Notes under the pieces: generated by a model
The model's input: the letters and a program-made list of their open reading frames with translations, nothing else
Told to the model about the DNA's origin: nothing
The model's database searches: none
In this document: piece after piece, positions 1-64,000 of the stretch
How the letters are laid out: every line of letters begins with the position of its first letter
How positions within the stretch are numbered: the stretch's first letter is position 1
Assembly: GCF_003544815.1 (NCBI RefSeq)
Contig: NZ_CP032100.1
Span: 2,294,001 to 2,358,000, forward strand
Direction of reading: 5' to 3'
From: Arcobacter suis CECT 7833
GTDB taxonomy: Bacteria; Campylobacterota; Campylobacteria; Campylobacterales; Arcobacteraceae
DNA: 64,000 nt
Made by a program: the position numbers and the translations under genes

Positions 1-1584
1 ATAAAAGTAGTTGTAACAACATATTTTGAACACTCAAATGATGCTACAAAAATATTGGTTAATACTCCTATTTGGGCTTTAGGATTAGATTTTATACATG
101 GAGTTAAAAACTTTGAAGCTTTAGAGCTTATCAAAAACTCAAATAAAATTTTAATTGCTGGAGTTATTGATGGAAGAAATATTTGGAAAAGTAATTTTCA
201 AGATAAAATTCAACTTTTAAATAAAATATCAAAAGTTGTAGATAAAGAAAATGTTATTGTTGGTACTTCTTGCTCACTTTTACATGTTCCTTTTACTTTA
301 AGTTATGAAGAGAAGTTAGACAAAGAGATAAAATCATGGTTAGCATTTGCAAATGAAAAATTAAAAGAGTTATCACTTGTATCTAAACAATTTTTTGATT
401 TTAAACTAAATTTAGATGAAGTTTCAAGCATTAGAAAAAATGCTGAAGAAAATAGCCAAAGAAAAATATCTTCTAAAATCCACAATATTAAAATTCAAGA
501 AGAGATAAAAAGTTTAAAACTATTTGAAAGAGTTGATAAATTTCAAGATAGAATCAAAGTTCAAAGGGAATTTTTTAAATATGATTTTTTGACAACTACA
601 ACTATTGGTTCATTTCCTCAAACACCCCAAATTAGAGAAAATAGAAAAAACTTTAAAGCAAATCTTATTTCAGAAGAAGTTTATGAAAGTGAAATCAAAA
701 AATATATTGATGATTGTGTAGCTTTTCAAGAAGAGATTGGACTTGATGTTTTAGTGCATGGAGAACCTGAAAGAAATGATATGGTTGAATATTTTGGTGA
801 AATGTTAGATGGATTTGCCTTTACACAAAATGCTTGGGTTCAATCGTATGGAAGCAGATGCGTAAAACCACCATTGATTTATGGAGATGTAAACAGAGCT
901 AATCCAATGACTGTCGAGTGGATAAAATATGCTCAAAGTAAAACTTCAAAAGTTATGAAAGGAATGTTAACTGGACCTGTAACTATTCTTAATTGGTCAT
1001 TTGTAAGAGATGATTTACCAAGAAGTGCAGTGACACGTCAAATTGCTTATGCTATTTGTAAAGAAGTAGATGATTTACAGAATGCTGGAATTAAAATGAT
1101 TCAAGTGGATGAAGCAGCCTTTAAAGAAGGTTATCCTTTAAGAGTTGAAAATATAAAAGAGTATGAAAATTGGGCTGTTGACAATTTCAAATTAAGTGTT
1201 AGCAGTGCAAAAGTTGATACACAAATTCATACTCACATGTGTTATAGTGAGTTTAATGACATTATAAAAACAATTGAAGCAATGGATGCAGATGTTATTT
1301 CAATAGAAACAGCACGAAGTGGAAATAGACTTCTTAGAATTTTTAAAGAAGTAGCTTATAAACAAGAAATTGGTCCTGGAATTTATGATATTCACAGTCC
1401 AAGAGTTCCAAGTGTTGAAGAAATGGTTGAACAAATAAAATCACTACTTGAAGTTTTACCAAAAGAGCAATTATGGATAAATCCAGATTGTGGATTAAAA
1501 ACAAGAAAATGGCCAGAAGTAAAACAAAGTTTAGAAAATATGGTAAAAGCTGTAAATATCATAAAAAAAGGAGAAATTAAATAG
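1..1584 (+). CDS. metE: Cobalamin-independent methionine synthase MetE (5' end outside window)
   Basis: Transfers the methyl group of 5-methyltetrahydropteroyl-triglutamate to homocysteine, the last step of methionine synthesis, without vitamin B12; cytoplasmic. The reading frame is open from base 1, so the gene starts upstream; 527 residues are visible, roughly the last two thirds of a usual 750-residue protein. The C-terminal barrel begins at the TTTTIGSFPQT stretch. The expected zinc/homocysteine ligands are present: His and Cys in HTHMC, Glu in SIETARSG and Cys in NPDCGLKTR. The TAG stop lies inside the stem of a hairpin, and a second hairpin follows, so transcription probably ends before ilvA. 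The partner that supplies methyl-folate is not in view. Confidence 0.96.
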   Translation: MKVVVTTYFEHSNDATKILVNTPIWALGLDFIHGVKNFEALELIKNSNKILIAGVIDGRNIWKSNFQDKIQLLNKISKVVDKENVIVGTSCSLLHVPFTLSYEEKLDKEIKSWLAFANEKLKELSLVSKQFFDFKLNLDEVSSIRKNAEENSQRKISSKIHNIKIQEEIKSLKLFERVDKFQDRIKVQREFFKYDFLTTTTIGSFPQTPQIRENRKNFKANLISEEVYESEIKKYIDDCVAFQEEIGLDVLVHGEPERNDMVEYFGEMLDGFAFTQNAWVQSYGSRCVKPPLIYGDVNRANPMTVEWIKYAQSKTSKVMKGMLTGPVTILNWSFVRDDLPRSAVTRQIAYAICKEVDDLQNAGIKMIQVDEAAFKEGYPLRVENIKEYENWAVDNFKLSVSSAKVDTQIHTHMCYSEFNDIIKTIEAMDADVISIETARSGNRLLRIFKEVAYKQEIGPGIYDIHSPRVPSVEEMVEQIKSLLEVLPKEQLWINPDCGLKTRKWPEVKQSLENMVKAVNIIKKGEIK

Positions 1585-1633
1585 AGCTTTTGCTCTATTT
1601 AAAAAAAGTTTTAATAAGCCTAAAACTTTTTTT
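1579..1633. terminator. Two tandem hairpins between metE and ilvA
   Basis: First hairpin: 9-bp perfect stem AAATAGAGC (1579-1587) with GCTCTATTT (1592-1600), loop TTTT, and the metE stop codon inside the left arm. Second hairpin directly follows: 13-bp perfect stem AAAAAAAGTTTTA (1601-1613) with TAAAACTTTTTTT (1621-1633), whose right arm ends in seven T. Read as a double intrinsic terminator for metE; the A-rich left arm means it could also work on the opposite strand. Confidence 0.75.
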
Positions 1634-1667
1634 AGATAACATCACAAAAAAAATGAGAAAAGAAATC

Positions 1668-2873
1668 ATGATAACACTTAACAATATTAAAGAAGCAAGA
1701 AAAAATCTTGAAAATATAGCGGTAAATACTCCACTAGCAAAAGCACCAATTTTAAGCAAAGAGTTAAACGCTGAAATTTTCTTAAAAAAAGAGAATTTAC
1801 AATTAACAGGAAGTTTTAAATTAAGAGGCGCTTTTAATAAAGTTGCAACATTATCAAAAAAACAAAAAGATAATGGTGTAGTAGCAGCAAGTGCAGGAAA
1901 CCATGCTCAAGGTTTAGCCTTTGCAGCGCAATATTTTAATTGTGAAGCAACAATTTTTATGCCAGAAGCAACTCCTCTTACAAAAGTATCAGGTGTTAGA
2001 TCTTATGGAGCAGAAGTTGTTTTAATTGGTGAAAATTTTGATGAAGCTTATGAGGCTGCTACAAAATTTGCGTTAGAAAACAATAAAGAGTTTATTCACC
2101 CTTTTGCTGATGATGAAGTAATTGCAGGGCAAGGAACTATTACTTTAGAAATTTTAGAAGAGATAAAAGATTTAGACAGAATCATTGTTCCAATTGGTGG
2201 AGGTGGATTAATCTCTGGAATTGCAATTGCTGCAAAAGCTATAAATCCTAATATTAAAATCACTGGTGTAGTTGCAAGTGGAGCAAAAGGAATGAAAGAT
2301 TCTTTTGAATCAAGAATGCCAATTGATTCTGTAACAGTTAGAACAATAGCAGATGGAATTGCCGTTCGTGATGTAACTCCAAAACTTCTTGATATTATTT
2401 TAGAATATGTGGATGAAATAGTTGAAGTAACAGATAATGAAACTGCAAATGCAATTTTATTTTTATTAGAAAAACATAAACTTATGGTTGAGGGAGCTGG
2501 AGCTGTTGCAACTGCTGCACTTATGCATGGAAAAGTTGATATAGAAAATTCTAAAGTTTGTGCAATTGTAAGTGGTGGAAATATTGATGTTACTATGTTA
2601 TCTTTGATTATAGAAAAAGGTTTAGTAAAATCAAATAGAAAAATGAATCTAATCGTAACACTTATGGATAAACCAGGAGCATTAATGCTTTTAACAGAGG
2701 TTTTCACAAAAAGCAGCGCAAATATTGTTCAAATAGATTATGATAGAAAGTCTGTAAAACTGGAGTTTGGTGAAGCTCATGTTACAATAGCCCTTGAAAC
2801 AAAAGGTGAAGAACACCAAAAATTAATAAGGGAAAATTTGAAACAAAGTGGATTTAGATTTAAGCAAATTTAA
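1668..2873 (+). CDS. ilvA: Threonine ammonia-lyase (threonine dehydratase), biosynthetic
   Basis: Deaminates threonine to 2-oxobutanoate, the first step toward isoleucine. It is a fold-type II PLP enzyme; the PLP lysine is in GSFKLRGAFNK, a phosphate-binding glycine run GGGGLISG follows, and a C-terminal ACT-like domain starts near LIVTLMDKPGAL. The open frame runs back to a TTG at 1590, but that part is the terminator of metE. I chose the ATG at 1668 because it is preceded by the purine-rich GAGAAAAGA and begins the family-typical MITLNNIKEARK; ATG 1653 is the alternative. The result is 401 residues, normal for the family. The ACT-like domain suggests feedback control, but the sequence cannot show by which amino acid. 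Confidence 0.94.
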   Translation: MITLNNIKEARKNLENIAVNTPLAKAPILSKELNAEIFLKKENLQLTGSFKLRGAFNKVATLSKKQKDNGVVAASAGNHAQGLAFAAQYFNCEATIFMPEATPLTKVSGVRSYGAEVVLIGENFDEAYEAATKFALENNKEFIHPFADDEVIAGQGTITLEILEEIKDLDRIIVPIGGGGLISGIAIAAKAINPNIKITGVVASGAKGMKDSFESRMPIDSVTVRTIADGIAVRDVTPKLLDIILEYVDEIVEVTDNETANAILFLLEKHKLMVEGAGAVATAALMHGKVDIENSKVCAIVSGGNIDVTMLSLIIEKGLVKSNRKMNLIVTLMDKPGALMLLTEVFTKSSANIVQIDYDRKSVKLEFGEAHVTIALETKGEEHQKLIRENLKQSGFRFKQI

Positions 2874-2914
2874 CTTAATTTATTATCTTTAGAAAGATTT
2901 TAGAAAATAAATAT

Positions 2915-2920
2915 TATAAT
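2915..2920 (+). promoter_or_regulatory. Probable -10 box of atpB
   Basis: TATAAT in a very AT-rich stretch, 41 bases before the atpB start codon. No clear -35 is visible, which is usual for housekeeping promoters in Campylobacterota. Confidence 0.55.
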
Positions 2921-2961
2921 GTTTGCATAATTTAGTATGTAGAACAAAAAAAAGGAAGAAC

Positions 2962-3648
2962 ATGGAAGGAAGACTGTTTACATTCTTGGGTGCTATTGGT
3001 GGGCACGGGCAAGAGTGGATAATCTTATCGCACTATATTTTAGTGCTTGGTATTATTTTTTTAATTGCAAGAGCTGCAACTAAAAAATTACAATTAGTTC
3101 CAACTGGTGCTCAAAACGTTATGGAAACATTCGTTGGTGGTATCATCAAAATGGGAACAGATACAATGGGTGAGCAAAATGCAAGAACTTATATGCCATT
3201 AATTGCATCTTTAGCTATTGTTATTTTTGTTAGTAATATGATGGGAGTAATTCCTGGATTTGAAGCTCCAACAAGTAACATCAACTTTACTTTATCTTTA
3301 GCTTTAATAGTTTTTGTTTATTATAACTATGTAGGTATTAAGAAAAATGGTTTTATAACTTATTTTAAACACTTTATGGGACCAATGCCTATATTAGCTC
3401 CATTAATGTTCCCTATTGAAATTATTTCTCATATTTCAAGAATTATTTCATTATCATTCAGACTTTTTGGATCTATCAGAGGGGATGATATGTTCCTAAT
3501 GGTACTTTTAATGTTAGTACCTTGGTTATTACCATTACCAGGATTTTTCCTATTAACTGCGTTTGGTTTCTTACAAGCGTTTATTTTCAGTATATTAACT
3601 TATGTTTATATTGCTGGTTCTGTTATGATGGAACATGACGAACACTAA
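2962..3648 (+). CDS. atpB: F0F1 ATP synthase subunit a
   Basis: Membrane subunit of the ATP synthase forming the two proton half-channels next to the c-ring. It has 228 residues with about five hydrophobic segments; the essential arginine is R167 in SFRLFGS, equivalent to the LRLFGN arginine of E. coli. The frame extends up to a TTG at 2923, but ATG 2962, preceded by AAAGGAAGAA, gives the proper N-terminus. The gene stands alone, between its own -10 box and a strong terminator, apart from the other ATP synthase genes. I recall the same separation of atpB in Campylobacter and Helicobacter. Confidence 0.96.
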   Translation: MEGRLFTFLGAIGGHGQEWIILSHYILVLGIIFLIARAATKKLQLVPTGAQNVMETFVGGIIKMGTDTMGEQNARTYMPLIASLAIVIFVSNMMGVIPGFEAPTSNINFTLSLALIVFVYYNYVGIKKNGFITYFKHFMGPMPILAPLMFPIEIISHISRIISLSFRLFGSIRGDDMFLMVLLMLVPWLLPLPGFFLLTAFGFLQAFIFSILTYVYIAGSVMMEHDEH

Positions 3649-3667
3649 TAATTAGTGCTTCAGAATT

Positions 3668-3702
3668 AAAAGGGAGAAAGTTTTTACTTTCTCCCTTTTT
3701 TT
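3668..3702 (+). terminator. Intrinsic terminator of atpB
   Basis: 13-bp stem AAAAGGGAGAAAG (3668-3680) with CTTTCTCCCTTTT (3687-3699), loop TTTTTA, followed by further T. Almost the same hairpin sequence occurs after trxA at 63027-63060. Confidence 0.85.
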
Positions 3703-3718
3703 ATATAAGGATTTTAAG

Positions 3719-4273
3719 ATGATTAAATATTTAATAACTGATCCAAAATATTATACAAATGATGAAAAAAAATTTGAAGAAATTTTAATAAATATTTTAG
3801 ATAAACGACAAATTGATATTGCTTGTTTTAGAGATAAAGAATCAGGAAATTTTGAAGAAATAGCCAAAATATTTATTAAGATTTGCAAAGAAAAGAATAT
3901 AAAAAAGATTTTATTAAATGGTGATTATATAAAAGCAAAAAAATTAAATGCAAGTGGTGTTCATCTAACCTCAACTCAATTTGATGAAATCAACAAAGCA
4001 AAAGAGTTAGGTTTATATGTAATTATCTCTTGTCATACTTTTGAAGATATACAAAAAGCAATAAATAATCAAGCCGATGCAATTACATATTCTCCTATTT
4101 TTGAAACACCAAATAAAGGTACTCTAAAGGGAATAGAAGCTTTAGAAGAAGTTATAAATAAATATCCTAACATAAACATTATTGCTCTTGGTGGAATTAT
4201 AAATGAAATACAAATAGAACAAATATCTAAAACAAAAGCTTATGGAATTGCTTCTATTAGATATTTTGTTTAA
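3719..4273 (+). CDS. thiE: Thiamine phosphate synthase (ThiE/TenI family)
   Basis: Family role: ThiE couples HMP-pyrophosphate with the thiazole phosphate to form thiamine phosphate; the related TenI is an aminothiazole tautomerase. The 184-residue protein carries family landmarks in order: ITDPKYY near the N-terminus, GVHLTSTQ, SCHTFED, the phosphate-loop stretch YSPIFETPNKG, and IALGGI near the end. It is shorter than most ThiE (about 210), so TenI cannot be excluded by sight. No other thiamine genes are near. It follows the atpB terminator with ribosome site AAGGA, and its 3' end overlaps the end of convergent addA by four bases. Confidence 0.72.
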   Translation: MIKYLITDPKYYTNDEKKFEEILINILDKRQIDIACFRDKESGNFEEIAKIFIKICKEKNIKKILLNGDYIKAKKLNASGVHLTSTQFDEINKAKELGLYVIISCHTFEDIQKAINNQADAITYSPIFETPNKGTLKGIEALEEVINKYPNINIIALGGIINEIQIEQISKTKAYGIASIRYFV

Positions 4274-7002
4274 ACTTCACTAATAAAAACTTCACTTGGA
4301 TGTAAATAAATCAAATAAGAAAAAACATTTTGTGTTTTAAAAATATCTTTTATCGCTTTTTTATAATGGGCAACTTGAACTATATGTTCGGCTGATTTCT
4401 CTTTTGTAGTTTTATAATCGATTATGTAATAGTTGTTTTCTTTAAAAAGTAATAAATCTATAATTTTTATTTCCTCTTTATAAACCAAAGATTGTTCTGT
4501 TATAAACTCTGAGTTTTTTAGCAATGAAGCAAATTTTTCATTATTTACTAATAATAAAATTCTATTTTTTATATCAACAAAATCTTCTTCACCTAAAAAA
4601 TTTGAATATCTTGTTTTTGCTAAATTCAAAGAATAATTTAAATTATCAACAGTGAAATCATTCATCATTTCCAAACAATAGTGTGTTGCAATTCCAAAAT
4701 ATTTTGCTTTTAAATAATCTTCTTCAAACTCTTTTTCTTTTGAAATCTGTTTTTCTTGAGTTCCTAAATTCATAGGAGTATAAAGAACTTTTTCTATTTT
4801 TTCATAGTTTTTAGAAATATTTTGACTCTCTATGATAGTTCCAATTTGTGTTGCTTTCATATTCAAAATATCAAAAACAGAAGATTTAGTTTTTTTGAAA
4901 ATAATCATATTATTTTTAGCTCGTGTTACTGCCACATATAAAATATTTATTTCATCTTCCAAACTCAAAGCTTTTTCTTTCGCTATTGCTTTTTCATAAT
5001 CTTTGTTGTAGTTTTCATAACCTTTTATTTTATAAAAGATATTTTTTAACTCTACACTTTCATACTCAAACAGAAGTGAAGATTTATCCACATTCTTTCT
5101 TTTTATTCTATCAAGTAAAATTACAGTATTAAACTCTAAACCTTTTGATTTAAAGATTGTCAAAATCTGCAATCCAACTGATTCAGAATTTTCCATATTT
5201 GAATCTAATTTATCAATTTCATATACAAAATCAACAATATTTGAAAAAACTGAACTCACTTCTATAAGTTTAATTATATTTTCATCTATGATTTTTAATC
5301 TACTTGCTAACTCTTTTATAATTTCTTGAATTGATTTTTCTTTTAACTCTATATTTAAATCCAACTCATTTAAAATGGCATTTCCTATTAGTGCATTTAG
5401 ATTTTCTTTATAAATCTCTTCTTTAAAATATATATATTTTATAGCATTTATAACAGCTTTTACATTTTGTTGATTTATAAGTTTTGATGTCATTTCCGTT
5501 GAAATTTTCATAGTTGGAAACTTTTGTTTTAAATAATAATAAAGATTTAAAACATCCGCATTTGTGTAAGTCAAAATTGCAATATCATTTGAATTTACAC
5601 CATCTTTTAATAGTTGTTCTATTTTTGAAGCAATATTTTCAAACTTATCTTCTTCATCAAGTTGAGTGTCTTCAACAACCTCAATATATCCACCTTTTGA
5701 AACAGACTCTTGTTCAAAATATTCATAATTTGGGATATTCAAGAAAAGTGAATTTACATAAGAGATTACATTTTCGCAAGAACGATAATTTGTATTTAAA
5801 ACTTCAACTTCAAGAAGTTTGTTTGTATTTGCCACATAATCAAAAAGTTCTCTTTTCCCACCACGAAATCTATAAATCGATTGTTTAGTATCTCCAACAT
5901 AGAAAAATGTTTTAAATTTTGTTTGATCGCCTGAAAGTATCTCTTTTATTAATGGCTCTAAAATTTTATATTGTAACAATGATGTATCTTGAAACTCATC
6001 CATCAAAATATGTGAAAAAGAAGAATCTAATCTAAAATATAAAAAATCTTTATCAATTTTTGTAGATAATAGTTCATAAACTAAATTTGAAATATCATTA
6101 AATTCCAAATAATTTTTATTTTTGTTAAAAGTAAATTTAAACTCTTTAAACATCAAATAAAGTTCAAAAAGTTTACTCAAACTATATCCAGCTCTTAATT
6201 TATAATAAATAGCTATTTGTTCTTTCAGATTAAAAAAGTGATTTTCTAAAATATCATTTGCACACTTTTTAAAATATGAATAATCAGCTAAGGTTTCTTT
6301 TTCAAGCCAAGTTCTTCCAAATAATTCATCAAAAGTTTCAAAATCAACAGCTTTAATTGCACTAGCACTTGCTCCATTACAATTTGAAATTTGCTCTTTT
6401 ATTTTAAAAGCAAACTCTAAAACATTACTTTTTTGTAAATCAATAAGCTTTGCATCAATATTTACAATATCAACTGTTTCATTTTTTTCAAGTAGGTTTT
6501 TGAATAATTCAAAAATTGAGTTAAATTTCTTTTTTTCATAGTGAGAAAAATCAATCAGAGTTTCAAATTGAGTTGCATTTAATGATTGTAAAAACTTCAT
6601 ACTTAAAGCTTCAATATCATCTTCTTTTATCTCAAAATCATCCGATATTCCAATATATCCACAAAATTCTCTAAGAATTTTATTTACAAACTTATCAATA
6701 GTAAAAATAGATAAAGTAGCACTTGAAAACGATTTAACTAAAAAACTTTTTTTACCAAGAATATCTTGTTTTGATAAACCAGATTGTTTTTCAATTGCAC
6801 TTAAATATGCTTCATCATCACCTAAAGTCAAAAGAGTTTTATAGATTCTTTCACTCATTTCATTTGCAGCTTTATTTGTAAATGTAAGAGTCAAAATTTC
6901 ACTGGGTTTTGCACCAAGTAACAAAAGTGTGATATATCGAACAGTAAGTGCAAAAGTTTTTCCGCTTCCAGCACTGGCTTTTAGGGCTAAGTATTTTTTC
7001 AT
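4270..7002 (-). CDS. addA: AddA-type helicase-nuclease (RecB-like subunit of AddAB)
   Basis: Double-strand break repair: with AddB it unwinds and degrades DNA ends and prepares them for RecA. The 910-residue protein is a UvrD-like SF1 helicase with Walker A ASAGSGKT at residues 9-16, Walker B as MDEFQDTS, motif IV NTNYRS, motif V FKSKGLEF and motif VI VAVTRAKN. A C-terminal PD-(D/E)XK nuclease follows, seen as IIDYKTTK and a downstream QVAHYKKA helix. It is shorter than the Bacillus AddA (over 1200), as in other Campylobacterota. The likely partner AddB is encoded 42 kb away at 46285-48645, behind the cbb3 oxidase genes; I recall the two being adjacent in C. jejuni. Confidence 0.87.
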   Translation of the reverse strand: MKKYLALKASAGSGKTFALTVRYITLLLLGAKPSEILTLTFTNKAANEMSERIYKTLLTLGDDEAYLSAIEKQSGLSKQDILGKKSFLVKSFSSATLSIFTIDKFVNKILREFCGYIGISDDFEIKEDDIEALSMKFLQSLNATQFETLIDFSHYEKKKFNSIFELFKNLLEKNETVDIVNIDAKLIDLQKSNVLEFAFKIKEQISNCNGASASAIKAVDFETFDELFGRTWLEKETLADYSYFKKCANDILENHFFNLKEQIAIYYKLRAGYSLSKLFELYLMFKEFKFTFNKNKNYLEFNDISNLVYELLSTKIDKDFLYFRLDSSFSHILMDEFQDTSLLQYKILEPLIKEILSGDQTKFKTFFYVGDTKQSIYRFRGGKRELFDYVANTNKLLEVEVLNTNYRSCENVISYVNSLFLNIPNYEYFEQESVSKGGYIEVVEDTQLDEEDKFENIASKIEQLLKDGVNSNDIAILTYTNADVLNLYYYLKQKFPTMKISTEMTSKLINQQNVKAVINAIKYIYFKEEIYKENLNALIGNAILNELDLNIELKEKSIQEIIKELASRLKIIDENIIKLIEVSSVFSNIVDFVYEIDKLDSNMENSESVGLQILTIFKSKGLEFNTVILLDRIKRKNVDKSSLLFEYESVELKNIFYKIKGYENYNKDYEKAIAKEKALSLEDEINILYVAVTRAKNNMIIFKKTKSSVFDILNMKATQIGTIIESQNISKNYEKIEKVLYTPMNLGTQEKQISKEKEFEEDYLKAKYFGIATHYCLEMMNDFTVDNLNYSLNLAKTRYSNFLGEEDFVDIKNRILLLVNNEKFASLLKNSEFITEQSLVYKEEIKIIDLLLFKENNYYIIDYKTTKEKSAEHIVQVAHYKKAIKDIFKTQNVFSYLIYLHPSEVFISEV

Positions 7003-7045
7003 GGTCTAATGATACTAAATTTTTTATTAATAAGATTCTTTTAGA

Positions 7046-7051
7046 TATAAT
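7046..7051 (+). promoter_or_regulatory. Probable -10 box of argB
   Basis: TATAAT located 31 bases before the argB start, in the gap between the divergent addA and argB. Confidence 0.5.
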
Positions 7052-7082
7052 CAGCACTCAAAAATCACTTAGGATTATAAAT

Positions 7083-7982
7083 ATGCAAAATAAACATCAA
7101 AAAGTACAAACTCTACTTGATGCAATTCCATATATTAAAAAATTTTTCGGAAAAGTTATTGTTATTAAATACGGGGGTTCTGCTCAAACTAGCCCTGATT
7201 TAAAAGAAAAATTTGCTCAAGATATAGTTTTTCTTTCACTTTTAGGAATTAAACCTGTTATTGTTCACGGTGGAGGAGCAAGAATTACTGAATTATTAAC
7301 TAAATTAGAAATTCCTTCACATTTCGTTGATGGTCACAGAGTTACTTGTAAAGAGAGTATGAGAGTTGTTGAGATGGTTTTAAGTGGTGAAATTAATAAA
7401 AATATTACATCTTTACTTACACACCATGGAGCAAAAGCTATCGGAATTTCAGGAAAAGATTCAGCAATGATAAATGCTGTTCCAAAAGATGGTGGGAAAT
7501 TTGGCTTTACTGGTGATATCACAAAAGTAAATGGCGAGATGATAAATAATTTAATTAAAGAAGGATTTATTCCAGTTATTGCTCCTATTGGAGATAGTGC
7601 AGAACCAAATCATCCAGGATTTAATATAAATGCAGATGTTGCAGCTTGTGAAATTGCGGCTGCAATTGGTGCACAAAAAGTTTTATTTTTAACTGACACT
7701 ATTGGAGTTTTGGACAAAAAAGGAAATTTAATTCAAACTTTAGATAAAGAGAGTGTTGAAAACTATAAAAAAGATGGAACAATCGCTGGTGGAATGATAC
7801 CAAAAGTTGATTCTTGCATAGATGCAATACATAATGGTGTAAACAAAGCACATATAATTGATGGAAGAGTTGAACACTCTATTTTACTTGAATTATTTAC
7901 AAGTGATGGTATTGGAACTCAATTTATAAGAAAAGACAACCCTAATAATGGGATAGATATAGAAAAATTATTAAACGACTAA
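7083..7982 (+). CDS. argB: Acetylglutamate kinase
   Basis: Phosphorylates N-acetyl-L-glutamate, the second step of arginine synthesis. Amino-acid kinase fold: catalytic lysine K29 in VIKYGGSAQ, the glycine loop VHGGGARI, and the nucleotide-binding GGMIPKVDS near residue 238. The frame is open back to 6948 inside addA on the opposite strand, but the ATG at 7083, following AGGATTATAAAT and the -10 box, gives a normal 299-residue protein. thrC follows 11 bases downstream and is probably co-transcribed. Whether it has the arginine-sensitive N-terminal helix was not decided; residues 1-22 do form a helix-like extension. Confidence 0.95.
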   Translation: MQNKHQKVQTLLDAIPYIKKFFGKVIVIKYGGSAQTSPDLKEKFAQDIVFLSLLGIKPVIVHGGGARITELLTKLEIPSHFVDGHRVTCKESMRVVEMVLSGEINKNITSLLTHHGAKAIGISGKDSAMINAVPKDGGKFGFTGDITKVNGEMINNLIKEGFIPVIAPIGDSAEPNHPGFNINADVAACEIAAAIGAQKVLFLTDTIGVLDKKGNLIQTLDKESVENYKKDGTIAGGMIPKVDSCIDAIHNGVNKAHIIDGRVEHSILLELFTSDGIGTQFIRKDNPNNGIDIEKLLND

Positions 7983-7993
7983 AAAGGGATATT

Positions 7994-9475
7994 ATGAATT
8001 TTATAGAAACAAGAGGAAATGATGGTATTAAACCAATTGAAGTGCCATTTAGTGAAGCTATTTTAAATCCTAGCACTTCATTTGGAGGACTTTATGTTCC
8101 AAAATATTTACCAAAATTAGAAAAAAACTTTATTTTAAATCATATTAACTCTTCATATAAAGAATTAGCTTTTGACATTTTAAAAGCATTTGAAATTGAT
8201 ATTGAAGAATCTGAAATAAATAAAGCCTTATCTTTATATGATAAATTTGATGATGCTTCAAATCCTTGTCCAGTTGTAAAGGTAAAAGATGACTTATTCG
8301 TACATGAACAATATCATGGACCAACAAGGGCTTTTAAAGATATGGCATTACAACCTTTTGGTTCAATCCTTTCTTCAATTGCAAAAAAAAGAGATGAAAA
8401 ATATCTAATTCTTGCTGCAACTTCTGGGGATACAGGGCCAGCTGCACTTAATACTTTTAGAAATAAAGAAAATATTCAAGTGGTTTGTTTATATCCAGAT
8501 GGAGGAACTAGTGATGTTCAAAGACTTCAAATGGTTTGTGAAGATGGAAAAAATCTAAAAGTTTTAGGAATAAAAGGAAATTTTGATGATGCACAAAATG
8601 CTCTAAAAAAACTTTTAGCTTCAAAAACTTTTAAAGAAGAATTAGAAAAAGATAATATTAAACTAAGTGCTGCAAATTCAGTAAACTTTGGAAGAATTAT
8701 TTTCCAAATAATTTATCATTTTTGGTCATACATTCAACTTTTAAAACAAAAAGAGATTACAAATGGTGAGAAAATATATCTAGTTGTCCCATCTGGAAAT
8801 TTTGGAAATGTATTGGGTGGATTTTATGCACTTCAAATGGGAATTCCAATTGAAAAATTATTGGTTGCTTCAAATGAAAATAATATTTTAACTCAATGGA
8901 TTAATACAGGAGTTTACGATATTAGAGGAAAAGAGTTAAAACTTACACTTTCTCCTGCAATGGATATTTTAAAATCATCTAACATCGAAAGAGTTATCTT
9001 TTCTTTATTTGGTGCAGATAGAACAAAAGAGTTAATGGAAGATTTAAATAACAATAATATTTTCAAAATGAGTGAAAATGAAACAAAAGAACTACAAAAA
9101 TATTTTTCGGCAATCTACTCAGATGATACTTTTGGGACATCTACAATCAAAGAATTTTTAGATAATGGTTACTTAATGGACCCACATACGGCAACTTGTA
9201 TTAAAGCATATAAAGAATTAAAAGATAAACAACTAAAAACTGTTATTTATTCAACTGCTGAATGGACAAAATTCTCTCCAACTGTTCTAAATGCATTAAA
9301 AGAAAACAACACTAAATACTCAGATAAAGAAGCTTTAGAAGAGATTTCTTCAAAATATAATGCAAGTTTAGTGAATAGTATTAAAGAGTTATTTTCTGCA
9401 AAAATAAATCACTCTTTGGTTATTGAAAAAGAAAATATCGAACAAGAAATTGTTAAATTTATTAGAGAATCATAA
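7994..9475 (+). CDS. thrC: Threonine synthase
   Basis: Converts O-phosphohomoserine to threonine with PLP. The protein has 493 residues, as for the long proteobacterial type; the PLP lysine is K115 in HGPTRAFKDMALQ, and the SGDTGPAA and SGNFGNVLGG loops bind substrate and PLP phosphate. The start ATG has an AAAGGGA site. It lies directly after argB. The enzyme that makes its substrate, homoserine kinase ThrB, is at 35347-36228. A hairpin overlaps the stop codon. Confidence 0.96.
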   Translation: MNFIETRGNDGIKPIEVPFSEAILNPSTSFGGLYVPKYLPKLEKNFILNHINSSYKELAFDILKAFEIDIEESEINKALSLYDKFDDASNPCPVVKVKDDLFVHEQYHGPTRAFKDMALQPFGSILSSIAKKRDEKYLILAATSGDTGPAALNTFRNKENIQVVCLYPDGGTSDVQRLQMVCEDGKNLKVLGIKGNFDDAQNALKKLLASKTFKEELEKDNIKLSAANSVNFGRIIFQIIYHFWSYIQLLKQKEITNGEKIYLVVPSGNFGNVLGGFYALQMGIPIEKLLVASNENNILTQWINTGVYDIRGKELKLTLSPAMDILKSSNIERVIFSLFGADRTKELMEDLNNNNIFKMSENETKELQKYFSAIYSDDTFGTSTIKEFLDNGYLMDPHTATCIKAYKELKDKQLKTVIYSTAEWTKFSPTVLNALKENNTKYSDKEALEEISSKYNASLVNSIKELFSAKINHSLVIEKENIEQEIVKFIRES

Positions 9476-9486
9476 GATTCTCTAAT
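9461..9486 (+). terminator. Hairpin at the end of thrC
   Basis: 11-bp perfect stem ATTAGAGAATC (9461-9471) with GATTCTCTAAT (9476-9486), loop ATAA; the TAA stop codon is formed in the loop. There is no long T-run afterwards, so it may be a weak terminator or a stabilising 3' hairpin. Confidence 0.5.
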
Positions 9487-9570
9487 AATTATCCACTAAA
9501 ATTATAAAAACTATATAAAAAATATACACTGTGTAAGAACTTCACAGAAACTCCCTAAATACAATCAAAA

Positions 9571-9586
9571 TGTGACTTAAGTCAAT
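9571..9586 (+). promoter_or_regulatory. CRP/FNR-like palindrome upstream of petA
   Basis: Contains the perfect 12-bp palindrome TGACTTAAGTCA (9573-9584); with flanks it reads TGTGA-CTTAAG-TCAAT, a full left half-site and partial right half-site of a CRP-type operator. Its centre (9578.5) is about 41.5 bases before the start site inferred from the -10 at 9608-9613, the usual position for an activator of this family. Confidence 0.5.
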
Positions 9587-9607
9587 TCATTTTAAGTAAT
9601 TTCGTAA

Positions 9608-9613
9608 TATAAT
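9608..9613 (+). promoter_or_regulatory. Probable -10 box of petABC
   Basis: TATAAT, 36 bases before the petA ATG, with an expected start site near 9620. The region at -35 is AT-rich without a consensus, consistent with an activator-dependent promoter. Confidence 0.55.
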
Positions 9614-9648
9614 CATGGAATTCTAAATTAAAAAAAAGGAAGCCAAAT

Positions 9649-10149
9649 ATGTCTAAAGAAATAAATAGACGAGATTTTATTGGTTATTCATTTGCTGCAG
9701 TTGCTGCTGTAGGTGGTGCTGCCTCGCTTGTTGGTATGAAACAAGCTTGGGATCCACTTCCGAGTGTACTTGCTGGTGGATTTACTGAAATTGACTTGTC
9801 TGCTGTAAAAGCTGGTGAACCAGAAACTTTTACGTGGAGAGGAAAACCAATATTTATCTTAAAGAAAACTGCAGAAATGGAAAGTAGTACTAGAGATTTA
9901 GTAATAGGAGCAGATAGATTTACTGTTGCTATTGGACTTTGTACTCACTTAGGTTGTATTCCAGCATGGAAAAAAGATAAATGGAAATGTGCATGTCATG
10001 GTGGGGAATTTAATCCTAGTGCTAAACAAGTTTTTGGACCACCTCCAAGACCACTTGATTTACCACCATTTAGTGTAAAAGGAACTTCAATCACATTGGG
10101 TGAAGAAGGTCCGGAATACAAAGCTATCGCTGATGCGATGAAAGCGTAA
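9649..10149 (+). CDS. petA: Ubiquinol-cytochrome c reductase, Rieske iron-sulfur subunit
   Basis: Accepts an electron from quinol in the bc1 complex through a 2Fe-2S cluster on the periplasmic side. The 166-residue protein starts with a twin-arginine type signal-anchor (RRDFIG at 7-12, then a hydrophobic stretch to about 30). Cluster motifs are CTHLGC (C98, H100, C103) and CACHGG (C114, C116, H117), so C98, H100, C116 and H117 should bind iron, with a C103-C114 disulfide. A strong AAAAAAAGGAAG site precedes the ATG. It is first in the petABC operon; petB starts 11 bases on. The protein is short compared with mitochondrial types but normal for bacteria. Confidence 0.96.
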   Translation: MSKEINRRDFIGYSFAAVAAVGGAASLVGMKQAWDPLPSVLAGGFTEIDLSAVKAGEPETFTWRGKPIFILKKTAEMESSTRDLVIGADRFTVAIGLCTHLGCIPAWKKDKWKCACHGGEFNPSAKQVFGPPPRPLDLPPFSVKGTSITLGEEGPEYKAIADAMKA

Positions 10150-10160
10150 GGAGTTAATTA

Positions 10161-11411
10161 ATGGCAAAATTTGAAAAAGCTAACTCTGTTGGTGAATGGT
10201 TAGACCAAAGATTAAATCTAACTACTTTCAACAAGGTAATGATGACTGAATATTGGATTCCAAAAGATATTAACTTCTTATGGGCAATGGGTGTTTTATT
10301 AGCTACTACTTTCGGTATTTTAATTATTTCTGGAATATTCTTAATGATGTACTACAAACCAGATGTTAATTTAGCATTTGATTCTGTTAACTATACAATT
10401 ATGCAAGAAGTTGCATTTGGTTGGTTATTTAGACATATTCATGGTGTTGCTGCTTCTGTAGTTTTCTTAATCATTTATATTCATATGTTTACAGGTATCT
10501 ATTATGGTTCTTATAAACAAGGTAGAGAGATGATTTGGATTTCTGGTATGTTATTATTTATGACATTCTCTGCTGCTGGATTCTCTGGATATATGTTACC
10601 ATGGGGACAAATGTCTTACTGGGCTGCGATGGTTATTACTAACTTATTTGGTGGAGTTCCAGTTATTGGTCCTGAATTAGTTGTTTGGATTAGAGGAGAC
10701 TTTAACGTTGCTGATGCTACATTAACAAGATTCTTTATGTTACACGTATTCTTATTACCTATTACAATTATGGGAATTATTGGTTTACACTTCTATACAT
10801 TAAGAATTCCTCACGTTAATAACCAAAATTCTGATGAATTTGACTTTGATGTTGAAGCTGAAAAATATTTAGCTGGAAATAAAAAAGAGTCAAAAGTTAT
10901 TCCTTTTTGGCCTGTATTTATTTCTAAAGATTTAGCGGTATTAGGTGTTTTCTTAATATTCTATTTCTATTTAGTATTTTTCCATTATAACTTTGCAATG
11001 GATCCAGTTAACTTTGACCCTGCAAATAATATGGTTACACCTCCACACATTTATCCTGAGTGGTATTTCTTATGGTCATATGAAGTATTAAGAGGATTTT
11101 TCTTTGATATTGCTGGATTTAAAGCATTTGATATTGGATTAATCGCGTTTGCATTCGCAAATGTTATTTTCTTAGTATTACCTTGGTTAGATAGAGATCC
11201 AAAAATTTTACCAGCTCATAAAAGACCTGTATTCTTTGTATGGTTCTGGATTTTAATGATTGACTTAATTGTATTAACTGTTTATGGTAAATTACCTCCA
11301 ACAGGTACAAATGCATGGGTTGGATTCTTTGCAGCTGTAGCATTTATATTATTATTTATTATACTTCCAATCGTTACTAAAATTGATGCTAAGAAAAGGG
11401 GATCACTATGA
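10161..11411 (+). CDS. petB: Cytochrome b of the bc1 complex
   Basis: Membrane core of quinol:cytochrome c reductase, carrying two b hemes and both quinone sites. The 416-residue protein is rich in transmembrane segments. Heme-ligand regions are visible as RHIHGVAAS with YIHMFTG, and MLHVFLLP with GLHFYTLR. The Qo-site motif PEWY is present in PHIYPEWYFLW. It is the full-length single-gene form (b6 plus subunit IV equivalents together). It sits between petA and petC, overlapping the petC start by four bases, which suggests translational coupling. Confidence 0.97.
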   Translation: MAKFEKANSVGEWLDQRLNLTTFNKVMMTEYWIPKDINFLWAMGVLLATTFGILIISGIFLMMYYKPDVNLAFDSVNYTIMQEVAFGWLFRHIHGVAASVVFLIIYIHMFTGIYYGSYKQGREMIWISGMLLFMTFSAAGFSGYMLPWGQMSYWAAMVITNLFGGVPVIGPELVVWIRGDFNVADATLTRFFMLHVFLLPITIMGIIGLHFYTLRIPHVNNQNSDEFDFDVEAEKYLAGNKKESKVIPFWPVFISKDLAVLGVFLIFYFYLVFFHYNFAMDPVNFDPANNMVTPPHIYPEWYFLWSYEVLRGFFFDIAGFKAFDIGLIAFAFANVIFLVLPWLDRDPKILPAHKRPVFFVWFWILMIDLIVLTVYGKLPPTGTNAWVGFFAAVAFILLFIILPIVTKIDAKKRGSL

Positions 11412-12292
11412 GAGAATTAAAAATATTAGCAGTAGTAGTTGCTTTAACACTAATTACTTACTGGGGAGTTGAGCCATTTGCTCACTCTCAAATGCACCCT
11501 CATGTAGCCCCTGCTGATTTTACATTTGCTGATGTTCAAGAAGATGTAAAAGAAATTAAAGCATTACAAGGTGACGTTGCGAATGGTGAAACATTAGTTA
11601 CATCAAACTGTACAGCTTGTCACTCAATTGAAGCAAAAGGTTTCCCACAAATTATGGATAATGCAAGTTCTGCAGCAGCTTATGGGGTAACACCTCCTGA
11701 TTTAAGTGCAGCTGGAAAACTTTATAATGCAGATTATTTAGCAGCATTTATTAAAGATCCTGCAAAAACTTCAAAAGTATCTCACAAGTTTGTAGATGGT
11801 AGAGTTCATCCAATGCCTGCTTATGACTGGATGCAACCACAAGAAGTAGCTGATATGGTTGCTTTCTTAAAATCTATAGCACCAAAAGAGATGACAAATA
11901 AAGAAGTTTTCAATGATGCTTGCCAAAGATGTCACTCAATTAAATATGCTGATATGAAAGGTGGTTCAATGGCTGCATTTACACCAAATGCTGACATAAA
12001 ACACTATATGGGTAAATTACCACCTGACTTATCTCAATTTATTAGATCAAGAGGTCATGAATATTTAGAAACATTTGTTAATGATCCACAAAAACATCTT
12101 GAAGGTACTGCAATGCCAAGAGTGGGATTAAGTGAAGAATCTCAAGCTCAAGTTATTTCATACCTAGAAGAAGTTGGTGATTCTAAAAAAGCTCAAAGAG
12201 AAGAATTAGGACCTAAATTCTTAATTTACCTTGTGATTTTTGCAATTTTTGGTTTCTTATGGAAAGCAAGTAAATGGAGAGATGTTCACTAG
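11408..12292 (+). CDS. petC: Di-heme cytochrome c subunit of the bc1 complex
   Basis: Takes the place of cytochrome c1 and passes electrons on to soluble cytochrome or the cbb3 oxidase. The 294-residue protein has an N-terminal hydrophobic segment (about 5-20), two heme-binding motifs CTACH (C68-H72) and CQRCH (C172-H176), and a C-terminal membrane anchor (about 270-285). Two cytochrome domains in one chain is the arrangement I know from Campylobacterota, unlike the single heme of classic c1. Its ATG overlaps the petB stop. A short hairpin spans its stop codon. Confidence 0.93.
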   Translation: MRELKILAVVVALTLITYWGVEPFAHSQMHPHVAPADFTFADVQEDVKEIKALQGDVANGETLVTSNCTACHSIEAKGFPQIMDNASSAAAYGVTPPDLSAAGKLYNADYLAAFIKDPAKTSKVSHKFVDGRVHPMPAYDWMQPQEVADMVAFLKSIAPKEMTNKEVFNDACQRCHSIKYADMKGGSMAAFTPNADIKHYMGKLPPDLSQFIRSRGHEYLETFVNDPQKHLEGTAMPRVGLSEESQAQVISYLEEVGDSKKAQREELGPKFLIYLVIFAIFGFLWKASKWRDVH

Positions 12293-12302
12293 AACATCTT
12301 TT
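12280..12302 (+). terminator. Hairpin between petC and the cytochrome c'-like gene
   Basis: 8-bp stem AGATGTTC (12280-12287) with GAACATCT (12292-12299), loop ACTA, followed by a short T-run (12299-12302). The petC stop codon lies in it. It may act as a partial terminator or processing site that lowers expression of the next gene. Confidence 0.45.
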
Positions 12303-12322
12303 CTATAATAGGAGAAAAATAA

Positions 12323-12718
12323 ATGAAACTAGTAAAATTATTAATAGCAACAACATTATTTATTGCATCTGCGAATGCAAATGATGTTATGCAAAAATCT
12401 ATGTCGATTATGGAAAAAGGTATGACTCAAATTCAACAAGGTTTTTTAAATAATAATCTTGAATTAATTAAAGAGGGTACTAAACTTGTAAAAGAAGGAA
12501 ATACACTTTTTTCTGATAAAAAAGTTATATCTCAATATTTACCAGACAATAAAAAACATATGGCAAATGTTGCTGAAAACGCTTCAAAAAGAATTGCTTT
12601 AGATATCAATGTATTAGAATTGAATTTAGATGACAAAGCTTATGTAAACGCTGCAAATGCATACTCAGATATGTTAAATGCATGTTCAAGCTGTCACTCA
12701 ATAGTAAGAAGTTGGTAA
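12323..12718 (+). CDS. Small periplasmic cytochrome, cytochrome c'-like
   Basis: 131 residues: signal peptide to about 19 (ends ASANA), then a mostly helical body, and a single heme motif CSSCH at C121-H125, six residues from the C-terminus. A heme motif at the extreme end after a helical bundle is the layout of class II cytochromes (cytochrome c' / c556), not of class I. I infer a periplasmic heme protein with a role in electron transfer or in handling NO or oxygen stress; the partner is unknown. It lies 30 bases after petC with its own AGGAG site, so it is probably read through from petABC at a reduced level. Confidence 0.75.
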   Translation: MKLVKLLIATTLFIASANANDVMQKSMSIMEKGMTQIQQGFLNNNLELIKEGTKLVKEGNTLFSDKKVISQYLPDNKKHMANVAENASKRIALDINVLELNLDDKAYVNAANAYSDMLNACSSCHSIVRSW

Positions 12719-12720
12719 TA

Positions 12721-12752
12721 AAAAAAGATAAACTTTTAAGTTTATCTTTTTT
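12721..12752. terminator. Shared terminator between cytochrome c'-like gene and rsmE
   Basis: Near-perfect inverted repeat of 15 bp: AAAAAAGATAAACTT (12721-12735) with AAGTTTATCTTTTTT (12738-12752). T-runs exist on both strands, so it can end transcription from both convergent genes. The rsmE stop codon overlaps its right end. Confidence 0.85.
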
Positions 12753-13422
12753 ATAAAAGTATTTTTGCTCCAGCTGATATTATTGCTGTTTCCGAACGAA
12801 GTATTAAATTAGAATTAAATCCTACAACAAAATCCTCATTAAATTTTTCCCTTTCTTTTTGTGAGAAACCACCTTCACAACCAATAACTAAAGTTTTAAT
12901 TTCATTTTTTTTGTCATCAATACAAATTGTTGAAAAATCTAAAAAATAAACATTTTCATTCTCTTTTATAAATTGTTCTAAGTTTTTACAAACTTCAAGT
13001 TTTATAATATTTGAACGTCCACATTGACTTGAAGAGTTAATTAGAATTTTCTGTAATTTTTCAATGTTTATTTTGAAATTCTTTTGGGAATAATCAGTAT
13101 AAATAAATGTAATTTTTTCAACACCCATTTCATTTAAAGAAGCTATATGTTTTTCTACTGTTTTGGGATCAACAACACACCAACCAAGATGTAATTTTTT
13201 TTCATTTAGCAAAATCTTTTCTTCTGCTAATATTAAATTTAAAACTGCTTTCTTTTTATCAATTAAATTAATTTTATAAAGATAGATATTCTTATCTTTT
13301 AAATTTCTAAAATATATTTCATCATCAATTTTATGTCGTCTTGCTTTTATTAGATAATTATAAACTTCATCTTTTATCTCTAAAATATTACTTCCACAAA
13401 ATTCATCATAAGTAAATTGCAT
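12751..13422 (-). CDS. rsmE: 16S rRNA (uracil-1498-N3)-methyltransferase
   Basis: Methylates U1498 of 16S rRNA in the decoding region. SPOUT-class enzyme: the C-terminal knot and SAM site are seen as VIGCEGGFSQKERE and NLILRSETAIISAGAKILL; the N-terminal half is the PUA-like RNA-binding part with the R-x-RRHKIDDEIYF region around residue 30. Length 223 is slightly short for the family (about 240) but the domains are complete. It follows the small membrane protein gene with a TAATG stop/start overlap, so the two are translated together. Confidence 0.92.
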   Translation of the reverse strand: MQFTYDEFCGSNILEIKDEVYNYLIKARRHKIDDEIYFRNLKDKNIYLYKINLIDKKKAVLNLILAEEKILLNEKKLHLGWCVVDPKTVEKHIASLNEMGVEKITFIYTDYSQKNFKINIEKLQKILINSSSQCGRSNIIKLEVCKNLEQFIKENENVYFLDFSTICIDDKKNEIKTLVIGCEGGFSQKEREKFNEDFVVGFNSNLILRSETAIISAGAKILL

Positions 13423-13826
13423 TAAAATACCTTACTAATAATATAAACAGCAATAATTACCGAAATTTCAATTATATAAATCTTTTTTGCATAAATATAA
13501 AATTCATTTTGTAACTCAAGTTGGTCATGTTTTATAACTCTCATTTTTTTGTATCTTTTTATTTCTATAACCAATAGAAAAATTGAAGCTGGAATCATTA
13601 AAGCAATTGTAAAACTAAAAGTTTGCGCATAAAAAGCTACTATTGTTCCTGTATAAATAACTATTGCATTTGTTAAATGATATAAAGGTGTTATAAATTT
13701 TAATCGTTTTGCTAAAACAATAAACTCTTTTTCTTTAGATACAGAATATAGATTAAATAACATTATTGCTAGAAAAAAATATATTGTATAAACGTGCGTC
13801 TGAACCGCACTTTGCATTAATTCCAT
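13422..13826 (-). CDS. Small conserved-type integral membrane protein, unknown function
   Basis: 134 residues with about four hydrophobic segments (near 12-27, 45-66, 72-86 and 115-131) and a basic loop KRYKKMRVIKHD between the third and fourth. No catalytic or binding motif is recognised. It is translationally coupled to rsmE by a one-base stop/start overlap, but that pairing does not reveal a function. I recall similar small four-helix membrane proteins beside rsmE in related genomes, without an assigned role. Confidence 0.7.
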   Translation of the reverse strand: MELMQSAVQTHVYTIYFFLAIMLFNLYSVSKEKEFIVLAKRLKFITPLYHLTNAIVIYTGTIVAFYAQTFSFTIALMIPASIFLLVIEIKRYKKMRVIKHDQLELQNEFYIYAKKIYIIEISVIIAVYIISKVF

Positions 13827-13857
13827 TCTTGTTTATCTCACTTTTAAAAAATTTTGG

Positions 13858-13863
13858 TATTAT
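13858..13863 (+). promoter_or_regulatory. Possible -10 box of the moeA-queCDE run
   Basis: TATTAT in the context GGTATTATATC, 46 bases before the moeA ATG and in the gap between divergent genes. Confidence 0.4.
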
Positions 13864-13909
13864 ATCTAACTTGTCATAAGTTTTTATTTTAACTACAAAA
13901 AGGAATAAT

Positions 13910-15133
13910 ATGGCTATAAATGTACAAACTGCTATAGAAATTATTTCAAATTTAACACTTGATTTGAATTTTGAAATTGTCCCAATAGAAAATGCAACTA
14001 GCAGAATATGTGCCGAAGAAATTTTTGCCACAAGTTTTTTACCAAAATTTAATAATTCAGCAATGGATGGTTATGCAATAATTTATGAAGATATGAATAA
14101 TGAATTAAAAATAATTGATACTATTTTTGCAGGTGATAATAATGATAAATTATTAGAAAAAGATTCTTGTATAAAAATCATGACTGGTGCAAAAATTCCA
14201 GAAAATTCAACAGCTATAATTCCAAAAGAAGATGTAGAAGAACTTAATGATAATAAAATTAAAATTTTAAAAAATGTTAAAGAATGCCAACATATAAGAT
14301 ATATTGGGGAAGATATAAAACAAAATGAACTTTTAATAAATATTGGTGATGAAATAAATTTTTCAAAAATCACTCTGCTTGCAAGTCAAGGAATTTCATA
14401 TATAAAAGTGTATAAAAAACCTAAAATTGTAGTATTTGCAAGTGGTGAAGAGTTAAAACTTCATTATGAAAAAGTTGAATCTTTTCAAATTTACAATTCG
14501 AATACACCAACTTTTATAGCTCGAACAAAAGAGTTAGGTTGTGAAGTTACATTTATTGGTCAAGCAAAAGATTCAATTGAAGCAATAAAAGAGTTAATTA
14601 ATAACTCACTTGATGCAAATTTAATAATTACTTCAGGTGGCGTTTCAGTTGGTGATGCTGATTTTACCAAAGAAGCTTTTAATGCTCTTGATTTTGAAAC
14701 TTTATTTGATGGAATAGATGTAAAACCTGGGAAACCAACTGTTTTTGGGAAAATTAAAAATACATATATTTTAAATCTTCCAGGAAATCCCCTTGCATCT
14801 GCATTAATATTTGAAATGTTTGGAAAAATTCTAATTCAAAAACTTCTTGGAGAAAAAAATATTTATCCAAACTATATTTTAGGGAAATTAAAAGAGTCTT
14901 TTTTTACAAAAAAAGGTAAAACTACTATAATTCCTGGTTTTTTTGATGGTGAATATTTTGAAGTTTCACAAAAAAAATCACCAGGAATGGTTTCAGTTTT
15001 AAACTCTTGTAATTCAATGATTTGTATAGATAATGAAGTTGAAAAATTAGAAAAAGATAGTTTAATAAAAATATTACCAATAAATTGGAAATTCTTTAGC
15101 GATATAAAAAAGGACTTTTTAACACATGAGTAA
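13910..15133 (+). CDS. moeA: Molybdopterin molybdenumtransferase
   Basis: Inserts molybdenum into adenylylated molybdopterin to finish the Mo cofactor. The 407-residue protein has the family landmarks NSAMDGYA near residue 45, [10 protein letters not shown] near 92, the MoCF-binding [14 protein letters not shown] near 245 and LPGNPLASA near 287. The start ATG follows AAAAAGGAATAAT. The end overlaps queC by eight bases, tying molybdopterin synthesis to the queuosine-precursor genes; both use pterin-type chemistry but no direct functional link is shown. The Mo enzymes it serves are not in the window. Confidence 0.95.
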
Positions 15134-15809
15134 GATCTCAACAAAAAAAGCAATATGTATTTTAAGTGGTGGAATGGATTCTACTTTAGCTTCGTACATT
15201 GCAAAAAATGAAGGATATGAAATAATTGCTGTTCATTTTAATTATGGACAAAGAACACAAGATAGAGAACTTAAAGCATTTAGAGATATTTGTGATGATT
15301 TAAAGATTTTAGAAAAATATGAAATTGATATTCCATTTTTCACACAAATTGGAGCAAGTGCATTAACAGATAAAACAATAGATGTTCCAACAGGTGGAAT
15401 TGAAGCTGGAGTTCCTATAACTTATGTTCCATTTAGAAATGGAATTTTTTTATCAATCACAGCTGCAATTGCTGAAAAAGAAGAAGCAACTGCTATGTAT
15501 ATTGGAGTTGTTCAAGAAGATAGTTCAGGTTATCCAGATTGTACAGACTCATTTATATTTGATATGAAAAAAGCAATAAATGAAGGAACTAAAAAAGATA
15601 CTCATATTGATATAAAAACCCCTTTAGTTCATCTTTCAAAAGCACAAATTGTACAAGAAGCTATAAAACTAAATGTTCCATTAGAACACACTTGGTCTTG
15701 TTATAAAGAAGAAAAAGAAGCTTGTGGAGTTTGTGATTCATGCAGATTAAGACTTAATGGATTTAGAATTGCTGGTGTAAAAGACCCTATTCCTTATAAG
15801 GCTTCATAA
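15126..15809 (+). CDS. queC: 7-cyano-7-deazaguanine synthase (preQ0 synthase)
   Basis: Converts 7-carboxy-7-deazaguanine to preQ0 with ATP and ammonia, for queuosine in tRNA. PP-loop motif SGGMDS at residues 14-19, and a C-terminal zinc site built from TWSC and CGVCDSC. 227 residues, normal length. It overlaps moeA by eight bases, and its stop TAATG shares a base with the queD start. It is one of three consecutive pathway genes (queC, queD, queE). Confidence 0.95.
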
Positions 15810-16342
15810 TGCATTGGAAAATATCAAAAGAATTTGAATTTTGTTATGGACATAGAGTTTGGTCACAAACTTTAGATACTGAATTTTCATTAGATGGATG
15901 TTTAAAATGCAGACATTTACATGGACATCAAGGAAAAATTTTAGTTTATTTAGAAGCGAATGAATTAAAAGATGGAATGGTTACAGATTTTAAACATCTA
16001 AATTGGTTTAAACAATTTATTGATGATGTACTTGACCATAAATTTATTTTAGATATAAATGACCCATTATTTTCAACATTACTTCCAAATGTTAATAAAG
16101 ATGAATTAATTAAATTTGATGAAAATTATCATTTAGTAGATTTAACAAAATTCAAAGATGATGAAGTTCATATAAAAGAACTTTATGAAGGTTATGTTTT
16201 AGTAGATTTTGTTCCAACAAGTGAAAATTTATCAGCTTGGTTTTTAAAAATTGTTCAAAAAAAGATGGATAAAATAAATATCAAAGTTTCTCATGTGGAA
16301 TTTTTAGAGACACCAAAAAGTAAAAGCACGTTTTATGCTTGA
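15809..16342 (+). CDS. queD: 6-carboxytetrahydropterin synthase (QueD), long form
   Basis: Makes 6-carboxy-5,6,7,8-tetrahydropterin from dihydroneopterin triphosphate, the first committed step of preQ0 synthesis. PTPS-fold landmarks: FCYGHRVW near residue 12 and CRHLHGHQGK near 34 (zinc histidines), DFKHL near 61 and LDHKFILD near 75. At 177 residues it is longer than E. coli QueD (about 120); the extra length lies between residues 85 and 130, after LDINDPL. It overlaps queE by eight bases. Confidence 0.92.
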   Translation: MHWKISKEFEFCYGHRVWSQTLDTEFSLDGCLKCRHLHGHQGKILVYLEANELKDGMVTDFKHLNWFKQFIDDVLDHKFILDINDPLFSTLLPNVNKDELIKFDENYHLVDLTKFKDDEVHIKELYEGYVLVDFVPTSENLSAWFLKIVQKKMDKINIKVSHVEFLETPKSKSTFYA

Positions 16343-17099
16343 AATAAATGAGATTTTTGGTCCAACAATTCAAGGTGAAGGAAAACTTGTAGGAACTCCT
16401 TCTATTTTTATAAGATTTGGCAAATGTAATTTCAAGTGTGAAGGATTCCAAGTAGAATATGAAACTCCAAGTGGAGTTAAAAAATGTGCCTGTGATTCAT
16501 ATTATGCCGTTGATACAGAATTTAAAGATACATGGACAAAATATAAATCTTATGATGAAATTGTAAATGAAGTTGACATTTTACTTTCAAAATATCCAAA
16601 TAATTACAAAATTGATATTGTAATTACTGGTGGTGAACCTTTACTTTATTGGAATAAAGAAGAGTTTCAAAAACTTTTAAAACATTACATTGAAAATGGA
16701 CATAAAGTTACAATTGAAACAAATGCTTCGTTAAATCTGAATTTCGAATTTGATTATCAAAAAAAGATTTTATTCTCAATGAGTGTAAAACTTAGTAATT
16801 CACTCGAACCTTTGAAAAAAAGAATAAACAAAGAAACATTAACCAAAATTTTAACAAATACAAAAGAGTCTTATTTAAAATTTGTAATTGGAAAAGATTT
16901 TTTAAATGATGCAAAAACAGAGATAAATTCGATTTTAGAAGATATTCCAAAATGTGAAGTTTATCTTATGCCACTTGGCGATACAGCAGATGAAATAAAT
17001 AAAAATTGTGAAGAAGTAATCAATATGGCAATAGAAAATGGTTTTAAATATTGTGATAGATTACATATTAGAGTTTGGAATAATAAAAGAGGCGTTTAA
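16335..17099 (+). CDS. queE: 7-carboxy-7-deazaguanine synthase, radical SAM, atypical cysteine spacing
   Basis: Radical-mediated ring contraction of carboxytetrahydropterin to 7-carboxy-7-deazaguanine. Radical SAM landmarks: QGEGKLVGTPSIFIRFGKCNFKC, TGGEP at 98-102 and IETNAS. Cysteines in the cluster region are C31, C35, C51 and C53, a C-x3-C-x15-C-x-C layout, not the plain CxxxCxxC. From memory, related Campylobacterota enzymes also have an enlarged loop here. 254 residues. It is last in the moeA-queC-queD-queE run; no clear terminator follows before the fabG promoter. Confidence 0.9.
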   Translation: MLEINEIFGPTIQGEGKLVGTPSIFIRFGKCNFKCEGFQVEYETPSGVKKCACDSYYAVDTEFKDTWTKYKSYDEIVNEVDILLSKYPNNYKIDIVITGGEPLLYWNKEEFQKLLKHYIENGHKVTIETNASLNLNFEFDYQKKILFSMSVKLSNSLEPLKKRINKETLTKILTNTKESYLKFVIGKDFLNDAKTEINSILEDIPKCEVYLMPLGDTADEINKNCEEVINMAIENGFKYCDRLHIRVWNNKRGV

Positions 17100-17130
17100 T
17101 TTTCAAATGATTTTATTATAAAAGTGTTGA

Positions 17131-17136
17131 TATAAT
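17131..17136 (+). promoter_or_regulatory. Probable -10 box of fabG
   Basis: TATAAT in TTGATATAATAAAC, 34 bases before the fabG ATG. Confidence 0.55.
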
Positions 17137-17170
17137 AAACAACTAATGTAAAAATTTAAAAAGGATAAGA

Positions 17171-17914
17171 ATGAAATTTACAGGTTCTAATGTATTAATT
17201 ACAGGTGCAAGTAAAGGAATCGGAGCTCAAATTGCAAAAACTTTAGCTAGTTTTGGATTAAAAGTTTGGATTAATTATAGAAGTGGCGCAGAAGCGGCAG
17301 AAGCTATAAAAGAAGAGATTGAAAAAGCTGGTGGGAAAGCTGCAATTATTAAAGCAGATGTTACAAATGAAGAAGAGTTCACGCAAGCTATAAAAACTAT
17401 TATTGACGCTGATGGTGAATTAGCTTATTTAGTAAATAATGCTGGTATTACTAAAGATAAATTAGCTTTAAGAATGAGTGTTGCTGATTTTAACGATGTA
17501 ATAAATGCAAACTTAACATCTTCATTTATTGGATGTAGAGAAGCTTTAAAAGTTATGAGTAAAAAAAGATTTGGTTCAGTTGTAAATATCTCTTCAATTG
17601 TTGGAGAGATGGGAAATGCTGGTCAAACTAATTATTCAGCTTCAAAAGGCGGATTAAATGCAATGACAAAATCATTTGCAAAAGAAGCAGCTTCAAGAGG
17701 AATTAGATATAACGCAGTAACTCCTGGATTCATTCAAACAGATATGACTCATGAATTAAAAGCTGAAGTAAAAGCTGAATATGAAAAAAATATTCCCCTT
17801 TCAAGATTTGGAAATCCAAGTGAAATAGCTGATGCAGTGGCATTTTTATTAAGTGACCATGCTTCATACATTACAGGTGAAATATTAAAAGTTAATGGTG
17901 GTTTATACGTTTAA
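17171..17914 (+). CDS. fabG: 3-oxoacyl-ACP reductase
   Basis: NADPH-dependent reduction of 3-oxoacyl-ACP in fatty acid elongation. Short-chain dehydrogenase: TGASKGIGAQ near residue 12 (cofactor loop), NNAG near 92, a catalytic Ser in NISSIVGEMG and Tyr-x3-Lys in YSASKGG. 247 residues, normal. A group of fatty-acid genes follows (acpP, fabF, accA), each with its own hairpin or promoter in between, so they are neighbours more than one strict operon. Confidence 0.95.
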   Translation: MKFTGSNVLITGASKGIGAQIAKTLASFGLKVWINYRSGAEAAEAIKEEIEKAGGKAAIIKADVTNEEEFTQAIKTIIDADGELAYLVNNAGITKDKLALRMSVADFNDVINANLTSSFIGCREALKVMSKKRFGSVVNISSIVGEMGNAGQTNYSASKGGLNAMTKSFAKEAASRGIRYNAVTPGFIQTDMTHELKAEVKAEYEKNIPLSRFGNPSEIADAVAFLLSDHASYITGEILKVNGGLYV

Positions 17915-17945
17915 TATTTTATTAAATGGTTAAAATATTCAATTT

Positions 17946-17968
17946 AAAAGAGTTTTAAAAACTCTTTT
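17946..17968 (+). terminator. fabG terminator abutting the acpP promoter
   Basis: 11-bp inverted repeat AAAAGAGTTTT (17946-17956) with AAAACTCTTTT (17958-17968), ending two bases before the acpP -10 box. The hairpin occupies the place of the acpP -35 region. Confidence 0.65.
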
Positions 17969-17970
17969 GT

Positions 17971-17976
17971 TATAAT
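17971..17976 (+). promoter_or_regulatory. Probable -10 box of acpP
   Basis: TATAAT in TTTTGTTATAATAC, 31 bases before the acpP start. Confidence 0.6.
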
Positions 17977-18006
17977 ACAAAGATAATTTTATAAAAGGAA
18001 ATAAAT

Positions 18007-18237
18007 ATGGCATTATTAGATGACGTAAAAGAAGTTGTTATTGAGCAATTAGATTGCGATCCAGCAGAAGTTAAAGAAGACTCAAGATTTATTGAAGATT
18101 TAGGTGCTGACTCTTTAGATGTAGTTGAATTAGTTATGGCTTTAGAGGAAAAATTTGACATTGAAATCCCTGATGAAGATGCAGAGAAAATCTTAACAGT
18201 TGCAGATGCTATAAAATACATTGAGAATATCGCGTAA
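18007..18237 (+). CDS. acpP: Acyl carrier protein
   Basis: Carries growing acyl chains on a 4'-phosphopantetheine arm attached to S36 in GADSLDVVE. It has 76 residues, is strongly acidic and has the standard four-helix pattern. The ribosome site is AAAAGGAA. It lies between fabG and fabF, as in many bacteria. A weak hairpin follows, consistent with an abundant separate transcript. Confidence 0.97.
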
Positions 18238-18252
18238 TTTATACATTAAATT

Positions 18253-18278
18253 AAATAGAAGATACTAATCTTCTATTT
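18253..18278 (+). terminator. Hairpin after acpP
   Basis: 11-bp perfect stem AAATAGAAGAT (18253-18263) with ATCTTCTATTT (18268-18278), loop ACTA. Only a short T stretch follows, so termination may be partial and allow fabF read-through. Confidence 0.55.
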
Positions 18279-18350
18279 ATATTTTAACTATTGAGTTTTT
18301 TTATAAAAAAATTGAATAATTCAAATAATAAAAACATGGAGCATATTTAA

Positions 18351-19607
18351 ATGAGAAGAGTTGTTGTAACAGGTTTAGGTACTATTAATTCTACAGGACA
18401 TAATGTAAAAGATTCTTTCCAAGCAGTTGTAGATGGTGTTTGTGGTATTGACACTATTACACTATTTGATGCAAGTGATTTTTCAGTAAAAATAGCTGGT
18501 GAAGTAAAAGATTTCGATCCTACAACTGTAATGGATAAAAAAGAAGTTAAAAAAGCTGATAGATTTATCCAATTAGGAATAAAAGCTGGTCTTGAAGCTA
18601 TGATTGATGCAGGATATGTAACACAAGAAAATAAAAAAGTAGATGCCTCTATTGCTGATAGATTTGGAATGATTTCAGGTTCTGGAATTGGTGGTTTATC
18701 TACAATTGAAAAAAATTCTGTTGTGTGTGAAACAAAAGGTTCAAGAAAAGTTTCACCATTTTTTATTCCATCATCATTAGCTAATATGTTAAGTGGATTT
18801 ATTTCTATTGAACATAATTTAAGAGGTCCTTCACTAGCTCATGTAACTGCTTGTGCCGCTTCAACACATGCCTTAAATGATGCTGTAAAAACTATTATAA
18901 TAGGTGGAGCAGATAGAGTTTTAGTTGTAGGTGCAGAAAGTGCTATTTGTGGTGCTGGTGTTGCTGGATTTGCAGCAATGAAAGCATTATCTACAAGAAA
19001 TGATGATCCAAAAAAATCATCAAGACCATTTGATACTGATAGAGATGGATTTGTTATGGGAGAGGGAGCTGGTGCTTTAGTTGTTGAAGATTTAGAAATT
19101 GCTCTTGCAAGAAATGCAAAAATTTACTGTGAAATTATTGGATTTGGAGAATCAGGTGATGCAAATCACATTACATCACCTGTAATGGATGGTCCTTTAA
19201 GAGCTATGCAAGCAGCTTTTGAAATGGCAAAAAATATCACTGGAGAATATCCAAAAATTGATTATATCAACGCACATGGTACTTCAACTCCAGTTGGAGA
19301 CAAAAATGAAACAGCAGCGATTAAAGCTCTATTTGATGGAAAAGATATTCCATTAGTTTCTTCAACTAAAGGTCAAATTGGACATTGTTTAGGTGCTGCT
19401 GGTGCAATTGAAGCAATATTTACTATTAAAGCTTTAGAAGAAGGAATTATTCCTCCAACAATTAATATAGAGAATCAAGACCCTGAATGTGACTTAGATT
19501 ATGTTGCAAATGTTGCAAGAAAAGCTAATCTTACTACAGTTATGAGTAATAACTTTGGTTTTGGTGGAACTAACGGTTCTGTTATATTTAGAAAATACGT
19601 AAAATAA
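18351..19607 (+). CDS. fabF: 3-oxoacyl-ACP synthase II
   Basis: Condenses malonyl-ACP with acyl-ACP. Catalytic triad visible: C168 in TACAAS, His in NAHGTSTPVGD and His in GQIGHCLGAAG; the glycine-rich FGFGGTN sits near the C-terminus. 418 residues, normal for FabF/KAS II. The start ATG has a GGAG site within ATGGAGC. It follows acpP after 113 bases and is closed by a strong terminator. Confidence 0.96.
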   Translation: MRRVVVTGLGTINSTGHNVKDSFQAVVDGVCGIDTITLFDASDFSVKIAGEVKDFDPTTVMDKKEVKKADRFIQLGIKAGLEAMIDAGYVTQENKKVDASIADRFGMISGSGIGGLSTIEKNSVVCETKGSRKVSPFFIPSSLANMLSGFISIEHNLRGPSLAHVTACAASTHALNDAVKTIIIGGADRVLVVGAESAICGAGVAGFAAMKALSTRNDDPKKSSRPFDTDRDGFVMGEGAGALVVEDLEIALARNAKIYCEIIGFGESGDANHITSPVMDGPLRAMQAAFEMAKNITGEYPKIDYINAHGTSTPVGDKNETAAIKALFDGKDIPLVSSTKGQIGHCLGAAGAIEAIFTIKALEEGIIPPTINIENQDPECDLDYVANVARKANLTTVMSNNFGFGGTNGSVIFRKYVK

Positions 19608-19628
19608 ATTTAAAGAAAACCTAAATGT

Positions 19629-19663
19629 AAAGGAGATAATTTTTTATTATCTCCTTTTTTTTT
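19629..19663 (+). terminator. Intrinsic terminator of fabF
   Basis: 12-bp stem AAAGGAGATAAT (19629-19640) with ATTATCTCCTTT (19646-19657), loop TTTTT, and a T-run to 19663. The accA start codon is only 14 bases further, so accA expression depends on read-through or an internal promoter. Confidence 0.8.
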
Positions 19664-19676
19664 CAAAGGGAAAAAA

Positions 19677-20615
19677 TTGGCAACTTATTTAGAATTTGAA
19701 GATAAAATCAAAAAAATTGAAGATGAAATAATTACAGCTAAAACAAAATCAGATGAACATGCTGTTGAAATTTTAGAAAAAAAATTAGAAAAAGAAGTTG
19801 AAAAAACTTTTAAAAATTTAAGTGATTATCAGAAACTTCAACTCGCACGTCATCCTGATAGACCTTATTCATTAGATTATATAAATGGTTTATTAACAAA
19901 TGCTTATGAAATTCATGGAGATAGACATTATGTTGATGACCATGCAATAGTATGTTATTTAGGATTTATAGGAACTCAAAAAGTACTAGTTATTGGTGAG
20001 CAAAAAGGTAGAGGAACAAAAGATAAACTTTACAGAAATTTTGGAATGCCAAGTCCAGAAGGATATAGAAAAGCCCTAAGAGCTGCAAAAATGGCTGATA
20101 AATTCCAAATTCCAATTCTTATGTTAGTTGACACTCCAGGTGCATATCCTGGAATTGGAGCAGAAGAAAGAAATCAATCAGAAGCAATTGCGAGAAATTT
20201 ATATGAATTTGCAGATTTAACAACACCAACTGTTTCTGTTGTTATTGGAGAGGGTGGTTCAGGTGGAGCACTAGCAATTTCAGTTGCTGATAAACTTGCG
20301 ATGATGAGATATTCTGTTTATGCTGTTATTTCACCTGAGGGTTGTAGTGCGATTTTATGGAATGACCCAACAAAAGTTGAAACTGCTGCAAATGCATTAA
20401 AAATCACAGCTGAAAATTTAAAAGAATTAAATCTAATTGATGATGTAATAAATGAGCCATTAATTGGAGCTCATAGACAAAAAGAGTTAGCAATTTTAGC
20501 TTTAAAAGAATATTTTTTAACATCTTTAGAAGAATTAATGAAATTAAGCCCTGAAAAAAGACTAGAAAAAAAATATCAAAAAATTATGAATTTAGGTTCT
20601 TTTTTAGAAAAATAA
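19677..20615 (+). CDS. accA: Acetyl-CoA carboxylase carboxyltransferase, alpha subunit
   Basis: Transfers the carboxyl group from biotin to acetyl-CoA, together with AccD. The 312-residue protein has the crotonase-like CoA-binding region: [23 protein letters not shown] near 125, [22 protein letters not shown] near 160, [11 protein letters not shown] near 200. The start codon is TTG at 19677, placed seven bases after AAAGGG; no ATG fits, and the following [15 protein letters not shown] is family-like. accD is not in the window. Confidence 0.94.
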
Positions 20616-20623
20616 ATTCATAA

Positions 20624-20650
20624 AAAACAAGAAGTTAAACTTCTTGTTTT
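20624..20650. terminator. Shared terminator between accA and hinT
   Basis: 12-bp stem AAAACAAGAAGT (20624-20635) with ACTTCTTGTTTT (20639-20650) and a tight loop. The hinT stop codon (20635-20637) sits at its centre. It serves both convergent genes. Confidence 0.75.
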
Positions 20651-20976
20651 CTAACTAATCTACCAACAGGTTCTCCACCAATTAAATGAAAATGTAAATG
20701 ATGTACCTCTTGACCACCATGATCACCAACATTTGTAATCAATCTATAACCACTTTGTTTTACACCTAAAACATCAGAAACTTTTTGAATAAATTCAGTC
20801 ATTTCTAACATAACTTTTGGAGGTGTAACATCAAAAGAAGCATAATGTTCTTTTGGAATAATTAATACATGAATTTTTCTAGTTGGATTAATATCATTAA
20901 ATGCTAAAAAGTTTTCATCCTCTAAAATAGTTTGATTTGGTATCTCACCTTTTACAATCTTACAGAATATACACAT
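20635..20976 (-). CDS. HIT family nucleotide hydrolase (HinT-like)
   Basis: 113 residues with the histidine-triad active site HLHFHLIGG (H93, H95, H97), preceded by the HVLIIPKEHY strand; members hydrolyse purine nucleoside phosphoramidates or similar AMP derivatives. Two N-terminal cysteines (CIFC, residues 2-5) recall the zinc site of some HIT proteins. It is a single gene, convergent with accA and divergent from pheS, with a -10 box about 30 bases upstream. Confidence 0.9.
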   Translation of the reverse strand: MCIFCKIVKGEIPNQTILEDENFLAFNDINPTRKIHVLIIPKEHYASFDVTPPKVMLEMTEFIQKVSDVLGVKQSGYRLITNVGDHGGQEVHHLHFHLIGGEPVGRLVRKQEV

Positions 20977-21005
20977 TATTTTTCCTTGAAATTAAATAGT
21001 AAAAT

Positions 21006-21011
21006 ATTATA
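21006..21011 (-). promoter_or_regulatory. Probable -10 box of the HIT gene
   Basis: TATAAT on the minus strand (ATTATA on plus), 29 bases before the start codon. Confidence 0.5.
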
Positions 21012-21035
21012 ACCAAACTCTAATAAATCTTTAAG

Positions 21036-21041
21036 TATAAT
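21036..21041 (+). promoter_or_regulatory. Probable -10 box of the pheS operon
   Basis: CTTTAAGTATAAT context; the same 13 bases precede prfB (TATAAT at 45149-45154). It lies 65 bases before the pheS start. Confidence 0.55.
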
Positions 21042-21106
21042 CCGAAAAATACAGATACGAATAATTTAAATCAAAGATAATTATTTATAAATTTAGGGAG
21101 AAAAAA

Positions 21107-22099
21107 GTGACACTGTGGATTGAAAAAATAACCAATGCAACATCACTTGAAGAGTTAGAAAATCTTAGAATTGATACTTTAGGTAAAAAAGGTATTTTAA
21201 CTTTAGAATTTGCTAAAATGAAAAGTGTTCCAAATGAAGAAAAAAAAGCTTTTGCAGAAAATTTAAACAAAAATAAAACTTTAATAACTGATGCTTTAGA
21301 AGCTAAAAAAGTTATTTTAGAGAAAGTTGCATTAAATCAAAAATTAGAAAATGAAAAAATTGATGTAACAAGATTCAACAATGAATTATCATGTGGAGCA
21401 ACGCATCCTGTTGTTGAAACAATGGATAGAATTATTACATATTTTCAAAATCTTAACTTTGCTGTTGAAGAAGGACCGCTTGTTGAAGATGATTTCCATA
21501 ACTTCGAAGCATTAAATCTTCCTAAATATCATCCAGCACGTGATATGCAAGATACTTTTTACAATAAAGATTATACATTACTAAGAACTCATACTTCTCC
21601 TGTTCAAATAAGAACGATGTTAAGTCAAAAAACTCCTATTAGAATGATAGCTCCAGGAACTGTTTTTAGAAGGGATTTCGATATTACACACACTCCAATG
21701 TTTCATCAAATTGAAGCATTAGTTGTTGATGAAGCAGACAAAGTTTCATTTGCAAATTTAAAACATGTTTTAGTTGAATTTTTACAACATATGTTTGGTG
21801 ATGTTGAAGTAAGATTTAGACCTTCTTTTTTCCCATTCACTGAACCATCTGCTGAAGTTGATATTTCATGTGTATTTTGTAAAGGTGACGGTTGTAGGGT
21901 TTGTTCACAAACAGGATGGCTTGAAGTTTTAGGTTGTGGTGTTGTGGATGAAAATGTATTCAAAGCAGTTGGATATGAAAATAAATCTGGTTACGCTTTT
22001 GGATTAGGAATTGAAAGATTTGCAATGCTAATTCACAATATTGGAGATTTAAGATCACTATTTGAAAGTGATACAAGACTACTAGGACAATTCAAATGA
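21107..22099 (+). CDS. pheS: Phenylalanine-tRNA ligase, alpha subunit
   Basis: Catalytic half of PheRS. Class II synthetase: motif 2 region [18 protein letters not shown] and motif 3 [10 protein letters not shown]; the N-terminal coiled coil covers about residues 1-90. The start codon is GTG at 21107, with AGGGAG just upstream. 330 residues, normal. The stop overlaps the pheT start as ATGA. It is first gene of a long run pheS-pheT-aroA-ispH-rpsA-serA-efp; I recall the first six in this order in C. jejuni. Confidence 0.96.
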
Positions 22100-24417
22100 T
22101 TATTACAAGAAGTTGGTTAGAAGAATTTATTGATATTTCAAAAATTTCTACGGATGAAATTTGTAAAACTTTAAACTCTATTGGTTTTGAAGTTGATAGT
22201 TTAGAAAAAATCACTATTGCTCCTAAAGTTGTTGTTGGAAAAGTTTTAGAAAAAGAAAAACATCCAGATGCTGATAAACTTAATATTTGCCAAGTTGATT
22301 TAGGAACTCATCAAGTTCAAATTGTTTGTGGTGCTAAAAATGTTGAAGCTGGACAATTTGTACCAGTTGCAACTGTAGGTTGTGATTTAGGAAATGATTT
22401 TATAATTAAAGAAGCAAAATTAAGAGGTGTTGAATCAAATGGAATGATTTGTTCAGCGACTGAACTTGGACTTCCAAAATTAAATGATGGAATATTAGAA
22501 CTTGATACTTCAATTGGTGAATTAATTTTAGGAAAAGAGTTAAAAGAATACTCAAAATTAAGTGATGACATAATTGAAATTGGATTAACAGCAAATAGAG
22601 GCGATTGTTTAAGTATAAATGGAATTGTAAGAGAATTAAGTGCATTTTATGCCATTGCATTAATCGAATGTGATAAAAAAATAAATTACAACAAATTAGG
22701 TATTGGTCAGCTTTTAGAAATAGAGTGTGATAGTCATATTGACTCTTCTCTTTCTTTTAAAGTTATTGATTTCTCAAATTTTAAATTAAATGTTTTATAT
22801 AAACTAAGAACTGCAATAATTGGTAAATATCAAGATAATAATGATGTAAAAAATATTTTAACTTATGTTACTCATACAACAGGTGTAATTTTAAATGCTT
22901 ATCCAAAAGAGAAAACTATAAAAGGTGATAATCTTAATATCATGTATGTTAAAAAAGATGAATTAGGATTTGATAATACTTATGGAGTTGAACAATTAAG
23001 TAAAATTTGTGTTGAACACAATGATATAAAAACAAATGATACAAATTTTATTATTGAAGCTTCATATATTAATCCTGAATTAATATCTAAAAAAGTTTTT
23101 GATGCAAAAATGAAAACAGGAGAAGTTTATTATAGAGCTTCAAGAGGAAGTGAACCAAATATTGATTATGGAATAGATTATCTTTCAAACTTAGTTTCAA
23201 AATTTGGAGCTTCGGTTTATGGTGGAACAGAAACTTTTATTGAAGACAAAGAGAAACTAACTTTAGATGTTAGTGTAAATAAAATAAATTCTATCATTGG
23301 TCAAGAAATACCTAAAATTGAAATTGAAAAAATTCTTATTTCATTAGGTTTTGAAGTTAAAGATATAGGTAGTATATTAGTTATAAAAATACCGTATTAT
23401 AGACATGATATTAAAAATATTGCAGATGTTACAGAAGAAATTGTAAGAATTATTGGAATAGATAATATTATTGCAAAACCACTACAAATTGATGAAGTAA
23501 ATAGAGTAAATAAAACTTCAAATGACTTAATCAAAAAAAATAGATTGAGACATAAAGCAATAGAAAATGGTTTTTATGAAACATTAACTTATGTTTTCTG
23601 TTCAAAAGAAAATCTTGAAAAATATAGTTTTAAAACTGTTAAAGAAGAATTAGAATTAATCAATCCAATCGTAAAAGAGTTAAATACTTATAGAACTACA
23701 ATTTTATTAAATTTAGTAGAAGCTTGTGCTAATAACTTTAAAGTTGGTTCTCGTTCAACTGCTTTTTTCGAAATTGGAACAATTTTTGATGAAAATAGAG
23801 CTGAGAGTAAAAAAATCTCATTTATTCAAACTGGTTCTTGTGAACTTGAAGATTTTTCAAATGCTGGAAAACTAAAAAATATTGATTTCTTCTCTTTTTC
23901 TAAAAAAATATTAAACACTATTGGAAAATTTGATTTAGAACCAATGACAGAAATTTCAAACTCATTTGTTCATCCTTTCCAAAATGCAAATGTATTAATA
24001 GATGGAAAAGTTGTTGGATTTATTTGTAAATTACATCCAAGTGTTTGTGCTGATTTTGATTTAAATGATACATTTATTGCAGAAATTGATTTTGAAGCAA
24101 TACAAAATGATATTGTAAAAACAACTTCATATTCAAAATTCCAATCGTCAAAAAAAGATTTAACTATTATTACTCCAAAAACTTTAGAGTATAAAGAGAT
24201 TAAAAAGGTAATTAACTCTTTAAATGATACAAATATCAAACAATTTAATTTAATTGATATTTATAATGATGAAAAATTGGGTGAAAATGAAAGTTTAACC
24301 ATCAGATTTGTTTTACAAAATGATGAAAAAACAATGGAAGAAGAAGATATTACAACAACTATGAACTCAATTTTAGATGCTCTAAATAAAGAGTTATCAA
24401 TTGGTTTAAGACAATAA
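22096..24417 (+). CDS. pheT: Phenylalanine-tRNA ligase, beta subunit
   Basis: Structural and editing half of PheRS. 773 residues with an N-terminal tRNA-binding OB domain ([25 protein letters not shown], near residue 45; CGAKN near 80), then B3/B4 editing region, B5 domain (near 395-465), the catalytic-like fold, and the C-terminal anticodon-binding FDX-ACB domain ([13 protein letters not shown] onward, near 680). Length is slightly under E. coli (795). The start overlaps pheS by four bases. Confidence 0.96.
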
Positions 24418-24431
24418 TCAAAAGGGAAAAA

Positions 24432-25712
24432 GTGGAAAAGTTTACTATAAAAAAATTAACTAAAGCATTTGATATAGAAATAGATTCAATTGCAAGTGAT
24501 AAATCAATATCTCACAGATGTGCTATGTTTTCACTTTTTTCAAACCAAACTTCGTATATAAAAAATTATCTAACAGCGGAAGATACTTTAAATACTCTAA
24601 GTATTGTTGAACAACTTGGTGCAATTATCAAAAGAGATGGTTCAAGTGTAGAAATTACTCCAACACAAGTTTTAACTGAACCATCAGATGTTCTTGATTG
24701 TGGAAACTCTGGAACTGCAATGAGACTGTTTTGTGGTTTATTAGCTAGCGTTGATGGAGCATTTACTTTAACTGGTGATAAATACTTAAGAAATAGACCA
24801 ATGAAAAGAGTTGCAGATCCACTAAGAAGTATTGGCGCTTTAATTGACGGAAGAGAAAATGGAAATAAAGCTCCATTGTTTATAAGAGGTGTAAAAGAAC
24901 TTCAACCATTTACTTATCATTCACCAGTTGATTCAGCACAAGTTAAATCAGCAATGATTTTAGCAGCTCTTAGAGCAAATGGTGTGTCTAAATATAAAGA
25001 AAATGAACTTACGCGAGATCATACGGAGCGAATGTTAAAAGGTATGGGAGCAACTTTAGAAAATGATAGTGAGGGTTTCATAAATATTCATCCTTTAACT
25101 GGACATTTAAAACCTTTAAATATTACAGTTCCAACTGATCCTTCTTCAGCATTTTTCTTTGCACTTGCAGCTGCGATTACTCCAAATGCAAGAGTTTTAA
25201 TAAAAAATGTAACTTTAAATCCTACAAGAATTGAAGCTTATGTGGTTTTAAAAAGAATGGGTACAATTGTAAACTTTATTGAAAAAGAGAATGTTTATGA
25301 ACCAATTGGTGATATTGAAGTTATTAACAATGAACTAAATGGTGTAGAAGTTAGTGAAAATATCTCTTGGCTTATAGATGAGCTTCCTGCTTTATCAATC
25401 GCGATGAGTTTAGCAAATGGAAAATCAAAAGTTTCAAATGCAAAAGAGTTAAGAGTAAAAGAGAGTGATAGAATCTCAAGTGTAGTAAATAATTTAAAAC
25501 TTTGTGGTGTAGAATATACAGAATTTGAAGATGGTTATGAAATCACTGGCGGAACAATAAATAAAGCCACTATAAATTCACATGGAGATCATCGAATTGC
25601 CATGAGTTTTGCAATAGCTGGATTAAATTGTGATATGGATATAGAAGATACACAATGTATAGAGACTTCTTTTCCAAATTTTAAAGAGATATTAGATTCT
25701 TTATATAAATAA
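24432..25712 (+). CDS. aroA: 3-phosphoshikimate 1-carboxyvinyltransferase (EPSP synthase)
   Basis: Sixth step of the shikimate pathway, joining shikimate-3-phosphate with phosphoenolpyruvate. Landmarks: [16 protein letters not shown] near residue 20, [15 protein letters not shown] near 90, [14 protein letters not shown] near 118, RVKESDR near 340 and [10 protein letters not shown] near 388. 426 residues. The start is GTG at 24432, after AAAGGGAAAA. It lies 14 bases after pheT and 8 before ispH. Confidence 0.96.
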
Positions 25713-25720
25713 GGTAAGTT

Positions 25721-26557
25721 ATGAAAGTAAAATTAGCATCAAACTATGGATTTTGTTTTGGTGTAAAAAGAGCAATTAAAATAGCAGAAGATTATGAAAA
25801 TTCTGCAACAATGGGTCCATTGATTCATAATCAAGATGAAATCAATAGACTAAAAAATGATTTCAATGTAGGTTTATATAACAACTTAAGTGATGTAAAA
25901 GACCATGATACAGTTATTATTAGAACCCATGGTATTCCAAAAAATGATTTAAAACATCTAAGAACATTAAATGCAAAAATCATAAATGCAACTTGTCCTT
26001 TTGTTACAACTCCTCAACAAATTGTAAAAAAAATGTCTAGTGAAGGATATTCAATATTGATTTTTGGTGATTCTGATCATCCTGAAGTTAAAGGTGTTCA
26101 ATCTTATGCAGAAAATCAAGATGATGTTCATATTGTTTTAGAACCCACAGATTTAGAAAATATTATTTTTAAAAATAATAAAATAGCTACAGTTGCACAA
26201 ACAACAAAGAAAAAAGAAAAATATCTAGAAATTGTTAATTATTTAATTCTAAAAAACAAAGAAGTTAGAGTTTTTAATACCATTTGTGATGCAACTTTTG
26301 AGAATCAAGATGCTGCACGCGAGCTTTCAAAAGAGGTTGATATTATGATTGTAATTGGTGGGAAAAATTCTTCAAATACAAAACAATTACACTCTATTTG
26401 TTTAGAAAATTGTTCAAATTCTTATCTAATTGAAAATGAAACAGAACTAGAAAACTCTTGGTTTTTAAATAAAAAATTATGTGGAGTAACAGCAGGTGCT
26501 AGTACACCCGACTGGATAATACAGCAAGTTGTTGACAAAATAGAATCATTTAGCTAA
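25721..26557 (+). CDS. ispH: 4-hydroxy-3-methylbut-2-enyl diphosphate reductase
   Basis: Last step of the MEP isoprenoid pathway; a 4Fe-4S enzyme. Three conserved cysteines are C12 (GFCFGV), C92 (NATCPF) and C189 (NTICDAT); C-terminal GVTAGASTPDW is typical. 278 residues, complete, with ribosome site AAGGTAAG. ispE of the same pathway is at 54094-54867. It is followed by an rpsA promoter. Confidence 0.96.
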   Translation: MKVKLASNYGFCFGVKRAIKIAEDYENSATMGPLIHNQDEINRLKNDFNVGLYNNLSDVKDHDTVIIRTHGIPKNDLKHLRTLNAKIINATCPFVTTPQQIVKKMSSEGYSILIFGDSDHPEVKGVQSYAENQDDVHIVLEPTDLENIIFKNNKIATVAQTTKKKEKYLEIVNYLILKNKEVRVFNTICDATFENQDAARELSKEVDIMIVIGGKNSSNTKQLHSICLENCSNSYLIENETELENSWFLNKKLCGVTAGASTPDWIIQQVVDKIESFS

Positions 26558-26579
26558 GAGTTTTTAAGCCAATTTTTTG

Positions 26580-26585
26580 TATAAT
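26580..26585 (+). promoter_or_regulatory. Probable -10 box of rpsA
   Basis: TATAAT in TTTTTTGTATAATCG, 39 bases before the rpsA start; it would let ribosomal protein S1 be made independently of the upstream operon. Confidence 0.55.
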
Positions 26586-26624
26586 CGTCCCATTTAATAA
26601 AACTGGTAAATATGAAGGAATAAA

Positions 26625-28277
26625 ATGGGTATCGAAGATATTGATTTAGGTGAAGACTTTGATTTTGAGCAAATGCTTAATGAGTCTTTTGAGAATGCAG
26701 AAAACAATTCTGTAGTTGATGGTGTAATTGTAGAAATCTCTAGTGAAAGAGTTTTAGTTGATGTTGGTCAAAAAATCGAAGGTCAATTAAATATTTCAGA
26801 AATTACAATTGGTGGTGAAGTTAAATACAAAGTTGGTGACACAATTCCTGTTATGTTAATGGGAAGCAGAGGTGAAAGACCAAGTATTTCACATAAAAAA
26901 GTATTACAAAAAGAAAAATTTGATACTTTTGTAAAAACTCATGGTGAAGACATCGAAGATGTAACTATTGAGGGTAAAATCGTTTCTGTTAAACAAAGAG
27001 GTGGTTTTATAATCGAAGATGCTGATGGTTGTGAATATTTCATGCCTATGGCTCAATCTTACCTAAAAGCTATTGGAGCAGTTGGAAAAACTGTTAAAGC
27101 AAAAGTTATAAAAGTAAATAAAGCACAAAATTCAATTATTGTTTCAAGAAAAAAATTAATTGAAGAATCAAAAGCAGTTAAAGACAATAAAGTAACTGAA
27201 ATTTTAGACAATAAAGAGCCAGTTATTGGAACTATCAAAAAAATTACTTCTTATGGAATGTTTGTTGATTTAGGTGGAATTGATGGTTTAGTAAACTACA
27301 ATGAAATCTCATACAAAGGTCCTGTAAATCCTGCAAATTATTACAACGAAGGTGATGAAGTTTCTGTTGTAGTTTTATCTTATGACAAAACAAAACAACA
27401 CTTATCATTATCTATCAAAGCTGCACTTTCTAATCCTTGGGAAGAAATTAAAGATGAATTAGAAGTTGGAGATACAATTACTGTTACAGTTTCAAATTTT
27501 GAATCTTATGGTGCATTTGTTGATTTAGGAAATGACATTGAAGGTTTATTACATATTTCAGAAATTTCTTGGAATAAAAATCTTAAAAATCCAAAAGAAC
27601 TTTTAACAATCGGTGAAGAAATCAACGTTGAAGTTATTGAATTAAACATTGAACAAAAAAGATTAAGAGTATCTTTAAAAAATCTTCAAGAAAAACCTTT
27701 TGCTAAATTTACTAACGAACATAAAGTTGGGGATGTAATTAAAGGTAAAATTGCTACATTAACTGATTTTGGTGCTTTTGTAAGCATCGGTGATGTTGAT
27801 GGTTTATTACACAATGAAGAAGCTTCATGGGAACCAAATGCTAAGTGTAAAACACTTTACAAAAAAGGTGACGAAGTAGAAGTTAGAATTATTAAAATAG
27901 ATAAAGATAAAGAAAATATTTCATTATCAATTAAAGAAATAGCTGATTCTCCTGCAAAAAAATTCCAAGATGCTTATAAAATTGGTGATATTGTAAAAGG
28001 TACAGTTAAAGATGCTAAAGATTTCGGAATTTTTATCAAACTTGAAAACAATCTTGATGGTTTAATCAGAAATGAAGATTTTGGTCCATTAAAAGCTGAT
28101 GAAGTAAAAAATGGTGATGAAATTGAAGCTGTTGTTGTAAATATTGACACTAAAAAAAATAGAGTAAGATTATCTGTTAGAAGATTAGAGCAACAACAAG
28201 AAAGAGAAGTTTTAAAATCTGTAAATGATGATTCATCTATGACTTTAGGTGACATTATAAAAGATCAAATGAAATAA
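26625..28277 (+). CDS. rpsA: 30S ribosomal protein S1
   Basis: Binds mRNA and delivers it to the 30S subunit. 550 residues with six S1 (OB-fold) repeats: the first two are divergent (about 30-95 and 110-175), and four canonical ones follow with the recurring pattern G-x-I-x-x-F/Y-G-x-F-V-D/S-L/I-G-x-x-(E/D)-G-L-(L/V) near 195-265, 280-350, 365-435 and 455-520. The ribosome site is GAAGGA. The acidic N-terminus (IEDIDLGEDFDFE) is typical of the family in this phylum. Confidence 0.96.
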   Translation: MGIEDIDLGEDFDFEQMLNESFENAENNSVVDGVIVEISSERVLVDVGQKIEGQLNISEITIGGEVKYKVGDTIPVMLMGSRGERPSISHKKVLQKEKFDTFVKTHGEDIEDVTIEGKIVSVKQRGGFIIEDADGCEYFMPMAQSYLKAIGAVGKTVKAKVIKVNKAQNSIIVSRKKLIEESKAVKDNKVTEILDNKEPVIGTIKKITSYGMFVDLGGIDGLVNYNEISYKGPVNPANYYNEGDEVSVVVLSYDKTKQHLSLSIKAALSNPWEEIKDELEVGDTITVTVSNFESYGAFVDLGNDIEGLLHISEISWNKNLKNPKELLTIGEEINVEVIELNIEQKRLRVSLKNLQEKPFAKFTNEHKVGDVIKGKIATLTDFGAFVSIGDVDGLLHNEEASWEPNAKCKTLYKKGDEVEVRIIKIDKDKENISLSIKEIADSPAKKFQDAYKIGDIVKGTVKDAKDFGIFIKLENNLDGLIRNEDFGPLKADEVKNGDEIEAVVVNIDTKKNRVRLSVRRLEQQQEREVLKSVNDDSSMTLGDIIKDQMK

Positions 28278-28291
28278 TAGGATTTATTTAA

Positions 28292-29875
28292 ATGAGTAAA
28301 CATACAATTGTAGTTTGTGACCATATACATGAAGCTGGTTTACAAATTCTTCAAAATACTGAAGATGTAAATTATGTATATGCAGCAGATGTAAATAAAA
28401 CAGAACTATTAAATATTATCAAAGATGCACACGTTGCAATTACAAGATCATCAACTGATGTTGATGAGAAGTTTTTAAATGCAGCTACTAATTTAAAAGC
28501 AATTATTAGAGCTGGTGTTGGTTATGATAATGTTGATATTGATGGTTGTAGTAAAAGAGGAATAATCGCAATGAATGTTCCAACTGCAAACACAATAGCA
28601 GCAGTTGAATTAACAATGACTCACATGTTATCTTGTATGAGAAAATTTCCTTATGCCCATAATCAATTAAAAATTGATAGGGTTTGGAAAAGAGAAGATT
28701 GGTATGGAAATGAACTTTATGGTAAAAAACTAGGAGTTATTGGTTTTGGAAATATTGGTCATAGAGTTGCACTTAGATCTAAATCATTTGAAATGGACGT
28801 AATTGCTTACGATCCTTATATTCCTTCAACTAAAGCAACTGATTTAGGTATTAAGTACACAACTAATTTTGACGATATTTTATCTTGTGATATTATTACA
28901 ATTCATACACCAAAAAATAAAGAAACTATCAATATGATAGGTTTTGAAGAAATTGCAAAAATGAAAGATGGTGTAGTTTTAATTAACTGCGCAAGAGGTG
29001 GATTATATAACGAAGATGCATTATATGAAAACCTAAAATCTGGGAAAATTGCAATGGCTGGTATTGATGTATTTATCAAAGAACCTGCAACTAGTCATCC
29101 TTTATTAGATTTACCAAATGTAACTGTAACTGCTCACTTAGGAGCAAATACAAAAGAATCTCAAAGAGAAATTTCTGTTCAAGCTGCGAATAATGCTATT
29201 GAATCTGCACGTGGAATTGCATATCCAAATGCATTAAATTTACCAATTGATGAAAGCAAAATTCCTTCATTTGTAAAACCATATATTGAACTTACTCAAA
29301 AAATGGCATTTTTAATTGCTCAGCTAAGTAAAAGCGAAATTAGATCAATTAATATTTCAGCTGAAGGTGAAGTTGCAGAATATTTAGATTCTTTACAAAC
29401 TTTTGCTACAGTTGGAGTTTTATCTGTATCTTCTGGTGATGAAGTAAATTATGTAAATGCAAACTTCATAGCTAAAGAAAAAGGTATTGAATTAACAACT
29501 TCAAGTTTATCTAGTCACAGTGGTTATCAAAATAAAGTTTCAATTAAAATCACAACACCAACAGGTGTTAAAACTATTTCTGGAACTGTATTTAATGATG
29601 ATGTTCAAAGAATTGTTGAAATTAATGGTTTTTTATTGGATATTGAACCAAAAGGTAAAATGATTGTAATGAGAAACAATGACGTACCAGGCGTAATTGG
29701 TGAAGTTGGAAAAATTTTAGGCAACAACAATATTAATATTGCTGACTTTAGACTTTCAAGAGGGAAAGATGGTGCTTTAGCTGTTATTCTTATTGATGAA
29801 AAAGTTAGCTCAGATATTTTAAAAAAACTTGATAATTTAGAAGCAGCAATTGCTGTTGCTTACGCAGAAATATAA
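28292..29875 (+). CDS. serA: D-3-phosphoglycerate dehydrogenase, long form with ACT domain
   Basis: First step of serine synthesis. 527 residues: substrate and NAD domains (GFGNIGHRVA near 152; RAGVGYDNVD near 72; NCARGGLYNE near 231; the catalytic HLGANT near 280), then the intervening substrate-binding (ASB) domain, and a C-terminal ACT domain beginning near MIVMRNNDVPGVIGEVG. This is the Bacillus/mycobacterial-type long enzyme, probably serine-responsive. It is 14 bases after rpsA and 9 before efp. Confidence 0.96.
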   Translation: MSKHTIVVCDHIHEAGLQILQNTEDVNYVYAADVNKTELLNIIKDAHVAITRSSTDVDEKFLNAATNLKAIIRAGVGYDNVDIDGCSKRGIIAMNVPTANTIAAVELTMTHMLSCMRKFPYAHNQLKIDRVWKREDWYGNELYGKKLGVIGFGNIGHRVALRSKSFEMDVIAYDPYIPSTKATDLGIKYTTNFDDILSCDIITIHTPKNKETINMIGFEEIAKMKDGVVLINCARGGLYNEDALYENLKSGKIAMAGIDVFIKEPATSHPLLDLPNVTVTAHLGANTKESQREISVQAANNAIESARGIAYPNALNLPIDESKIPSFVKPYIELTQKMAFLIAQLSKSEIRSINISAEGEVAEYLDSLQTFATVGVLSVSSGDEVNYVNANFIAKEKGIELTTSSLSSHSGYQNKVSIKITTPTGVKTISGTVFNDDVQRIVEINGFLLDIEPKGKMIVMRNNDVPGVIGEVGKILGNNNINIADFRLSRGKDGALAVILIDEKVSSDILKKLDNLEAAIAVAYAEI

Positions 29876-29884
29876 GGAGAAACT

Positions 29885-30445
29885 ATGGCAATTGGTATGA
29901 GTGAATTAAAAAAGGGATTAAAAATTGAAGTAGATGGTGTTCCTTATAAAATTACAGAATATCAACATGTAAAACCTGGTAAAGGGGCAGCATTTGTTAG
30001 ATGTAAAATAAAATCATTTTTAAATGGAAAAGTAATTGAAAAAACTTTCCACGCTGGTGATAAATGTGAAGTTCCAAACTTACAACAAAAACAAATGCAA
30101 TTTTTATATGATGATGGTGAATTATTACAATTTATGGATAATGCAACTTATGAGCAAGAAGGTTTAACTTACGATCAAGTGGGTGAAGCATTTGACTGGA
30201 TTATTGATGGTATGAGTTGTGATATGATGTATTACAATGGAAAAGCTATCACTGTTGAGCCTCCAATGGTTGTAGAACTTAAAATTGTAGAAACTCCACC
30301 TAACTTCAAAGGTGATTCTCAAGGTGGTAGAAAACCTGCTACTTTAGAATCAGGTGCAGTTGTACAAATTCCTTTCCATATTCTTGAAGGTGACATTATT
30401 AAATGTGACACAAGAACTGGTGAATATTTAGAAAAAGTAAAATAG
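29885..30445 (+). CDS. efp: Elongation factor P
   Basis: Relieves ribosome stalling at proline runs. 186 residues in three beta-barrel domains; the modifiable lysine is K33 at the tip KPGKGAAF, equal to K34 of E. coli EF-P, so the EpmA-type lysylation route is possible, although no modifying gene is in the window. An AAGGAG site precedes the ATG. It is the last gene of the pheS run; its stop codon is inside a shared terminator. Confidence 0.96.
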
Positions 30446-30466
30446 TAGCAAAAGCTACTATTTTAC
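30437..30466. terminator. Shared terminator of efp and ribD
   Basis: 13-bp perfect stem GTAAAATAGTAGC (30437-30449) with GCTACTATTTTAC (30454-30466), loop AAAA. The left arm holds the efp stop codon and the right arm holds the ribD stop codon. Confidence 0.75.
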
Positions 30467-31467
30467 TTTCTTCTTAAAAAAACTATTTTATCTTCACCAA
30501 TATAATTCTCATGTACAACTTCAAAATCTATATCAATTTCATTTAAAGCATTAATTCCATTTCTAATTTTTGGACTTACAATAAGTATAATATAATCAAT
30601 TTTTTCTTTTAGTATATTCATTAAATTATAAACACCTTCAACCATAACAAACTTATAATCGAGTAGTTTAAATAAATCATCACTAATAAATACTTCTCTA
30701 TTTGGTACTTTAAATAATGGGATACTATTATCGAAAATCTTATTTTTACTGTATATCATTATATTTGGTGCTCGTCCTAAAATATATCTTGCATCAAGAG
30801 TTGGTTTATCAATTCGTACAGTATTTCCACCAATTAACATTAAATCTACTTTATCTCTTAAGGTATGAACATATAATTGACTCATTTTTGAGGATACTGC
30901 TCCATCAATACAACCATTTAAAGTTTGTGCCATTTTATAAAATATAAAAGTACCGCTACTCCACTTTATAAATGGATATAAAAGGTTATAAGCTTCTTTT
31001 TTCATACATACTAAACTCATATCTATGTTTACACTTTTTAGTGTTTCTATACCACCTGAGGCAACTTTATTTATATCTTCGTGGGCGATAATTACTCGTT
31101 TAGGTTTTAACTCTTTTAATAAGTTTGCACATGATGGAGTTTTACCTATATGATTACAAGGTTCAAGTGTTACATAAATTTCACAATCATTAAAATACCC
31201 ATTATGATTTTCTAAAAGAAAATTATGAATTTCATGAGAACTATTTTTTGTTTTTAATACTGAATTTGGATTATCAACTAAGTATGCGGCTTTAAGTGCA
31301 TTAACTTCTGCATGGGGCATTCCAGCCTCTTTATGAGCCTCTATTGACAATAACTTACCATCTTTTACAATTACACAACCAACAGCAGGATTTGGATATG
31401 TTAAAAGTTGATATTTCCATGCTTCATCAATAGCTAATCTCATATAAAAATTATCATCTATTTTCAT
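30463..31467 (-). CDS. ribD: Riboflavin biosynthesis deaminase/reductase RibD
   Basis: Bifunctional: deaminates the pyrimidine ring, then reduces the ribose of the GTP-derived intermediate. The 334-residue protein has a zinc deaminase domain first (HAEVNAL near 53; EPCNHIGKTPSC near 107), then an RibG-type reductase domain starting near FIFYKMAQTLNG with LMLIGGNTVRIDKPTLDAR. It is a single gene on the minus strand, convergent with efp. No FMN riboswitch-like conserved sequence was seen upstream, nor other rib genes. Confidence 0.93.
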   Translation of the reverse strand: MKIDDNFYMRLAIDEAWKYQLLTYPNPAVGCVIVKDGKLLSIEAHKEAGMPHAEVNALKAAYLVDNPNSVLKTKNSSHEIHNFLLENHNGYFNDCEIYVTLEPCNHIGKTPSCANLLKELKPKRVIIAHEDINKVASGGIETLKSVNIDMSLVCMKKEAYNLLYPFIKWSSGTFIFYKMAQTLNGCIDGAVSSKMSQLYVHTLRDKVDLMLIGGNTVRIDKPTLDARYILGRAPNIMIYSKNKIFDNSIPLFKVPNREVFISDDLFKLLDYKFVMVEGVYNLMNILKEKIDYIILIVSPKIRNGINALNEIDIDFEVVHENYIGEDKIVFLRRK

Positions 31468-31530
31468 TATAATGTTCGCTTTTTTGTATAATTTTTTTGG
31501 GGTAGTATATATTAAGTAGTTTTAATCGGT

Positions 31531-31560
31531 GTTAAAAAACAATAGAAAATTCTATTGTTT
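31531..31560 (-). terminator. Terminator at the end of the nadA-rimP operon
   Basis: 11-bp stem AAACAATAGAA / TTCTATTGTTT (31537-31547 and 31550-31560 on plus). Read on the minus strand it is followed by a T-run, located five bases after the rimP stop. Confidence 0.75.
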
Positions 31561-31564
31561 TATT

Positions 31565-31993
31565 TTACCATTCGAAGTATGTAGCTGCCGCTAAAATATT
31601 ATCATATTTGATTTCATCGTCACCAAATTCAGTTTTAACAACTATTTTTTCATTATCAGCAAAAATTAATTCACCTTTAAATACTTCTGTTGCAAAATTC
31701 TTAATTTTTACTTTTTCTCCAATAGATGCAAGGAAATGCTCTTTTTTTCTAAGTTTTCGTTCAATTCCTGGAGAACTTACTTCAAGAATATATTCTCCAC
31801 CCATTGGTTCATCAACATCTAATATAGGGGAAATCATTCTTGAAATCTCAGCACATTTATCCAAACTAATACCATTTGAAGTAGTAACTAAAACTCTAAA
31901 AATATTTCTATCATGTTCTTTTGCACTAACAATATCATAAAGATTTGCACCTAAACTTTCTACTGCTAATTTTATTGATTCTTCTAAACTCAT
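31565..31993 (-). CDS. rimP: Ribosome maturation factor RimP
   Basis: Helps assemble the 30S subunit. 142 residues: N-terminal domain with [21 protein letters not shown], the family signature [16 protein letters not shown] near 63-78, and a C-terminal SH3-like barrel ([15 protein letters not shown] onward). It overlaps rbfA by four bases, and is last of the minus-strand run before a terminator. Confidence 0.93.
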
Positions 31994-32349
31994 TCTTCTT
32001 CACTTTTTGTTTTTCTAATTTGAGCAAATAATGCTTCAATATTTTTTGATTTTTCTAAAGATGTGTCATTTAAAAAAGTAAAGTTTGGACATTTATACCA
32101 ACCAGTACTTGCTAAAATATGAGTCTTTAATCTTCCATTTGCCTTATTTAATGAGGCAATAATCTCTTTGATTTCAGTTTTATCATAATCAGAACCATCA
32201 AAATATACAATCGCATCATATTTACCATTTTTGCAATTAACAGCAGTTATTGGTAAAGAATTAATTCTTGTATCAACTAAATTTGATAATGCTTCAGGAA
32301 TTAATTCCATCAATAAAGATTCAGTTCTTTGTAAATTGATACTTTTCAT
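31990..32349 (-). CDS. rbfA: 30S ribosome-binding factor RbfA
   Basis: Late 30S maturation factor with a KH-type fold. 119 residues; starts with the family-like [21 protein letters not shown], and a central [28 protein letters not shown] matches the helix-strand layout of RbfA, although identity to the E. coli protein looks low. The strongest support is the location, one base overlapping infB and four bases overlapping rimP, the standard infB-rbfA-rimP order of this phylum. Confidence 0.9.
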
Positions 32350-35045
32350 TATTTTCTATCTACTGATACTTTCTCTTCAATTTGAATAAATGTTTCAATG
32401 AAGTCACCTGGTTTAATATCATTGAACTTGTCAAACATAATACCACACTCATAACCATTTGCAACTTCTTTTGCATCATCTTTAAATCTTTTTAATGATG
32501 AAATTTTACCAGTATATGTTACAACACCATCTCTAATAATTCTTGCATGTCCACCTCTAATAACTTTACCATCAGTTACTAAACATCCAGCTACAGTTCC
32601 CACTTTTGGAACAACGAATGTATCTCTAACTTCAGCTTGACCAGTGTTTTCTTCTCTAATTACTGCACTCATCATTCCTGATAATGTATCTTTAACATCA
32701 TCAATCAAATCATAAATAATAGAATATGTATTAATAGTTACACCATCTGCTTTTGCTTTAGCTTTAACTGAACCTGTAGGTCTTACATTAAATCCTAAAA
32801 TTATACAACCCTCAGACGCACCAGCTAGAACTAAATCCGATTCAGTAATTCCACCAACTGCTGCATGAATAACTTTTACTTTTACTTCTTCATTTGCAAT
32901 TTTTTCTAATGAACCTTTGATAGCTTCAAGAGAACCACCAACATCTGTTTTGATAATAACTGGAAGTGCTTTGATTTTACCCTCAGCAATTAATCCACTC
33001 ATCTCTTCTAAAGATACTTTAGTTGATTTTGATAACTCTTTAGCTCGTGCATGTTCAGCTCTTGTAGTTGCAATATCTCTTGCTTCTTTATCAGTATCTT
33101 GAACAACCATTACAGAACCAGTTGTTGGAACATCATTTAATCCTAAAACAGTACCTGTTTCAGATAATCCTAACTCTTTAACTGGATTTCCATTATCATC
33201 AGTAATTGCTTTTACTCTACCAAAAGTAGTATCACAAACAATATTATCACCGATTCTTAATGTACCATTTTGAACAATAATAGTAGCAACTGGTCCTCTT
33301 CCTTTTTCAAGTGAAGATTCAACAACTGCTGCTTTTGCTTTTGCAGTAGGATCGGCTTTAAGCTCTAAAAGTTCTGCTTGAATTAAAATATTTTCTAATA
33401 ATTCTTCAATACCCTCACCTGTTAAAGCAGAAACACCTATGAATTCTGTATTTCCACCCCAATCAATAGGAGTTAAATCTCTTTCAGCCATTTGAGCTTT
33501 TACCATATCTGGATTTGCTGTTTCTTTATCCATTTTATTAATTGCAACAATTATTGGACAACCACTTGCTTTTGCATGTGAAATAACTTCTTCAGTTTGA
33601 GGTTTTACACCATCATCAGCTGCAACAACAATAATAACAATATCAGTAATAGCTGAACCTCTAGCTCTCATAGCAGAGAAAGCAGCATGTCCTGGAGTAT
33701 CTACAAATGTTATTTTTTGCCCATTTTTTTCAACTGTATAAGATGAAATATGTTGAGTAATCCCACCTGCTTCACCTTTTGCTACTTTAGAAGATCTAAT
33801 TTTATCTAATAATGAAGTTTTACCATGGTCAACATGTCCCATAATAGTTACAACTGGAGGTCTTGTTACAAATGTACTTTCATCAATATCTTCATCATGA
33901 TAATCACTAACATAATTCACATCTTCTAGTGCATCACTAACTGTTACTTCTATTCCAAATTCTTCACCAAGAATTTCTAACTCATCTTGTTTTAAGAAGT
34001 CATTTTTAGTAACCATCATTCCTAAAGAAAATAATACTGTAATTACTTCAGCAGGTGATTTACCACAAGCTTCTGCAAATTCATAAACTCTAATATCCTC
34101 TGGAATTGTAACTTCAGTAATTTCAATTTCTTCTTGAGTTCTAACTATTCTTTTCTTTCTTTTTCCTCTTTTTAAACCTTGAGGTGCATTTCCAAAAGCA
34201 GCTGGTCTTGAACTTCTAGATTGTTTAGCAGGATTTTGAGGTTTTGGTTCATCAAAAATTTTAAATCCATCCCCTAAATCCATATCAAGTAAAACTACTT
34301 CTTCTCCAAGTAAAGAATCATCAGAACTTACAAAATCGTCAGTATAAGCTCTATCAACTTCTAATTTTTTACCATGATCTTGTGCTTTAACTACACTCTT
34401 CTTTTTTTCTTTTTTTATTCTATTTTTTCTTTGTTCTTCACTTAAATTGTAATTATCACTATTTGATTTGTCATCTTCTTCATTTGCGCCTAAAATCTCA
34501 CTTAATGATTTCATTTGTTTTCTAGGTTGAGCATCAGAATCATATGATTTTACAACTTCTTCTTCATCTTTAGGTTTATTCTTTTTAACAATTACCAAAC
34601 CTCTTCTTTTAGGCACTATCTTACTAGCATTATCAGGATTAACTTCAGGTTTATCAAATTCTTCTTGAGCAGGTTTTAAAGCAGGTTTTGAAATAGGTTT
34701 TGAAATTATAACTTTTTTTAACTCTGGTTTTTTTGTAACCTCAGGCTCTTTTTTCTCTATAACTTCAACTTTTTCTAATTCAATTTTAGTCTCTTGTACT
34801 TCTTCTTCAGCAATTTCTTCTGTTATCTTTTCAACAATTTTTTTTGCTTTAGATACTGGCTTACTTGGTAATCTTGAACTATTTCCAGTCATGATATATT
34901 TTGTAATTTCTTCAGCATCTTCATATGATACTGCGCTTTGGGGTGATTTAAGTTCAATATTTAAATCTTTAGCCTTTGCAATTACGTCTGCGCTACTAGC
35001 TCCCGCTTCTTCTGCAATCTCATAAACTCTTACTTTATCTGACAT
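32349..35045 (-). CDS. infB: Translation initiation factor IF-2
   Basis: GTPase that places fMet-tRNA on the 30S subunit and promotes subunit joining. 898 residues: two IF2N modules (residues 1-55 and about 312-365) separated by a long charged lysine/glutamate-rich linker; then the GTPase with GHVDHGKT near 400, [12 protein letters not shown] and SALTGEG; then domains II to IV. An internal start could give a shorter isoform, as in E. coli, but no obvious one was chosen. It overlaps ylxR by 11 bases and rbfA by one. Confidence 0.97.
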
Positions 35046-35310
35046 CTGTTAGCATCTCCTTAAGTTGTGTGACATACTTATCTTTATTTTTACACTCTTT
35101 ACAAAGTGATTTTTCGATTTTTTTATAATCTTTTCCATTTATATCCGTTTGTAATAGTTTTTCACACTCACTACAGATATAAAAACTTCTACCAAAATTA
35201 TTGTAAAACAATAATTTTTTTTCTTCACATTTTAGTCTTAATAACTCTTTTTGTTCAAATTTGCCTCGGCAAACGACGCAAGTTCTTAAGGTTTTTTTTA
35301 AACTAGGCAA
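35035..35310 (-). CDS. ylxR: YlxR/DUF448 family RNA-binding-type protein
   Basis: 91 residues. Family features: RTCVVCRGKFEQKELLRL near the N-terminus and GRSFYICSECEKLL in the middle; the two CxxC pairs could hold zinc. YlxR proteins are basic and sit just before infB in many bacteria; nucleoid or ribosome-related roles have been proposed but the biochemical function is not settled. Here it overlaps infB by 11 bases, which implies coupled translation. Confidence 0.88.
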   Translation of the reverse strand: MPSLKKTLRTCVVCRGKFEQKELLRLKCEEKKLLFYNNFGRSFYICSECEKLLQTDINGKDYKKIEKSLCKECKNKDKYVTQLKEMLTDVR

Positions 35311-35346
35311 ATATTATACCTAAAATATACTTAATATCAAAGATTT

Positions 35347-36228
35347 TCAAATTTCTATTCTCACGCCAGTATTATCAAAATCAGCTACAAATACTTTAAA
35401 ATGAGGGAATTTAACCTTTAACATTTTCTCAAGATTTTTACTATCATCAGCATAAGACATAGAAAATAAAGTTGATCCAGAACCAGATAAAGTACTCATT
35501 AAAGCACCTTCTTTAAGAGCTGTTTTTTGAACATCAAAAAGCTCTGGCATCTGTTTCATTCTATATTTTTGATGAATTTGGTCATGGGAAGCATGTTTTA
35601 GCATTTCCCAATCTTCAGCCATAAATGCTGCTGTTAATAATGAAGAGTGTGAGATATTAAAAACGGCATCTTCTTTCGAATATTTAAAAGGAAGAGTTTT
35701 TCTTGAAAGTTGAGTTGAAATTGCTCTATTTGGTACAACTACAACTGCTTTTAAAGTTTTTGGTATTTCTTTATGAATATATCTTACTTCATTTTCTTGA
35801 ACACAAGCTACATTAAATCCACCCATAACAGCAGGTGTAATATTATCAGGATGATTTTCATAAGCTAAAGCTAAATTTAGTAATTTATCTTTTTCAAGTT
35901 TGATTCCCTCAATCGCATATGCACTTGCAATTGCAGAAACTATTACAGCAGATGAACTTCCTAAACCTCTTGATAAGGGAATTTCATTTTGAAATTCAAA
36001 TCTAAAATGTCTTTTTTTATATGATAAATTGTGATAAAAATCATTAAAAATTGAGATAAACATATTGTTATCTTTTAAAGCAGGATTATTTGCACCCTCA
36101 CCTTTTAAAGATACGCTATGAAATTTTGATGGTCTTATGATTACTTGGTTTTTCATTGAGATTGCTAGACCTAAGCAGTCAAAACCTGGGCCTAAATTTG
36201 CACTAGTAGCTGGAACGCTTACTTTCAT
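35347..36228 (-). CDS. thrB: Homoserine kinase
   Basis: Phosphorylates homoserine to supply ThrC (7994-9475). GHMP kinase fold: [16 protein letters not shown] at the N-terminus, ATP loop [13 protein letters not shown] near 85, and C-terminal [12 protein letters not shown] near 238. 293 residues. It sits inside a mainly translation and envelope operon, between the TsaB-like gene and ylxR; I recall the same position in Helicobacter and Campylobacter. Confidence 0.95.
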
Positions 36229-36245
36229 CCATTTCCTTCTTAAAC

Positions 36246-36698
36246 TTAAACAGCTGGTAAATTGTATATTGGCAGTGTTTCTTCGTTAAAATTATATTTT
36301 TCTATACACATAGGTAAGTTAAAGTCGTGGATTATACAATCTTTTTCTAAAAAATCCACTTTAATTTTATTTTCATCTTTTATAAAGTATTTTTTTCCAA
36401 GGGCTTTTATTGGAGAATTTTGATTAAATTCAAATCCATCAATTGCAGAAAATTCAATAGCTTTTGTTATACAAATTGTTTTTAAAAATATATAAGCCAC
36501 TTTTATTGCCATAAATGAACCAGGAGAATTAACATATGTAATTCTTTTTATATCATATTTTTTTAAAAGTTTTTCAAATAAACTTGGTAGCAAATCTGAT
36601 GTTTTACCATCAAGTTTATACTCTTTTACTAATTTTTTATTTTCATAAATTCCGATTAATAAAGGATTTGAAATAGTAATTACTAAAATTTCAATCAA
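36246..36698 (-). CDS. TsaB-like protein (tRNA t6A pathway), short form
   Basis: 150 residues. N-terminal strand [23 protein letters not shown] and a [20 protein letters not shown] segment match the TsaB pattern (GPGSFTGLRIG in the canonical protein), here degenerate. The ASKHA-fold C-terminal half is much reduced; E. coli TsaB has 231 residues. TsaB supports TsaD and TsaE in forming threonylcarbamoyladenosine on tRNA. The call rests on this pattern plus the conserved place between lpxC and thrB. It could be a diverged TsaB with only the dimer interface kept. Confidence 0.65.
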
Positions 36699-36706
36699 TT
36701 TTTACC

Positions 36707-37612
36707 TTAATTATCAGCATTTGCATAAGCCATTTCAAATACAACAGCTTCACTACTTGCTTCTTCTAAGTCAATAATCTCATAGTTTTCAGCACTCTCA
36801 AAAAGTTTTTTTGTAAGTAAATGATTTAAGTGGTGACTTCCAGCAATTGCATCATATTCACCAACCATTGTATATTCTAAAAGTGCCATATCACCAATCG
36901 CATCAAGGATTTTATGTCTAACAAACTCGTCATCAAATCTTAAACCTTCAGGATTTAAAACTTTTGTTTGATCAAGGACAATAGCATTTTCCATACTTCC
37001 ACCTTGAGCTAATCCTATACTTCTTAAATATTGAACTTCATGTAAAAATCCAAATGTTCTAGCTCGACTAATATTTTCTTTATATTCTGCAATTGAATAA
37101 TCAAAATGAAATTTTTGTTTTCCAATAGCTGGATGTTCAAAATCAATTTCAAAATCATAAACTATTCGATTTGATGGTTTTAAACAAACTCTTTTCCCAT
37201 CAGGTGTAGTAACTTCAACCATTTTTTTGATTTTTATTGCTTTTTTTGATTTATCTAGTTCTTTAATTCCAGCTTCTTCAATCAACATACAATATCCAGA
37301 TGAACTTCCATCAAGAACGGGAACCTCATCATTATCTATTATAATTCTTAAATTATCAATTCCATAAGCATATACAGCAGATAAAAGATGTTCAATTGTT
37401 GAAATAACCACTCCATCTTTTCCAATTACTGTTGCCATTTTTGTGTCAACAACAAATTCTTTTTTAAGTGGAATTGTAACTCCTGCATCAACTCTGTAAA
37501 AAATAATCCCCATGTCACTTTCAAGTGGTTCAAGTCTCATTTTTACAGGAACACCTTTATGAAGTCCAATTCCAACTATTTCTGTACTTTTTGCTATTGT
37601 TCTTTGTTTCAT
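36707..37612 (-). CDS. lpxC: UDP-3-O-acyl-N-acetylglucosamine deacetylase
   Basis: Committed step of lipid A synthesis; a zinc amidase. 301 residues with STIEHLLSAVYAYGIDNL near 77 (first zinc histidine), HKILDAIGDMAL near 233 (zinc His and Asp) and GSHHLNHLL near 258 (catalytic His). It overlaps the end of the M23 peptidase gene by four bases, linking lipid A with peptidoglycan shaping in one transcript. Confidence 0.95.
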   Translation of the reverse strand: MKQRTIAKSTEIVGIGLHKGVPVKMRLEPLESDMGIIFYRVDAGVTIPLKKEFVVDTKMATVIGKDGVVISTIEHLLSAVYAYGIDNLRIIIDNDEVPVLDGSSSGYCMLIEEAGIKELDKSKKAIKIKKMVEVTTPDGKRVCLKPSNRIVYDFEIDFEHPAIGKQKFHFDYSIAEYKENISRARTFGFLHEVQYLRSIGLAQGGSMENAIVLDQTKVLNPEGLRFDDEFVRHKILDAIGDMALLEYTMVGEYDAIAGSHHLNHLLTKKLFESAENYEIIDLEEASSEAVVFEMAYANADN

Positions 37613-38991
37613 TTAGTGCTTCCATTTATAATTTTTACAGCATCTTCAATTGTTTTTGTAACATTAGTTTTCATCCAAGTAAAATCAAGCCACTCATTAG
37701 GATTTACTTCTATTCCTTGAACTAACATACCAAAATGTAGATGATCTCCAAATACAGCTCCAGTTGCTCCTGTATTTCCTATTTGTTGACCAGCTTTTAC
37801 TTCATCATTTAATTCAACATTTATAGTACTTGTATGAGCATAAAGAGAAGCTAATCCTAAACCATGATCTAAAATAATTGTATCCCCATAAATTCCTAAA
37901 TAATCTTTATAAATTACTTTTCCATCATTAAATGTTTTAATTGGAGCTCTTTTTGTACTTGCCCAATCCATTCCTAAATGCCAAGCTTCATCTATTTTTT
38001 GATCATTATAAAAATAACTTCTTCTTTCACCAAAACCAGCTACAGTTGCTGAATTTTCTAATCTTAAAAAAGGTTTTATATCATATGAAGTTACTAAAGT
38101 ATTAGAGAAATTTTTCCTTACTACTTCTCTTATAGTTTTAACATTTTTTTCTCTAAGTTCTTTATTTGCTTTTATGAAAATATCAACTGTTTCAGTAGGA
38201 ATATTCATTTCACTATTTTCTAAAACTTGTTTACTAACACCATTAATAAAATCGTCTGATACTTTTATATCATCAGCTTTTTCAGCAAAAGTTTTTATAT
38301 AAAAAGGAACTTTAGCAACAGTTTTATTACCAGCCATATCAACTGCAATTAAATTTACTTTTTTAAACTCTTTTATTTGAACAGGCCAAGTAATAATTGA
38401 TATATAAAAATTCTTTTTATAAAAAGGGAAAAGTTCAAACACTTCTTCATCATTAAAAGAAATGTAATAATCTTTTATATTTTCATCAGTAATCTCAACA
38501 ATAATAATTCCACTTCCACCTTGTCTTAATAAATAAGAATTCCCAATTACATTCGCAACTGGACTTTTTTTATCAATTATTAACTTTGAATTTACAATTG
38601 TTTGATTCCCTCTAAAAAAATTCCATTTACTTGTATCGTAAACATCGATTTTAATATTTCCCTCTTTAGGTTTATAAGTTTCATCAAATGAAGGAGGTAA
38701 TATTTCTAATTCCATTAAACCTTTTTCATCTTTAACAACTTTTGTATCTAAAGCTATTTGTTTTTGCCCATCATTAAAACTAACAACATATGACTTAATA
38801 TTGTTATTATCTGAAATATCAACTTTTATTGGTTTTTGCAAATTCCAATAAATTTCTTTTGCAATAGATACTTTTGGAGCAACCCTTTCAAATGTAGGTG
38901 ACAAAAATAAAAAGGCAACTATTGCCATAACCAATACTAAAAGGATTATAAAAATCCAAAATACTTTTCCGTTTTTACTTGTAAATTTCAA
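37609..38991 (-). CDS. Membrane-anchored M23 (LytM) peptidoglycan endopeptidase
   Basis: 460 residues: an N-terminal transmembrane anchor (about 11-32), a long periplasmic region with beta-rich repeats, and a C-terminal M23 domain with complete zinc site, HLGMD near 341 and HLHFG near 424, so it should be an active metallopeptidase. In Campylobacterota such proteins (Csd/Pgp3 families) trim crosslinks and set cell shape; I infer a similar role, but the exact ortholog was not determined. It overlaps the DHH gene by 17 bases and lpxC by four. Confidence 0.85.
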   Translation of the reverse strand: MKFTSKNGKVFWIFIILLVLVMAIVAFLFLSPTFERVAPKVSIAKEIYWNLQKPIKVDISDNNNIKSYVVSFNDGQKQIALDTKVVKDEKGLMELEILPPSFDETYKPKEGNIKIDVYDTSKWNFFRGNQTIVNSKLIIDKKSPVANVIGNSYLLRQGGSGIIIVEITDENIKDYYISFNDEEVFELFPFYKKNFYISIITWPVQIKEFKKVNLIAVDMAGNKTVAKVPFYIKTFAEKADDIKVSDDFINGVSKQVLENSEMNIPTETVDIFIKANKELREKNVKTIREVVRKNFSNTLVTSYDIKPFLRLENSATVAGFGERRSYFYNDQKIDEAWHLGMDWASTKRAPIKTFNDGKVIYKDYLGIYGDTIILDHGLGLASLYAHTSTINVELNDEVKAGQQIGNTGATGAVFGDHLHFGMLVQGIEVNPNEWLDFTWMKTNVTKTIEDAVKIINGSTK

Positions 38992-39961
38992 AAATTTCCT
39001 TTAATACTATTTCTTTTGCTTTTTCAACATCTAATGTTTCTATTGTACAACCAGAAGCATTAAAATGACCTCCGCCACCAAATTCTCCTGCTATTTTAGA
39101 AACATCTATTTGACCCTTTGATCGTAAAGAGACTCTTGATACTCCATTTACTACTCTTACGAAAACAGCAATTCTTACAATTGCTATACTCATAATCATA
39201 TCAAGGGCATCTTCACAATCTCTATTGTGAGCACCTGTTTGTTTAAACCACTCTTCATAAGCAACTATTGAAGCTACTTCACCCTCTTTGAATAATTCTA
39301 AACTATCAAGAACTTTTGGAATAATTCTGTATTTTGCCAAAGAATCTCTTCGTAAAAGTTTATTCGCTATTTCAGAAGGACTAGCTCCGCATTCAACTAA
39401 AAAATTTATTTTTTCAAATGTTTTTTCATCACATCTTCCTAAAGAAAATGCTAAAGTATCATCATAAATACCAACATAAAGTGCAGTTGCTGAATCTTTT
39501 GTAATATACAATCCATTATGTTTAAAAAATTCAAAAACTAACTCTGCAGTTGAACTTTTCTGAGAATCAACGATATTTACTACGCCAAAACTATTATTTG
39601 ATTTGTGATGATCAAAATTTATTAAAGGAATATTTGAATCAAGTTCAAAACCCAACCTTTTATAAGTTCCACAATCAACACTTATAGCTAAATCAAAAAA
39701 TGCAGGTAACTGATCTGTGATTTTATCAAATCTTGGTATAAAATCAAGATTTTGAGGTAAATCCGAACTAATATTAAAAACTTTATGTTTTATCTTATTT
39801 TCATGAAATAGATTTGATAAAGCTAATGCTGAACCAATAGAATCAGGATCAGGATTTACATGTGTAATTATTAAAATATATCTACTTTTTTCAATAAGCT
39901 GTAAAGCTTTTGTATATTCAGACATATCAACTTTATTACTTAATATAAAATCTTTTTTCAA
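38975..39961 (-). CDS. DHH/DHHA1 family phosphoesterase (NrnA-like)
   Basis: 328 residues with THVNPDPDSIGSALAL near 34-49, VDCGTYKRLG near 94, the DHH motif DHHKSN near 116, and the C-terminal DHHA1 signature GGGHFNASGC near 296. NrnA-type enzymes degrade nanoRNA and 3'-phosphoadenosine 5'-phosphate or cyclic dinucleotide products; the substrate cannot be told from sequence alone. It lies between nadC and the M23 gene in the long minus-strand run. Confidence 0.88.
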   Translation of the reverse strand: MKKDFILSNKVDMSEYTKALQLIEKSRYILIITHVNPDPDSIGSALALSNLFHENKIKHKVFNISSDLPQNLDFIPRFDKITDQLPAFFDLAISVDCGTYKRLGFELDSNIPLINFDHHKSNNSFGVVNIVDSQKSSTAELVFEFFKHNGLYITKDSATALYVGIYDDTLAFSLGRCDEKTFEKINFLVECGASPSEIANKLLRRDSLAKYRIIPKVLDSLELFKEGEVASIVAYEEWFKQTGAHNRDCEDALDMIMSIAIVRIAVFVRVVNGVSRVSLRSKGQIDVSKIAGEFGGGGHFNASGCTIETLDVEKAKEIVLKEIFEIYK

Positions 39962-39969
39962 ATCAAATC

Positions 39970-40791
39970 CTAATCAAACTTCATGGAAAAATCAAGCCAA
40001 GTTGCTTGATGAATAATACTTCCACTACTAATTGCATCAACACCTGTTAAAGCATAACTTTTAATAGTTTCAAGATTTATATTTCCACTAGCTTCTAATA
40101 AAATATGGGGATATTCTTTATTTCTAAAAGCCACTACTTCTTCTATTTGTTTAATATTCATATTATCACACATAATAATATCTCCACCTGCATGCATAGC
40201 TTCTTTTACTTGGTCAAAAGTTTCACACTCAATTTCTATTTTTGTAACCCATGAAATTCTTTTTCTAGCTTTTTTTACAAACTCTTCAAGATTATCTATA
40301 GTTCTTAAGTGAGTATCTTTTAGCATCAAACAATCATCAAGTCCAAGTCTATGATTTATTGCTCCTCCAACTCTTGAAGCATATTTTTCAAAATCTCTTA
40401 ATTGTGGTCTTGTTTTTCTAGTATCTAATAAAACAACTCCTGTTCCTTCTATAAGTTTTGCATATTTATTTGCCATAGTAGCAATTCCACTTGCATGTTG
40501 TAGCATATTTAAGAAAGTTCGCTCTGATGAAAGTAATATTGAAGCTTTCCCTTCAAGTTCAGCAATAACATCGCCTTTTTTTAATTCATCACCATCATTT
40601 TTCAAAAACTTACAATCAAATTTTTCAGTTCTTGCTAATACTTTTGCATATTGAACACCTGCTAGAATTCCATCTGATTTACAAATAGCTCGTGCAGTAA
40701 ATCTACCTTTTGGAGCAACATCGAAGAATAAATCTCCTCTTCCATTATCTTCAATAATGGCATTTTTTACAAATTTTTTAATATTAATCAT
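39970..40791 (-). CDS. nadC: Nicotinate-nucleotide diphosphorylase (quinolinate phosphoribosyltransferase)
   Basis: Converts quinolinate and PRPP to nicotinate mononucleotide. 273 residues; landmarks TRKTRPQLRDFEKYA near 115, NHRLGLDDCLMLKDTHLR near 140, EIECETFDQ near 183, and SGNINLETI with GVDAISSGSI toward the end. Overlaps nadA by four bases. nadB (aspartate oxidase) is not in the window. Confidence 0.95.
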   Translation of the reverse strand: MINIKKFVKNAIIEDNGRGDLFFDVAPKGRFTARAICKSDGILAGVQYAKVLARTEKFDCKFLKNDGDELKKGDVIAELEGKASILLSSERTFLNMLQHASGIATMANKYAKLIEGTGVVLLDTRKTRPQLRDFEKYASRVGGAINHRLGLDDCLMLKDTHLRTIDNLEEFVKKARKRISWVTKIEIECETFDQVKEAMHAGGDIIMCDNMNIKQIEEVVAFRNKEYPHILLEASGNINLETIKSYALTGVDAISSGSIIHQATWLDFSMKFD

Positions 40792-41777
40792 ACTTCAAAC
40801 ATCCTTTTCAGTGCTACTTTAGCCCATTTAGCCGTATCTTCTGATACAAAAATTTCATTTTCTTTTGATATATTATTGTCTTTTATAGACTTTAAAGTAT
40901 TATAAACATCTTGCAAAGTAGTTTCATTCATAGTTGGACATTCAGGTTTTGTTGAACTTAAAATATAAGTATTTTTTGTTCTTAATCTATTTACCATATT
41001 AAACTCTGTTCCAACCGCAATTTTTTGATCTTCTGGTAATGCTTTTATATAAGTGATTAACTGAGAAGTTGAACCAACAAAATCAGCAGCATCACAAACA
41101 CTAGGATCACATTCAGGATGAACAGCTATTAAAATATCTGGGTATTTATTTCTGTAAAATTCAATATCTTCAACGCAAAATTGCTGATGAACTGAGCAAA
41201 ATCCATTATAGCATATAATATCAGCCTCTTTTAAATCACTTCCATCTCCAACAATTGCAGATTTTAGATTTAAAGATTTTGCAAAATTTTGCCCTAAACA
41301 TCTATCAGGTACAAAGAATATCTTTTTACCAGATTGCAAACCTTTTTCTATGATTTTGTAAGCATTCGAAGAAGTACAAACCATTCCACCCATTTGTCCA
41401 ACTTTTGCTTTAACAGCAGCACTTGAATTTATGTATGTAATTGGTAAAATATTTTCATTAGGAATTCCAGCTTGATTTATTTTTTTTAAATTTTGTTCAA
41501 AATATCCTTCATCAATCATCCTTGCCATTGCACAACAGGCAATTTTTGGCATAAGTACTGTTTTTTCAGGACTCATAACTTTTACACTTTCACCCATAAA
41601 CCCCACACCACAAAATACAACATATTTAGAATCAGTAAGCATTACTTTTTTGGCAAGTTCCAATGAATCACCTGTTATATCAGCTAATTCAAATACTTCG
41701 TCTCTTTGATAAAAATGTGCAACAAGGGTTACATCTAACTCTTTTTTTAATTTTAATATTTCTTCTTTTAAATTCAA
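40788..41777 (-). CDS. nadA: Quinolinate synthase A
   Basis: Condenses iminoaspartate with dihydroxyacetone phosphate to quinolinate, using a 4Fe-4S cluster. 329 residues: AHFYQRDEVFELADITGDSLELAKK near 20, the first cluster Cys in ARMIDEG/CCAMA near 80, CYNGFCSVHQQFC near 195 and C-terminal KPECPTMNETTL near 280. Two HPECDPSVC cysteines add to the set. It is the first gene of the 11-gene minus-strand run; the promoter must lie in the 89-base gap shared with plsY. Confidence 0.95.
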   Translation of the reverse strand: MNLKEEILKLKKELDVTLVAHFYQRDEVFELADITGDSLELAKKVMLTDSKYVVFCGVGFMGESVKVMSPEKTVLMPKIACCAMARMIDEGYFEQNLKKINQAGIPNENILPITYINSSAAVKAKVGQMGGMVCTSSNAYKIIEKGLQSGKKIFFVPDRCLGQNFAKSLNLKSAIVGDGSDLKEADIICYNGFCSVHQQFCVEDIEFYRNKYPDILIAVHPECDPSVCDAADFVGSTSQLITYIKALPEDQKIAVGTEFNMVNRLRTKNTYILSSTKPECPTMNETTLQDVYNTLKSIKDNNISKENEIFVSEDTAKWAKVALKRMFEV

Positions 41778-41825
41778 AATAAACCTTCAAATTTTTATTA
41801 AATGTGAATATAACAAAATATTGGT

Positions 41826-41831
41826 TATAAT
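41826..41831 (+). promoter_or_regulatory. Probable -10 box of plsY
   Basis: TATAAT in ATTGGTTATAATCTC, 35 bases before the plsY ATG, in the divergent nadA/plsY gap. Confidence 0.55.
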
Positions 41832-41866
41832 CTCATTTAATCACACACTTAAAACAAGGGTAATAT

Positions 41867-42490
41867 ATGGATTTTTTCACAAATACAAATATTTTATTTT
41901 TTTTAGCTGCCTACTTAGTGGGCTCTATTCCTTTTGGTTCAATCTTAGCAAAAACGTTTGCAGGAGTTGATATAACAACAGCAGGAAGTAAATCAATTGG
42001 AGCAACAAATGTTCTAAGAGTCGTAAAAGAGACTAATCCAAAATTAGCAAAAAAACTAGGAATTGCAACAGTTTTACTTGATGCTTTCAAAGGTATACTT
42101 GTATTATTGGTAGCTTTATATTATGGAGTAAGTGATTCTACACTTTGGGCAATTGCAATTTTAGCTGTTTTAGGACATTGTTATTCTATATATTTAGGAT
42201 TAGAAGGTGGGAAAGGAGTAGCAACTGGACTTGGTGTTTATTTAGTTCTTATTCCAATACCAACACTTATTGGTGCAGTTGTTTGGATAGTTTGTGCAAA
42301 AGTTCTTAAAATTTCATCTTTATCATCACTTTTAGGACTAGTGGGAGTAATAGTTAGTGCAACATTTTTAAATGATGGATTAAATGTAGGTTCAAATGTT
42401 CCTATGTATATAATTGCTTTTATAATCATCTATAAACATATCCCAAATATAATAAGAATTATCAAGGGTGAAGAGAAAAAAGTTATATGA
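41867..42490 (+). CDS. plsY: Acyl-phosphate:glycerol-3-phosphate acyltransferase
   Basis: Inner-membrane enzyme that makes lysophosphatidic acid from acyl phosphate. 207 residues with about five membrane segments and the three PlsY motifs: GSIPFGSILAK near 19, GSKSIGATNVLR near 40 and EGGKGVATGLGVY near 110. Downstream folB overlaps its stop by four bases. plsX is not in view. Confidence 0.95.
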   Translation: MDFFTNTNILFFLAAYLVGSIPFGSILAKTFAGVDITTAGSKSIGATNVLRVVKETNPKLAKKLGIATVLLDAFKGILVLLVALYYGVSDSTLWAIAILAVLGHCYSIYLGLEGGKGVATGLGVYLVLIPIPTLIGAVVWIVCAKVLKISSLSSLLGLVGVIVSATFLNDGLNVGSNVPMYIIAFIIIYKHIPNIIRIIKGEEKKVI

Positions 42491-42798
42491 AAATAGAAAT
42501 CTCTGATTTATCCTTTAAATGTATAATTGGTATCTTAGAAATTGAGCGAATAAAAAAACAAAAAGTCATAATAAATATATCTTTTGAATACGATTTTTCA
42601 AAAGATTTGTTTATTGACTACTCAGAAATATCTAATCTTCTAAAATCAACTATGAAAAAACAAAAATTTCTACTTCTTGAAGATGCTATTTTATATTTTG
42701 AATCATTATTACAAAATAGTTACAAAATAACTAACCTTAAAATCAAAATATCAAAACCTAATATATTAAAAAATTGTATTGTTAGTTTAAGTAACTAG
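42487..42798 (+). CDS. folB: Dihydroneopterin aldolase-like (FolB family)
   Basis: 103 residues in the tunnelling fold. It starts KIEISDLSFKCIIGILEIERIKKQKV, matching the FolB opening (F-x-C-x-I-G-x-x-x-x-E-R-x-x-x-Q), and contains LLEDAILYFE where the catalytic lysine/glutamate helix is expected; total length is slightly short of the usual 115-120. It would split dihydroneopterin in folate synthesis. It is coupled to plsY by a four-base overlap, an arrangement I recall in related genomes. Confidence 0.8.
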   Translation: MKIEISDLSFKCIIGILEIERIKKQKVIINISFEYDFSKDLFIDYSEISNLLKSTMKKQKFLLLEDAILYFESLLQNSYKITNLKIKISKPNILKNCIVSLSN

Positions 42799-42900
42799 TG
42801 TTAAATAGGACATAAAAAGTCCGAAAATAGCATTAACACAGCATTAACTAAAGGTTAATTGAAAATTGACTTAAATTAACAGTTAATTAACACTAAAAAC
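42796..42900. promoter_or_regulatory. Array of TTAAC/GTTAA repeats upstream of the porin
   Basis: Seven copies of TTAAC or its complement in about 92 bases: 42800, 42833, 42844, 42854, 42876, 42882 and 42887. Two ATTAAC pairs have an exact 11-base period: ATTAAC-ACAGC-ATTAAC (42832-42848) and ATTAAC-AGTTA-ATTAAC (42875-42891). Also present are a GTGTTAA/TTAACAC inverted pair (42798-42804 and 42833-42839) enclosing a small GGAC/GTCC hairpin, and the palindrome GTTAATTAAC (42882-42891). Probably transcription-factor sites of the porin. Confidence 0.6.
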
Positions 42901-42933
42901 AACATTTTAAGAAAACTTTAAAATTTAGTAATG

Positions 42934-42939
42934 TAGAAT
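42934..42939 (+). promoter_or_regulatory. Possible -10 box of the porin gene
   Basis: TAGAAT, giving an expected start site near 42946 and a leader of about 95 bases. Other AT-rich hexamers nearby make this tentative. Confidence 0.4.
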
Positions 42940-42940
42940 G

Positions 42941-43039
42941 GTCGCAACGGTATGTCGGAAAAGGTTTAAGACTATAGTTTTAGATGAGTTCGCGCGCTCC
43001 GGTAGACTGAAAAAAGATTTCGAAATTTTAGGAGAACAA
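42941..43039 (+). other. GC-rich, probably structured 5' leader of the porin mRNA
   Basis: Bases 42941-43010 hold 33 G or C out of 70 (47%), far above the surroundings. Pairing seen by eye: TGTCGGA (42953-42959) with TCCGGTA (42998-43004), including two G-U pairs; inside it AAGAC (42968-42972) with GTTTT (42977-42981) around TATA. The frame is open and in phase with the porin, but uses codons rare here (CGG, AGG, CGC, TCC, CTG), so I read it as RNA leader and not as coding extension. The ribosome site AGGAG (43030-43034) closes the leader. Confidence 0.5.
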
Positions 43040-44287
43040 ATGAAAAAAATCGCAAAATTAAGTTTAGTAGCTGCAGTTGCAGTTGCAGGATTAACAACTG
43101 CTAATGCTCAACCATTAGAAGAAGCAATCAAAAATGTAGAAGTATCAGGTTCTGTAGTTTATAGATATAATGACTATAAAAATAATGAAAATGGTGCAGA
43201 TACATCATCAGATACAACAGATAACAACTATAAAGTAGCTTTAAACTTAGCTTCTAAAGTGAATGAAGATGTAAAATTTAATTCAAGATTTATTGTTGGT
43301 GGAGCTAATTCAGGTTATGCGACTTTAGATACTACTGCAGCTGATGATGCAAATGTTACAACAACATTATCTAATGCATATTTTGGATATACAGGTATTG
43401 CTAATACTACTGTTAATGTTGGTAAACAAGGTTTAACAACTCCTTGGACTGTAGCTATTGATTCTGATAACAATGAGCAAACTGGTACTGGTATCTTAGC
43501 TCTTTCTACTGTAGGACCTGTTACTTTGGCTGGTGCGTATTTCAATCAAACAAACTTAGATAAATCTTCTGATGCAAAAATAAGTGCAGCGGGTACGGAT
43601 ATTAAACTAACTGACATAGATGCAGTTGCTGCTGGTAGTCAACCTGCGGTTGATGGTGCATTAGACATTGCAACTGTTGGTGCAATTTTAGCTGCTGGAC
43701 CTGTAACAGTTGATGCTTGGTTCCTAGATACAAAAGATTTATTTGACACTTATACAGTTGGTGCAAAATCATCTTTTGATTTATCTGGTGTTAAATTAGG
43801 TGTTGACGCAAGATGGGCTGCATTAACTTTTGATGACGCAACTGCAGATGCTTTAGACTTAGAAACTGATAACTCAATTGCAAAAATCGCTTTAACTGCA
43901 AAAGCAGGAATTGTTGATGCAAAAGTTATTTATGCAGCTACTGATAAAGATGGTGGTTTAACTGCATTAGATAACGATGCTGTTACAACTGTTAATGGAT
44001 GGAATACAACTGTTAATGGTAAAGCAGATGCTGATTATTGGCAAACAACTTTAGGTGTAGATATCTTATCTAACTTAAACTTATCAGCTAACTACAATAA
44101 CTTACAATATGTAAATGATTCTGACGATATGGAAGAAGAAGAGTTATATGCTCAATTATTATATAAAATGAGCAAAAACTTTAATACTTATGTAAGATAT
44201 GGTACGTATACAAAAGAAAATACTACAGCTAATGATGATATCAATGATGATGTAAGAGGAAGATTACAAGTTGAATATACATTCTAA
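43040..44287 (+). CDS. Major outer-membrane porin (Campylobacterota MOMP-like)
   Basis: 415 residues: signal peptide to about 22 (VAAVAVAGLTTANA), then alternating amphipathic strands rich in Asp, Asn, Thr and Ala, ending in the outer-membrane C-terminal signal LQVEYTF with a final Phe. The opening EAIKNVEVSGSVVYRYNDY is typical of porins of this phylum. It should form a beta-barrel for general diffusion. The start ATG at 43040 follows TAGGAGAACAA; an in-frame ATG at 42938 exists but would put a non-signal sequence in front of the signal peptide. Flanked by a repeat array, a GC-rich leader and a strong terminator, as expected for a highly expressed, regulated gene. Confidence 0.88.
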   Translation: MKKIAKLSLVAAVAVAGLTTANAQPLEEAIKNVEVSGSVVYRYNDYKNNENGADTSSDTTDNNYKVALNLASKVNEDVKFNSRFIVGGANSGYATLDTTAADDANVTTTLSNAYFGYTGIANTTVNVGKQGLTTPWTVAIDSDNNEQTGTGILALSTVGPVTLAGAYFNQTNLDKSSDAKISAAGTDIKLTDIDAVAAGSQPAVDGALDIATVGAILAAGPVTVDAWFLDTKDLFDTYTVGAKSSFDLSGVKLGVDARWAALTFDDATADALDLETDNSIAKIALTAKAGIVDAKVIYAATDKDGGLTALDNDAVTTVNGWNTTVNGKADADYWQTTLGVDILSNLNLSANYNNLQYVNDSDDMEEEELYAQLLYKMSKNFNTYVRYGTYTKENTTANDDINDDVRGRLQVEYTF

Positions 44288-44316
44288 TATTTTTAGAGTA
44301 TAAAAACTTTTTTCTT

Positions 44317-44348
44317 AAAGGCTAGAGATTCTTCTCTAGCCTTTTTTT
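44317..44348 (+). terminator. Intrinsic terminator of the porin gene
   Basis: 12-bp stem AAAGGCTAGAGA (44317-44328) with TCTCTAGCCTTT (44333-44344), loop TTCT, T-run to 44348. Confidence 0.88.
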
Positions 44349-44402
44349 ATTTCAAATTGTTACTTTTCCCTTACTTATTCTAAATATTTAATCTTATTAT
44401 GA

Positions 44403-44408
44403 TAAAAT
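44403..44408 (+). promoter_or_regulatory. Extended -10 promoter of the cytochrome gene
   Basis: TGATAAAAT (44400-44408), that is TG-n-TAAAAT, 28 bases before the TTG start codon. Confidence 0.5.
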
Positions 44409-44435
44409 CTACAAAATTAAAAAAAGGATTTTATC

Positions 44436-45068
44436 TTGAAAAAAGCGATTCTTTCAACTATACTACTATTAGGTTCAACTTCACTTCTTGCGGATACAAC
44501 TATGTGTTTCAAAGAAAATCATCAATCAATGAGTACTATTGAAAATACACCATTAAATGGTGGAGCATGTTTAGGAAAATATACAGTAAATGATATGAAA
44601 ACAAAAGGTTGGAGTGTAGATGATATTAAAATCTCACAAACAGCAAGTGGAATGAGTTTTATCTATGTTTTAAAAACGGCAACAATTGTAAATACTTCTT
44701 CATCAAACTTTACAGGTAATCAAGCTCAAATGGAAGCAAATATAATAGCAAAACTTGAAAAGAAAAAAGAAGAAGAAATTAAAGCAAAAGAAATTCAAGA
44801 AATTCAAGAAGCAGCAATTGATGGTGAAAAGACTTATGTAAACAAATGTCAAAATTGCCATGGAATAAATGGACAAAAAAGTGCATATAATAGTTCAAGA
44901 CCTTTAAAAGATTTATCAGTAGAAGATATGAATGAATCAATAAAAGATTATAAATTAGGGAAAATTGACTCACAAAATGCCTCTATAATGACTCCTTATG
45001 CAAACTATCTTGATACGAAAACAATAAAAGGTATTCACGGTTATTTAAATAAAATAAATACTAAATAA
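44436..45068 (+). CDS. Periplasmic mono-heme cytochrome with extra N-terminal domain
   Basis: 210 residues. Signal peptide to about 19 (LLGSTSLLA). An N-terminal domain of about 70 residues follows with two cysteines (C24 in TMCFKENH and C45 in GGACLGKY) that could form a disulfide; then a charged helix about 96-127 (KKKEEEIKAKEIQEIQEAA), likely a coiled linker; then a class I cytochrome domain with CQNCH (C138-H142) and a candidate Met ligand at M175. The start is TTG at 44436 after AAAAAGGA; no ATG fits. The role of the N-terminal domain is unknown to me. It is a single gene between the porin and prfB. Confidence 0.78.
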   Translation: MKKAILSTILLLGSTSLLADTTMCFKENHQSMSTIENTPLNGGACLGKYTVNDMKTKGWSVDDIKISQTASGMSFIYVLKTATIVNTSSSNFTGNQAQMEANIIAKLEKKKEEEIKAKEIQEIQEAAIDGEKTYVNKCQNCHGINGQKSAYNSSRPLKDLSVEDMNESIKDYKLGKIDSQNASIMTPYANYLDTKTIKGIHGYLNKINTK

Positions 45069-45084
45069 ATCTACTTTTAAAATT

Positions 45085-45130
45085 CAATCACTAAAATTGC
45101 TAAGTGATTGGATTTTATCCTCTAATCACT
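45085..45130. repeat. Three-part inverted repeat upstream of prfB (alternative hairpins)
   Basis: CAATCACT (45085-45092), AGTGATTG (45103-45110) and AATCACT (45124-45130). The middle segment can pair with the first (8 bp) or with the third (7 bp, plus GGA/TCC inside), so two hairpins exclude one another. No T-run follows. It lies between the cytochrome stop and the prfB -10 box. Confidence 0.6.
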
Positions 45131-45148
45131 CTTTATACAAACTTTAAG

Positions 45149-45154
45149 TATAAT
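45149..45154 (+). promoter_or_regulatory. Probable -10 box of prfB
   Basis: CTTTAAGTATAAT context, identical over 13 bases to the pheS promoter (TATAAT at 21036-21041); 25 bases before the ATG. Confidence 0.55.
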
Positions 45155-45179
45155 TGCTTTTTTTAAAGGATTACACTAA

Positions 45180-46274
45180 ATGGATGCATACGAATATTCA
45201 GAACTACTTAAACTTCTAAACACAAAACTTAATAACATAAAAGGTATTTTAAAACCTGATGATTTAAATAAAAGATTAGATGAAATCACGCAAGAAGAAT
45301 CAGCACAAGATTTCTGGAATAATGTAGAAAATGCTACAAAAATCGGTATTGAAAAAAATAGAATCTTAGGTAAACTAAATAAATTTAATAAAGCAAATGA
45401 TTCATTAAAAGGAACAAATGAACTTTATGAAATGGCAAATGAAGAAAAAGATGAAGAGACTTTAGAAATGCTTTATGATGAAGCACCTGAACTTGAAAAA
45501 CTAATCAAATCAACTGAAATTTCTGTAATGCTTTCAAATCCTGATGATGCTTCAAATGCAATAGTTTCTATCCACCCAGGAGCTGGCGGAACTGAATCAC
45601 AAGATTGGGCATCGATTTTATATAGAATGTATTTAAGATGGGCTGAAAGAAATGATTTTAAAATAGAACTACTTGATTATCAAAATGGTGATGAAGCAGG
45701 AATAAAAGATGTTTCATTTATCATAAAAGGTGAAAATGCTTATGGATATATGAAAGCTGAAAATGGAATTCATAGACTTGTAAGAATCTCTCCATTTGAC
45801 TCAAATGCAAAAAGACATACTTCATTTTCATCTGTTATGGTATCACCTGAGGTTGATGATAATATTGATATTGTAATTGAAGACAAAGATATTAGGATTG
45901 ATACATATAGAGCAAGTGGAGCTGGTGGACAACATGTTAATAAAACTGAATCAGCAATTAGAATCACACATATTGCAACTAATATTGTAGTTCAATGTCA
46001 AAATGATAGATCTCAACACAAAAATAAAGCAAGTGCTATGAAGATGCTAAAATCAAGACTTTATGAACTAGAACTTGAAAAACAACAAGCAACAAAAGAT
46101 GGTGTTGAAAAAAGTGATAATGGTTGGGGACATCAAATTCGTTCGTATGTTTTACAACCATATCAACAAGTAAAAGATTCAAGAAGTAATATTGGTTATT
46201 CAAATGTTGATGCTATTTTAGATGGTGATATTACAAAAATTATTGAAGATGTTTTAATAGCTACTGCTAAATAA
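45180..46274 (+). CDS. prfB: Peptide chain release factor 2
   Basis: Recognises UGA and UAA stop codons and hydrolyses peptidyl-tRNA. 364 residues in one uninterrupted frame: no programmed frameshift is needed, unlike in E. coli. The stop-codon reading tripeptide SPF is in [15 protein letters not shown] near 200, and the catalytic GGQ is in [13 protein letters not shown] near 243. Ribosome site AAAGGA. Its end converges on addB with a gap of ten bases and no clear terminator. Confidence 0.96.
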
Positions 46275-46284
46275 AACTTTTTTC

Positions 46285-48645
46285 TTATTCCCTATCACAG
46301 ATAATCGAATATGTACAATAATTACAATTTGATTTATCTTCACATTTTGAAAAAGAGATTTCAGAGTTTGAAATCTCTTTTAATTCTTTGAATTTTTCAC
46401 ATAATAACTCAATTTTTTTATCAAGTGCCGTTTCACTCAAAAGTGCTATATTGTTCAAATCATAATAATAAGCTTCAATTTTATCAGTTTTATAAAGTTC
46501 ATTCATAGCTAAATAATAAAATTCCAATTGAAAATCATTTGTTTTTTCATAGTTTTTTAAAGTATCTACACTTAAAGTTGAAGAGGTTTTATAATCAATT
46601 ACTTCATAAATATCTTCATATTTGTCAATTCTATCAATAACACCTCTTATTTTTATTCCCTCAAATTCACATTCAAAGTTTTTTTCTAAGGCAATTATTT
46701 TTCTATTTTTTAATCTCTCTTTATCATACAAATAAAAATCATAAAGTTTCTTTTTCCAAATCTCTAAATCTAAAATCAAAAATGGATTTGAACTTTTGTA
46801 TTTATTAAATAACTCTTCAATTTTTGAAAAGTCATCTTTAGTAAAATCTTTGTAATAATTTTCCAAAATAGAGTGAATTATGTCTCCTAATTCATAGGCT
46901 TTTGGTTTTAGTGAAATCGTATGTTCTTTTATTTTTAAAATATTTTGTAAATAAAACTTTCTTTTACATTGTAAATAGGTTTTAAATGAAGTGGCAGACC
47001 ATCTAATAGCCATTAAATCTATTTTTACAATGATTTCCTCATCAAAATGATTTATCTTGTGATTATCGTAAAGTATGTGTTTATAAGAATTATCATTTGT
47101 ATCTGTTTTTATATGTGTGTTAAACAATTCATTTGCAAATCTTGAGATTTGATTTGTATCTGAATTAACATAAGATATAAATACATTTTTTGATGAGCCA
47201 ATCAATCTTTTGTAATAATACTTTTGTAAAGATTCTCTGTCAAATTGTGTTGGAAGATTAGAAAGCTGTTTTAGTTTTGTTGATAAAAATTTATCTTTTA
47301 GAGAAATCTTTGGAATAAAAGATTCATTAAAATCACAAATAATCACCGTTTCAAAATTCACAGCTCTTGTTTCAAGTAGTCCTAAAACTGTAACTTTTCC
47401 TGAATTAACATCATCTAAAGTTATTGAAACTAATCTTTGTAAAAAAATTTTATATACATCTTTTAGTAAAATAAAATGATTTGATGAAAATAGAATTATA
47501 TTTATTTTGTAAAGCAACTCTTCATATTTTTCAAGTAGTTCACTGTTCTTTTCAAAGGATTTTATAAAATCTGTGATGATTAAAAAACTCTCTTTTATAG
47601 CTTTTTTATTCCATAAATTTTTTATATTTTTATCTATAAATAATTTATCAATTTTAAAAAAGTTTAAAAACTCTAAATGTTTTATTTCATCTTCATTCAA
47701 ATATGAATATATTGAATATGCAACTTGATATAAATTTGTATTTTTTATACTTTTTCCCATTGCATAGTTGAAATATTTTTCATCATCAAAAAGTTGTAAA
47801 CTAACAGCAAAACTTTCATCTGGTAAAACTAAAGCAATAGTTGAAGGATTTACACCATTTTGTACGGATTTAGTAATTACACTTTTTATATATGCAATTT
47901 GATTAAGTCTTGAAGAAAAACCTTTTAACTCTACAAAGGCTAAATTATTTGATATTTTTTCTTCTTCTACGATGATTTTATTTGATAAATCGATTTTATA
48001 TTTATGATTTAATTTTATTTCTAAATTTAGATTTCTAAAAACTTCTAATGATTTTTGATTATAAACATTTGAATAAAAAACAATATTTAGATTTAATACT
48101 TTTGATATTTTTTCTACCATATCAAATTCAACTTTTGTAAAATAACCTTCAAAATGTAATTCTATATTTTCAAATTTTTTTAAAAAGATTTCATTTATTT
48201 TGTAATGTTTATTTAGATTAATTCTATCTACATAAGAGTTTTTTTCTAGTATTTCAATATAGTTTTTTTGAATTGTTTGTAAGATTTGTAAATGCTCAAA
48301 ATAAAAATCATAGGTATCAATATTTTGAATATCTGATATTTCTATTTTTTCACTTGATAGTTCTAAAAAAAATCTATAAATATAATCACTTTGTTTTAAA
48401 AACTTTGTAAAATTATCTGAAATTCCAAGTTTAGAAATATTTACTTCTTTTATAGCTTCATTTAAAAAAAGAACTCTTTGTTCCTCTTCACAATATTTCA
48501 TATTATCAAAAAATATAGATTTTTTAAAAAATTCATCAATAGTAAAAATAAAAGGCAAAAGGGAATTTTCACCCTTTTGAGAAGTTATAAAATCTCTAAT
48601 TGCCCTTGAAGTTGGAAAAACTAGAAGTTTTTTTTTAAATAGCAT
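46285..48645 (-). CDS. addB: AddB-like nuclease/inactivated helicase subunit
   Basis: Partner of AddA in double-strand break resection. 786 residues. The N-terminal helicase-like half has FPTSRAIRDF where a Walker A would be, so it is not an ATPase there. The C-terminal half has a PD-(D/E)XK nuclease (GVIDRIDKYEDIYEVIDYKTSS near 660) and the cysteines for an iron-sulfur staple: one in QCKRKFYL near 565, and CNYCTYSIIC at the end. It overlaps the FixH-like gene by 11 bases, at the end of the cbb3 oxidase cluster; addA is at 4270-7002. Confidence 0.82.
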   Translation of the reverse strand: MLFKKKLLVFPTSRAIRDFITSQKGENSLLPFIFTIDEFFKKSIFFDNMKYCEEEQRVLFLNEAIKEVNISKLGISDNFTKFLKQSDYIYRFFLELSSEKIEISDIQNIDTYDFYFEHLQILQTIQKNYIEILEKNSYVDRINLNKHYKINEIFLKKFENIELHFEGYFTKVEFDMVEKISKVLNLNIVFYSNVYNQKSLEVFRNLNLEIKLNHKYKIDLSNKIIVEEEKISNNLAFVELKGFSSRLNQIAYIKSVITKSVQNGVNPSTIALVLPDESFAVSLQLFDDEKYFNYAMGKSIKNTNLYQVAYSIYSYLNEDEIKHLEFLNFFKIDKLFIDKNIKNLWNKKAIKESFLIITDFIKSFEKNSELLEKYEELLYKINIILFSSNHFILLKDVYKIFLQRLVSITLDDVNSGKVTVLGLLETRAVNFETVIICDFNESFIPKISLKDKFLSTKLKQLSNLPTQFDRESLQKYYYKRLIGSSKNVFISYVNSDTNQISRFANELFNTHIKTDTNDNSYKHILYDNHKINHFDEEIIVKIDLMAIRWSATSFKTYLQCKRKFYLQNILKIKEHTISLKPKAYELGDIIHSILENYYKDFTKDDFSKIEELFNKYKSSNPFLILDLEIWKKKLYDFYLYDKERLKNRKIIALEKNFECEFEGIKIRGVIDRIDKYEDIYEVIDYKTSSTLSVDTLKNYEKTNDFQLEFYYLAMNELYKTDKIEAYYYDLNNIALLSETALDKKIELLCEKFKELKEISNSEISFSKCEDKSNCNYCTYSIICDRE

Positions 48646-49192
48646 TTGTTTTAATATAGATATAACCTATAATTCCATCAACCGTGAAACTACCTGTTAT
48701 AATCCAATTATTTGCTTCTTTTAATTCAAATTCTGTTATATAAGTTTTCTCAGCATTTTGAAAATTTTCATTTATTAATGCCATATCAGCATCAGCAGTA
48801 ATTGTTTTTGATACAACTAATTGAATATTTGCATCTTTTTTTTCATTGGTAATTTTATCAGTTACAATAACTTTTAAAATATTTTTACCAACTTTTAAAA
48901 CATTTTTATGCTCTGAATATTTTTCAACAACTCTTTGAGAATATTTAATATCAGCAGTTGTTAAATCAAATTTGTTATTATTAACATCTAATTCAAAATT
49001 ATATTTAGATAAAAATACATTATTTGAAGTCATCATATTATTATAATTTTCATCAACATCTTGATATTTTTTCATAAAACTATGATCCTCAATAACAGGT
49101 AAACCAACAGCACTTTTTACTGTCCATACAATCATTGAGAATACGAAACCAAAAATTCCAATAAAAAATAAAGGCCAATAATTTCTTTTCAT
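48635..49192 (-). CDS. FixH-like membrane protein of the cbb3 cluster
   Basis: 185 residues: an N-terminal transmembrane segment (about 6-26), then a periplasmic beta-rich domain with VGKNILKVIVTDKITNEKKDANIQLVVSK-like strands as in the FixH/YtkA family, which helps mature cbb3-type oxidases and may handle copper. No obvious copper ligand cluster (HxM or CxxC) was seen, so the assignment rests on the domain look and its place downstream of ccoNOQP. It overlaps addB by 11 bases and begins four bases after the TPM-like gene. Confidence 0.6.
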   Translation of the reverse strand: MKRNYWPLFFIGIFGFVFSMIVWTVKSAVGLPVIEDHSFMKKYQDVDENYNNMMTSNNVFLSKYNFELDVNNNKFDLTTADIKYSQRVVEKYSEHKNVLKVGKNILKVIVTDKITNEKKDANIQLVVSKTITADADMALINENFQNAEKTYITEFELKEANNWIITGSFTVDGIIGYIYIKTNAI

Positions 49193-49196
49193 AATT

Positions 49197-49826
49197 CTAC
49201 TTTCTTTTTTTCAATATGGCATAAGTATAAGCTAATAATCCTAAAATTACCAAGGTATACATTACAACACGCCAAATAGTACTTGATACTTTTCCAGCAT
49301 TTCCAATACTACTTTCTAATTTAATCTTCTTTGATTCTGCTATTGTATCTGCAATTGCAGCATAACCATTTAAAGTTGCGGCACTAACTTTTGCAAAAAG
49401 TGTATTTTTGTCTTTTGAAGCTAATAAAGGTACAACATAACCATTTAGAATATCATTTTTATCTATTACCTCTTTTAACTCATCACTAAACAATAAATTT
49501 ACATGAGTTTCTTCAACAGATAAACTAAGAAGAACATAAGGTTTTTCAAGTGATGATATAATCTGGCTTTCGTGATTCTTTATAAAATCAATTTTATCTT
49601 TTGTTTTTATATTTTCCTCTAATCCTAAAGTAGATTTTGCATAAATATATATGTTAACACCTAATTTAGATTTAGTTTCAGCACCGATTTGATTTATTTT
49701 TTCTTTTGCTCGATCATCTATTAATTTATCATCATTTAATATAAAATTTTGAGCATTTAAGCTTTGGCAGAAAAAAAATAGAAGTGAAAAAATCACTCCT
49801 ATTTTCATAAAATTTATTTTCTTCAT
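49197..49826 (-). CDS. TPM-like domain membrane protein, cbb3 cluster
   Basis: 209 residues: a signal peptide (to about 25, ending LNAQ), a domain resembling the TPM fold (LIDDRAKEKINQIGAETKSKLGVNIYIYAK, then a LSLSVEETHVNLLFSDEL strand pair), and a C-terminal transmembrane helix (about 188-206) with basic tail LKKRK, so it is a periplasmic protein anchored to the membrane. TPM proteins have been linked to photosystem repair in plants and to phosphatase-like activity; function here is unknown. Its start is two bases after the stop of the 30-residue ORF, so it is co-translated with the oxidase accessory genes. Confidence 0.65.
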   Translation of the reverse strand: MKKINFMKIGVIFSLLFFFCQSLNAQNFILNDDKLIDDRAKEKINQIGAETKSKLGVNIYIYAKSTLGLEENIKTKDKIDFIKNHESQIISSLEKPYVLLSLSVEETHVNLLFSDELKEVIDKNDILNGYVVPLLASKDKNTLFAKVSAATLNGYAAIADTIAESKKIKLESSIGNAGKVSSTIWRVVMYTLVILGLLAYTYAILKKRK

Positions 49827-49919
49827 TTATCCAACAAACACTCTTGCAGAATCGAAGAAACCATAATAAGCTGTCATAACAGCAGATACAATAAGTAAAA
49901 TACCAATAATTTTTTCCAT
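49827..49919 (-). CDS. 30-residue membrane peptide in the cbb3 oxidase cluster
   Basis: A short frame from ATG 49919 to TAA 49827 encoding one hydrophobic helix (MEKIIGILLIVSAVMTAYYG at residues 1-20) and a short tail FFDSARVFVG. It has a strong ribosome site, AAGGGGTAAG, seven bases before the ATG, and sits exactly in the gap between DUF4006 and the TPM-like gene, with its stop immediately before the next ATG. By analogy with CcoM, a 30-40 residue subunit of some cbb3 oxidases, it may be a small oxidase subunit or assembly factor; this is inference. Confidence 0.72.
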   Translation of the reverse strand: MEKIIGILLIVSAVMTAYYGFFDSARVFVG

Positions 49920-49929
49920 ATCTTACCCC

Positions 49930-50172
49930 TTATTTACCAGTACCAACAAGTTGATACTGTTTATAATTATCTGAGCTATTCATTTTTAATCCATTTAAAT
50001 CTTGATTAATTTTATAAAAATTACTAGCTTCATTTTGTTGAACTTTCAAACCATTAAAAGTTAAAATACCTAATATTGATAATAGTAATACAACTGCTAC
50101 TAACATACCTGTAATACCATTTAATTTAAAGATTCCTCTTTCATTTTCGTTCATTTGTGTATTTCCAGCCAT
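49930..50172 (-). CDS. DUF4006 family small membrane protein
   Basis: 80 residues: a polar N-terminus (MAGNTQMNENERGIFKLNG), one transmembrane helix (about 20-42), and a polar tail with QVNEASNFY-like helix. I recall this family as restricted to Campylobacterota and always next to ccoP, so a role in the cbb3 oxidase is likely; it could stabilise the CcoP-CcoN contact. The start codon is one base after the ccoP stop; its own stop overlaps the ribosome site of the 30-residue ORF. Confidence 0.78.
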   Translation of the reverse strand: MAGNTQMNENERGIFKLNGITGMLVAVVLLLSILGILTFNGLKVQQNEASNFYKINQDLNGLKMNSSDNYKQYQLVGTGK

Positions 50173-50173
50173 G

Positions 50174-51064
50174 TTACTCTCCTAAACTTCTTAAGTATGT
50201 TGCTAATGCTTTTTCTTGAGTTTCATTAAGTCTTCCATTGAAGCTAGGCATTGCTCCAATAGCACCTTTTTTACCATCTTTTAAAACAGCCATTACTAAA
50301 GCATCATCATAAGCTCTGATATTTGGAGCAACTGCTTCCATACCTTTTCCATCTTCACCATGACAAGAAGAACAAGTAGCAAATGATGCAGGTTGTTCAC
50401 CTTTGAATCCACCAGCAACATATTCAGCAACTGCATTAATATCTGCATCTTCTGTTAACATCATTGGAGGCATTCCAGCTGGATATGTAGAAGTTAAGTT
50501 ATTTGCACCATTTTTAATAACATAAACAACTTGCTCTTTAGAAACTCTTTTTGTTAAGTTTTGAGCTTTCCCATCTATTCCTTCAGCATCTACACCATGA
50601 CAAGGTGCACATTGTACTAAGAAAGTAGATTGTCCCATAGCTTTTAAAGTTTCATCTGATGGATTTTCCCATTTTTTCTCAAATTTCGCATTATATTCTA
50701 ATGTCTCTTCATTCCATTGACCAATTTGTGAAAATCCATTAATTGGGTAACCAACTGTAAAATACCAAAACATCCAAATAATAGCACCTGTAAATGCTAA
50801 AGCCCAACCAGTTGGAACATGATTTTTATATTCACCAATTCCATCCCATTTTTCTTCAGCTAAATCACCGCTTGCTGTATCATTTTTCATTTGATTAACA
50901 TATTTCAATGCAACGAATACAGTAATTGTAATAATAGCTACTGCACCTAACATTGTTAAGCTGTTAATATAATCATCACCATTAAAAGCATCACCTGCTG
51001 CAAAGTAAGTTCCTGCTAATAAAGCGATGATAAGAATTATTCCACCTATAACCATAGACTTCAT
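50174..51064 (-). CDS. ccoP: cbb3-type cytochrome c oxidase subunit III (di-heme CcoP)
   Basis: Di-heme c-type subunit that feeds electrons to CcoO. 296 residues with hydrophobic segments near 5-22, 37-54 and 88-105, then two heme motifs CAPCH (C152-H156) and CSSCH (C231-H235), each domain with a candidate Met ligand (MPPMM near 198; AIGAMPSF near 270). The order ccoN-O-Q-P is standard. It begins one base after ccoQ. Confidence 0.95.
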   Translation of the reverse strand: MKSMVIGGIILIIALLAGTYFAAGDAFNGDDYINSLTMLGAVAIITITVFVALKYVNQMKNDTASGDLAEEKWDGIGEYKNHVPTGWALAFTGAIIWMFWYFTVGYPINGFSQIGQWNEETLEYNAKFEKKWENPSDETLKAMGQSTFLVQCAPCHGVDAEGIDGKAQNLTKRVSKEQVVYVIKNGANNLTSTYPAGMPPMMLTEDADINAVAEYVAGGFKGEQPASFATCSSCHGEDGKGMEAVAPNIRAYDDALVMAVLKDGKKGAIGAMPSFNGRLNETQEKALATYLRSLGE

Positions 51065-51065
51065 C

Positions 51066-51290
51066 TTATTTCTCCTTATTATCTATATCTTTATCATTTT
51101 TTCTTTCTTCAAGAGGAGCTGAAACACTTGAATCATCATGTACAAGTTTTGAATATTTTTCAAAATCTCTCTCCCCTGATTTATCCCTTTTATAAATAGA
51201 ATAAGCATAAGAGTAAAATATGATAAACACTGCTAAAACCAAAAAGAATTTAGCATATCCTTGCACTGTTAAAAGTGTTTCATAATCCAT
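51066..51290 (-). CDS. ccoQ: cbb3-type oxidase subunit CcoQ
   Basis: 74 residues with one transmembrane segment (about 12-31) and a charged cytoplasmic tail (SIYKRDKSGERDFEKYSKLVHDD). CcoQ stabilises the core complex. Identified by size, topology and place between ccoO and ccoP. Confidence 0.9.
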   Translation of the reverse strand: MDYETLLTVQGYAKFFLVLAVFIIFYSYAYSIYKRDKSGERDFEKYSKLVHDDSSVSAPLEERKNDKDIDNKEK

Positions 51291-51298
51291 AACAACCT

Positions 51299-51982
51299 CT
51301 ATTTTAAAGAATTTAAATATGCAATTAATGCAACTATTTCAGGAATTTGACCTTTTTCAACATCAGCTTTAATAGCTTCATTTTTCATTCCAGCAGCAAT
51401 TGCTTTTGCATCTTCTTTTGCTTTTGCAATTGCAGTTTCATAATCACCAAGTTCTACATCAATTTTTCCATCACCATCTAAATCTTGATCATATGGTGTA
51501 GCAAATACTGTTTTAACTGTATAAGCTTCTGCATATGCTGTATCTAAATCAGCTTTGTTAGTAAATTGGTGTTTATATGCTGGCATAATACTTCCAGGAA
51601 CAACCGCTGAAGGTTCATACATATGGTTTTCATGCCAATCTGTAGTTCTATAATTTCCAACTCTCATTAAGTCTGGTCCAGTTCTTTTTGATCCCCATAA
51701 GAATGGTCTATCATAAGCAAATTCTCCAGATAATGAATACATACCATATCTATCAGTTTCAGCTTTAAACGGTCTAATTAATTGAGAGTGACAAGCATTA
51801 CAAGAATCTTTTATATAAACTTGTCTTCCTGCTAATTCTAAAACACTATATGGTTTTGTACCAACGCTTGGTCTACTTTGTTTTGCAAAATCTGGAATAA
51901 CTTCAACGATACCTGCAAATGCAATAAATATAAATACTAGTACCGCAAAGAAAAACGGTCTTTGTTCAAACCAATGAAACAT
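51299..51982 (-). CDS. ccoO: cbb3-type oxidase subunit II (mono-heme CcoO)
   Basis: Mono-heme c subunit of the oxidase. 227 residues: N-terminal membrane anchor (about 10-30), heme motif CNACH (C61-H65), Met ligand M133 in GSIMPAYKHQF. Residues 165-178 form an inserted DQDLDGDGKIDVEL loop with the spacing of a calcium-binding D-x-D-x-D-G motif, followed by a long charged helix before the C-terminal PEIVALIAYLNSL. The insert is unlike the proteobacterial CcoO I know. It lies 14 bases after ccoN. Confidence 0.94.
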   Translation of the reverse strand: MFHWFEQRPFFFAVLVFIFIAFAGIVEVIPDFAKQSRPSVGTKPYSVLELAGRQVYIKDSCNACHSQLIRPFKAETDRYGMYSLSGEFAYDRPFLWGSKRTGPDLMRVGNYRTTDWHENHMYEPSAVVPGSIMPAYKHQFTNKADLDTAYAEAYTVKTVFATPYDQDLDGDGKIDVELGDYETAIAKAKEDAKAIAAGMKNEAIKADVEKGQIPEIVALIAYLNSLK

Positions 51983-51996
51983 AATTTCTCCTTTTC

Positions 51997-53466
51997 TTAC
52001 GCAGCTACTGGTGTAGCATTTACTGGTTCTTTATCAAGTACTCTTCCACATCTAATAGTTTTATAAATATTATATGCGAACATAAAGAATCCAATTAGGT
52101 ATAATAACCCACCAACTGCTCTAATTGTATAGTATGGATGTAATACAGTTACTGTATCAATAAATGAATATACTAAAGAACCATATTCATCATATGCTCT
52201 CCACATCATACCTTGTGTAATACCTGCAATCCACATAGAAGTAAAGTATAAAACGATACCTGTAGTTTGTAACCAGAATTGTGTATCCATTAATGATTTA
52301 GAGTAAATTTCTCTTTTATACATTCTTGGAACCATATGGAACAATGCAGCCATAATCATAAATACAACCCATCCTAAAACACCATCATGTACGTGTCCTG
52401 GAATCCAGTCAGTAAAGTGTGCGATAGCATTTACAGATTTAATAGCTTGAATTGGTCCTTCAATTGTTGATAACATATAGAAAGTTGAAGCTAATACCAT
52501 AAATTTGATTAGTGTATTTGTTTGTAATTGTTGCCACTCACCCTTCATTGTTAAAAGCATATTAATAGCTGATCCCCATGATGGTAAAATTAAAACAACT
52601 GACATTACAGAACCCATAGTTTGCATCCAGTCTGGAACAGTTGAATAAATAAGATGGTGTCCACCAGCCCATAAATAAACAAACAATAATCCCCAGAATG
52701 CTAAAATAGAAAGTTTATAAGAATAAACATTCTGTCCAGATTCTTTTGGTAAGAAATAATAAATCATAGCAATAATTGGAGTTGTGAAAACGAATGCAAC
52801 AGCATTGTGTCCATACCACCATTGAACTAGTGCATCATTTGTACCTGAATACATAGAAACAGAGTGAATCCATGAACCATAACCAGATACTAAAGCTGTT
52901 GGAACTTCCATATTATTGAATAAATATAACATTGCAACTGCGATAAATGTAGCAATAAAATACCATAATGAAATATAAAGAGTTCTTTCTCTTCTAATTC
53001 CAATTAATCCAAAAATTGAAATACCCCATAAAACCCACCATACAACAACTAAAATGTCTAATGGCCACTCTAACTCAGCATACTCTTTAGAAGTTGTAAT
53101 ACCCATGAAAAGTGTAACAACAGCTAAAAGAATTGTAATAAAATATAAAACAAAATGTATCTTAGCAATTGCCATTAAAAAAGGTGACTCTTTTAATGAA
53201 ACTTTTAATACTCTTTGCGAAATATAATACCACGCTGCAAAAATACCACTTAGAGCAAAACCAAAAGCAACACCGTTAGTGTGTAAAGGTCTTAATCTAC
53301 TAAATGTACCATATTCTCCAGCTAAATGATTTAACTGTGGAAACGCCAATTGAAACGCAAGTACAACACCGATAGTCATACCTATGATACCAAACAAAAT
53401 TGTTGCAAATGTAAAGGCTTTTGCAACTGAGTAATCGTACTCAATTTGTGCACCGTTTTGCATCAA
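51997..53466 (-). CDS. ccoN: cbb3-type cytochrome c oxidase subunit I
   Basis: Catalytic heme-copper subunit reducing oxygen at very low concentration. 489 residues and about 12 membrane segments. Ligand regions: LHTNGVAFGF near 60 (low-spin heme), YGHNAVAF near 215, GGHHLIYST near 265 (copper-binding pair), and FTDWIPGHVHDGVLGW near 350 (high-spin and low-spin heme histidines). The start ATG has a strong GGAGGAG site. The upstream 160 bases hold an ATTAAC tandem repeat. Confidence 0.97.
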   Translation of the reverse strand: MMQNGAQIEYDYSVAKAFTFATILFGIIGMTIGVVLAFQLAFPQLNHLAGEYGTFSRLRPLHTNGVAFGFALSGIFAAWYYISQRVLKVSLKESPFLMAIAKIHFVLYFITILLAVVTLFMGITTSKEYAELEWPLDILVVVWWVLWGISIFGLIGIRRERTLYISLWYFIATFIAVAMLYLFNNMEVPTALVSGYGSWIHSVSMYSGTNDALVQWWYGHNAVAFVFTTPIIAMIYYFLPKESGQNVYSYKLSILAFWGLLFVYLWAGGHHLIYSTVPDWMQTMGSVMSVVLILPSWGSAINMLLTMKGEWQQLQTNTLIKFMVLASTFYMLSTIEGPIQAIKSVNAIAHFTDWIPGHVHDGVLGWVVFMIMAALFHMVPRMYKREIYSKSLMDTQFWLQTTGIVLYFTSMWIAGITQGMMWRAYDEYGSLVYSFIDTVTVLHPYYTIRAVGGLLYLIGFFMFAYNIYKTIRCGRVLDKEPVNATPVAA

Positions 53467-53554
53467 TCTCCTCCTACTAATTTTATATACAAGTCACAAA
53501 AATGTCACTCATTGCAATAATCATAGCTAACAAAAACTTAAAGTCAACAAAAAA

Positions 53555-53571
53555 ATTAACGAATAATTAAC
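53555..53571. promoter_or_regulatory. ATTAAC-N5-ATTAAC tandem repeat upstream of ccoN
   Basis: ATTAAC-GAATA-ATTAAC with an 11-base period, the same pattern as the two pairs upstream of the porin. Relative to the gene it is in reverse orientation and about 90-105 bases before the ccoN start codon. Confidence 0.5.
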
Positions 53572-53607
53572 AAATAAAACATTATTTTTATTATAATTTT
53601 AACTTAT

Positions 53608-53634
53608 AAAATAAGATAGAAAATATCTTATTTT
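53608..53634 (-). terminator. Terminator of smpB
   Basis: 11-bp stem AAAATAAGATA (53608-53618) with TATCTTATTTT (53624-53634), loop GAAAA; T-rich on the minus strand after the stem. The smpB stop codon is in the right arm. Confidence 0.75.
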
Positions 53635-54104
53635 ATGCCTTTTAGTATTTGTTGAGTTTCTCTTTGCATTGTTTTTGCTTTTAAATCTTCTCGTTTGTCA
53701 TGGAGTTTTTTACCCTGAGCAGTTGCGACTTCAACCTTTATCATGTTTTTATCATTAAAATATAATTTTGTAGCTATTAATGTTATTCCATCTTTTGTAA
53801 CTTTTGAATATAACTTTGCAATTTGTTTTGAATGTAAAAGAAGTTTTCTATCTTTTTTTTCATCTGGTCTGTAAGTTGTATGTGTTGTACTTAAATGAGA
53901 AATATGCATATTTAAAATAAAAACTTCTCCTTTTATTATTCTTACAAACGAGTCTTTTAGATTTATTCTTCCATCTCTAATTGCTTTTACTTCACTACCT
54001 TCAAGCATAATTCCTGCTTCTAAAGTTTCTAAAATTGTAAAATCATGGAATGCTTTTCTATTTTTAAAAACTAAATTCTTTTTTGTATCTTTTTTATTTG
54101 ACAT
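53628..54104 (-). CDS. smpB: SsrA-binding protein SmpB
   Basis: Binds tmRNA and guides it to stalled ribosomes. 158 residues: [43 protein letters not shown] covers the OB-fold core, with the canonical GSEVKA-x3-G motif, and ends with the basic tail [22 protein letters not shown]. It overlaps ispE by 11 bases. tmRNA itself is not in the window. Confidence 0.96.
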
Positions 54105-54867
54105 TGTTTACCTTAAAAAATGAACTTCCACTTCCACTAAAATACCAACCTATTTGCCCATATTCTTCTAATTTAGGATAAACACTAGTTGCTGGTTCAT
54201 ATAAATCATTTGCTTCTTTTATATTTAAACTATCTAAAATTTCTATTGATTTCATTTTCAATAATTTATCTGCTTCTTTTTTTGAGATTTGTTTATAAAA
54301 ATTTTCTCTAAAAACTTTAAAGATTTCACCTGTGTTACACTTTATATTAGGAGTTATTGTATCTATATTTAGTATCTCTTCATCAAATTTTTCAACAATT
54401 TCTCCAATACCTGTAACATTTGCACTATCATATTCATAAACAAAAAAAGGCACATCAGCGCCTATTTTAACTGCAATATTACATAATTGATCTTTTGATA
54501 GATTTAATTTACAAATTTTATTTGTCATTATCAAAAATGTTGCAGCATTTGAACTTCCACCACCAAGTCCTGCAAACTCTGGAATATTTTTTTCTATTTT
54601 TACACTATGATTTTTAAAGAATTCGTCAACACCATCATATTTTTCTAATAATTTGTATGCTTTATATACAGTGTTTGTTTCCATTTTGCAAGAAAAATTT
54701 CCTATAATACTAAATGCTTTCCTGCTAGATTTAACAAAAGAGATGGTATCAAACAAACTATGTACACGAACAAATCTTGATACAAGTTCATGATACTCTT
54801 CTCTTTTATTTGAAATCTTTAAAAAAATATTTACTTTGGCATAAGATTTTTCACTTATTTCATTCAT
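54094..54867 (-). CDS. ispE: 4-diphosphocytidyl-2-C-methyl-D-erythritol kinase
   Basis: ATP-dependent kinase of the MEP isoprenoid pathway, working in the same pathway as ispH at 25721-26557. GHMP family: [12 protein letters not shown] at the N-terminus, the ATP loop [14 protein letters not shown] near 94-107, and a C-terminal [11 protein letters not shown]. 257 residues. Overlaps truB by four bases and smpB by 11. Confidence 0.94.
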
Positions 54868-55715
54868 ACTTTAAGAACCTTATTCAGTAAGTATTTGACA
54901 TCACCCTCTTCTATTTCAATAATACTAAAAAATTTATCAGTAATAATTAAATATTTTCCATTTTTTTTATTTTCTAAATAATCTATTGAAATTTTTTTAC
55001 CAGTATTTAGCCATTCTATTGTTCCAAAATAGTTATTTATTGGTAAATCTATATAATCTAATGGATCCAAATCTTTTTCATTTTCATAAAAAAATGCTCC
55101 TTCATTAATTCTTTCTAAATAAGACAATGTTCCTATTGTTCCTAATTTTTCTAATAATATTTGCGCAAAAGAACGAATATAAGAACCTTCACTAACTGTT
55201 GTTTCGATTGTAATAAAAGGATGTCTATATGATATAATCTTTGTATCATATATATTCATTTTACATTTATCTAGTTCAACATCATGCCCTTGTCTTGCTA
55301 ATTCATAAGCTCGAACTCCATCTATTTTTTTTGCTGAAAATTTTGGAGGAACATATTCTAATTCACCAACTAACGCATTTAATTGGAATTTTATATCTTC
55401 AATATTAATTTTATCAACTAAATTTACACTTATTACTTTTTCAATATCAAAAGATTCTGATATCGCACCTAACCAAACAACTGCTTTATATGTTTTTGGA
55501 GTTTTTTTCAAATATTTAAACAATCTTGAATATTGACCAAAAGCAACAATTAAACATCCTTTCGCGAAAGGATCAAGCGTTCCACTGAAACCGGCTTTTT
55601 TATTTTTGTATTTCTTTTTTATTTTTGTTAAATAAAAATTTGAACTAATAAACAAAGGTTTATTTACAACTATCAATTTATTAATCGATTCTTTATCATA
55701 AAATCTTTTTTGCAA
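54864..55715 (-). CDS. truB: tRNA pseudouridine-55 synthase TruB
   Basis: Makes the universal pseudouridine 55 in the T loop of tRNA. 283 residues from the TTG at 55715: NKLIVVNKPLFISSN, the catalytic aspartate in FSGTLDPFAKGCLIVAFGQ near 45, and YVPPKFSAKKIDGVRAYELAR. The frame is open to 55778, but those residues (IEIYYLHLFKK...) lie inside the uvrD end and are not family-like. TTG 55715, 13 bases after the uvrD stop and preceded by TTGGAAT, is the best start. The C-terminal PUA-like part is short. Confidence 0.88.
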   Translation of the reverse strand: MQKRFYDKESINKLIVVNKPLFISSNFYLTKIKKKYKNKKAGFSGTLDPFAKGCLIVAFGQYSRLFKYLKKTPKTYKAVVWLGAISESFDIEKVISVNLVDKINIEDIKFQLNALVGELEYVPPKFSAKKIDGVRAYELARQGHDVELDKCKMNIYDTKIISYRHPFITIETTVSEGSYIRSFAQILLEKLGTIGTLSYLERINEGAFFYENEKDLDPLDYIDLPINNYFGTIEWLNTGKKISIDYLENKKNGKYLIITDKFFSIIEIEEGDVKYLLNKVLKV

Positions 55716-55728
55716 GTTAATATTCCAA

Positions 55729-57783
55729 TTATGCTTTTTGAACAAATGAAGATAATATATCTCTATGTGTTCCGCCAAAATTTATTGTTAATTTATAATC
55801 TTTTCCGGCATTTGTAGATTTCACTACTCTTCCCATTCCAAAGATTTTATGCTCAACTAAATCACCTTTTTTAAAGCCTGATTGTTTTTCAATAGTTAAA
55901 CTTCCTTTTATCAAACCACATTCACTTAAAAACCTACTTTTAATAAGAGTTGCTCTTTTTCCCTTATAAAATCGAGAATGAACAAAAGATAAAGTTAAAT
56001 TATCCATAGCTCTTGTAATTGCTACATAACCCAATCTTCTTTCCTCTTCTAAATCACTTCCATCACCAATAATTGGGAAAAAACCTTCTTCAAGACCTAT
56101 AATAAAAAGTTTTTTAAATTCTAAACCTTTTGAAGCATGAATACTCATCATAGAAACAGCTTCTCCATGATAATCATCATTTTCACTTTCAAGTGCAATC
56201 TCATTTAAAAAATCTTTTAAATCTAAGTGAGGATTTTGAATAAAATAATCTCTAATATATCCATAAAATTCGTCAATATTTGCTTGTCGCTCATATCCAT
56301 CAGGAAGATTGTCATATGAAGCTCTATAATCAAAAGTCTCTTCAAAACTATCAAAAAATTTCATTTTTGATTCATTTAATAACTCTTTTAAATCTAAAAT
56401 TGAAGCTTCAAAAACTTTTAGTGTTCTTGCATTTTTTTTACCTACAATTGAACTTATTTCATCAGACTCTAATTGTTGAATCAAATCAAAAATTGATCTT
56501 CCACTTTCAATAGATTTAGCTTCTAATTTATCGATTGTTGTTTTACCAATTCCACGCTTTGGTTTATTAATAATTCTTTTAATAGAAAAGTTATCATTTG
56601 AGTTTGTCAAAATTCTAAAATACGCAATTAAATCTTTTATTTCACTTCTTTCGTAGAATTTCATTCCACCAACTAATTTATAATTTAGTCCAGCTTTATT
56701 AAATCCCTCTTCAAGTGATCTTGATAAGGCATTTACTCTAAATAATATTGCTATATTTTTTGCATTTGTTCCACTATCAATTAATTGTTTTATATCTTCA
56801 ATTATTTTTCTTGTTTCTTCATTTTCATCTTGAGATTCATAAATTCTTATTGAATCGCCCTTTTGTCTAGTTCCTATTAATTTCTTACCAAGTCTATCTC
56901 GGTTATGTTCTATTAATTGATTTGCATGATTTAAAATGGTATCTGTAGATCTATAATTTTCTTCAAGTTTAACAACCAAAGTATTTTCAAAATGTTCAGA
57001 AAAATTCAAAATATTTTTAATTGTTGCACCACGCCATCCATAAATAGATTGGTCATCATCACCAACAACACAAATATTATTATGGCTTGAACATAATAAT
57101 CTTAAAAGTCTATATTGAAGTTCATTTGTATCTTGGTACTCATCAACCATTATATATTGATATTTTTGACTAATTTCATCTGCTAGTTTTTGATTGTTTT
57201 TTAATATTTTATAAGGAAGCAATAATAAATCATCAAAATCTACAAGATTATTTTTTTCTAAATAAGCTTCATATTTCTCATATATTTCTGCAATTTGTTG
57301 ATAAAGTTTTAATTGAGCTGCACTTTTCGCTTCACTTGGAGTTAATAATGAATTTTTATATCTTGAAATCTCTGAAACCAATAAAGATGTAGTAATCTCT
57401 TTATCAATTGATTTTATAATTCTTTTTTTATCATCAGTATCTATTATTATAAAATTGTTTTTTCTATTTAGTTCACTCATATGGAATTTTAGAAATAAAA
57501 GTCCAAATTTATGAAAAGTACACAATAGTGGTGGAGTGTTTATCATCGAAGAATCAAGCATATTGAAAGCTCTTTCTCTCATTTCACTAGCTGCTTTATT
57601 TGTGAAAGTAAGTGTTAATATTGATCTTGGATCAATACCTATTGATATTAAATATGCGAGCCTAGTAGTTATAGTTTTTGTTTTACCAGAGCCTGCACCA
57701 GCAAGTATAAGCATGGGGCCATCTATGTGTTGTGCAGCAATTTTCTGCGATTCATTTAGTGATGATAATAAATTTTCAGACAT
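55729..57783 (-). CDS. uvrD: UvrD/PcrA/Rep-family DNA helicase
   Basis: SF1A 3'-5' helicase for repair and replication restart. 684 residues: Q-motif LNESQKIAAQ, Walker A AGAGSGKT (28-35), Walker B VDEYQDTN, EENYRSTDTILNHA, SIHASKGLEFKKLF, GYVAITRAMDNL. A C-terminal module GDLVEHKIFGMGRVV as in PcrA/UvrD suggests RNA polymerase or DNA contact. It could be named pcrA or rep. The upstream gap is very AT-rich and shared with a divergent LysR gene. Confidence 0.93.
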   Translation of the reverse strand: MSENLLSSLNESQKIAAQHIDGPMLILAGAGSGKTKTITTRLAYLISIGIDPRSILTLTFTNKAASEMRERAFNMLDSSMINTPPLLCTFHKFGLLFLKFHMSELNRKNNFIIIDTDDKKRIIKSIDKEITTSLLVSEISRYKNSLLTPSEAKSAAQLKLYQQIAEIYEKYEAYLEKNNLVDFDDLLLLPYKILKNNQKLADEISQKYQYIMVDEYQDTNELQYRLLRLLCSSHNNICVVGDDDQSIYGWRGATIKNILNFSEHFENTLVVKLEENYRSTDTILNHANQLIEHNRDRLGKKLIGTRQKGDSIRIYESQDENEETRKIIEDIKQLIDSGTNAKNIAILFRVNALSRSLEEGFNKAGLNYKLVGGMKFYERSEIKDLIAYFRILTNSNDNFSIKRIINKPKRGIGKTTIDKLEAKSIESGRSIFDLIQQLESDEISSIVGKKNARTLKVFEASILDLKELLNESKMKFFDSFEETFDYRASYDNLPDGYERQANIDEFYGYIRDYFIQNPHLDLKDFLNEIALESENDDYHGEAVSMMSIHASKGLEFKKLFIIGLEEGFFPIIGDGSDLEEERRLGYVAITRAMDNLTLSFVHSRFYKGKRATLIKSRFLSECGLIKGSLTIEKQSGFKKGDLVEHKIFGMGRVVKSTNAGKDYKLTINFGGTHRDILSSFVQKA

Positions 57784-57899
57784 TTTTTCTCCAATAATAT
57801 ATCATTATATCATATATTATATAAATTCATTATTGCTCTTAATTATTTTATATATAAATAAATGTTATTATAATTATAATTTATTTTATGGAGGTTATG
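57784..57899. promoter_or_regulatory. Very AT-rich divergent promoter region, uvrD / LysR gene
   Basis: 116 bases composed almost entirely of A and T, with several TATATAT and TATAAT-like boxes on both strands (for example TATAAT inside TTATAATTATAATTTA). As LysR regulators usually bind their own divergent promoter, the operator is probably here; the T-N11-A pattern is not decisive in such sequence. GGAGG (57890-57894) is the ribosome site of the LysR gene. Confidence 0.4.
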
Positions 57900-58796
57900 A
57901 TGCTTACTGATTTTGCAAAATTAGAAACTTTTCTTACAGTTGTTAGAGAAAAGTCTTTTTCAAAAGCTTCAGCAAAACTTGGTATTTCGCAGCCTGCTGT
58001 TACACAACAAATGAAATTTATTGAAGATTATTTAGATGTTCAAGTAGTTGACCGGAAAAAAAATGGTATTAGACTTACCAAAGAAGGTCAAATGCTTCAT
58101 GCAATAGCTTTAAAAATTGAAAAATGTGTTGCAAATGCTGAAAAAGAGTTATTAAAAATTATGAACAAAAATGTTACATTTGTTTTTGGAGCATCATTTA
58201 TAATTGGAAATTATATATTACCAAGATTTTTAAACAATTTAAAAGAGAATATTCACAATGATGTTTCAATTAATGTATCAGTTTCTCATGAGGCTATTGA
58301 AGATTTATTAGATAAAAAAATTGATATTGCATTAGTTGAAAACTATGTTCCAAATGATGATATAGTTTATAGGGAATGGATGGAAGATGAAATAGTAATT
58401 TTTTCTAATCAGAAACTTCCAACAAAAGCGAAAGCTGAGGATTTATTATCGTATAAATGGGTATGTAGAAATCCTGAATCAAATACAAGATTACTTTTTA
58501 AAGAGTGTTTAGAAAAAGCAAACTACCCTGATTGTGATACATTTAATGTTACAAGTGAAGTTACAAGCGCGACTACAATTGTTCAAACTGTTTTACATTC
58601 TGATAAAAATACAATGCCAACTGTTTCGATTGTTTCAAGAAATGCAATTGAGTCATTATTAAAAGCGGGTGCATTATATGAATCAAAAATTGGTAATCAA
58701 AAAATGATAAGAAAACTATATATTGCATATAGAAAAGATAGAAAACATGATGCATTCATAGAAAATGTAGTTGATTATCTTTTAAAAATCAAATAA
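57900..58796 (+). CDS. LysR-family transcriptional regulator
   Basis: 298 residues: N-terminal winged helix-turn-helix (LETFLTVVREKSFSKASAKLGISQPAVTQQMKFIEDYL, about 7-45), then a two-lobe effector domain (about 92-295). I chose ATG 57900 over ATG 57897 or 57888 because GGAGG at 57890-57894 is then at proper spacing. The regulated genes are unknown; divergent uvrD is not an obvious target, so it may act elsewhere (I recall a related LysR protein in C. jejuni). Confidence 0.9.
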   Translation: MLTDFAKLETFLTVVREKSFSKASAKLGISQPAVTQQMKFIEDYLDVQVVDRKKNGIRLTKEGQMLHAIALKIEKCVANAEKELLKIMNKNVTFVFGASFIIGNYILPRFLNNLKENIHNDVSINVSVSHEAIEDLLDKKIDIALVENYVPNDDIVYREWMEDEIVIFSNQKLPTKAKAEDLLSYKWVCRNPESNTRLLFKECLEKANYPDCDTFNVTSEVTSATTIVQTVLHSDKNTMPTVSIVSRNAIESLLKAGALYESKIGNQKMIRKLYIAYRKDRKHDAFIENVVDYLLKIK

Positions 58797-58821
58797 TACT
58801 AGGAAAATCCTAGTATTATTT
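58791..58821. terminator. Shared terminator between LysR gene and radical SAM gene
   Basis: 14-bp perfect stem AAATAATACTAGGA (58791-58804) with TCCTAGTATTATTT (58808-58821), loop AAA. It contains the LysR stop codon and touches the stop of the convergent gene. Confidence 0.75.
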
Positions 58822-59783
58822 TAGTAATTAAATCCCTCTTTTTCCAAAGCCAATCTAATATTTTTCATTTGAGTATGTTTATCTTTACACCATAAAGGCG
58901 ATAATAACGTGCTATCATCAATTCCTGCAGTTATTCTTTGAACTGAAATATTTGAAGGTAAATTTATAATAGATTTAACAACAGTGTCAATATAAAGTTC
59001 TTCACTTATAGGAGTAAATTTACCTTTTTTATACTCATTAGTTAAAAGTGTATTTTTAACCACATATAATGGATGAAATTTTATTGAATCAACTTTTAAT
59101 GCAATAGTTTGTTTAAATGTTTCCAACATCATTTCTTGATTTTCGCCAGGAAGTCCATAAATTAAATGTCCACAAACATTTAATCCTTTTTCTTTAGTTC
59201 TTTTTATCCAATGTTTCATATTCGAAACACTATCTCCACGATTTACCCTAATTAAAGTTTCATCATAAAAAGATTGAATTCCATACTCAACCCAAATCTC
59301 TTTTGTTTTTGATAAATCAACTAAATAATCTAAAATCTCATCAGTAACACAATCTGTTCTAGTTCCAATACTAAGCCCAATTACATTATCAAAACTCAAT
59401 GCTTTTTCATATAAAGCTTTCAAAGTTGAAATTGGAGCATAAGTATTTGTAAATGATTGAAAATAAACTATAAATTTTTTAGTACCAAATTTATTCTCAA
59501 GTCTTTTTTTTGTAGCTAAAAATTGCATCTCTAATTGTTTTAATTGATTATCTAAATAAGGATTTTCATTGATTTTAGGATTTAACTTAAACTTAGTTTT
59601 TTTCTCTTGCAGATTTGGAGAAAAGGAGTCATTTTCACAAAATGAACACCCTCCTTTTGCTACAGTTCCATCAATATTTGGACATGTAAATCCAGATATA
59701 GAAATTGGAACTTTATAAACTTTTTCGCCAAATTTTTCTTTTAAATATCTTCCGATAGTTAATACATTTTTTAATTCACTCAT
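58821..59783 (-). CDS. YhcC-type radical SAM protein
   Basis: 320 residues of the Elp3-like radical SAM group (TIGR01212 type). Cluster cysteines lie in TCPNIDGTVAKGGCSFC near 34-49, SAM-site GLSIGTRTDCVTD near 155, WVEYGIQSFYDETL near 185. E. coli YhcC is a homolog of unsettled function. Positioned between the LysR gene and purF on the minus strand, it starts one base after the purF stop. Confidence 0.88.
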   Translation of the reverse strand: MSELKNVLTIGRYLKEKFGEKVYKVPISISGFTCPNIDGTVAKGGCSFCENDSFSPNLQEKKTKFKLNPKINENPYLDNQLKQLEMQFLATKKRLENKFGTKKFIVYFQSFTNTYAPISTLKALYEKALSFDNVIGLSIGTRTDCVTDEILDYLVDLSKTKEIWVEYGIQSFYDETLIRVNRGDSVSNMKHWIKRTKEKGLNVCGHLIYGLPGENQEMMLETFKQTIALKVDSIKFHPLYVVKNTLLTNEYKKGKFTPISEELYIDTVVKSIINLPSNISVQRITAGIDDSTLLSPLWCKDKHTQMKNIRLALEKEGFNY

Positions 59784-59784
59784 T

Positions 59785-61131
59785 CTACTCTTTTACGAAA
59801 TAATCCCCATTAAAACTCTCTAGGGCATAATTTCTATCATTTCCAATAGCATCAACTAAATCTTCAACAGATAAATATTCTAAACTATCAGCTTCTATAT
59901 ATTTACAAACTTCTTCTTTATTCATATTATTTGAAATTAACTCTTCTTTATGAGGAGTGTCAATACCATAATAACAAGGATATTTAATTTCAGGACTTGC
60001 AACTCTAAAGTGAACTTCTCTAGCACCAGCTTCTTTTAAAATTTTAACAATTCTTTTTGAAGTAGTTCCTCTAACGATTGAATCATCAATTACTAATAAT
60101 GATTTTCCTTCTATTAAAGATCTCATGGGACTTAACTTCATTTTTACTTTTAAATCTCTCATCTCTTGAGTAGGTTCTATAAATGTTCTTCCAATATAGT
60201 GATTTCTAATTATTCCATACTCAAAAGGTATTCCACTTTCTGCTGCATAACCAAGTGCTGCTGGAACTCCTGAATCGGGAACAGGAATAACCATATCAAC
60301 TTTAATATTTTTATTTTTATCATTTAGAGCTAATGCTTTACCCATATTTTCTCTAGTTCTATAAACATTTTTTCCATCGATAACTGAATCAGGTCTTGCA
60401 AAATAAACATATTCAAATGCACATGGTCTATATTCTGGTTCAAATAATTGAATTGACTCTGGTTCTTGATTTTCACTAAAAATCAACATTTCACCAGGTC
60501 TTACATCTCGTATAAATTCAGCATCAACTAAATCAAATGCACAAGTTTCACTTGCAACTATATATCCACCACTTTTTAATTTACCTAAAGATAATGGTCT
60601 AATTCCATATCTATCTCTAATAACAAACTGTTTTGATCTTGATTGTACAATAAAACAATATGCACCAATAGTTCTTGTTAATGCTTCTTTAATTCTATCT
60701 CTTAATCTATCTTTTGTATTTTTTGCAATTAGATGAATTAAATTTTCAGTATCCATTCCTGTTTGGAAAATCGCACCTCTATCAATTAAATCTTGTCTAA
60801 CTTCATCTTTATTAATTAAATTTCCATTGTGAACAATTGAAATTTCTCCAAGTTTATATTTAGCATAAACAGGTTGAGCATCTAAAATAGAATCTCCACC
60901 AGCTGTTGAATATCTATTATGACCTATTGCCATATTTCCTTTTAAATACTTCAATGCTTCATCTGTAAATACCTCTGAAACTAAACCTCTATCTTTTTTT
61001 GTATAGATTTTTCCATCACAAGATGATGATATACCTGTAGCTTCTTGACCTCTGTGTTGCATTGCAAACAAAGCAACTGAGGCTAATCTTGCAGCATTAT
61101 CATTACCATAAATTCCAACTATTGCGCACAT
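59785..61131 (-). CDS. purF: Amidophosphoribosyltransferase
   Basis: First committed step of purine synthesis. 448 residues. The N-terminal nucleophile Cys is directly after Met (MCAIVGIYGN), so no propeptide is required; the glutaminase half has HNRYSTAG near 74, and the phosphoribosyl half has the PRPP loop VIDDSIVRGTTS near 340. C-terminal cysteines for an iron-sulfur cluster as in Bacillus are not evident. Starts 12 bases after dapB. Confidence 0.95.
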   Translation of the reverse strand: MCAIVGIYGNDNAARLASVALFAMQHRGQEATGISSSCDGKIYTKKDRGLVSEVFTDEALKYLKGNMAIGHNRYSTAGGDSILDAQPVYAKYKLGEISIVHNGNLINKDEVRQDLIDRGAIFQTGMDTENLIHLIAKNTKDRLRDRIKEALTRTIGAYCFIVQSRSKQFVIRDRYGIRPLSLGKLKSGGYIVASETCAFDLVDAEFIRDVRPGEMLIFSENQEPESIQLFEPEYRPCAFEYVYFARPDSVIDGKNVYRTRENMGKALALNDKNKNIKVDMVIPVPDSGVPAALGYAAESGIPFEYGIIRNHYIGRTFIEPTQEMRDLKVKMKLSPMRSLIEGKSLLVIDDSIVRGTTSKRIVKILKEAGAREVHFRVASPEIKYPCYYGIDTPHKEELISNNMNKEEVCKYIEADSLEYLSVEDLVDAIGNDRNYALESFNGDYFVKE

Positions 61132-61143
61132 ATTTAATTTTCC

Positions 61144-61917
61144 TTATAGACCTAAAGCGTCATTGATTGAGTATAGTTTTGCTTCTTTTCCAATTATCCA
61201 TTTTGCAACTTTAATTGCACCCTTTGAAAAAGTATTTCTAGCAGTTGCCGTGTGATTTAATTCTAAAAATTCACCATCGTTATATAAACCAACAGTGTGT
61301 CTTCCCACAATATCACCACCTCTTAAAGCCATTACTGCAATCTCATCTTTAGTTCTTGCACCAATTTGACCATCTCGTCCTGAAATTCTTACATCATCTA
61401 AATCTAAATCTCTTGCACTTGCTGCATGTTCTGCTAAAGTTAATGCCGTTCCTGATGGAGAATCAACTTTATGCCTATGATGTTGCTCAACAATTTCAAT
61501 ATCAAAATCTCTTAAAGTTTTAGATGCAAGTGCTACAAGTTTATTTAAAACGGCAACTCCTAAACTCATATTAGTTGCATATAAAATAGGTACAATTTTA
61601 CTAGCTTCTAGCAATAAATTTTGCTGATGCTTATTAAATCCAGTAGTTGCAATAATAAGAGGTTTTCTTCCCCCATTTTCAACAACTTCTGTTAAAAGTA
61701 ATTCTGTTGCAGCAGGTGCACTAAAATCAATAATTACATCTGAAGAATCAAATAATACTTTCATATCATTTGTCACAATTGTATCAGCAGCTAAATTTTT
61801 TACTAATTTACCATTTACATGTACTACTGATGCTCTTGCTTCACTATCATTTGCTAAATCATCAATTAATAATGACCCAACTCTTCCTGTACTACCTAAA
61901 ATACCTATTTTAATCAT
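61144..61917 (-). CDS. dapB: 4-hydroxy-tetrahydrodipicolinate reductase
   Basis: Lysine and diaminopimelate pathway. 257 residues: nucleotide loop [13 protein letters not shown] at 4-16, DFSAPAATE near 73, and the catalytic [16 protein letters not shown] near 142. Genes for the other steps are not nearby. It follows trxB after 16 bases. Confidence 0.95.
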
Positions 61918-61933
61918 TTTAAAAAATTTCCCC

Positions 61934-62863
61934 TTATCCTAAATATTCAATGATATTAACAGCTGCTGTTGCACCATCACCAGCAGCACAAACTACTTGT
62001 TTTGGAGCATCAATTCTAATATCACCAGCTGCATAAAGACCTTTTACAGACGTTCTCATTCTTAAATCAACTATAACTTCACCGGCTTCATTTAAATCAC
62101 ATAAAAAACTTCCATCTTCTTGTTTTAAAGGAGCATTTAAAACATCTCGTCCAACAAAAACAAAAACACCAGGAGTTGGTAAATCTCTTATTTCACCAGT
62201 TTCTCTATGTTTAACTTTAATTCCTTGAACTCCACTCATATCACCATAAACTTCTTCAACCATTACATTTGTAACTTCTTCAATGTTTGCTGCATGTTTC
62301 ATATGTTCAATTGTACTTGGAGCTGCTCTGTATGTATCTCGTCTATGAACTAAATAAACTTTTGAACACATTTTTGATAAATATACAGCTTCTTCGATAG
62401 CAGAATCTCCACCACCAATTACCGTAACTTCTTTACCTCTGTAAAAAAATCCATCACAAGTAGCACAAGTAGAAACACCTTTTCCAAAAAATTCATTTTC
62501 ACCTTTAAATCCAGCACGTTTAGGAACAGATCCCGTTGCAATTAAAACTGTTTTTGCTTGAAATTCTTTTTTATCATTTGTTGTTAGTGTAAAAATATCA
62601 CCAGATTTTGTAACTCTATCAATTTGAGCCATTTCATGTTTTAATCCAAATCTTTGACATTGTTCTGGCCAATTTGCCATCAAATCCATACCTGAAACAA
62701 CTTCTACTTGACCTGGATAATTTTCGATTTCTGATGAACTTGTAATTTGTCCTCCTGGCATTCCCATTTCAAACATAATTACATTTTTTAATCCACCTCT
62801 TGTTGCGTATAAACCAGCTGTTAACCCTGCAGGTCCTCCACCAATAATCGCTAAATCTAACAT
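61934..62863 (-). CDS. trxB: Thioredoxin reductase
   Basis: NADPH-dependent reduction of thioredoxin. 309 residues: FAD loop [10 protein letters not shown] at 8-17, redox pair C133-x-x-C136 in [13 protein letters not shown] loop [10 protein letters not shown]. It is followed by dapB, purF and the radical SAM gene in close succession, and preceded by its own promoter and a Fur/PerR-like palindrome. Confidence 0.95.
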
Positions 62864-62893
62864 ATTAATTCCTTATTTTAAATTAAATATTCT

Positions 62894-62923
62894 ATAGTAT
62901 TTTTTAAAGCCTTAATAATACAA
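62894..62923 (-). promoter_or_regulatory. Probable promoter of trxB
   Basis: Minus strand: -35 TTGTAT (62923-62918) and -10 TACTAT (62899-62894) separated by 18 bases; the start site would be near 62887, 24 bases before the ATG. Confidence 0.45.
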
Positions 62924-62964
62924 AAATATTTGTAAGTTATAGGTTAAACACAATACAATAATAA

Positions 62965-62979
62965 GGATAAATTTTATCC
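62965..62979. promoter_or_regulatory. 7-1-7 palindrome upstream of trxB (Fur/PerR-like)
   Basis: GGATAAA-T-TTTATCC, a perfect 7-1-7 inverted repeat resembling the GATAAT-n-ATTATC core of Fur-family boxes. About 85 bases upstream of the inferred trxB start site, between the trxA terminator and the trxB promoter. Confidence 0.45.
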
Positions 62980-63026
62980 ATTAATAATTTATATCTATCT
63001 TAAATTTTTATGAAATTTTATAAATA

Positions 63027-63060
63027 AAAAAAGGGAGAAGTTTTCACTTCTCCCTTTTTT
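63027..63060. terminator. Terminator after trxA
   Basis: 14-bp stem AAAAAAGGGAGAAG (63027-63040) with CTTCTCCCTTTTTT (63047-63060), loop TTTTCA, T-runs on both strands. It separates trxA from trxB, so the two do not simply form one transcript. Confidence 0.85.
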
Positions 63061-63079
63061 AAAATATTTATAGTATGTA

Positions 63080-63397
63080 TTATAATAATGAATTGATTTT
63101 ATCAGTAAATGCTTGTTTAGAAGAAGCACCTACCATAGTATCAACAACTTCACCATTTTTCATGAATAAAATTGTTGGAATTGATCTAATTCCATATTTT
63201 ACTGCTAAATCTTGTTCTTCATCTGTATTTACTTTACAAATGTTTGCTTTACCTTCAAAATCACTTGCTAATTCTTCAATAACTGGAGCAATCATTCTAC
63301 AAGGTCCACACCAAGGAGCCCAAAAGTCTACCATTGACACACCATCTTTTGTAACTTCTTCAAAATTTGCAGGAGTTAATTCAATATATTTTCCCAT
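63080..63397 (-). CDS. trxA: Thioredoxin
   Basis: Small dithiol reductant. 105 residues with the active site WAPWCGPCRM (C30, C33), the cis-proline region GIRSIPTILFM near 73, and C-terminal helix. Its reductase trxB is 217 bases downstream on the same strand, after a terminator. The ribosome site GAAGGAAA precedes the ATG. Confidence 0.96.
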   Translation of the reverse strand: MGKYIELTPANFEEVTKDGVSMVDFWAPWCGPCRMIAPVIEELASDFEGKANICKVNTDEEQDLAVKYGIRSIPTILFMKNGEVVDTMVGASSKQAFTDKINSLL

Positions 63398-63479
63398 TTC
63401 GTTTCCTTCTTATTAAATTTTAATTTCATTTTTAGCTAATTATTTTTTTATTATAAACTAAACTTAATCATTATAACTT

Positions 63480-63520
63480 GTGAAAACTTAAATTTAGTTT
63501 TACATTATTTAGGTTTTCAC
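63480..63520. repeat. Inverted repeat GTGAAAAC / GTTTTCAC in the trxA-alaS gap
   Basis: Perfect 8-bp inverted repeat, GTGAAAAC (63480-63487) and GTTTTCAC (63513-63520), 25 bases apart, in the middle of the divergent trxA/alaS region. Could be a spaced operator; no regulator is known to me for this sequence. Confidence 0.4.
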
Positions 63521-63564
63521 TAATCAAGGCTAAATAATTTTTTAGTTAAAATAAGATAATTTAA

Positions 63565-64000
<436 letters not shown>

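Follow-up and report, generated by a model that had tools for sequence, protein, structure and literature searches.

Phased TTAAC half-sites and a CosR-like box suggest a two-regulator porin promoter in an Arcobacter-type genome

Introduction

Tandem sites for OmpR-family regulators, in which at least two direct repeats lie about 11 bp apart on one strand, are a known kind of control element. The Pho box comprises two 11-bp repeats that end 10 bp before the -10 element, and the ArcA box is similar to GTTAA, the reverse complement of TTAAC. The site of the Crp/Fnr-type regulator NssR is TTAAC-N4-GTTAA. In Campylobacter jejuni the consensus of the response regulator CprR is reportedly GTAAAC (GTTTAC on the other strand), and htrA adjoins cprRS in the order htrA-cprR-cprS. 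The cprRS genes of C. jejuni are cj1227c-cj1226c, and CprR is one of the two essential response regulators of this species, with a poorly known regulon (PMC9449129); CprRS regulates htrA and peb4 (PMC4518328). E. coli ArcA binds arrays of two to five direct repeats spaced 11 bp apart, with long footprints (PMC3798270). The orphan regulator HP1043, the orthologue of CosR, has the consensus ttTAAG-5bp-tTTAAg, which at Php1227 occupies -42 to -26, and a G-to-C change in the first half-site of an HP1043 target, making TTTAAC, weakens binding and abolishes activation (PMC8345958).

Here we analysed a stretch of 64,000 nucleotides (the window) from the 2.64-Mb, single-contig genome of a member of an Arcobacter-type genus. 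The sequence leads us to propose, with a probability of about 0.6, that its porin promoter is read by two regulators: CosR beside RNA polymerase, and a CprR-type regulator on a ladder of TTAAC half-sites upstream.

Results

Layout of the porin promoter

The initial annotation had reported ATTAAC-ACAGC-ATTAAC (42832-42848) and ATTAAC-AGTTA-ATTAAC (42875-42891) in front of a porin. Both pairs are exact, lie 43 bases apart and sit between folB and the Campylo_MOMP porin gene; named relatives with similar loci are Aliarcobacter sp. and Arcobacter caeni. The elements of the region, numbered within the window, are as follows.

42487-42798: folB (PF02152)
42833-42891, + strand: six-slot ladder of TTAAC-like half-sites in steps of 10-11 bp (mismatch scoring, resampling, phase in 22 species)
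42832-42848, + strand: distal pair ATTAAC-N5-ATTAAC (exact match)
42870-42891, + strand: proximal pair CTTAAATTAAC-AGTTAATTAAC, containing the ATTAAC-AGTTA-ATTAAC of 42875-42891 (exact match)
42906-42922, + strand: CosR/HP1043-like box TTTAAG-AAAAC-TTTAAA (alignment and published consensus)
42934-42939, + strand: predicted -10 box TAGAAT, TATAAAAT-type in relatives (alignment)
42944-43039, + strand: predicted 5' leader, with a ribosome site AGGAG at 43030-43034 (conservation)
43040-44287, + strand: porin gene, 415 aa, Campylobacter major outer membrane protein family (PF05538, E 3.9e-32)

The true ATG of the porin gene is downstream of the start given by the ORF tool (42938), and transcription is predicted to begin near 42946. 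The predicted leader is near-invariant in an eight-species clade and is replaced by a shorter one in other species. Its RNA had no Rfam match, its stability was not above that of shuffled sequences (z -0.06), and no covariation was seen.

The reported pairs fall within a single ladder

On the forward strand, both reported pairs fall into a single ladder, whose slots read TTAAC (42833 and 42844), TTAAT (42855), TTGAC (42866) and again TTAAC (42876 and 42887). At 10/11-bp spacing the best six-slot ladder carries 2 mismatches in 30 positions, as against 8-14 at all other spacings tried, and the lowest score among 20,000 resamples was 6 mismatches. The seven TTAAC/GTTAA copies counted initially in about 92 bases are all present (42800-42891), and any unrelated 92-base stretch of the window holds at most three. 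The accompanying expectation of about 0.5 copies was too high, since the window frequency gives 0.29 per 92 bases, and the GC content, put near 27%, is 28% in the window and 22% in the intergenic stretch. When the region's own dinucleotides were resampled, seven words arose in 1 of 20,000 trials and a single ATTAAC-N5-ATTAAC pair in 9 of 20,000. This analysis confirms that the repeats upstream of the porin are real and far above chance, and with six direct repeats in register on one strand the assignment to a predicted OmpR-type site family is well supported.

Porin promoters from 22 species of the same genus were aligned, and offsets were counted from the next conserved element downstream of the ladder. 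All 44 exact TTAAC words fall at just six offsets (-74, -63, -41, -31, -20 and -9), with -31 occupied in 15 of the 22 species and -20 in 16; the species being related and not independent, these counts do not amount to a probability. Which slots are strong varies by species (mostly -31 and -20, sometimes -20 and -9) while the phase is constant, and facing GTTAA words are confined to half of the species, so that the direct repeats, and not a palindrome, are the conserved feature. Conservation in relatives, on which the initial annotation had made its claim depend, thus holds for the phase of the array but not for the distal pair, whose two TTAAC words are both intact only in the window's species; the surrounding block AGCA-TAACACAGCAT is retained in close relatives with one word altered.

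A CosR-like box lies downstream of the ladder

TTTAAGAAAACTTTAA, at 42906-42921, falls within the most conserved element of the porin promoter, and TTAAGAAAA[C/G]TTTAA is present in all 22 same-genus promoters. The full box (42906-42922) lies at about -40 to -24 of the predicted start and matches the HP1043 consensus in sequence and position; it is therefore a predicted HP1043/CosR activator box. The genome encodes a CosR/HP1043 orthologue (PDB 8uvx at 6e-115; PDB 2hqr, which we take to be HP1043, at 2e-83). Where the first half-site of that consensus has G, at position 6, the TTAAC ladder has C. Because this G-to-C change weakens binding to an HP1043 target and kills its activation, reading TTAAC as a variant CosR site is disfavoured and probably incorrect. 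The initial annotation had proposed precisely such an OmpR-type regulator acting through a TTAAC variant of the HP1043/CosR site: the OmpR/PhoB-type tandem arrangement, in phase in relatives, survives, but the CosR variant does not, given the mutational effect and a separate, better-conserved TTTAAG-N5-TTTAAA box.

TTTAAG-N5-TTTAA was also observed upstream of four rRNA operons, one tRNA gene and rpmH (L048, L051, L054, L055, L053, L049; identities from sequence), so that CosR control of translation genes is possible. The raw genome count of this pattern was not above its reversed-pattern control.

TTAAC pairs recur before envelope genes across the order

With 10 occurrences in the genome, k=5 is the commonest spacing of ATTAAC-Nk-ATTAAC for k between 0 and 26; no other value exceeds 7 (mean about 1.3). 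The shorter form TTAAC-N6-TTAAC occupies 21 places, 17 of them intergenic by our own ORF calls. The comparison of coding with intergenic counts suggested initially therefore came out in favour of the repeats, the N5 spacing being over-represented and mostly intergenic. The raw genome total of TTAAC-N6-TTAAC is not above the reversed-pattern control (21 versus 25), and its signal becomes visible only once position and -10 spacing are considered. In 9 of the 21 places TAnnnT lies exactly 10 bp downstream, whereas counts at the remaining offsets between 2 and 25 do not exceed 3. Combined with this -10 element, the pattern outnumbers its reversed form by 9 to 0 in the genome itself and by 114 to 35 in 31 genomes of the genus (hand-summed); with TAnnAT, about 155 cases against 14 reversed were found among 120 genomes across the order, in 70 genomes (hand-summed).

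The box usually lies 42-49 bp from the start codon. Orthologous groups that recur behind it are NosL-domain proteins, ResB-like cytochrome c maturation proteins, SecG, a PEB4-like PPIase, PCu(A)C, YceI, TonB receptors (including a copper-receptor relative) and ExbB-like proteins. The N10 geometry of these genes is absent from the porin ladder. A further case in the window concerns ccoN:

51997-53466: ccoN (cbb3 oxidase; TIGR00780, 691 bits)
53555-53571, - strand: another exact ATTAAC-N5-ATTAAC pair in the window (GTTAA-N6-GTTAA read towards ccoN)

This pair lies about 90 bp upstream of ccoN in opposite orientation, and relatives have similar sites (L187, L189, L217, L212).

That this site type occurs before many envelope genes across the order suggests a common control circuit, for the most part undescribed. 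At roughly even odds, TTAAC-N6-TTAAC-N10-TATAAT could be an undescribed activator box of most families of the order (near-absent in some), joining porin, htrA, PEB4-like chaperone, SecG, TonB receptor, PCu(A)C, NosL-like and cytochrome c maturation genes in a single circuit for envelope and metal functions, governed by CprR or by an OmpR-type regulator not yet recognised; the porin would then carry an extended six-site form stacked on CosR.

As a separate observation, a small membrane-protein gene of 80-90 codons follows a TTAAC box by 20-40 bp at several loci (L078, L129, L172, L192, L198, L202 and others), and in many species it appears to begin with ATT or ATC after AGGAG.

CprR is the best candidate for the ladder

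The genome has 33 OmpR-type DNA-binding domains above the cut-off. A TTAAC pair is found upstream of an HtrA-type protease gene that is followed by an OmpR-family regulator and then a kinase (G000:C1:2407582-2410920), so that a CprR orthologue is linked to both htrA and its kinase. With up to one mismatch allowed, 29 of 30 species carry the pair ahead of htrA-cprR-cprS and 27 of 29 carry it ahead of the PEB4-like gene, and two of the three exceptions are contig edges; orthologues of htrA and peb4 thus share the box within one mismatch. At htrA, several species have TTTAC in place of the first TTAAC, and a GTTTAC that does not vary follows the second half-site at a distance of about 22 bp, again in phase; the word at the porin is TTAAC. 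The order htrA-cprR-cprS, the box before both htrA and the PEB4-like gene, the C. jejuni CprRS targets and the TTTAC/GTTTAC words at htrA together make CprR the best candidate, and we infer that its orthologue probably binds the porin ladder. Counting against this reading are the 33 OmpR-type domains, the missing N10 geometry at the porin ladder and the phyletic profiling, in which one genome (G076) has several boxes without a close CprR, and two families (f10 and f13) have CprR-like proteins and few boxes.

The cprR gene itself (L278, G000:C1:2409026; L282-L311) shows no ATG, GTG or TTG at the expected start; in all 29 readable species the codon there is ATT, ATA or ATC, a rare kind of start codon. 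Elsewhere, L102 (G000:C1:642660-642869) is a response-regulator gene of 55-110 aa, compared with 220 aa in the approximately 89% identical L242 and L243, and is probably a broken copy.

Discussion

According to the proposed model, CosR would bind TTTAAG-N5-TTTAAA in the usual place of the -35 element and aid RNA polymerase, while a second OmpR-family regulator, most likely the orthologue of CprR (encoded in htrA-cprR-cprS, with a link to envelope genes in C. jejuni), would occupy as many as six TTAAC half-sites along the same face of the helix, at about -113 to -55. Two to six in-phase half-sites would be filled, probably by dimers that cooperate as those of ArcA or OmpR do, and the bound regulator may raise or tune porin transcription in addition to activation by CosR. 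At other genes, two TTAAC half-sites would replace the -35 element 10 bp before the -10 element, in a Pho-box-like arrangement.

The same architecture would hold if the ladder were bound by another OmpR-family regulator, of the L095 type or a RacR/ArsR-like paralogue, which is unlikely although not far-fetched. Exact boxes directly precede two homologous regulator genes, L095 here and L264 in another family (47% identical to L095), and the genome with boxes and no close CprR would also fit a different binder. However, the L095 orthologues of G012 and G023 lack the box, the L095 box overlaps a terminator-like inverted repeat, and the box at htrA-cprRS is far better conserved. Autoregulation of L095 was likewise set aside, its box being unconserved and accompanied by this repeat. 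That CosR itself binds both elements, with TTAAC as a variant half-site, we consider improbable: the TTTAAG box and the ladder do share their 11-bp period and orientation, and the H. pylori rpoD promoter has two HP1043 sites with the distal one at -45 to -68 (PMC5253667), but the G-to-C change is detrimental (PMC8345958), the gap to the -10 element is 10 bp for TTAAC boxes and 11 bp for the CosR-like box, and the gene sets downstream of the two boxes differ.

It would be very surprising if the TTAAC/GTTAA pairs were read by a palindrome-binding factor, whether of the Crp/Fnr type (such as NssR) or of the MarR/TetR type. In the window's clade, TTAAC-A-GTTAA and GTTAATTAAC do form palindromes; nevertheless, only half of the species have facing GTTAA words, the phase of the direct repeats is kept, and facing words are separated by 1 and 5 bp as opposed to the 4 bp of NssR. 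Chance, or a plain AT-rich UP element, is close to untenable: resampling at equal dinucleotide content, a helical phase strictly kept in 22 species and, elsewhere, the constant distance of 10 bp to the -10 element all speak against it, in spite of a region of 22% GC and raw TTAAC-N6-TTAAC counts equal to the reversed control.

In the literature open to searching, which lies mostly outside the subscription journals, no TTAAC or TTAACAC response-regulator motif was found for this phylum, nor any description of the TTAAC box, of how widely it occurs in the order or of its association with the porin. The box has a fixed geometry, is conserved over the order and can be read by eye, and so provides a testable target list. 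It links the major porin with a periplasmic quality-control operon and with copper and TonB uptake genes, and the porin promoter would be a natural example in which one promoter is served by two OmpR-type regulators that are both essential in a relative.

The half-site described here is mostly TTAAC, in contrast to the GTAAAC/GTTTAC reported for CprR of C. jejuni, and the porin, SecG, TonB and copper genes are putative additions. Common to the two systems are an OmpR-type regulator gene beside htrA, the targets htrA and peb4 (PMC4518328) and TTTAC half-sites in phase at htrA. The ladder shares its 11-bp direct repeats with the HP1043/CosR box, which the neighbouring 42906-42922 fits, but it has C where G matters, six slots and a position further upstream. 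Unlike the carbon oxidation genes of ArcA, the genes concerned here serve envelope and metal functions, and no ArcA orthologue was identified. The repeat/-10 geometry at the PEB4-like, NosL-like and ResB-like genes is that of the PhoB Pho box, whereas the half-site word is different and the porin ladder lies further upstream.
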